DNA of 64,000 nucleotides from contig NC_045138.2 of assembly GCF_008831285.2 (NCBI RefSeq), positions 20,121,934 through 20,185,933 on the forward strand, in the 5' to 3' direction. Below are positions 1-64,000 of this stretch, one piece after another. Under the pieces are notes generated by a model. The model saw only the letters and a program-made list of their open reading frames with translations. It was not told the DNA's origin and made no database searches. The position numbers and the translations under genes were made by a program. The stretch's first letter is position 1; the number at the start of each line of letters is the position of its first letter. The DNA is from Nymphaea colorata. Lineage: Eukaryota; Streptophyta; Magnoliopsida; Nymphaeales; Nymphaeaceae.

Positions 1-1069
1 GAAAACATGTTGCCACATTTTATCCAAGGGTCATTTTAGTAATTTAGATTTTTTCACTTTCACGTCTGCCTTTAGAAGGTCATATGTCTGACTTACTTTT
101 TGCCTTTGCTTTAAAAAAAAAAGGAAAAAAAACACCTTTTTTTTATTGTCAATAAGAGCTGCACTTTCATAAGAATTGCCAAACAAAAGCCTAGACTCAT
201 TACATTATTTATAAAATAACCCATGGCAATTTCAACTCAGCCACCACATCAAACTGGTTTACCATTTGTTCAATTCCAAGTTGTTTTTTTTTTTCCTCAA
301 TAGAAATGATGTTTGACAAGTGCCTTTAGGGTTTAAGGCTGCATTGTGGCGTGGGTATGAGTATAATATACCTTTCATGTCGTGCTCCCGCCCTATAATG
401 GGAGGATTAATACTACCCCACAGGGGGTTTAACTAAGCTCATGGTATTTTGCCTTGTGATTCCTCGTATTTTCTAAGTTCTTTGAATTCCAAGCTTCAAT
501 ATCTCTTGTATCTAGAAAGCGGAGCTGGTTGTATGTTATGCCTTCCAAAGTTTTCATGGGCGACAAACAGACTCAAGGGCGGAACTATGAATTTTTCATG
601 GCAAGAACCAAATTATAGTTTCAAAATCTGAACAAGAACCGAAATTGAATAATAAAACATTATTGTCATTTCACCATGATCCGCCGCCCGATGCAGCTAT
701 TACTCACGATGTATGATATGTGCAATTGCAATAAGAAAGCCACATTTGGAAGAGTTTCAAAATGATGTTCAAATGAAGTAGTCAGAACAATGTAATAAGG
801 AGCATATTTAGGTGCATTGTCCTGCATTGTTTAGCCCGTTGCAGTGGAGCCAGAAATTTTAGGTAGTGTTACACTAAACTTTAAATTTTAAGACTGGTTA
901 TATGTAAAAATGAAAATTAATGAAGTTTATGTGTAAAAATAAAACAAATTTCGTTGGTTGATGCATCGACCGCTTCACATGTTTGTCTTTCTCGCCATTT
1001 GGAGACCTCTAATTAAATTACTATTAGGCATTAAAACTCTTGATTTATTTAATTTGAAGGTCAAAAAAT
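1..1069. other. intergenic, no gene seen
   Basis: AT-rich DNA with short A and T runs. No ORF here looks like a conserved protein. Around 842-960 is a fragment of a dispersed repeat that begins like 'gtggagccagaaatttt' and recurs in other parts of the window (near 4,650, 45,800 and 50,570). Confidence 0.5.
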
Positions 1070-1353
1070 TAAGCCAGGGCATCAGACCGGCCCCGACATC
1101 CACAACCCGGGCTTGAGCCCGACCCTACTCGGACAACTTGAGCTCGGCCTAATTAAATTTAAAAATCACAATTAATCATAATAAAATATTAGAAATAGAT
1201 ATATAAATTAATAAAAAAATTTAAAAACTCATTATTGAGATCACCCTGGCTTATCGATCTGGCCTGGGTTCATTTTTTCCGGGCCCGTGCCCAGCCTTGA
1301 GTCGGGCCAAGTACTGGATACCCGGCAGTGACCCAACTCGGTGCCCAAACTTA
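1070..1353. mobile_element. hAT-type MITE, 284 bp, with 8-bp target duplication
   Basis: The left end reads TAAGCCAGGGCATCAGACCG and the right end, reverse-complemented, reads TAAGTTTGGGCACCGAG, so the ends form imperfect terminal inverted repeats. The flanking 8-mers caaaaaat (1,062-1,069) and ctaaaaat (1,354-1,361) match at 7 of 8 bases, as expected for a hAT target-site duplication. The ends also match those of the larger element at 36,061-37,028 (TAGGCCTGGGCATCGGGCC), so both probably belong to one non-autonomous family. The interior is GC-rich at both ends and AT-rich in the middle, and has no coding capacity. Confidence 0.7.
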
Positions 1354-1595
1354 CTAAAAATCCAACCCACACTATCCTTTTGCTATACACAATTTTTGGG
1401 AATCTAACGGTCATTCGTAAATGAAAGCATGCGTGAATTTACCACTTTCATTGGCAAAATGTTGGACTCATTGTGTTCAGTTTTTGTTTTCTTTTTACAA
1501 TTTTCTCTCTGTTTATCAGCTATTTTCTGACCATCAATTATGTGAAAAGTGGGCGATAGGGTTAATCGGTGAGATAAACCCAAGTTGACTACACA

Positions 1596-1712
1596 ATTAA
1601 AATCTGTCGCTAAAAGCACTATTAACTAGTATTAAAAGTTATATGTCACTATACAGTAAAAACCGCCAATAATGCCTTGGTGATTGAAGACTTTTTAGTG
1701 ACAGATTTTAAT
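1596..1712. mobile_element. short MITE with about 20-bp inverted repeats
   Basis: The left end ATTAAAATCTGTCGCTAAAA (from 1,596) is mirrored by the right end, whose reverse complement reads ATTAAAATCTGTCACTAAAA (ending at 1,712); one mismatch in 20. The size of 117 bp and lack of coding capacity fit a miniature inverted-repeat element. The repeat resembles Mutator-like plant MITE ends, but I could not find a convincing 9-bp target duplication, so the superfamily is open. Confidence 0.65.
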
Positions 1713-4702
1713 GGTTTAACCATCAATTATATATACATATATAAAAATTTAATGGTAACTCCGTTTAATTTGTACCGCTCGATTCAACATGATTGATGGT
1801 TAAAAAGAAAATATTTATACTTTTTTTTTCTTGTTTTTCTTTCAACCATTTATTTTTGTATGCAGTGGTTGAACTCGAGGTACTATTTCAAGACGGGCGG
1901 GCACAACCAAGAATTTCAAGATAGTAGTTGAAAAGTAGTCCATTTATAGTTAACCAGAGCCATTATTTATTCACTCAAATGTATATATAATTATATATAT
2001 ATATATATATATATATTAATGTGTGCTTATACTTGATTTTAACAAAGAGATTGATCTGTAAGCAAAACCCAGATTATGTAAGGCAACATTTTGCTGCTTT
2101 TAGCGAAACAGATTGTCTGCTTATTCCACATTTCCACAAGTCAAGTCAGATCTTTATCTCGAGAGCGAAGAAAGGGTCGGTAGATTTCGAATGGCACCGT
2201 CGACGAGGTGTTGGTGGCTTCCACGTTCGAGCATGGATTTTGAGAAGCACATGGTTTACTTGCTTTGATTATTTGAAATTATACGCAGCGTTTGAGTCAG
2301 TAAACCCTTTGTATAAAGCTGCCAGTTTCCCAGTTTTATGTGACAGTGCAGAGTAAGAAGGTATAAGGAAGCCTCTATTATTGTTTACCGTTACTTTGTT
2401 GTATTCATGGATGACATTGTCAGAGAAATATTTTGAAGAGGCCCAAGTTCTTCTCCACTTTTCTTTGCCACCGGTGCTTCTCTCAAGTTATGAAAGAGAA
2501 ATACATTTTGATTTTCAGTGTGTTGTTAACTTGGATCATATAGAAATTCTGTAAAATATTGTTTGATCTTATACAAATTTTGGAAACTCCTCTAAGAAAA
2601 AAATTTATGTTCTTGCCTTGGATTTGGGACTTGAGTAGAGAGAGGTGCAACTGTCAATTAGAAAGTCGCTCATCTATTATTTATAATTTATAAGAGTAAT
2701 GCCCTCAAGAATCAAACTGATGATCGGGCTCTTGCAGCTTGATCAGCTGCACTATGCTCTTTAGAGCTAGAGAAGAAACAAACAAATTGCATGCATCTAT
2801 CCACGGTGACCTTGTATACCCAGCTGTATGTTTTGACATAACAATGTCAACGATCTGAAGTTTTTTCAAGGAGATCAGTGCACGCGAGACACTTGCTTTA
2901 GATCTTAGATCCATGATAGATTTTAGAACTTTGGATTGGAGATCCGAGAAGTTAAAATCTTAGTTAAAAAATCCCCTCTTTGATGCATTATCTCGGACTT
3001 TTATTTCATTCCCTCTCTACCTTCATGCGAAAATATGAAATCCACTTGAACTAAGACCTCCTCCTCCCCTTTGGATTTGAGATTGATGGATTTCTGCATT
3101 CTCACGAATTCAACTCTGTGCTTCTTGGATCTACAGTTTGATAAACATCAGATTTACTCAACAAATCCGACCTCAGATACGAGATCTAAAACCATCAAAC
3201 ACAACTTAAAGTTTAAAAAGAGAAAATAATGATCATATAGTTTCCAGCAGACGGTCATGTTTTCACAACGCCGTGTTGAATTTGTCAAATTGCAAACTAC
3301 CCAAACTTTGAAAATTAACAAAATTAGAACAAAGAGGCCTCGATTTGGGTCTCTACCATGGGAACCCGTGTTCCGCCGTTTTACTATAAAAGCATTTTAT
3401 TCTTCTTGTAAGAAACCACTTTTTTGAATTCTACCGATTGAGAAGCGTCATATCACAATATAGTCTTGTTTTTTTTTTTAAATATATGTTGATATTTTCA
3501 TAATACTTAAATTTTATGGTGCTTAATCTGAAAAAAGAAAAGACTAAAATTACCAAAACCTACTTTGACGGCCATTTTCTGAATATAAAGGGATAAACTC
3601 AACGATTATTGATTATTCACACCAACTTGGGCAAGTCGGCAATATTGCTTATTAAATTTATGGAAAAATTTCGATTTAATACATTTCAAACCGTCTCAAA
3701 CTACATGAATTTGGTAGGGGTGTCAAATTTAGGTAAAGGTATATAAATATATATTCAAATTCAAATTCGGATTTGAATGTAAACAAAGAAAAATTTGTAC
3801 CATGTTGGAATCTGTTTTGAATCTGTTTAAACTCACAACTGAATTAGAATCTGACTTTCAAATGCACAATCGAATCCTAACCACAATATTATATATTCAA
3901 AAAACCAAATTTCAAACTATTGGATTCCTGACATTGTATATTTATTAAAATTATTTGTACATCTCATGTTTTAAACCCGAACCCGATCCATTAATTTGTT
4001 AATGAAAAGGTAAGCCATTTCCATATCCTACTTTTTCGAAGCAATTCAGTTAGATGATATCTAATCTAATTCCGGATCAATTGATGTCCCTGGCTATTGT
4101 AGCTACATGAAATTCATATATCAACTTTATAATCATTACTGTCCATGCAAGGAATACTTTATTTTTTTTAGGAATGAGTCAGGAAAAAAAAATATGACGA
4201 AAATTTTCATCATGAATACTTTACAAGAAGGGCAGAGCCAAAAAAAAATTGGTTAAGGGGCACTATGTAATATGTATAACATTTAAAATTTTTAAGGGAC
4301 ACCAATATGTAAATTAAAAAAACAAAACTCTGAAGTATGAATATGAAAATTTTTTTGAGGGCAGTGCTCGCACATGATGCTCAACTCCTTTTAGCAAGAT
4401 CCCAAGGAAACTCATCACCATCGCCAAACTCTTGGGGTCCCATTCAGGAACAGATGAGGTACGAAGTGCATAAGCCTTGCAATAAAAAATCATTCAGATG
4501 AGATTTGAACTCACGATGTCCTTCCATCATAGCGACGTTCACAATTCACGCCCATTGAAAAAAACACCAATCTCTTCGGACCATCAAGGGAAGCTTAGCC
4601 ATTGAGGAATGTTGGCTCTAAAAGAAGACCAACCTCGGGGTTAAGAGTGGAGTCAGGAATTTTTGGTTGTAGGAACCTAACTACAGTTTCAAAATTTTAT
4701 TA

Positions 4703-4768
<66 letters not shown>

Positions 4769-7700
4769 TTTTATATAAGTTAAACTAATTTTTTTAAAAT
4801 TTACATATAAATTTTTGAATTTTTTAACATTTGAGGGGGTCGAGGGCAAGGTCCCTGCTTGCCCTCCCTTGGCAGGGGCAAGGGCTAGGGCAGGTATGGA
4901 CAATTGCTTACTTAGGTTCACAAAAATTATTTCCTTCTATATTGCTATGTGGGGCATATTTTTATTTACATATTAATGCCCTTTAAAAATTTTAATCTTA
5001 TTATTAGTATCCTTTAATAAAAATTTCAGGCTTAATTCGTCCGTTCTCTCTGGATATAATATCACACAAGAACACCTGTAGAATGTACTTGGCTGGACCA
5101 GCCTATGTGATTTAGATGCATGTGGGAGCAGAGTGGCTAACATGGGACGACATATTCCCACGTTTTACCAGAAATACATTTTGCTAATTTTTTAGGATTT
5201 TTTTTTTTGAGTTTCATTTTTGCTCTTATGGGAGGAGAGTCTTCTATTTGACCTGTAGTGACATTTTGGTCACTACAAGCCTACAATTCATGGTCCCCAT
5301 AATATATAACCTGCTCAGTTGAAAGCAGTAGTGGAACTAGAAATATGTAAATATACAAATAAACAATTTATGTGGTACCAATATGTGCAATTGCCTACAC
5401 CAGCTCACATGTGCTTCTGCTGCTACTGTAAGGTAGCGTAGCGGATTCCTGTTGAACTTCAAAATCTCTTTTTTCTTGTCTAAAATGTCATGCTTTCGGA
5501 TGCAAAAGATATCTCTTGGAATGTAAAGTTTCAGCACCTCCATGAATAGTATCGATATTCCAGTTATAAGTTTTGGTGCTTCTGTGGCACTTGAAGGTAC
5601 TTACAGACTACAGATAAACTTGCAGATGGAGAGCCCGCAATGAAATGTTGTGGATACTTAAATTAGTTATCAAGATACAGTACATGCTTCTAAGTAGAAT
5701 GGTTTTAGTTGGTATACGGTGCATTCCTATCTAACGAGGCATAGACATTGCAGTGGCCATTAATTCTCAGGACGTGTGGCTATAAGCTTGGAGGGCGTTA
5801 GAGCTATCCCAAGAAGAGTAATGGGGCTAATCCAAGACGGTAGAGGAGGCACAAACACCGTTGGAACATTTGGAACTGGGTGTCTGCGCTTTTTGAGTTA
5901 CTCATTGTATGATCACAGGATGCTCGAGAACAAGGCACCAGGGGGTGGAGGCAGGTGTGGGCAACATGTGGGCAATTGCCGACAGAAACTTCAAAACATA
6001 CTTATTTATAGTTGACATCTTAGGGCAATTTTTTTCTCATTTACATGTTGATACTCTTTTAAAATTTAAAATTTATTACTAGTGCTAGTCAGAAATTTCT
6101 GGCTTCTGCCCCTGGAAGGTGCTGCAATCTGCAGGGGTCTGGATCGAAGGTAAGATTACTCTCTCACCTCTCCCTGTCTCTTTCTATCTCTATATATGTT
6201 GTTGGCAAATGTGGTTCCCTTTTTCTGGCAGCGGATTTATTTGTTATTACAGATCCATAGTGATGTTGGGTACTTAAAATGCATGGAGACTGATATACTG
6301 ATTATATATCAAATATATACTGTATCATAATACTGGGAATGTTGTGATATATTTATATGCCTATATTGGTATGTTCGTGCATATATATACTATGGGAGAG
6401 TTATTTGAATATGTGTCATATAATGTGAACTTCTTGAATGCGTTTCCATGTAGTAATGGAGTATAGGCAAGTTTCTGGGGCACAAGATAAACTGACATGC
6501 TATAAAGACCAAACGTACTACTTGTTCGATTGTATGCAGGGCAAGCTTTCATTCTGGTGATGAAAACACAGGGGAGGTTGAAGGATTCTTGCCGTGAAAG
6601 AGGTGGGGAAGGAGGTGATCGAAACTTATGGAGGCATGCTTGTAAGAAAAATTAGGAACAAACACAAACAAATATGGAAAACCAAATTAATCTATTATGA
6701 ATGAAAAGATATATGCGAGTGGCTTTGGATGGGACCCCCAAAGAAGTTGGTAACAGTAGAAAACGGTATTGTGTGGGCTGAATATATTAAAAAATATAAC
6801 AAATGAAAAGAAACCTACGCTTTTATATACATGCAATGGAAATAGAGATGAGATCAATGGTAGAGTCGGAAATTTCGTGGATGTTTTATTTTCAACTATT
6901 GTGAAGGGAACCAAAGACGATTCATCATCGAAAATATCATGTCGTTCTTGAATATAAAGGCATCTATCTATGATTCGTGGGAACAGCGTCAACTTCAAGT
7001 CTGTAAGTATGGTGGTAGCATGTATAGATCATTCGACAATGTGAAGAAGAAGAATCACTGGTTACAGGAGTACATGGCCACGAGGACGAGCATGTAATAG
7101 AAGGTTGATTCACATGGGTCACAAGAGAGAAGCTTCAAAAAGGTCTCGTATGTACGTCGCCATGAGTCTCGTCTTTGCAATGACTTCCTTAATATGTACT
7201 TGAAAAAAACCTTGTTCCATAAGACAAAGTATGTGATAAGGAAGGAAACTTGTTTGATTCGTTGATAACAATTATCACTTTGTTTGTGAACTTTCTTATT
7301 TTGTTGGCTCAAATGAATGATTAACCTTCATAAAATTGTTCGCTTGTTTTTATGTATACTTTGGTGATCCTAGTTGTATGATGAATTGCTTTCTTTTGAT
7401 AATTAATGTGAGAAAAAAATACTCTATATTTGTTGTGATGTAGAAACAGGTTCAACGAAGATTGATTTTGCTGAGCAAAATTGGTTCTCTGAGTTTGTGT
7501 TGTGTCAACAAGACCATATATGGACATGGCCATGGCTCGTGGGTCTCGATAAAAATTGTATGTTTATGGTTGCACGTCCAAATTCATATATATTTGTTTA
7601 CATGCTTCGAGGGATGTACTTGTAAACAGGTATGAATATACCATGAGCAGACTAGCTATTTCAAAATGAGCTTGTACATGTAAAAAGGCCGTCAATATGC

Positions 7701-8984
7701 ATAAACAAGCTACGTACATCTGCAAACAAATTACGAATAATTATTTGGGTGCATGATTAACTACTTTTGTTTTACATTATTTTACGGAAATATTAATAAG
7801 TAGTGACAATTATGCTCATTTAGTTTAACTTTACATATTAAATTTGGAAGATTACTATGCTCCAACTATTACAATTTTTGGTTTACACATAATCTGACAA
7901 ATTTATAACGCTCAAATTACTATTTTTATTAACAGATTTTCCTTTATTGATGCAGTATTTTTTCTTAACAATGTTATGAACCTTCTTTGATGGCCCAGAT
8001 CCAATTCCAACATAGCCTTCAACAGGAAGACATGACCAAAGCCTATGCATTCTCGACAGCAGTCACTTTTGCAGCCAAGTGAATCAAACGAGGGACGCAG
8101 CTCGGTCTATCCCTGATTGTACGATTTTATAAAAGACAATATTGGATGTCCCACGAAGCACAGATGCACGTACATATTTCCAAGAACAGCAGAGCAAGAT
8201 GTTCCTGTTTCCGGGAACCAGACGGGCCCACTAGTTTTTATTGCTTGATTCAAGAAGCAGCACAGATATTGAGCTCAGAGTTCTTAATTTGAGCCAAGGC
8301 TTCAAATGCGGGCTCAGCATGCATAAAGCAAAAATGATGCGTCACATCTGAATGAGCATATGCTCCATTGTCACAATTATAACGTCCGATGTAATAATTT
8401 GGTGCTTTTCTGAATACTTTAGTAAGCAAGCTCGAGCTAGATAGGCTCTTTAAAGAATAATTAAGAGGGAAACCGGGTTGTTGAATCTTTAACCTCCTTC
8501 AGCCTAGAGGTCTCAATTCTCCAGAAACACACTTAACGCCAAGTGAATGAATTCCTGTTTAAACCGATTTGACTACACTCATTTTCCTAGGCTACAGATT
8601 TCTTAAGAGAAAAGAAGTCATCACGTTTTCACAATGCTTGATGCACGCATAACTTAGCTAGCAAAACCCCAGCGGATGACCAGCTCTCTTGTGACATACA
8701 TAAAAAGACACACATAAACCCATTCAGTACTCCATTGGAAGCACTAGTAGCAAAGACAAGCACTCTAGAAACTTAGTTTTATTCACTTTACCGGGTCCTG
8801 GAATAACGCAGGCCAACGAGCAAACTGCAAGAAACACGGGACGGGTCTACTAAGAGACAACTCATGAAAATAAAAACTGTCAATAGGATGAATTATTTAC
8901 CTGCACACCTAGCAAAAAAGAATAGATCAAGTGCATGGATAACAGGATAAGTGGGGAGAGAGATATATATAATATGTATATATA
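1713..8984. other. intergenic, repeat fragments, no supported gene
   Basis: No exon chain or conserved protein motif found on either strand. It holds a TA microsatellite at about 1,991-2,016, a large one at 4,704-4,765, and fragments of the dispersed 'gagccagaaatttt' repeats near 4,250 and 4,650. A likely MITE remnant lies at about 5,939-6,117, with end-like sequence similar to the element near 42,981. A 111-codon open frame at 2,021-2,356 has no recognisable domain. The stretch 8,630-8,984 probably includes the 3' UTR of the SKA3-like gene. Confidence 0.45.
4704..4765. repeat. (AT)n microsatellite, about 60 bp
   Basis: Nearly pure AT dinucleotide tract of about 30 units, next to a dispersed-repeat fragment on its left. 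Any reading frame through it that gives alternating Ile and Tyr is an artefact. Confidence 0.95.
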
Positions 8985-11900
8985 TCACAAATCAGCCACT
9001 CGATAAACAACAGCACCATCTACGCTACTCTCGAGCACCAAACGTTTCATCTGAAGTAGTACTAGGAGGCAAGACCTGGCTTTGAGTCCTGAGTGCAAGA
9101 AACCAAAGATCGAAGCGAATATCAAGAATCAAGAAGGCAATTCTTAAATGTCAGCAATTTAAGCCTTGCCTTTTTCAATTTAAATTTTAAACAGAGGACA
9201 CTGTCAACCGGTAATAGATGGCCAGTTAAAAACAATAAGATTTACATACCTAGCCCCAATGACTCGAGCCTACTTTGATCGAATGAATAAATGCCGTGTC
9301 CACACAGCCTCTCGTTCATCTTCAAGACAGCTTCATGCAGCTCCTATATCAAGTGGTCAAGTCTTATCTCACCGCATAAGAAACAAAGGCAGTTGTAACA
9401 TTGAATAATTTTCCAATAAACCAAAGAATACTAATCAAGCAGTATAAGAAGCATCTCATTTTATAGCAGGTCAGACCTCCCATGAAGCTAAAATTCTCAA
9501 ATAGAAAGGAAGCTGATCATAGTCGCTCTTTGCGACTTCTATTCTATGTCCAGCAGATTGACTGAGTGTATCACCATTATCCAGCAAGTGATCTGAAGCC
9601 AATGCGGAGTCAAAGAAGAAGCATCAGGAGAAAATTTTCAGACAATGCAGAAAGACATCTCAGAGGATGGACTATTAGGAGAACAATTCTGCATTTAACC
9701 TGAAATATCCGAAGAATGTTTGTCCGAACCATTACCAACATTAATGTGATTATCTTTCTCATACCTGGCAAGTTAACAAATGGAGAGAAAAATTTAAAGC
9801 AGAAGGAACCTTATAAAACAAGCAAATTCAGAAAGAATCTCTTATACACATATTCTCTTACTTTGATGGTTCCGAAGAAGAGTAACTGGGGCTTTCTAGT
9901 CTGTCATCTGTAATAAGAGCCTTATTCAGTTAATAAAAATTGAAATCTACAAATTCTTAGCTTGATATTGAGAAAAGAGGACTGAAAAAAAATAACATTC
10001 TAAGCCACCCAAAACATACTGCAGAACACTTCTAATAAAAACAAAAAAACATCGAGATCTTAGACAGAAGCAGAAAACAAAAAGAATTAAAAAGTTTGAT
10101 AAGTTTGAATTCCCATTGCAATAAATGAGGCAAAAAGACGAGCAATGCCAAAAACTTTCATTACACGAGTATCCAACTACCGGATTGGAGGGACTTGTGA
10201 CTCACATTCCAGTATTCCTTGAGCTAAAATCTCATCTTATAACCATAGAAAAGAAAAAATAGAAAATGGACAGACCTTCAGAGGCCAAAGTGGCAAGAAA
10301 AGCATCGGAGAATCCCAACTCTCGAAATGATAGAGAGTCATCCAGTCTGTTAAATGTCAAAGAAATCAACAGTCTAATATCATCAAATATAACTGCATAA
10401 GTAATTAAAATAAAAAAGGAACTACGACCATGAAGAGAAACTTCAGTGCAACAAACAAAAACCAATTGAAACACATCAACAATCTATTCTGTGAAAAGAA
10501 ACATGAATGATAAAATCTAACCATACACAAACAAACTATTAAAAGAATTGTCAATCTAAATGAATTACTGACGAGAATTCTACCACTTAAACAAGCATTA
10601 TGACTTATGAGTGTTCAAAGAGTGAAAAATAAATAATAAATATCCATGGCAGGATCCTTGTGTTTGACATTTGAATATGCAAGAGGGAAGCTCTTTTTCT
10701 TTTTGGAAGAAGACATTTTTCTCTGTTGTTTAACAATATGATTTTTAAAGCATCTTTGCCTTTGAAGAAAAGACCACTTTAGCCTCCCTTTGTAAGCCTT
10801 ACATTCAAATGGAAATATGGATTCATGTATTTAAAAATATTTTGAAAAAAACTAAACATGAACAGTGCATGACAGCACTCACAAAGCCATTGCCATTGAA
10901 CTGATGAACTCAGTTCCAATCAACCAATTGAAGGTGATTCCTATAACAATGTGTCAAAAACATTAATGTTGGACAAGTGCAGTAAACCAATTCAATGGTT
11001 CAAGTTCAAGTTCAACCAACAAGCTACTTGGTTCAATTCTCAGTGCGACTTATAAGGTTGCAGATAGAATGAGTAACTTGAAGTCTTGAAGAACAAAAAA
11101 ATCAAGTTCAAGCCAAAGCATTGATTGATTCTGTTAAATGAGTCAAGCTGATAATAGGTTTATAAATTCTGGAAGCTTTTTCTAAGCTCATTAAAACTGC
11201 AAGTCTAATGTGCTTCAACTTTTTAATGCAAAAAGTGTTTTTGATGTAATAAGGCAATGTTGTAACATAGCATCTTGTACAATATGTAATGTAATTTTTA
11301 ATAAAACTGACACATTAAACCCCGAAACTAGGTATAGTTATAGTTTGCAGGGTATGACTTGTGATGCATGCTCATATCTTATTCTACAGAAAGATAGAAA
11401 TGTACCTTATGTTACACCTTCAAATTACAAACATTTATAGTCTTATACTTTCTTGAATCTCAATTTTAATTTTGTTATGAAGCCAGATTCTTATAAAGTA
11501 AACAAAACATAGCTAGTTTCAAGCAAGAAAATTAGAGTTTTCATAGATTTTTATGTAAGAGTTTATATGTATCCTCCAAAACAAAAAATTTCCAAGTTTT
11601 ACAACCACCAAATTGTTTGAAGACCCCTAGAAGTAAAGCATACACAAGAAAATTCGTTTGTTTGATACCCATTTAAGTGGTCAAGTTTCAAATTTTCAGT
11701 TACACCAAGGAGTAATTTAGGTGGTCAGTTTTCAAGTTTAATCATTTGTAAAAAAAATATGCATGTTATAGTAGCATTTGCACTTCATGTTTTTCATAAA
11801 GAGCATTTTTCCTTTTTTCCATTTTTCTCTTTTCCTTTATTGTGTGTCTTTTTTTTTTTACTATGAAGCAATTAAATATACAATGTTTATGTTACCAATC

Positions 11901-14041
11901 AAACTTTGGGTTCGCTCGGCAGATCAAAATACGTGTTTTATGACATCAGATAGTGGGTTTCATCTTCAAGATCTTTTATGCACTACTTGGTTCAGTTTGG
12001 AAAGAGAATCTAAGACTTGAGCCAAAATCAAGCAGCCCAAACTCAGGTTGAATTCAGCTCATGTGCATCCCCAGTTGGATATGGCCTTCTATTCAAGATA
12101 GGCCTTCCTATTCAAGATAATGCAAATATGGCCTCGAGGATGAAGTTCCATCATCAGCTCTTCTGTAATCCAATGTTTTGACAACAGTGGTAGTTCCCGA
12201 CATCATTAGGTACTGTGGAAACTAGAATGCACTTTCAATTGGCTATAAAACCCTGTTTCCAAGCAGAGCCTTAGTTGCATTATGTCCAGTTAAATGACAC
12301 CATATGTATGACAGTGAATGAGTGAGAAGTGAGAGCACATTGTCCACGGACTCCCATATGAGGGATTCATTAGCATACTTGACAAATGTAGTACAAAAGC
12401 ACTGACTGCGATCGTTAAGTAACTGAAATAATTCAATATTCTGTTGTCACGGAAAAAGTTAGTAGTTAGCACATATTTTCATGGCTTTTGCAGTCAAGAG
12501 TTATGCATATGAAAAGAAAGCTTAAAAGCTTAAGGAACAATGGCAAGAGCTGAACAAAATGTATACTACAGTTGGACCAAAACGCAATAATGTGTTGTCT
12601 CTGATAAGCACGAGTCTTGACATGCATGTAGATAATAAATAGACGTCTTTATAATGACTCTAAAGTCGAAACTCCTGAAGAGCTTCGCTATCAAATGAAC
12701 CTCAGGCTTCAATTATTTCAATATAGGAAGAACACGAAGCAGTTGTACTGAGAACAAGCAGGATAGATGGGACAAAGCATTCATTGCTCATATAAGATTC
12801 TTGCCTTCACAAAGACATTGATTGGAAAACTATTTTCGAGTAGGAAATGGTTATAGAAGGATGAGCAACCAAGAACATCTAAAAAAATTTTCCGTGACTG
12901 ATAGCGCCAACCTTTTGTGTGAAAAGAACGAACATAGAAAAGCAAACTGGCGGGCAAATGAAATTTTATTTTTGAATTTACATCATTTTATGCGTTCTGT
13001 ATTTTGCATATAGCTCACCAAAGGTCTTCTGTCCTTTCAAATAGTTGACAGAAAATTCAATCCTCAACCATCATAGCAACAGTGGTATAAAACCCTAAAG
13101 GTCCTCCGCGAACCCAGGTTCTACACCCGGATTCGGCATGCGCAGGAAGTGGGGAAAATCGAACCATGGCTTCTAATAGCCATTACCGCTGTAGATGTCC
13201 TACATTTTGCAACACATGAAATAAGAAAATTCTCAATGTACAGCAAGCTGTTTGCTTACTGGAACTTCTGCGAGAATGAAACCGGTAAGATTACGCAACA
13301 CACCGAAATAATCTTAAGAAATCAAGAAAGGACTTGTGAACAAAAGGGAAAAGACGCAGAGAGAAAGTGCACAAATGCATGAAGAAAGCCAAAAGAAGCA
13401 AAGACAGATACATTGGATCATCTGGGATTATCTTTCTCTCGGGTTCTGAGTCGGATAACGAGTCCAAATCTATGTATGCACCAGAAATTGGAGATCCCCC
13501 GTCCGGATCTTCGCCGACATTCTCATCATCTAATCCTACACTACCTTCAATCAGAAGGTACTTTCATCAAAAGGAGGAGGCTAAAGTGAATGAAAAGAAA
13601 GCAACTCTCCAAGCAGTCAATTCCATTCAAACAACTGAACCACGAGGAGAACGAACCTAAATCGATGCCAAGCTCTTTCATCTTGTCTTCAAGTTGCGCC
13701 ATCCGGTTAGCGTTGTCCTTGTAGATTTCGTTGCAGTGACCCAGAAGCTCCTCGAACGAGACGGTGTCGACGACCATGGAACCAAGTGACTCCAGATCGC
13801 CACTAAGGCTCGACACCTGACGGTCAAGGCGATCCAGAAAACTTGTCGAAAACTCTGGAAACAAGGACAAGACGAATAATCAGAGAGAGAGAAATTGTGT
13901 GTGTGTGAGAGAGCAGCGGTGGGCGGTACCGAGGGGGATGGACTTCCGATCAACGGATTCTCGGAGGGAAGTGCAGTTCCTCTCCAATCGATCGCAATAA
14001 GATCGGAGAAATTTGCAGAATTCCATGGCCGGATCGTCCAT
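8985..14041 (-). CDS. SKA3: SKA3-like kinetochore protein, 9 exons, 303 aa
   Basis: Exons in transcription order: 14041-13930, 13854-13657, 13544-13412, 10346-10276, 9907-9862, 9764-9700, 9592-9477, 9343-9250, 9061-8985. All junctions are GT-AG and the total is 912 nt including TGA. The start is the ATG at 14,041, chosen because the conserved N-terminus follows at once. The product begins MDDPAMEFCKFLRSYCDRLE and continues with a predicted coiled coil over residues 1-103. Its pattern (FCxxLRS near the start, LDRLDRQVSSL, later ending MKELG) follows the N-terminal helices of vertebrate SKA3, which pair with SKA1 and SKA2 to couple kinetochores to depolymerising microtubules. An acidic, Ser-rich middle (about 104-210) links to a conserved-looking C-terminal block (SDYDQLPFYLRILASWEELH). 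Intron 3 is about 3.1 kb and could hide an exon, but exons 3 and 4 join in phase as they stand. The exon model is firm; the SKA3 name is inference from one family pattern. Confidence 0.72.
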
Positions 14042-14208
14042 CTCTCTTTCTCTCCGCCTCTCAGACTTTGTGGTTTGGTTCTCAAGGTCTTCCTTACTCA
14101 GCAGAGGATTGAAATTTTGTTGGATGTCATGAAAAAGGGCGGGAAGAGGAGGACGCAGAAAGATTTCCATCTTTCATGATATTTTAATGGCCCCAATCGG
14201 CATCAAAA

Positions 14209-14281
14209 GCGCCTGTAGCTCAGTGGATAGAGCGTCTGTTTCCTAAGCAGAAAGTCGTAGGTTCGACCCCTACCTGGCGCG
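14209..14281 (+). tRNA. tRNA-Arg (anticodon CCT)
   Basis: A 73-nt cloverleaf without intron. The acceptor stem starts GCGCCTG and closes with CTGGCGC plus discriminator G. The A box is TAGCTCAGTGG and the B box GGTTCGACC. The anticodon loop TTCCTAA gives anticodon CCT, decoding AGG. A CAA start motif (14,204-14,206) lies just upstream, as is usual for plant tRNA genes, and a T7 run at 14,289-14,295 is a good Pol III terminator. It lies 168 bp from the divergent SKA3-like start codon. Confidence 0.96.
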
Positions 14282-14288
14282 TTGTATG

Positions 14289-14295
14289 TTTTTTT
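14289..14295 (+). terminator. Pol III T-run terminator of tRNA-Arg
   Basis: Seven consecutive T residues beginning 8 nt after the tRNA 3' end. Confidence 0.85.
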
Positions 14296-17200
14296 AATGC
14301 GTTTCGCACATATGTCACCGTAGGGAGGTGAAGATATTTTATTATTATTATTATTTTTAATTTATTATATATATAACAAAATAAACATATTATTACAATT
14401 TAATTATTAATATATATAACGTACTTGAATAATTGTATTGCATAAGAAAATATCAAAACAACTAATATATAAGTAACTTAGTAATATGACATTTTAATTG
14501 GGCTCGGGTGAGTCGAAGCCGCACCCATGTCTGGTGCGCACCCAACTCGATGCGAACTCCGGTGCGACAGTAAAATAAAAGAGTCAAGTGACTTAGTTTC
14601 GCACGCATTCGAGTTACTACACAACCACAATAATGAAAAAAACCAGATTTAATGAAAAAAAACGGATTTATTGATTTACGTTCCTTTAGTTGGAAAAACA
14701 AGCTCGAGGTGAGCTTAAGGGGCCAAGGTCCAGGGAGCCGGTATGGTTTACTTCACTTTTAAATGTCATGATTCCAGTTCATTGAGTTTTAGCAATTTTT
14801 TCTTGAAAAGTTGCTCCAAAGGGAAATGGTGCAACCGAGCGATGGGTCCAAGGTTTGAATCTCGTGTTATCATCACATTCCAATGTATTATTTTATTGGG
14901 TTAAAGGATATAAAGTTATAGCCTTGGTGGTTTTTACACCAATGGCAATTTCCCTAAATGAACAATAAAAGTTTTCCAAAAGAATGGTATGAGCAGCATT
15001 AGTTCTTATAATCTCAACGTTGAAACTTTGGAATAAAATCACGATTTTAAACTGCACAAATTTATTAAGCTAAAAAAAAAACTCCATTTAATTTCTAAAT
15101 CCTCGTAAAACATGTGATCCTTAAAGGTATGTTCACAAACTTAGAGATTAGAGAGTAGTACATTGAACTCCAATCTAAGTGACAATGTCCCACTAAGAAC
15201 TGTATTAAACGTTTGATAGCTTGAACGTTTTCCATGCTTAAGAGAGTAAATTGTGTTTGCCGTGCCTACTCTTTTTTAGATAGCAGCTGGTTTTATACTT
15301 TATTCTCGTATATAAAATTTCATGTGTTATTTTAATAATGACAAAACTGATCATAGTTAATATAAAAAAAGACAAAAAGAAGATTTAAAGATTCCATAAA
15401 GTAAAAATGCTTTGATCAATCTACCCCTTTGAACAGTAAGCAAATATTTTTGTCTTTTTGTCTAGCTCATAATGTTATCGCCTTATTCAATAAATATTTT
15501 ATTAATTCATAAAACATTCTCTTATATTTATGTTTAGCATTATATCCTACATCTATCTATTATCTCATAAATATTTTATTATTTCATAAAACATTCTCTT
15601 ATATTTATGTTTAGCATTATCTCATACATCTATCTATTATCTCATTATTTTATAAATATTTTATTATTTCATAGACATTATCTCATACTTATGTTTACCA
15701 TGTCCGTTATCTCATTATCTCATAAACATTATCTCATATTTATTTTTCATGTTATTTCATACATCCATCCATCTATTATCTCATTATCTTATAAATCTTT
15801 TATTATCTCATAAATATTACCTCATACTTGTTTGTTATTTCATACATATTTGTTATATCAAACACATGCTTCAGCAATGTTTGGTTATAAAAGTAAATAC
15901 ACATATTAATAATATGGTCTACATCCAACATACCCAACATACACTTGTTACATACATAATGGCGTACAAAACTCTATCCCTTTTTAGACAAAATGTGAAG
16001 TCTATAACGATCTCACAACCATTCTTTTAGTTAAACAAAAGAGTAAGCACAACAAAAAAACATAAAGTGGGCATAATTCCACTAAGCCAGACCATTAATT
16101 TGACACTTAACCGTTCACGACCTTCTAACCAAATTTTTTAGGCTCAACTTTATGAATGAACTCGAATATAATGCTCACCTAGTTCATCTATTATGTCGAA
16201 TACTTTATTTTCCAATTTTCATTTATAAAAGTAAGTCATATTAGTACTACTCTTTAAAGAATAAATGGTAGTAGCCATGAGTCTCACCAATCCAAAATAG
16301 CAAACAATGTATATCAAAGCCACATGTGGTGTCCCTCAATACAGCATGTGGTTCCCCATACATAACGGGCCCCCCAATGTTCTGTATCTGTTTGAAGAAT
16401 TTAAAATCTTTTTAAGAGTTTAAAACTGAGTTAATATGACTTAGTATCCCTCAACAAAAAATTTGCAATTCCATAATATCGACTACTTAGACAAGGGATA
16501 AAAACCACGCCCTTTAAATTTGTGCTAGAAAATATTTTCAACAAAATATAAACATTCTAATGTGAACATAAACACTGATTTAGTACAAATTATGCCTTAA
16601 TTCAAGTTATTTTGTGTTTAAAAAAAAGATGTTCCTACAATCAAAACTTCATGTTACCAGAGCTATTTATTTTTTGTTTTATTAGAAATACATTATTAAA
16701 GTCAAATAATAACTAATTTAGTATATGCATCAAATCACTTCAAGATCATATCTATACTGTTAGATAGCAGAAAAAAAAAACACTATAAAATTAATTTTAA
16801 GAGGCCTGGTTTTTGTTTCTCACTTTTCCTACGTGGTTGGTATTCACCAATTTCTCTCTCTCTCTCTCTTTCTCTCTCTCATTCTTGTGTGTGTGTGTAG
16901 GGCAAATACATAACTCAAGAGACAAAAACGAAACCTTATACATTTGTAATAAAAAATTTTATTTTAAATAAAATGTGAACATCTTAATATGTTTATAAAG
17001 ACTCTTAATATGTTTATAAAGACTAACTTAATATAAATCATGTTTTAGTTCAAATTATTTTTACAAAAAAATTGATTTTTATACTATCAAAATTTTGATA
17101 CTATATGAGACATCATTTTTGAATTAGTAAAAAAACATTATTAAAGCAACAAAAATGACTAACTAAATATATGTTTCTCTTCAAATTCCTCTCAAGATCA

Positions 17201-17756
17201 CATCTATAAAGTTACATTGCAAAAAAAAAAAAAAACTATTATTTAATAATAGGTAATTAAAGTACCATTTTTTCTAGTATTGTTAAGATCAAGTAGTAAA
17301 ATGATTCTTCAAGAGTTTAACACCTACCTAATAATATATATATATATATATATATAAAAGAGAGAAAGAATGGGAAAAAACTTGGCACCAATTCAAATAG
17401 CTGGGGTAATCAGAGGCGTTGCAGCCAGTACCCTGTCTTCCAAAACCCCAAAACCAAGAGTGACAGAGACAACATGCATGAACTTACATGCACGAGCAAA
17501 CATGCAGACGTCGACACCAACTTCCTAGTCCAAATAAAACTCGTGGTATCCAATTTTTAATGGTTATAGTTGACGCGGAGCTGCACTGCTTTGCATCTTC
17601 ACTGATTCCTCGACTGTTCAAGTTGAGACAAAACATGGTTGATTCGAAGTGCAACTTTCGACTTTGCTAACTTGACAACAAGACCTTTTCTTTTCCCATT
17701 TTGAAAATTTGGTAAATAAAGTACATCAGAAAAGAATGGATTTCAATTTCAAAATT
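14296..17756. other. intergenic, AT-rich, minisatellite-like repeats
   Basis: No supported gene on either strand. It contains a degenerate tandem block at about 15,491-15,700, a CT/GT tract near 16,852-16,900 and a TA tract at about 17,331-17,356. The segment 14,500-14,580 is GC-richer than its surroundings but shows no inverted-repeat ends. Confidence 0.5.
15491..15700. repeat. degenerate tandem repeat, about 77-85 bp period
   Basis: A block starting taaatattttatta recurs at about 15,491, 15,568 and 15,653, each followed by similar 'ttcataaaacattctc' and 'ttatgtttagcat' segments. The first two copies are nearly identical. Similar but weaker 'tatctcat' motifs run on to about 15,860. Confidence 0.8.
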
Positions 17757-33942
<16,186 letters not shown>

Positions 33943-34360
33943 TGATGGATGGAGAGGGAAGGAGATAGCAACTATGGGAAGAAGGAAGCGAAGAATGCTA
34001 GGCAGCAGGGGAAAGATTCGCGGGGAGGGTTTGGGAGGGCGCAAAGGGTCCTCAGGTGGCGGGAAATAGGATAACGAGTGCGGTAGAAGGGAGGCGCAGT
34101 CGAAGCACGCAAATCTCGCGCTAGGTAAACTATCGGCGATAAAATCAATGCACAAATAACGGAAAAGTTTTATTTTAATAACCTTTTGCATGGAACTTGG
34201 AAGACGCTGCAAAAATCATTCCCAACTAGTTGGACAATTTACTTAAAAAATTGTTGATAAATATTTTAAATTAATTTACTAAATTGGAACAACGAAGTGA
34301 AAATACCTACCATATAAACTTCAATTTTTAAATCAAATGTAAAATTTAGGTAACAGTATC

Positions 34361-34870
34361 TTGATTGGAGACCTCTTTCTATCTGTTTTGAAAGTGTGGA
34401 TATTGGAAAGAACATGCTTATGCTAATATTTGTTAATTTATTAGTATTTAAAATGGATTAATTTTAGGAACATTCATCGATGGATTCATGAATTTGTCTC
34501 TTTTTATAATCAAATTTATGGAACAGTTACTAAGGGAATGCTGGAAATATGAATATTAAACGTAAAAATTAAGTGACAATATCATTGTTTGGATACCTCT
34601 TTCTATCTCTTTTTGTAAGTGCGATATTGGAGATAACATGCTTATGTATCACTAACATTTATTAACTTATTAGTATTTAAAATATTGGATTCATTTTTGT
34701 ATTTTATGAAAATTTGTGTTTTCTAATACGTTATTTGATAGCCATAATATTTACATATTTCTCCATTAATTTTACCATAAAAATAAATTCATTTCATCGA
34801 CAGATCCATGAATCTGTCTATTTTTGTAATCAAATTTATGGGACCGTTATTAAGGGAATGTTTGGAATTC
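34361..34870. repeat. imperfect direct duplication
   Basis: The segment around 34,361 (gacctctttctatctgtttt) recurs near 34,591. The segment at about 34,487-34,550 (tcatgaatttgtctcttttt, then tcaaatttatgga) recurs near 34,807-34,865. Spacing is about 230 bp for the first pair and 320 bp for the second, so the second copy carries an insertion of roughly 90 bp. Confidence 0.7.
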
Positions 34871-35453
34871 TGAAACATTGTATTAGTTTTTTCATGGATA
34901 TATTCGAGACTATAATAAATTTAATGTAACGATGGATTCATATAACACTAACAAATGCCTCTTAAACTTATGGGTTATGCGACATTAGATGTAATATTCG
35001 ATATTTTTCTGAGAAATGAAATTGACGAAGCACTGACATATATGATCACGAAACATGGATGCGAAATATGAAATTTAGTAATTATGCATGTAAGAAAATG
35101 CACATGAATAGGTCTGATGCACTTGATCGTAGGTCGACTAATTGAGAAAAATGAAGGAGAATATATAAAAGGAATTTATCCTTTTGAAATATTGGTTACA
35201 AGAAAATTAAATCAATTTGTTACACGGATAAAATAAGGAGCTGTTTGAAGCAAATTCACGGTTTAAACTTTAAAATAGACGAAGGAATGCTTGTTAGAAT
35301 TTTCAATCATTTCAAGCTATCTTAATATTTTTCATGGACTGTAGAAAAAGAATGATAAGCTAGATGGTTTTGCTGATAAATTTTGACCAACAATTTGGAC
35401 TAATCAAACCGGCCTTACCCACTGTGATATATTGTATGATGCCGGTAAAAGTC

Positions 35454-35489
35454 GCCTGCACCGGGACGCCACTCTTTTCCGGTGCAGGC
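35454..35489. repeat. perfect 11-bp inverted repeat (hairpin)
   Basis: GCCTGCACCGG (35,454-35,464) is followed after 14 nt by its exact reverse complement CCGGTGCAGGC (35,479-35,489). Inner G-T and A-T pairs can extend the stem. It stands out as GC-rich in AT-rich DNA. Function unknown. Confidence 0.75.
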
Positions 35490-36060
35490 ACATTGGTATG
35501 CAGCATGGTTTAGATTTGCGGGCTAATTTTTTGAAGCTTGTTTAGCTCGCATTGTGTAGCTGGCATGGTGTAACTCGCATGGTGTCGTCGAAGGTTTTAT
35601 AAGTCTTCAGCCAGCCTTAACTCATTCTTAATGTAGCAGAAGCATTCATCAATATTTTAGAATCATGATTCATCAATATTTTGGAATCATGGACTAGACG
35701 ATGAGTGTTAGGCACTTGGTGCACCATCATCCAGGATTATCCCACAGTAAACCATCAATAAGGTGTGCCCACGAGGCCTTGTCACTGTCATTCCTCTAAA
35801 TACCTAACTACTTCCATGTGAAATCTAAGTGAGGATAGACTTCCCTCAGTAGAAAGTCCTCAGCTGAAACCAATTGTCGACTATATGTCATTAAGTAAGG
35901 TGGCCGACCATCGCCCTACTCGACGATGATCTCTTACTTGCTCACCCTCGTGTAACTCTACGAAGTTATGGACGTAGCATGCGTGTTCACTTGGAGAATT
36001 GCCTCTAACTCACACGCACCCTCATGCGCATCCAAACGCTACGCATGGGGAACCCACCGA

Positions 36061-37028
36061 TAGGCCTGGGCATCGGGCCGGCCCGACCCGTTTAGTCAAC
36101 ATCGTTAAGGGCCCGAATTTGAATCGGCTCGGTCCGCTACCCGGCCCAACTATTATAGGGCCGGGCCTGGTCAACCACGTCCGAAGCTCGACCCGGCCCG
36201 TTTGTTAACTACCGGGCTGGGCCAGGCAGGGTCTATCCCAAGAAGACGCCGGTGGCAAGGTCTATCTGAAGAAGACGCCGATCGAACTTCCGGATGTCAT
36301 GGCGATCCCGTGCGCTGCTCACTCCTGCGTTCTTGACCATGATGTCGAGGAGGCCAAAGTGGGTAAGGGCGAGGTCGACAGTGGGAGTAGAGGAAGCTGT
36401 GGATGGTGGAAGAGCTCTGTGGTGGTCTGCCCAATCCCTCTCGCAGTCTCGCTTCTTCCGTCATGATTGCCACTTTCCCTTCCAAACTACAAACGCATCA
36501 TCCCCAGGACCCCAACATCATCAACTGTACAATGTAGAGAGTGATGCTGCGATGGTGAGTCTATCAACAACAAAGAAATGATTTGTAATGAATCGTCATT
36601 TTGAAGCAGTGGATGGCATTTGGGGCTGATATTACCTGCTGCGATGGGAGGTGAAGAGTGCCCCCAACCTTGTTAGTCCAGTGCCGGTGGTGGACTGGAG
36701 GTCGACGGTGCCGGTGGCAGACCGACGGTGTGACGACGGTGGCGGCGCCATGGCCTACCCAACAAACATCAAAACCCTAAATCCATACCCAACACAGAGC
36801 AAAACCCTAAATCCCTAAATGCATTTTCTTAAAATTTTAAATGATGAATCCACTATCGACCTAATGGGCCTAGCGGGTCCCAACGGCCCGTAAGCTTAAC
36901 TCCGACCCGCCCGTTATGATGTCGGGCCGGGCACAGCGGGCTGTAACCCGATAAAGTAAAACAAGTACCCAAACCCGGGCCTGAACGACCGACTACCCGG
37001 CGGCGGCCCGGCCCGGTGCCCAAGCCTA
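36061..37028. mobile_element. non-autonomous hAT element, 968 bp, carrying a captured gene fragment
   Basis: The left end TAGGCCTGGGCATCGGGCC and the reverse-complemented right end TAGGCTTGGGCACCGGGCC are terminal inverted repeats with 2 mismatches in 19. The 8-mer cccaccga is repeated exactly on both sides (36,053-36,060 and 37,029-37,036), a hAT-type target duplication. The subterminal regions are rich in GGCCCG blocks. The interior has no transposase; it contains a piece of a short-chain dehydrogenase gene on the minus strand, described separately. The perfect duplication and close ends suggest a fairly recent insertion. Confidence 0.88.
36225..36486 (-). pseudogene. captured short-chain dehydrogenase/reductase (SDR) fragment
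   Basis: The minus strand first reads LEGKVAIMT (from 36,485), the usual start of plant SDRs just before the Rossmann loop, preceded by an acceptor-like TTTGTAG. After a frameshift it reads TARGIGQTTTELF, matching the cofactor loop and helix (TGxARGIGxATxxLF). Roughly 40 residues are then missing, and the same shifted frame continues with VDLALTHFGLLDIMVKNAGV (SDR pattern LDIMVNNAGV). It ends with FDRRLLQIDLATGVFLG (pattern VNxxGVFLG) followed by a stop. Frameshift, deletion and stop show it is not functional. It resembles the xanthoxin/secoisolariciresinol-type plant SDRs, but the donor gene is not in the window. Confidence 0.82.
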
Positions 37029-37036
37029 CCCACCGA

Positions 37037-38555
37037 TTTTCAAACGACGAACTTGCACGTTTCAAAGAAACTGATGACCATGATGCACTTGTATGTTTTG
37101 TCTTTGCATCACCGCGCTGCATATTCTAAATTAATAAAACTAGTGTCATTTTTTGAAACTGTGCATAAATTGTGGGCTCAAAAATAAGAAATTTCCAAAT
37201 TTTTAACCAGTTGGACCTGTTCTTCCGGTGGTTCTGCCTCTGTCTCGTACATTGTTTGTTAATTTAACAAGGACAAGAATCTTTTTCACCAGTTTATAAT
37301 TAGTAAAAAAAAAAAACCGTATTTAATATCAATAGTTTAGGGTGCAGTGCAGTTACATTCTTTAATTAAAATAAGCTTAACATTTGACCAAGTGGACAAT
37401 AGAATAACGATACTCCACGATGCATATACTAAATAAAGTGCATGGATTCCAGGCAATCCATGCTACTGTCCTTGGAACGGGGATAACGGCGGAGTTAGAT
37501 TTTTTGTTTTAAGGGCTGTGACTATATAATTTCTAAATTGTTTGTACAATAATTTTGTAGATTTTACACAGTATTTTGTTTTTATTTTTTTTCAATCGTG
37601 AGAGGGCGGGGAGGGGTGAGGCCATGGCCCATGCCAACTCTCCTGGCGAGGTCTCTATGAGCTCTTCTTGGCAGTGGCGTAGTCACATTGTGACTGGTAT
37701 AGACCGTGCTTATACAAGTCACTTAAAAGTTTTTTTATTTTTAAATGAAAATTTTAAATATTTATTTTTTTATATATATAAGTGTTTCATTATATTTGAG
37801 TATTTTTAAAAAAGTGCCCTTTCAAGTGAATTTTTCTGGTTGTGTTTAAGCTGCAGGTCATGGATGTACCTTTCACACTTTTTTGAGTATTTTTAAAAAA
37901 GTGCCCTTTCAATTGAATTTTTCTGGTTGTGTTTAAGCTGCAGGTCATTGATGTACCTTTCACACTTTTCCTATTCCTAGTTTAGTTGCATAAATTTTAG
38001 TTGTCTCCTTCAGCTAAAAAGAGAGAGAAAAAAAAAAAAAGCATCCAACGTCAACAACAAATAAGTGTCCATCTTTTCAGATACATTAAAGAGGCGCCAT
38101 ATATTGCTTCTGAATTGACCAGCAAGTCACTTATCAGCTTTTATATTTCTTAGGTGAAAATAAATATGTCAGTCAATGACGGAGCAAAAAAATTTTGATA
38201 ACTTAATCACAATGCAAATGCAAGATTATTATTATCCTTCACACCCGTGGAGAAAGAAGTGTGTAATGATGAGAATGCATTGGTCAATTAATCAAAAAAT
38301 GAAAAGTTAAAAACTTCAAAAAAATATTTAAAAAAAAAATCTCAAAATGGCCTACCTCCTCTCCTTTTTTTTAATGGTGCATATCTGTTCGCATGTGGAC
38401 AACTGTAGCCATGCCACCTCCCTGGACACCAAACGATTTTGGTCAAATATGTTGATTATATGTATTTGGGAACGTGTTTGACCACGTTAACCCCAAGTCA
38501 AGTCATTTATAATAATATCGACCTCTAAAATGGTCACCATACACTAAGGTTTTGA
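37037..38555. other. intergenic upstream of the first PLAC8 gene
   Basis: AT-rich DNA with a repeat fragment near 37,480-37,700 and the 87-bp tandem duplication at 37,798-37,971. The part from about 38,390 onward is similar to the region upstream of the second PLAC8 gene (from about 47,915), so it belongs to the duplicated unit. Confidence 0.55.
37798..37971. repeat. 87-bp tandem duplication, two copies
   Basis: The unit beginning gagtatttttaaaaaagtgc at 37,798 is repeated at 37,885 with only a few base differences, for example aagtg against aattg and catgg against cattg. Confidence 0.95.
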
Positions 38556-38573
38556 GTTTATATATATATATAC
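38556..38573 (+). promoter_or_regulatory. TATA-like tract upstream of first PLAC8 gene
   Basis: A TTATATATATATATA tract about 65-80 bp before the ATG at 38,636. At the aligned place the paralogue has TATATAC (48,077-48,083). A conserved AAGTCAAGTCA element lies further upstream in both genes. Confidence 0.5.
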
Positions 38574-38635
38574 GCATTTTCATATGAGAAAATATTAATG
38601 ACCGGAGCCTGAAATTGGCCGGCCGGAAAACTGAA

Positions 38636-41600
38636 ATGGGTCGCCTGCAAGGTGCTCAAAATCCGGAAGCCCTTCAACACCCAGAGGATCAACATCCTCA
38701 ACCCCCTCAGCACCGCCCCGAAGCTCCTTTTGCCCATCAGAACCCACCTTCAAATGCGCCGCCGGCCGACTGCCCGCCGCAGAGCTCAGAGAAAGCTACC
38801 CAGTTCTCCTACCATCCGCCTGGAGCTCCTGCTGTAGCTTACCCACCACAGTCACCGGCTCAGCGTCAGGCCGTCCCTTTCCCGCCAACTGCTCCGCCCT
38901 GTAGCCCTTCAAATGTGCCGCCGGCGAACTACCCGCCGCAAACTCCAGAAAGACTTAACCACTTCTCCTCCCAGCCGCCTGGAGTTGCAGTAGCTTACCA
39001 ACCACAATCACCCGTCCCTTTCCCGTCAAACGCTCGGCCTTATGATTTCCACCAGGCTGCTGCTTTCAAGCCTCAGCCCGTGAACTGCCCGCCGGTAGAT
39101 GGGCCGCCTTACCCTCAACCGCAGTACCGTGCGGCAAACCCTCAACAGCAGTACCCTTCGGCAACTTTCAGTAGCGGTGCCCCCTGGACGACTGGATTAT
39201 TTGATTGCATGGATGATCCAGCCAATGGTATGTATTTCCACCACAAAAAAGCATGGAATCGACGACTTGCGGATTGGCGGCCGTCGTTCAAAGTCGATTT
39301 TTACTGAGTCTATTATTACTGATGTTCATACGTGAAACGAGAGTGTCGATGAATATGGAGTTTCACTGACATTCTAAAAAAATGAATTGATGAACTTACG
39401 CCTTCATCAGCGCGTCCGGACTGCATGTCGGAAAGTTGATTTGTACGCCGGAATCCTTCCGACATACCATATATTAGTTGAGGATGCAATCTAAGTCGCT
39501 TAGCTCATGATTTATGTCTTCTCGTTGATCTAAAAGATAAAAATATTATTCGAGCAACCCATATATGGTTTCCGTTATGCACTGGATTGACCTTTATGTG
39601 CAAAAAAACGTATTCAAATGATTTCTCATCTATTAAATTTTGAATCAAATGGTGGTTTTTAAGTGTTAGATAAAGTACATTGCATCGAATTTGTCTATGG
39701 GCAATGGGATGCACGCGATTATATCAGTATTTATTAATGCATTGAAATTAAACATGTTTAAACGAGAGTTAATGTTAACAGCACCTGCAACTGTAAACAA
39801 ATACTCACATGTACTTAGTAGATCGAGGCTGTCGACGTAAAGGGATGGAGTTGCGTTCATTTTTAGAAGATCAACTCTAGCAAACCAAAAGGCAGCCGTC
39901 AACCAGAAGTTACCTTATATGTATCAATTTCTAGCGGTCTATTCGTATTAATTATATAATTACACAGCACCCATTAACGCTCATTTCTAGTGCTATTCAT
40001 GGCCATATTTTTCACGATTATTTGCATTTTCACAACTCTTGGCTGAAAATTTTACCTCATAAGTTTTTATATTACAGTATTTCAATTAAAAGAACGCAAA
40101 ACAAACTTGGTTGCTCATGAAAATACATCAAATTTTAAGGGCTCAAAAAAAGTCGCGAAAGGTCGAAATAATATAGTTGATTCACTTTTTTTTATTATTA
40201 TTTTGAATCTCGGACATACTTGTGTCCATGTGTGTGTGCAAAGAAACAAGCGACAAACCAACAAATCCCTTCGTTTTGAACACTTTATCACTCACCTTAT
40301 TCACATTCTTCTTGATGAACATAACTTTTACATGCGAAACTTTTAAAATCTAGCAAGTTATTGTTTTTCAACTAAATTGACAATGAGATTAAAGTAAACT
40401 GTTTTAATCTTTTAGGCTCCCAAACGTCACCTTGCATGTTCTAGAGCATGACTTTTATTTGGGTTTATATGTCTTAAGTATGCAAATTGCTTCTACAAGA
40501 TTGTTTTCTCAACTCTTACAAATATCGTCAAGCTGTCAGGCCAATTGAAGAACATAATTTCTTTGGCAATAATATATATATATATATAGAAAAATTGAAT
40601 GGCGAAACTGATTTGTAAGATTCGTACATTCATCTAATCTAGGACATTTGATCCATCCTTATGAATAGTTACTTAAGATAAAAACAAAAACAAAAAGGTG
40701 ATGGACATTTTCATAATTTAGTATTTGACACATTTTTTTTCTTTCATCCATCTACTTGCTTCAGATGAATGACCCTCCTAAGATGGTTATGTGATATATA
40801 TATATATATATATATATATAATGAATGAATAGTAACTCTGACGATCCAAAGTCACCAAGGGCGCTCTTGAAGACCATTTGATGACGAAAAATGAAAAAAA
40901 ATATTTAACTAATATCACATGATAAAAATTCCTATCACATTTTCCTCTTTAACTTTTAATCGTTCATTTCATATTGTTTCTGTTGTTTCTTGTAATTGGG
41001 GCGGCGTATGAGATGGGGAAATTATTGAATGATATGGTGTTTTTTATTTTATCTTTTATATGTTTTGGCTGCAGCCCTGATTACAGCTTTCCTTCCTTGC
41101 GTGACATTCGGACAAGTTTCTGAGATACTGGACAACGGCAACCGTATATATCTTCCCTTCCCTATTTCAAAGCCTTAACATTCATCCATCGGCTTCATTG
41201 AGGACAACTAAACGTTTCATTTTGGTGAAATTAATTGGCTGTGCAGCATGCCTCACCGGCGGGCTCATGTATGGCGTACTAGCCTGGTTAGGAGTGCCCT
41301 GCATCTTGTCATGCACTTACAGAACGAAGCTGCGAGCCAAGTACAACCTGCTGGAGTCCCCTGCTCCCGATCTCATTACTCACTTCCTGTGCGAGCCCTG
41401 CGCGCTCTGCCAAGAGTACAGGGAGCTCAAGAACAGAGGCCTGCACCCAGGGATTGGTAAGCCTGCACTTTATAAGTGTTATTTGGTTTTATTTTGGAGG
41501 CACAATTGATAAGGTCAATAGCTGGTAGGTAGGAGTGAACACCAGCCGAGTTGAGTATGAGTTTAGTCAGCTCAAGCTTGGCTCGACTAATGAAACCTCA

Positions 41601-43333
41601 AGCTCGAGAACAGCTCGACAAAAGCAGCTCGAGTTCGATTCGGCAGTTACGTGTTGTGCTCAAGCTCGACTTGATTAATGCTCGATATACTCATTTGAAT
41701 AGAATTGATATTGATCGTTACGTGTTGAGCTCGAGCTCAACTCGATTAAGGCTCGACAAACTCGTTTGAATATAATTGATATTCATCGTTACTTGTTGTG
41801 CTCGAGCTCGATTCAATTAAGACTCGACAATCTTGTAAGGTCGTTTGAATATATCGACTTGATTAAGGCTCGACAAACTCGATTAAAGCTCGAGCTCGAC
41901 TTGGCAGTTACGTGTTGAGCTCGAACTCAATTGATTATTTGAACAAGTCAACTCATGAACTGTAACTCGACTCATTAAGCAAATGACTTGGCTCGAACTC
42001 GTTCACAAGCTGAGCTTTAACCAGTCGAACTCGACTCATTATTCACCCTTACTAGTAGACTGCTGGCCACTAATTCAAAATTAGGTGTGAATTGGGTCAC
42101 TCGGTTGGAAGTGTTTCTTGATTCGCTATATAAGATTAAGACCGATGTATTACACATAGCATGTACAATATATATATATATATATATACACGATTGAAAA
42201 AAATGTAAAATAAAAAACAAAACCCTCCTAAGAGGATTGTGCTACTGTCAGTATTAGTATTGCATTAGGTAAACATGGTATAGAGATGTTCCAATATGAG
42301 CCGCAATTGTTGTTGGTCTATTGATCCACAATAATATAAGTTAAAACTATATCTTCCGGACCCTCAAAAAATGCAATAATTTCACAAATATGCAGTTTAA
42401 TTAAGATTTCACGTTTCAATAATTAAAAGTACACTATATTTTCTTTGGGTTTTTTAGTTATTCGTATTTTTTGGAATGTATTTACTTATATTTTTGCAAC
42501 GATAATATAGCAACGTATAACACTAGATGTATTACATATGAATACATGAGAGTACATAGATTCAATACTGTGAGAGTCCAACGGCTTACGTAATGAGATC
42601 TTCACCACGAAAATCAATTCTCACCATGAACATCATCAGCAAATTAATTAAGGCTCAGACTTCTGAAAACTGCGATATTGGTAGTGCCAAATTATAATTA
42701 GTATCAAATTGCCGCTATAGAATCAGCTTTCAAAATCCTGGAATTCCAAAACCTCTACCAATATACGGTTTCTGAAAATATACAAATGTATGCATAAGAA
42801 ATGTCACAACAGGAGGATCCACTGGTGCAACGATATATTTTGGCTTAAGGGTCACTAATTCAGTAACTTTAGTGCTTTTAAAAACACACACACATATATA
42901 TAAAGATAGATAGATATCAAAGCATTAATATAAAACTAAACATACCTTGTGAGGTTGGTGTAGGCAACTTTCCACACCAGCAGTAGCCGAGCCAAGTTGT
43001 GGATGGAGTGGGCAATTGCCCACACTGGACCACTAAACTTACATTATTTATATATAAAAACCTCATTACTTTTTAATTTTTTATATATGAGTGTTCCTTC
43101 AAGTTTGAAATTTATAATTAGAATGCCTCTTAACAAGAAATTTCTGGTTTCAAGACTGCACACCAGCCACCTTGTGGCTCCGCCACTGAGATCCATTCCC
43201 CTTTAGTAACTTGTGATTGCTTATAGTGGGGTGACTTTAATTTGCAGGATGGCAAGCCAACGTGGTGCTCCAAGCTCAACGACAGCAAGTGAATATGACA
43301 CCCCCAGTGCACCAAACAATGGCCGCCCCCTGA
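38636..43333 (+). CDS. PLAC8-family protein with Pro/Gln-rich N-terminus (copy A), 4 exons, 318 aa
   Basis: Exons 38636-39227, 41075-41143, 41247-41456, 43248-43333; 957 nt including TGA, all GT-AG. The start is the ATG opening [14 protein letters not shown]; the frame is open a little further upstream but only from a non-ATG codon. Residues 1-180 are Pro/Gln-rich with two copies of an about 50-residue repeat (PPGxAxAYPPQ then AVPFPP). The PLAC8 domain follows: [27 protein letters not shown], a membrane segment [20 protein letters not shown], then [17 protein letters not shown]. The family includes plant cadmium-resistance (PCR) and cell-number-regulator (CNR) membrane proteins. Odd points: it is about twice the usual length, and the normal Cys-rich CLxxCFCPC motif has become ALITAFLPC, keeping only the last Cys. 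Intron 3 carries two MITEs. Function is inferred from family only. Confidence 0.87.
41530..42051. mobile_element. hAT-type MITE, 522 bp, in intron 3 of PLAC8 copy A
   Basis: The left end TAGGAGTGAACACCAGCC and the reverse-complemented right end TAAGGGTGAATA are terminal repeats. Flanking 8-mers ctggtagg (41,522-41,529) and ctagtaga (42,052-42,059) match at 6 of 8 bases. The interior is rich in GAGCTCGA/CTCGACTT blocks. It aligns with the reverse complement of the element at 51,801-52,274, so the two are the same family in opposite orientation. Confidence 0.78.
42981..43188. mobile_element. MITE with CAGTGGCGGAGCCA-type ends
   Basis: The left end CAGTAGCCGAGCCAAGTTGTGG and the reverse-complemented right end CAGTGGCGGAGCCACAAGGTGG form imperfect inverted repeats. 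This end sequence is common among plant hAT-like MITEs. No clear 8-bp duplication was found. It ends about 60 bp before exon 4 of PLAC8 copy A, so it makes up most of the DNA just upstream of that acceptor. Confidence 0.6.
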
Positions 43334-46300
43334 GCTGCAAGAATTACGACTCCGAGTTTAATTCGCGACAAGTTAATTACTTTGGTTTTTGATCAATTCT
43401 TCTCAGAGTGTTTCCAAGTCAGTTGATTTAAGCCATGATCTGTAATTGTTTTCTTTATACGGTGTGAAGATCCATCTCGTGATGCCAGTTTGATCACATA
43501 AATAATAAATCGTTCTCATTTGTGATTCTTCTTGATGATGTCTAGTGGAGCCAGAAAAATTGGTAGAAGGGTACTTGTTTAAAAATATTCAAATCTCGTG
43601 GGTCACTTTTATATATATATATATATATATATATAATGGCCCATTGAAGATGCCTTTCGATCTTATGCTGAAATTAAATTTGTATGAAGGCCATGGATTC
43701 ATTGCTTCAAAAGGCATAACATAGTTAGTTGGGTTGGCGAGTTGGTGAAAGTCTGGTTGTCAGTTTAATTATCATGGACGCTACAGGGGAAGGGGGGGGT
43801 CTCGCTCTTCACGCGTGAATGAAAAAAGCTATTACAAAAGTTCGTTTCTATAAAAATGAGAGAAAAGAAAAAAAATTATCAAATTATATATATAAATGAA
43901 AAGAAATGAAATAATGCAAATTTATTTACAATAATGCCCTTAATATCTCCTATTTTGATTATACATATTGATAACAATTATTTCCTCTATTTATTTCCAA
44001 CTTTTTTGGGTGTCTACCAATGTGGTAGTTGAACATTCAATTAGTCACGTTAATCCCTTGTTCTGTTTTTGGTTCCAACAGGTAGTTGGATTTCTTTTCT
44101 TCATGTGTCATAGTGATAAATACGATAAACGAGTTTTAAACAGAGAGGCTTTTCTTAGGTGTTTTTTGGCAAAGTAATTTTTGGCAAAATCCTAAAAATT
44201 AGGAAAATTTAAAATAAATTAAGACTTACAAGATAACTTAAAAAATAAGTTGAGAAAGTCAGAAATGTCAACAGATCAGATTTGAATCACATATACACTT
44301 AACTGTATCCCTTTTTTTGTATTTACATATGTGGGTTCAAATTCTAATGGATGTGAGCAAAGAAGAGTCATATCCAATCCGATTTTTACAACATATTCGA
44401 ATCCAAATATGAAATCTGATTTCATAATTCAAATCTCGATTTGAATATGATTTTTAAATTCATATCCGAATATGAATTCAAAATCTGATTTCATGATGCC
44501 AATCTTATTTTTACATTCATATTCGAATATGAGCCTGAATTTTGAACCGAATTTTTTTTTTGCCAATTTTCAAAATGTAAGAGCTTTAGATACGAGATAC
44601 TTAGTTAAAAGTAAATCCGATCTGGATCTGAATCCAATCATAGATTCATGCATATTTAAACCTGAATCTAATCAATGTCATTTCATAAGTCCCAATCAGT
44701 TTTGATTTTGAATTTCGATATTTTTTTTTTTTCCATATCTTCATTCTTGTTGGGTGATGTGCACGCAACTTAATCTCCCTGAAGTTAATTAAAGCCACAT
44801 GATGACAGTGAAGTACAAAATATAATGACCAACCATTTAATTATAAGAAACTAAATTATGCACTAGAGGCACTCATATGTAAAAAACTAAAAGTTAAAGT
44901 TAATGAAGTTTTTATCTCTAAGTAGTTTATTTTTTTCCAGCAATAATGCAGCACCGCTACTGCAGCTGAATCGGTCACAACTTTTTTCATGTGTTATTTC
45001 GCAGACATGATGAGTCACCGGCAACCAAATTTAGATTTGACTCAATCAAGTAGAAATGTATAAAAAAGAAATTATATGTGTAACATATAATGTAAGCAAA
45101 TATTGAGATTGATTGATTGCTTGAGATATTTTTCTTGTATGAGATAATAATATTGGAACTGTTGCATATACATATTTGCAAAAACTTTACGTCCAGTGAA
45201 TAAACCGGTGTGTTAATAAATTGGATTTGGATCAATTACAAACGAATATGAAAATAATTAACATCAAATTAAAAAAATAACATCTTGTTCTGAGTAAAGA
45301 AATGACATCCGATCATATTTAAATTTAGATCGATTTCAGTTTTAAATAAATATCGTGCATCAAATGTCCATACATTTTGAACGTCAATTCTTGATAATAT
45401 TACAGTGCTGCACACATTTGGTTTAAAAATTGGATTTTTTTTTGTCATTCGAATGAGAATTTTGAAAAATTGGATATGGGTCGGATCTATACTGTGAATT
45501 TGAGTTCAAATCCAGGTACAACGTAGACTTTTCTTCATCATATTTTAATCTTTCTTCAAATCCAAATATGTGAACATTTGAAAAAACATATATGGCCAAG
45601 AGTATATTCTATCCCAATCTTAACTATTGACATCTACATCAATAACTTAAATAAGTGTTTTGTAACTTCTTTTTCATGCCTTGATACCACCTCATTGACT
45701 TGTTTAACTTAACCAATAAAATTATCAACAATCTAATATCCATAGGTCATGTGATGTCGACACATGAGATCTGCCATTTGAAAGTATAACCTATGTTGGG
45801 GCGGAGCCAAAAAAATTTCATAAGGGGAGCCAAATTATAGGAACAAAATCTTGACAGGGCCAAAATATTAATTTTTAAAATTTTTATATACGATAAATAA
45901 TTAAAAAAAATTATATGCCTTCTATTGGCTCACCAAGTGTTAGAATCTTCAATGCATTATTGTTTTAGAACTCCAACACGCTAGTGCATTGCCTCGTAAA
46001 CTTTTCTCTTCAAGAAAAATGAAGCTTTAAAAAAATACTTACTTTTCGTGGAAGCCATCGAACAAGCGAGCGATTTTTTTAAATCTATCATAAGATTATA
46101 ATCTAGTAATATAAAGTAACATTGAATAGAGCAGCACCTAACGTTTTCTACCTTTTCGAATTAACGAATATTTTCGTTTAACAGATGAAAATAGCTTCTT
46201 TTGAAAGCATGCATAAAATACAGAGTCCAAAATGAAAATTTTCTAATATTTTAACTAGTTGGACCCGGTCTCTCGGTGCTCCTGCCTCTGTCATACATTC

Positions 46301-47419
46301 TTTGTTAACAACAGGATGGGAACACCCATCAATACTCATGCCATTGAACAAAATGCAACATTGATGGTTTAATTAATTTTTTTAAATGTAGTTTCAGAAA
46401 AAATGTTTAAAAAATGTTCAGCTAGCTAAGAGCAGCTAGGAAAGTGAGTTTCATGTCATGTCATTAATATGGAAACACATATTTGGATGAGCAAGTTGTT
46501 CATCCCACCATCCGAAACGATGCTCGAAGGCCCTCCCATTCTCTCTGCTTTCGGGTTTTGAGTTGCGTTGGTGTCAACGATAGCAACGGTACACCCTTCA
46601 ACTTGAATGTTGTGTCGTAATATCTTAAGACACATGAACATAATACCAACGGGAGTCAAACTAAAGACCTACCTTTATATAGACCCCTAACCCGATTAGT
46701 TACACTATGCCCCTTGAAACAACACCATTATCTATAAAGGTATGTTTGGTTCACTATTGCTCTTAGATTTACGATTATCTAAGATCTTAAATTCATGAAT
46801 TTAAGTTCACACCATTCATCCCCTCAAATCCACAGTTTCTTATATGCAATGTGGATTTAAGATTTAAGGTTACCGAGATCGATGTTCCAAAACAGACCTT
46901 CTAATGCAACCTTGAATTTAAGATCTAAGCTATCAAACACAATTTGAAGAATTTTTTTTTTAGGTTCCACTTTAACTTTTGTAGGACTTTCTTTTTAAGC
47001 AATAGGGATACTTTGGTCATTTTGAGCCCATATGCAAGGTCCCTTAACTAAATGCACCTCCATCCATTAAACGCGTTGACGTAGTACTTTTGGTTGGCCA
47101 ATCTATTTTTCCTTTAATTCATACCGGGTCAAAATATTCTTTTTTTAATTTAAGTATTAAATTTTAGAAATCTGAAGAAGGCCACAGCCCATAGCCGCAT
47201 CTCCTTGGGTCCGCTCGACATTATCAACAGCCAAAAGGGTCAACGAAAACGGCCTCCTCGTCCATGGTTTCAGGCTTTCAGCCTCCAATTTGGCAATTTC
47301 TCTCGAACCGCGTTGTGTGAAACGCACGGATCTGCACCCAAGCCGTTTAGATTGGAGGGTATTTTAGTAATTTAAAATAAACAAATGAACATTTTCAATA
47401 TTTCACCTATTCTGTTTCA
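43334..47419. other. intergenic between the PLAC8 copies
   Basis: No gene seen. It holds a TA tract at about 43,609-43,635, dispersed-repeat fragments at about 43,545 and 45,797-45,930, and stretches rich in 'aaatccgaatatg' words (44,340-44,700 and 45,430-45,560) that recur in intron 3 of copy B. The segment 46,737-46,942 has possible MITE ends (GGTATGTTTGGTTCACT against ATTGTGTTTGATAGCT). The open frame on the minus strand at 46,456-46,659 has no recognisable domain. Confidence 0.5.
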
Positions 47420-47798
47420 TGAGCCAGCACAAACTCGACCTCGACTCGACTCAAAAAATGCGAGCTTGAACTCGCTCGTTGGAGCTCGAATACAACTCGT
47501 TTAGGTTAAGAATATCTTGTATTTTAACTCTTTAACTCTATTAACTCATTTAGCTGGATTAAATGTTATAATTGCTAGTCATTTAATTACTTTTTTATAG
47601 TAATTCAATATTGATTGTGTAGTCAAACCCAATAAAGTTTAAACAAGTCGAGTTTTTTGAACTTGATCTCGAACCATACTCTTTTTATAGTCAAGCTCAA
47701 CTCGTGACTCTTTTAATATTTCGTACATACATTTGAATTCAAAATTCGAACTGTACTCGTTTCTAGTTGACCTCGACTCGACTCGCTGTGCAGCCCTA
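47420..47798. mobile_element. possible diverged hAT-type MITE upstream of PLAC8 copy B
   Basis: The reverse-complemented right end TAGGGCTGCACAGCGAG and the left end TGAGCCAGCACAAACTCG agree at 8 of the first 12 bases. The interior has CTCGACTCGACTC blocks like the elements at 41,530 and 51,801. The flanking 8-mers do not match, so the boundaries are uncertain. Confidence 0.4.
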
Positions 47799-48076
47799 TT
47801 TGGAACCAGCGACGAATCTTCTTGCGTAATGCCAAGCTCGCCTGAGAAGGGAACACCATCATCACGACAAATAAACTATGGTCAGGACTCCCTATCAAAC
47901 GTTTCACATCTCGTATAGGACAACCGCAGCCACCTCTCCATACCGAACATTTTGACCTCAAATATGTTCATATATCAGGCTACGGGCTTGATTATCTTGT
48001 TCTCAAGTCAAGTCAACTACAATAATGTCAACCAGATGGAATTATCACTTTACAGTACACTAAGCCTTCGAGTCTT

Positions 48077-48083
48077 TATATAC
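48077..48083 (+). promoter_or_regulatory. TATA box of PLAC8 copy B
   Basis: TATATAC lies 67 bp before the ATG at 48,150, in a region similar to the upstream of copy A. In-frame ATGs at 47,952 and 48,084 lie upstream of or immediately next to this box, so they are unlikely to be in the mRNA. Confidence 0.6.
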
Positions 48084-48149
48084 ATGTTGCATTTTCTTAT
48101 AAAAGATATACGTGACCGGAGCCTCACATTCGCCGGCCGGAAAATTGAA

Positions 48150-51549
<3,400 letters not shown>

Positions 51550-51800
51550 GATCCAAGATCTAGAACTCGAAGTTTAATGAGAGCTTTGGTTCTTTATCAG
51601 TTCTCTCAAATTGTCTCCAGTAGTTTGGTTTAAGACATAATTTGCAAATGTTTTTTACTCGTAGTGTGAAATTCGATCTCATTATTGAGCAGATAAATAA
51701 AATGTGGTGTATTATTTGTGGTTATCCTAAATGATTTGTCTTCTTCGTTGTAATTATAATGTTTACAAGTAAATGCATATATGGTATATATAGTTGATCC

Positions 51801-52274
51801 TAGGGGTGAACAAACGACTCGAACTACTTGAGCTCGAGTCGTTAAAGCTTTGCTCGTGAATGAGTTCGAGCTGAGTCATTTGCTTAACAAATCGAACTTG
51901 AGTATGAATCGACTCGTTCAAATAATCGAGTTAAGTTTGAGCTCAACACATAACTGTCGAGTCGAGCTCGAGCCTTAATCGAATTTGTCGACCCTTAATC
52001 AAGTCGAGATATTCAAATGAGTTTACGAGTTCGTTGATCCTTAATCGAGTCGAACTCGAACGCAACACGTAACAATGAATATCAATTCTATTCAAATGAT
52101 TTTGTTGAGCATTAATCGAGTCGAGCTTGAGCTCAACATGTAACAACCGAGTCGAACTTGAGCTGCTTCCGTCGAGCTATTCTCGAGCTCGAGCCAAGTC
52201 GAGTTCGAGGTTTCATTAGGCAAGTCGAGCTTGAGCTGACTGAACTTGGGCTGACACGGCTGTGTTCACCCCTA
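51801..52274. mobile_element. hAT-type MITE, 474 bp, downstream of PLAC8 copy B
   Basis: Left end TAGGGGTGAACAAACG; reverse-complemented right end TAGGGGTGAACACAGC; 12 identical terminal bases. The flanking 8-mers gttgatcc (51,793-51,800) and tttcatcc (52,275-52,282) match at 6 of 8. The interior is made of GAGCTCGAG-type blocks. It is the inverted relative of the element at 41,530-42,051. Confidence 0.85.
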
Positions 52275-52855
52275 TTTCATCCACAGGTTAACACTTATAT
52301 TTGGAAAGCCAGCTATGTTTTCCAAAATTTTTGATAACCAACCTGGTTAAGAAACCAACCTGCAGTTTACATATAGTAAAAAACAGAGAATTAGTCTCAA
52401 CAGCATGTGGGTTTCAAATTCTAGTGTTGTTTTCTCCATGATACATATTTGCGCTTAGTTACGAAATTTCGTGACTAAGAGTTGAATTTTAATTTTAATA
52501 TTCGTCTCAATGATCCAGTCAAAACTAACTAGCGATCTCCGTTAAATTCGATAAATCAAAATTTTATATTATTAGATTAAAATCTGAACTTGATGTTCAA
52601 ATCAACTTTCAATCCAATCAGTATATGGGTCTGAATTTTATCGGATCTTAATTGGATATAAGACTCGAATTCAGATTTATATTGGGAATCAGAACCATTG
52701 AATTTTATAATCGCTTTAAGCTAATTTTATAGGGGATAAAATGGAAAACACGGTTTTGGAAAATAACGGAAATAATGGGACGGTTTTGGATGTCGGTAAG
52801 GAAGCTACGGACTACCACGGAAAAAAAAAATCAAACCGGGACCGCGTTCGCCACC

Positions 52856-52863
52856 TATAAAAG
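52856..52863 (+). promoter_or_regulatory. TATA box of the D-lactate dehydrogenase gene
   Basis: TATAAAAG lies 107 bp before the ATG at 52,963 and is followed about 30 bp later by a pyrimidine/CA-rich segment suited to a transcription start. Confidence 0.7.
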
Positions 52864-52962
52864 CTCTCCCTCCAAGAGAGTGCGATAACTCATCACCTTT
52901 CGTCGCTTCTCCACTCGGTATTCAGTGACGTGGCCATTCTCTGTGCTTTTCTCCTTTCTTCC

Positions 52963-55900
52963 ATGGCGTTCCGTTCCTGGTTCTCTCGCTTCAGTCCCTC
53001 CCACAGGCACATCGCCCGAGCACTCTCCGCCATCAGCTCCCGTGAACAGTGCTCTTCTCTTTCTGAAACCCTACTTCCCAAGCGAAGCGATCGTCGCTTC
53101 CCCTGGCTCGCTGCTCTTCCTATGGCGGTTGCTCTCGCGTCCGGAGCCGCCGCGCTCGACTTCGTATATCGGGATCCGTCCCTCTGCGAGTCTTCGCAAG
53201 GGCTTCAACGGTATCGAACTCGCTAGCTTTCCGTTCTGGTATAGTTAGCTTGGATGACCGATTCTTGGTCCAGATTGGATGATCGACATTACTCTATATA
53301 TATAGTTTTATTTGTTTCTTGCTTCATCTACTTACTTTTTTTTTTCGTCTGAAGAATTTCTTGTGTCGAACCGCAGAGTTGGAGGCAAAGAAAGTGGGAG
53401 GGTGGTGGTCGAAGGACATCCTCGGCGTGCGCCGCAGGAGCTCATTGACGAACTGAAGTTGATTTGTGATGTGATTTCATCCTTCTCATCTGTTTCATAA
53501 CAGTTGGTGTCAGTTTTTATTGGAGTTCTCATATTGTAAGAATTTACAGTTGTTTAATGGTTTTACATAGGAAATTCGTGGTTCGTGTCGGTCTTGATAG
53601 CTCTCAATTGTTAGCACCGTCTATCAGGAGTTTTTGGTGTCTAAAAGTTGGATATAACAACTCAAGTACTAAGGAAGGAAAAAATAATCCTATATTGAGG
53701 ATTGCGGGATGCTCATGTCTTGTGTTACTAATTGTTCTAGCTTGTGATCATTTTAGGTGTGAACTGAACCGGGCTATAGTGTGGGTTGAGATCCACTAAC
53801 TAAATTAAGGCTGATGAATTAGTTTCGCGCCAAGTTGTTACAGTTGGTCATAGAGCTAATACTTTCACTGTTGCACCTATGGTTTCACGTGTACATACAT
53901 ATGCCTTAAAGAGGGTAGATCGTGTCATCATGTGTGTGATATAGTCTTGTAGTAATCTTATCTTTTTTTTTTTTTTTGCCCATTTTATGTACTACTGACT
54001 GCTGATCTTATTAGTTTGTGGCCTTTTCAACTGCGAACTGAAACTAGCTAAGAGACAGGTAGTAATTTACGAAACTAATCACTCGGGTCAGCTTTTGGCC
54101 TGAGTCATTACGATTGGTATAACTGTATAAGAGCCAATTTCAACATGCGGACCTGAAGGTCTCATACATGAGGATGTGAAAAGAATTGAGAATAATCTCA
54201 TATTAACAATTTGAGAAATATTTATGGGTTGAATGCTTGCATGCAATTGTCATGGTTTAAACCCTTCCAGGTTGCAAATTAAAGCCGTTATAGGCGGGTC
54301 ATGTTGACTAGAATAGATACTCAGGCCAGGTTGCTGAAATTACTATTAGAACCAAGTTACTTGATGTTCTACATGTGCAGACATGGATGCTTGAGAGGGG
54401 TGCATTCTAGCATCCCAAATATGTGAGGAAGGATTCAAGAATAGTCCTATGTCTAAGTTTTCAAAGTTGTTTAAGGGTGTGTATACTGGTGTGCTATATT
54501 ACCAGTTGTTCTCTTTTATAGCCTTTTTGGCATGAACTAAACCTAGCTACAAGAAAGGTTCGGATTCACCAAATCAAGGTGCACATGTCGGGTTTGAGCC
54601 AGGTTTTAATGGTATTTCAGCTGTGCTGTGATGGGATCAGGGAAAAACTTTCATTCTCTTAAGGTCAATGTGTCAGTCCTTAATTAAGAAGTTCCAAGTT
54701 GATTTTTACTTTCTGTTGCCATTTGCTCGTGCTCGATCACTTTCATATATTTATGAAAATTCTTGGAATCATAAAACTACACGATAGTTTCCATCTTAAT
54801 TGGCACTTGGCACCTATACCTTTTATGTTATTGCATTTTTTCTGGCTATATCAATTGCAAGGTGCCGGGTTGATGTTTTTGTTTTGCACTAGCTTTTAAG
54901 AGATTCCATTCATCATGTTCTTTTTTTTTAATTTTATTATTAGGGTAATTTGACATTGGATTACGAGGAGCGAGATTTTCATGGAAAACCTCAGCATAGT
55001 TTTCATAGAGCTGTCAATATTCCTGATGTGGTTGTCTATCCAAGGTGTGGTTCATTTTAAAAAATTCTTTTGCAGTTCTTTCTTCTATTTATTTCCAACT
55101 TTTTTGCATTTTTTCCCATGTGGTTGTTGAACATTTGATTGGTCAGGGCCCTGCCTCCGATATCTAGTCAGCTTGGATGCAGATTATCCTTAGCTGGGCC
55201 ATTGCAGAACAATTGACACCTGTTCAAGGACAGGACTGCAAATTTTGAAACACTCTTAGGCTTTATGTAAAAAAGCATAACATGTATACAAGCTGGGTGG
55301 TCTGGGTTGATAACCTGGTGTTTCCAACCTGAATCTGTATTTTCCTATTATTTATTATTATTATTATTATTATTTATGTTTTCTCTTGTTCAATGGCCAG
55401 TTCAGTAGTCAGCTTGACACAGCCATTCTTGTCGCTGCATTGAGAAGCATGCCAATATCTTTTTTTGCTCAAACTTCTTGAGAAGAAAATTCAAAAGAGG
55501 CTTGTTTTTGATGCAGTGATTAGAGGGTCATCCTACGAAAAGACATGATGAAAGCGAAGGAACAATGAAAAGAAAACAATGACAAAAGAAGAAGCTGAGA
55601 TGAATAATCACCATCAATGAATAATCCCAAAAGAAGAAAACGTAACCCTTAAATGGGGTCTATAAACAATTATCTTGGATCTCTTAATGGATCCAGGTCC
55701 AAATGAAAAAATAACTAAAAAAATGAATGATGACTAATTGGATCCTCTATCCTGTGTCAGTGTTTTTGATATAGTTTGAAGAATTTGTGGCTGTTTGAGA
55801 AAAGCAGTATGACATTCATTTGCTGCATTTTGTTATTATCTAGCATTGAAATGTTTTATTGTCCAAGCTTGAAAAGGGTATTGATATTGTGACTTGTTGA

Positions 55901-58900
55901 GTGTGATAAGTTTTAGCTCTCTGCTGTTTAACTTAGAAAAATTTCTTTTTCCTTTTGTTCTTGTCTGCAGAACTCAAGAAGAGGTCTCAAAGATTGTTAA
56001 AGCTTGTAACAAATATAAGGTATATTGTTTTTTCATTGTATTTATGCAGTAGTTATGACTTACCAAACAGTAGAGTTCTTAATTTTCCATGATGGAACAC
56101 GTGGACATTGATTGTTTCTCCAGCATAAACTTCTGTATAGTAACGTTAAACGAATCATATTGCACTTGCTTTTCTAAGTGAAAGATAGACTATAAACAGC
56201 TCACTGATATTTTTTGTCATCTCAAATATAATAAGTGGAAATATAATACGTGGAAATGTATAAATAATTGGTTATCATATTCGTTTTCTAATATAGACAA
56301 TGTACAGTATTTTAAGGACATAAAAAATCTTGACATTCAGTATTAAATTTGCTGAAGCGGGTGCAAAATCTTGATATATGTAACCTATCATTTCAGACAT
56401 AAAATTATGTATATAAATATGTATGCTGTTTTTCAGCACAATGGCACAATTATTTGGTGTGATTGTAGGTGTAGATGGATCAGCTAGGAGGTTCCTGGTT
56501 GGAAAACTTTGAAGACAGTAGGAAATATCGCCTATTACTTGTATCAGTCACTTTTGCTGCAGCAAGTTTCTTTGTAGGAACCATGCATATTAACTGTCTG
56601 TAAGTGTCAAGGATGTTTGTATAGGAGATAATGTATAAGCTACTTATCTATTTGATAGTTTGATGTTTTTGTTCCCTCTATGAATGATGATGTTGCACAC
56701 TATTTTCCCTTTTTTTCGGATACAAATTTCAGATTTACTCATTTTTCTTTGTTAGGTTCCAATTGTACCGTATGGTGGTGCTACATCAATTGAGGGTCAT
56801 ACATTGTCTCCATTTGGAGGTGTTTGCATTGACATGGCAATGATGAAGGTTTGTCCAGCCAATTTATTTTCTCAAGTTTTCAAGTCATTGCTGTGTTACT
56901 TCGCTAATAGCTGACCAAGCTGGTCAGTTTAGGCTGTTCAAACTGAAATTCAAGAGTTTAGTGTCTTGCTTTGAAGTCAAAGATAGCTCCCCAGACCATC
57001 TTGGTGGAAAAAGGGATGAACCCAGTGGTTCTACCTCCATGAAGGGAGGTCGAGGTGATCAACCTATCCATAACTGTCCTCCATGAGTAGTTTCTTGTGC
57101 TATCAAGAATGGAAAGGAAAATATATTCCTCCTTAGTTACATGCTTGATTCTAGCCTTCACTTGCACTGGCTTCTCTTTCTTTACATGATTGGTTCTAGT
57201 ATTCACTTGCATCGACTCATTTTAACTTCCGATAACCTTTTCCACTTTTAAAAGTTCTAAATATAATTCTAGCAAGATCTTTGAGCCTGCTATTCTATTC
57301 CTAGTGATGTCAATTCAAGTAAGATGTTTGAAATATCTAGAGATCCAGGAAAGCATGCAAATTGGAAAAACTAATTTTTTGTTCCTGTATTTGATTCTTA
57401 GATACTAGAGCATATTTTGAATACATAGACAATGTTTTTTAAAGGATGAGGAAGTCGCCTAGATCACCACAAGACATTTTTCTTCATCACCCTGAAACAA
57501 TTTTCTGTTTGTTAGTTGGTGTGGTCAGCTTTGAAGTAGTAGATATACAAGTATTTTTTTGGTAAAATAAATGTACAAGTATTTTATTTGAAAAAATAAG
57601 GAAAACAATATGATTTGGCACATCATTTTTTTTTCACATATATTAAGAAGCTAAGGTGTATAAAAGTTCAATCTCAAATTCAAACTCGATCAAATTCAAA
57701 ACCTGAATGGGTTGAACTCTTCTAATTAGTGGCATGTTCGAAATGAAACTAATGATTGTCAGTGATGAATTTAATAAGACACTTTTTTCTGGTTCTTTTG
57801 CTCTTAAGTGCTTTTAACTCCTTGGAATTGCAATGTGGCGAATGAAAGTTATTTATTTTATGCCTGTTGAAGACAGTAACTGGTTTTGTGTTTTAAACTT
57901 TTACAGAAAATCAAATCATTACATGTTGAGGACATGGATGTTGTTGTTGAGCCTGGTATTGGGTGGATGGAACTGAATGAATTTTTGAAACCATATGGAC
58001 TTTTCTTCCCACTCGATCCAGGTGAGGTCTTTTGGTTACTCAAGGTATCTGTATATCACGTGTTTCTGTTGATATGTTGGCCTACTTTATGAACATAAAC
58101 CCCTACCTTTTAGTGTTTTATATTTTGGTACTTCTAATTGTCAACATCTGATTGTAACTTGAGTGGAACTAGTTCCTTGTGATTGCGTTCTGCAACACTT
58201 CCTTATTTAGTTCTTTGCTTGACCAGGACCAGGAGCTTCAATTGGAGGCATGTGTGCTACTCGTTGTTCTGGGTCCTTGGCAGTAAGGTTTATTTTTTCT
58301 ATTTTCTTCTCCAGAGCACTGCCACAAACATCGCAATATTTTTAAAGATATCACAATATTAATGACAAAAAATGAAAAAATCACGTTTTTAGAGAAGGTG
58401 GAAATAAAATTATCACGTTTCTTTCATGTTTTTCTTTGCTTTTCTCTTTTTTAACATTAATATGATCATGGATTCACATTTAAAATTAAACTTTAAACCA
58501 CATTATTTATCATAATTTTTATCATCATTAAAAGTTAAAAATTATTTTTATCACTTTATCTAGTTTTTTATGTCCTTTTATTAGTTTCATGTCTATTTTA
58601 ACTTTACATAATTTTTAGAAAATTTTTCATCTTTTAAAAATTTTCCAAGACTTTCCTGTGAAAGCAACTTTCCTAAAAAAATACCCAAAAAAACCTTGCT
58701 GTTAACAATCCAAGAATGCTATTTGTGGCAATTATTCAGAAGCATGATACTGTAATAAACATTTGAATATGCTTTCAGTATTCCTCATTATCATACTTGA
58801 TGTAACTGTTGGAATGTCCTTGCCTGTGTGACACATGTGATGCAGTAAACCATGTGAGGGGGGGATGGCTAGCAAGAATGCATAGTTTTGAGATGCTTAT

Positions 58901-61900
58901 GTTTTTGGAACATGCTTAATTGATAAGTTATAAAGCTTTTGAATAGAATTTCTAGGTCTGTTTGCTTCTTCTTGACTTCCAGGTATATATCTGCAATAAC
59001 TGCAGTTTATGAAATCTGGAGAGTTATCTATTTTTCTTGTGTCACAGGAGGGCAGATTAGTCCATGGGACTTGCATTAGAAACTAGGTAGCTTTTCAGTC
59101 AAAATAATTGGGACCTTTTTTTGTCTTATCAGCACATGGTCATAGGGTGTTTTGAGTTCAGATTTGGACTCAGTTAAGGTATGAATATCTAGTTATGATG
59201 GAAACAATTGGTCCTGACCTTAAGTCTGATTCAATGCATGGGTATGTTATCTCTGGTGCTTTATTACATGATACATTTAAAATGTGCAGTTGTAGGGGTG
59301 TCGTGTTTAATGATATCCATCTGGGTGATATGTAGCACATAAGCATCTTGATTAATCCAGGTTAGAAGCAAAATCTGACTCCTAATTAGGTTGGGTTCTG
59401 TTACACTAAGCTGATTTTGAGAGATTAATGAATGAGGCAGTTTTTGTTGGGGATGGATTTCCCAATCTTAAATATTTGGTATCCCCTTGTGCTTTACTAA
59501 AATTTGGATAATATTTCTGTCGACAGTTGCATCTCAAGTTATGCATACCCAACACTTGCGTTTTAAGAATTTAGCAACATATTAGAAATACACGCAAAAG
59601 ATGGAGGAACCAAACCTGTGATTATGACTTACTTTTTTGTCGCCTTTAAATATGAATGCGTTAACTTTTGTTCCCTTTTCCATTGAAGTTTATGATCTAG
59701 TTTTCAGTTTGTAGGTATGGGACAATGCGAGATAATGTCATCAATCTTCAGGTTTGTAATCTGTCACCAATTCTCCGGACTTATCATTTACTATTGTCAA
59801 CATGTTTCTACAAATGGTTTGGTGTTATATTTTGAAGTTTTGAACTCCAAGCCAGTCTTTAGTTTGTATATTATGTGGCTGTTTTTGTTTTCTCTGACAC
59901 AGCTTTCTTACTTTGATTTCTTTAAACAGGTTGTTCTAGCAAATGGCGATGTTGTTAAGACTGCATCGCGTGCTCGAAAGAGTGCTGCCGGGTATTTATG
60001 TTATGCTCTTCTTGATCGGTGAATCTCTTTAAAATAAGTATGTCTTTATTTAATATGGATGTGAGTGCACCTTGGGGCGGTCTCCTGTTTGCAGCTATGA
60101 CTTAACAAGGTTGCTGATTGGAAGTGAAGGCACCTTGGGTGTAATCACCGAGGTGACCCTGAGACTGCAAAAGCTCCCTGCATATTCTGTGGTATTATTT
60201 TTTCCTTTGCCTAATAATGAGCCCAGACTGTGGAGTCCTTTCCAATTGATATTGGCCTTGAAGTTTTTTTGAATATAAGTTTGTATTTTGATAGTCGTTC
60301 TTCATCAACTTCTTTTGCCTGTTCTCCCTCTGTTTTCGTAAGATGTGCCTTTACATTGCACACTTCATATAACATGCATATGTACATACCTGTATGTATG
60401 AGTACATCTAAGAGAGATTCTGGGGGAAGTTTCTATAGAGGGATATTTAATCTTTTGTAATTGAAAAAGAGAAAGTGACCTGGCAACATATTGAATATGC
60501 TAAATGATAACCAATACAATGGTTCTAAAGCTGGAAAAATAAATTACTTGAGCTTAGTTGATATCTAACAGGGTGTCAGGCTAATAAATGAATGTTTGAT
60601 CAATCATCATCTCTTGACAGCTTTTTCTTGTCTCTTGCTCTCCTACATCATCAATAATATGTTGCTTCTTTTCAGATTTAAACAAAGTTTGTTGATTTTC
60701 TTGAATAAACTTCTAAATTACCTTTGCGGTTCCTGGTTATGATGTTTTTTGCCTTTTTCATTGATTTCATCATCCAAATATTTGATACATCTAGCATTTG
60801 ATGTCTTGATTCTTGCGTCTGGGCATTCTGTTGCAACACAAATACCCAGTGAATATGTTTTCCCAGATTGATTGTAATTATGAAAGAATTGCTGCTTAGA
60901 AAAACTTCTAAAATGTGGAAATCTGGATGCTCAAACTTTTACTGCATAAATCTTAAATTATTTAGTCAACTTCATTTTGAATGGTAAAACATTTAATCTC
61001 TTAAATACAGTTAATGGATTTTTTATTTCCGACAGTCTAAGTTTTTGACCTTTTTTGCAGCTCTAATTAAATTTTGCCTTGCTGAATACCCAATTACTTG
61101 CATATGATAATGTGAAGTGAACAGGTTGCAATGTGCCATTTCCCAACAATCAAGGATGCGGCTGATGTTGCAATTGCCACCATGCTATCAGGAATACAGG
61201 TTTGGACACATGTTCTTTACTCTTTAATTGCTTTATTTGAGAATCAAACTATTCTTACTTCTCAACTAATTAGAGTATAATTCATTACATTTAGTGAAAC
61301 TGGACAACTATGAAGGTTAGGCCTTTCCTGAAATGCTTATTTTGTATCTGGCAGACATTGTAAATGTTTTTAAGGCAGTACACAGTTCACACACACACAT
61401 GAGAAACAATAGGGTGATTATTTTTTTATAATTGTAAGTTTTCTGTTAAGTAAACCTTATAAAATATGTATGTGCATTTTTTAGTATAAAACTTTTAGAT
61501 GATGAAGCTGACATAAATATGGGGACCTTGAGACCTTGAAAGTTGGTGGCTTATATTGTGCCAATATTCAAAAGTTGAAGATTCATGTTTTCATGTCTGA
61601 AGAATATGATCTAAGGCACCACAAGATCTGACTGTAGTAATACAGTCTCTAGCTATTGTTTTCATGATATGGAAATAGCCAAGTGGGTTATTCTGTGAGC
61701 ACCGTAAAGTTACATTATGCATGTGTATATGGGTGCACGCATTTGTGAGTGTGTGTGGAGTCTGACCATATAGATATGTTTAGAATGATTTGATTACCAT
61801 TTTTAGCTGGTTGGTAGACTTGCCATCATTGTTCATATCGTTTGTTATGTTCTTGTGGGGTTTATCAAGGTGGACATGATGTCACATAGAGGCAATAAAT

Positions 61901-62138
61901 AGTTGTTTGTTTTTTGGTATTCACACTCTTATATTTTTTTTCTTGATATTTGTATATTCATTTTTTCAGCAGTAAATTAGTAATTAGTCTCTTGATGATC
62001 ATGTGCTATTGCCTTGTCTGTTTATCTAGGTTTCAAGGGTGGAACTCTTGGATGAGGTTCAGGTAAAGGCAATCAATTTTGCCAATGGAAAGAACTTGCC
62101 AGAGGCCCCCACTTTGATGTTTGAATTTGTAGGCACTG
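52963..62138 (+). CDS. DLD: D-lactate dehydrogenase (cytochrome), mitochondrial, partial (first 12 exons)
   Basis: Exons 52963-53210, 53377-53470, 54944-55044, 55971-56019, 56756-56848, 57907-58021, 58227-58287, 59715-59751, 59930-59991, 60095-60191, 61125-61199, 62030-62138; about 380 codons in one frame. The gene runs off the right edge; I found no further exon in 62,139-64,000. It is the FAD flavoenzyme that oxidises D-lactate from methylglyoxal detoxification and passes electrons to cytochrome c. [20 protein letters not shown] is an Arg-rich, acid-free mitochondrial presequence, followed by a hydrophobic stretch (about 47-69). The FAD-binding PCMH domain shows [26 protein letters not shown] (165-179), [15 protein letters not shown] and [30 protein letters not shown] begins the C-terminal oxidase part. 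The rest of that domain, about a third of the usual length, is outside the window. Confidence 0.95.
53680..54620. repeat. about four degenerate repeats of 250-270 bp in DLD intron 2
   Basis: A core like 'gaactgaaacctagcta' recurs at about 53,759, 54,035, 54,280 and 54,533. In several units it is preceded by 'aataatcctatatt'-like and 'gggtgtgtatactgg'-like words, in the same order. Spacing is 250-275 bp. The units resemble a dispersed plant repeat with 'agtcccacat' type sequence, but are too diverged for a firm class. Confidence 0.55.
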
Positions 62139-64000
62139 GTGAGTATACTTTAGCTTAATTATTCACGTTTTCAATATATCTTAACCATTTTCGTCATAAA
62201 TTTTCACTTTTTTTACATTTATTGATGTCACTTCCAGGTGCCATCTACGTGGTCACCCCACCTTGGCACCATCTAATCCACCTGGGCTCTGTAGGCATAA
62301 ATCTAGTCCCCAGGATGGCCAAAGATCTTATACTGACCATTAGGAAGCTTAGATTTTTTCCTCTTTTTTTCTACTTTAATGTTTCAAAAGCTAGGTTAGT
62401 GTTCTAATTATATTGGATTTCTTGCAGTTGTTTTAAATTCTTTGGGCTAATTCTACAACTTTCATGCTAATGAATGTTTACACTTAATTTTGGGTGTCAA
62501 CTAAGCCAATAGGCCCTGCCTCGGCACTGACTAAGCCTTTTAGGGTGTCTCCTTTCTGACAGTGATTAAAGTTCCTCATTCTAATCCCCGCAGGAAAACA
62601 ATAGGAATGCACAAAAACAAGAGGAAGGCACAAAAATTGAAGGGAAACTCAATAACAGTAATGAATTAAGGTTTCTTGCTCAACAATTAGTCCAAAAACA
62701 AAAGAAAATATGCTTAAACCCTAGATTCGAATTGGATTTCAGACCCACTAAACAAAATGGTCAAAATCCTAAAGAATATCAATACCAAATCCAAAGCCTA
62801 AATGGATCCGAATAAGGGGCCCAGCCCAGTAATTCTACACACAGGCCCACTAATGCTACACTGCGTCAATCTCCACAGGTTGAAACATTCGGCTCCTGAC
62901 AAATGAGGTAATGCTGCTGTGATGTAGATGAGGCACAATAGAATGACGGTCCTTTGGACTGCCTTGAGTAGGTGCACAGATGTCACCGACTCACTGAGAT
63001 AGGATTGAAGCCGAACCCATTGCTAGGGATGTTTTCCATACTTAATCTTAAAAATTTATCCAAGCAAAATGTTTTCCAAAATGTTATGATCAACTACAAA
63101 TAAAGTAAAAATTTTTATCACCAAATTATTTTCCATCATAAATTTTCATGCTCCCCACCTTCACTTCAGAAGTATGTTGGAACTCCTATTTCTCAGTTTG
63201 CTTCTATCCAGAAGGACTTCTGCTTATATTTCTTTGGGCAGCAATGTTCTAAGCTCATTTCATTTTCCTTCTCTCTTGCCATGTTTTTTCCCCCATCCAA
63301 ATCTTTCATTTGACTGGTATTCTAAGATCTCCTTGTGCTAATATTCTTTCAGATCTTAATGTATTTATGAACTATCCTAATGTATGAATATCACTCACTC
63401 AGAAATACTGTTCTCGAGTTTTTGTCATGAGGTTTCCTCTGGTATCTTTGGGTGAAGGTAGATTTGGGGGGAATCTCAAGAAAATCTAAGGAAATCACAA
63501 AAAGTGGATAAAAAAAGGAAGTGAAAAATTCAAGAGAAGACATAAAAGAAAACAAGAACAATGTCCAAATGACTGATAGATTTACAAGCACCATCTAGCA
63601 AAATAACAACTAGCAAGCCGCATGAGAAGTTTAAGTTTCAACTGCAAAAGTTTCAAGCCTTCGAGACTTCAACGATATAGTTGTAAAAATGAATCTCTTA
63701 TAAGTCATCATTCCTGCTCCCAACTCTGAGAAAAAGAAAAAAGATCAATATTCTACTAAACACATATTGGATCTGGAATTAGTCATGATTTAGATGTGCA
63801 CGTGGTGTACATAGGATTCCTGTGTGAATGTGATTGCAATACTGCTCTCACAATTAGGGGCATTATCTAAGTGGCCTGGATATGGCAAAATGGCCATCCA
63901 TGTTAGCACGCTGATGCATGGATGCTGATACTGAGACCCACTTGGAAATATTTTTAAAAAAATGCATACTAGTTTTTGCATTTTTCATATTAATTTTAAA
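62139..64000. other. DLD intron 12, no further exon recognised
   Basis: After the donor at 62,139 no sequence coding for the next conserved DLD segment is seen. The stretch 62,490-63,010 differs in composition and looks like an old retroelement or LTR-like fragment, without clear ends. The rest is AT-rich. Confidence 0.6.

Follow-up and report, generated by a model that had tools for sequence, protein, structure and literature searches.

A likely hAT-type transposon enclosing the broken 5′ part of a short-chain dehydrogenase gene

The window (the whole stretch of 64,000 nt analysed here) was taken to be plant nuclear DNA, judged from its genes. Minus-strand pieces between 18,445 and 34,215 probably belong to a single valyl-tRNA synthetase gene, with a possible first exon at 33,745–34,215. 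Those at 23.2–23.5 kb are class I tRNA synthetase pieces that match the Pfam family tRNA-synt_1 above its cut-off, and at 18.4–18.8 kb, also on the minus strand, there is a match to the Val_tRNA-synt_C arm at 21.5 bits, below the cut-off of 25.9. Direct repeats of about 80–150 bp, 79–84% alike, lie beside the probable start of this gene (34,323–34,874), and a tRNA-Arg (CCT) was located with ARAGORN at 14,209–14,281, just upstream of a minus-strand reading frame. On the plus strand, Pfam recognised two PLAC8-family exons, at 41.1 and 49.6 kb. No match was obtained for six of the ten window frames compared with Pfam, including those at 38.6 and 47.9 kb, which, from a repeat pattern that they share, are probable 5′ exons of the PLAC8 genes. 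In both genes (38,588–41,509 and 47,919–49,875) the probable first exon is rich in proline and has internal repeats, and the pair seems to be part of a tandem duplication.

Between the synthetase group (minus strand) and the PLAC8 group (plus strand) sits a bounded, insertion-like unit that carries a broken piece of a short-chain dehydrogenase (SDR) gene. It is 968 bp long (36,061–37,028) and has a G+C content of 55.8%, against 36.2% for the window. Its inverted ends, TAGGCCTGGGCATCGGGCCGGCCCG and TAGGCTTGGGCACCGGGCCGGGCCG, match at 22 of 25 bases, the well-matched part being confined to these 25 bp, and CCCACCGA stands in identical copies directly outside them. Well-matched ends and an exact 8-bp target duplication were both features of the original prediction, and both were recovered. 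Alternatively, with the outermost T and A counted as target sequence, the direct repeat becomes 10 bp long, ACCCACCGAT. The window was scanned for exact 8-mer pairs lying 150–5000 bp apart, excluding 8-mers of one or two base types; four pairs reached 18 or more of 25 end matches, with the pair delimiting 36,061–37,028 at the top and the other three (19, 18 and 18 of 25) located in AT-rich microsatellites. Dinucleotide shuffling of the window was repeated 40 times: 39 shuffles held no such pair and one reached 18/25, and a chance origin of ends matching at 22/25 was rejected on this ground. A 21-base end pattern, allowing up to three mismatches, occurs within the window only at the two ends of the element, and one scan of viral contigs for this pattern gave 0 matches. 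The 12-base end with up to two mismatches has six matches in the window against 5.07 expected, no excess over chance. Beyond the right end, positions 37,134–37,262 are paralogous (73.6% identity) to 46,185–46,308, upstream of the second PLAC8 gene; this paralogue was considered as an empty site and rejected, since detectable homology begins about 100 bp from the insertion. Further to the right, but still before the first PLAC8 gene, there is an 87-bp tandem duplication, 98% alike, at 37,795–37,968. The coordinates of the element and its parts are collected in Table 1.

Table 1. Parts of the 968-bp element, its target-site duplication and its cargo-free relative, in window coordinates.
Feature	Position	Strand	Basis or detail
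Left target-site duplication	36,053–36,060		CCCACCGA; exact 8-bp copy at other side
Left terminal inverted repeat	36,061–36,085	+	starts TAGGCCTGGGCA; 22/25 against right end
Left GC-rich terminal and subterminal region	36,061–36,224		motif count; 62.8% GC, 20 GC-hexamer motifs
Cargo, broken 5′ part of an SDR gene	36,225–36,845	-	621 bp; limits approximate
29-bp tandem duplication, junction of cargo and left end	36,225–36,280		repeat comparison
Partial exon 2 of SDR gene	36,225–36,486	-	collinear tblastn pieces; 8-bp insertion, about 43 codons not recognisable, frame changes
Probable intron	36,487–36,635	-	149 nt, GT...AG, 42% GC; donor CAG/GTAATA, acceptor TTTGTAG
Probable exon 1	36,636–36,751	-	116 nt from ATG 36,751, 66% GC, reads MAPPPSSHRRSATGTVDLQSTTGTGLTRLGALFTSHRS; in-phase model, without homology support
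30-bp tandem duplication, just upstream of captured ATG	36,756–36,815		repeat comparison; contains AAACCCTAAATCC, which we liken to a telo-box
Right GC-rich terminal and subterminal region	36,846–37,028		motif count; 62.8% GC, 18 GC-hexamer motifs
Right terminal inverted repeat	37,004–37,028	-	starts TAGGCTTGGGCA; 22/25 against left end
Right target-site duplication	37,029–37,036		CCCACCGA; exact 8-bp copy at other side
Cargo-free relative	1,070–1,353	+	end matching to element; 284 bp, ends TAAGCC...AACTTA, AT-rich core

The two end regions differ sharply from what they enclose. GC-hexamer motifs number 20 in the left 164 bp and 18 in the right region, with none in the 621-bp cargo and none in either 500-bp flank, so that the element appears to consist of its own ends around a foreign interior; motif repeats in subterminal position are also a mark of the hAT superfamily. 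Only 30 such motifs occur in the window outside the element, eight of them in the small relative described below. The left region can be aligned loosely with the inverted right region along its length, beyond the 25 bp of the inverted repeats (an alignment made without a shuffle control). The inner limits of both regions, and with them the outer limits of the cargo, were placed by eye and are approximate.

With the element masked, the best matching end pair in the window delimits a 284-bp sequence near its left edge, which agrees with the ends of the element at 20 of 24 and 18 of 24 positions. The sum of 38/48 compares with maxima of 32/48 in 300 shuffles of the window and 30/48 in 1000 local shuffles. 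When this sequence was aligned over its full length with the joined end regions of the element, the score was 102.5, while the highest of 500 single-base shuffles gave 92.0. The relative is probably old, since its two ends agree with each other at no more than 13 of 25 positions. The sequences immediately flanking its T...A ends, CAAAAAAT and CTAAAAAT, are alike at seven of eight positions; they point to an 8-bp duplication around T...A ends, and weigh against reading the repeat of the main element as 10 bp. The presence of this relative within the same 64 kb allows the transposon's own ends to be told apart from the cargo.

The nature of the cargo was established with tblastn, using as queries five solved SDRs that were taken to be plant proteins (7o6p, 8r0d, 8r0c, 2bgk and 6zyz). 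Three blocks were found on the minus strand, in the correct order and in three different frames: LEGKVAIMT (36,485–36,459), ARGIGQTTTELF (36,444–36,409), which contains TARGIGQ, and VDLALTHFGLLDIMVKNAGV...GVFLG (36,379–36,236), which contains LDIMVKNAGV and TGVFLG. The top score, 33.9 bits with 46% identity over 52 columns, was against borneol dehydrogenase 7o6p. No dinucleotide shuffle of the element out of 1000 reached it, the maximum being 26.6, and all six hits obtained in the whole window up to E = 1 fall in the SDR fragment. Host gene sequence thus lies between the ends, as in Pack-hATs, and the earlier reading of a hAT element with part of a dehydrogenase gene inside, broken and on the minus strand, holds for each of its four motifs (LEGKVAI, TARGIGQ, LDIMVKNAGV and TGVFLG). 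A phmmer comparison of block 3 with solved structures listed 46 chains up to E = 1, with SDR-type enzymes on top and weak E-values (best 0.0034); the list includes five designed repeat proteins from E = 0.049 (5oos and 3noc, with 5le3, 5le6 and 5le4, which we take to be of this kind). Three peptides were compared with Pfam; two had no match, and the third matched SDR families with 14.7 and 11.2 bits, under the cut-offs of 26.6 and 27.

In their order, LEGKVAI, GIGxxxxxLF and LDIMVxNAGV...GVFLG follow the plant borneol and secoisolariciresinol dehydrogenases represented by the five queries. Unlike those enzymes, the cargo is interrupted by an 8-bp insertion and frame changes, includes a stretch of about 43 codons that are not recognisable, and is without the catalytic half. 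Between blocks 1 and 2, eight extra bases, CTGCGAGA, follow AAGCGAGA on the minus strand (window positions 36,439–36,454); the two octamers are alike at six of eight positions, and the extra one shifts the frame. This near-duplication could be due to slippage, or could be the old excision footprint of another transposon that makes 8-bp duplications. Between blocks 2 and 3, the unrecognisable codons (aligned residues 27 to 71) are replaced by 26 bp. A complete plant SDR gene (class SDR110C) is marked by the motifs TGxxxGIG, NNAG and catalytic YxxxK. In place of a cofactor-binding half joined to YxxxK, the cargo has TEE for TGG and KNAG for NNAG, and a stop directly after GVFLG, where the alignment to SDRs ends. 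The SDR piece is a fragment, not a gene, and being frameshifted and internally deleted it is very unlikely to be the source of an SDR enzyme.

Upstream of LEGKVAI, the minus strand offers a plausible gene start. An open frame beginning with ATG joins LEGKVAI in phase across a 149-nt intron; when donors of the types GTAA, GTAT, GTAG and GTGA, introns of 65 nt or more and exons of 60 nt or more were allowed, no other in-phase ATG exon was found. Shuffling the upstream stretch 2000 times produced an in-phase exon of 100 nt or more in 384 cases with any tested donor, and in three cases with AG/GTAA, by a criterion fixed after the model had been seen. Because this criterion was chosen post hoc, and because the N-terminus is without homology support, exon 1 and the intron are only called probable. 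With that proviso, the cargo probably holds an exon 1 with its ATG and a 149-nt intron, in phase with the SDR exon; as both were kept, genomic (unspliced) DNA was probably taken up. An acceptor-like site at the 5′ end of the fragment had already been put forward as a sign of genomic origin, and the case is strengthened now that this site forms the 3′ end of a plausible intron (36,635–36,487) preceded by an in-phase ATG exon. A tentative link to ABA2 comes from an ABA2-type query, for which 7o6p was the best hit. The rice ABA2 gene is split by a single intron into two exons, the second of which includes residue 110 (PMC5882781), a structure that agrees loosely with a short 5′ exon.

Several features bear on the class of the carrier. 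Its ends carry TAGG..TG on both sides, to be compared with the C/TAGGGATGAAA ends of maize Ac/Ds elements, which likewise make 8-bp target duplications (PMC3260210). Short terminal inverted repeats of this C/TAGG..TG type and 8-bp duplications are both marks of the hAT superfamily; the second is represented by the CCCACCGA pair (for which a 10-bp reading is possible) and by the 7/8 agreement at the relative. No transposase frame was noticed in a six-frame reading of the 968 bp. The element is a non-autonomous DNA transposon, and its assignment to hAT, made from its ends and the length of the repeat and not from a transposase, is likely.

The explanation that we consider very probable as a whole is that a hAT-type element captured the 5′ part of a nuclear SDR gene with an intron, and then inserted at this site with an 8-bp duplication. 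The carrier would have been a non-autonomous, Ac-like member of a family with GC-rich ends, which copied the 5′ part of the plant SDR gene, with its intron, between those ends; the target duplication would have arisen afterwards, on insertion here. Since no transposase frame was seen in the element, transposase was likely provided in trans by an autonomous element located elsewhere. Uptake may have occurred when the gap left by excision was repaired with errors and the template switched to the SDR gene. Gap repair of this faulty kind is mentioned as an uptake route in PMC3260210; it would explain why SDR sequence is lost internally, why two short tandem duplications are present and why inner transposon ends are missing at the borders of the cargo. 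At most, such a cargo could yield transcripts or small RNAs with a relation to the donor.

Uptake may also have followed another route, which we hold to be possible though distinctly less probable: two neighbouring elements of the family could have flanked an SDR gene and been mobilised together by their outer ends. This tandem-insertion model of Pack-TYPE elements was proposed for Pack-CACTA and also, with examples, for hAT elements (PMC8903248), and is reviewed in PMC13317346; a small relative of the right kind is indeed present in the window. Inner ends would be expected at the borders of the cargo, and none was found inside the element at up to three mismatches in 21 bases or two in 12, although deletion or further decay could explain this. 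If the donor were found, the junctions could help to decide between gap repair and tandem insertion.

A carrier from a different superfamily is improbable. Pack-MULEs have target duplications of 9–11 bp and usually long terminal inverted repeats. A Mutator-like element could have made the same capture, with a 10-bp duplication ACCCACCGAT and ends AGGCC...AGCCT, and this reading draws on a direct repeat that is in fact 10 bp long, on ends that stay symmetrical when shortened by one base, and on the loose inverted similarity past the 25 bp (which is without a control). Against it, the well-matched ends are limited to 25 bp and start TAGG..TG as in Ac/Ds (PMC3260210), and the relative matches at seven of eight positions outside T...A, while the two outer bases needed for a 10-bp reading mismatch. 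Slightly less probable still is a regulatory Pack-hAT, in which the captured 5′-UTR-like stretch, exon 1 and intron would be transcribed within the element; the product would be a chimeric transcript with a function, or antisense or small RNAs with a tuning effect on the donor dehydrogenase gene. A start codon, a probable intron and the 5′-UTR-like stretch are retained in the right order, as such a role would have it, but the frame is broken by the 8-bp insertion, the internal loss and stops. That the dehydrogenase likeness is a chance product of GC-rich sequence is scarcely credible: the Pfam score of 14.7 bits lies under the cut-off of 26.6 and only several short motifs are concerned, but the pieces are three, collinear and on one strand, the tblastn score is reached by none of the 1000 shuffles, and no hit in the window up to E = 1 falls elsewhere.

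The hAT-type capture favoured here illustrates the uptake of host-gene DNA, probably with an intron, in a compact element with clear bounds; events of this kind have already been published. The original prediction had called gene capture less often described for hAT elements; this was still said in 2011 (PMC3260210), but grapevine Hatvine-6 elements with host exons and introns inside date from 2008 (PMC2528002), and Pack-hATs have since been catalogued in maize, in a 2022 description that surveyed rice too (PMC8903248). The element at 36,061–37,028 is a further member of this group. Among the titles listed as matching its end sequences, the sole transposon paper was the one on maize Ac/Ds. Neither a case of SDR capture by a hAT element (judged by title) nor a record of this particular element was found among the matches listed, from which its absence from the literature does not follow. 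The ends of rice nDart1-type elements presumably begin TAG, as here, and differ in the rest of the terminal sequence. These rice elements are also small, non-autonomous plant hATs; gene cargo is present here, and none is mentioned in the part of the source available (PMC12595863). With Hatvine-6 the element shares hAT ends that enclose host exon and intron sequence; unlike those elements, which have transposase coding sequence in common (PMC2528002), it has no transposase reading noticed in six frames of its 968 bp. Maize Pack-hATs similarly combine hAT ends, an 8-nt target duplication and captured coding DNA. They were called genome-wide and tied to genes (PMC8903248), unlike the present case, a single element without a donor. 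A parallel in kind is offered by the two Ds2 and nine Ds-l4 elements with gene fragments described from maize in 2011: Ds2-22 and Ds-l4 are non-autonomous hATs with 8-bp target duplications, TAGG..TG ends and captured exon-intron DNA (PMC3260210). In contrast to these, whose donors and positions are known, the element described here has another terminal sequence past TAGG..TG, and GC-rich subterminal regions. Ds2-22 captured two exons together with their intron, and a similar unspliced capture would have taken place here if the model of exon 1 and intron is right; in length, too, the 968 bp are comparable to the modal value of about 1 kb for Ds-l4 (PMC3260210).
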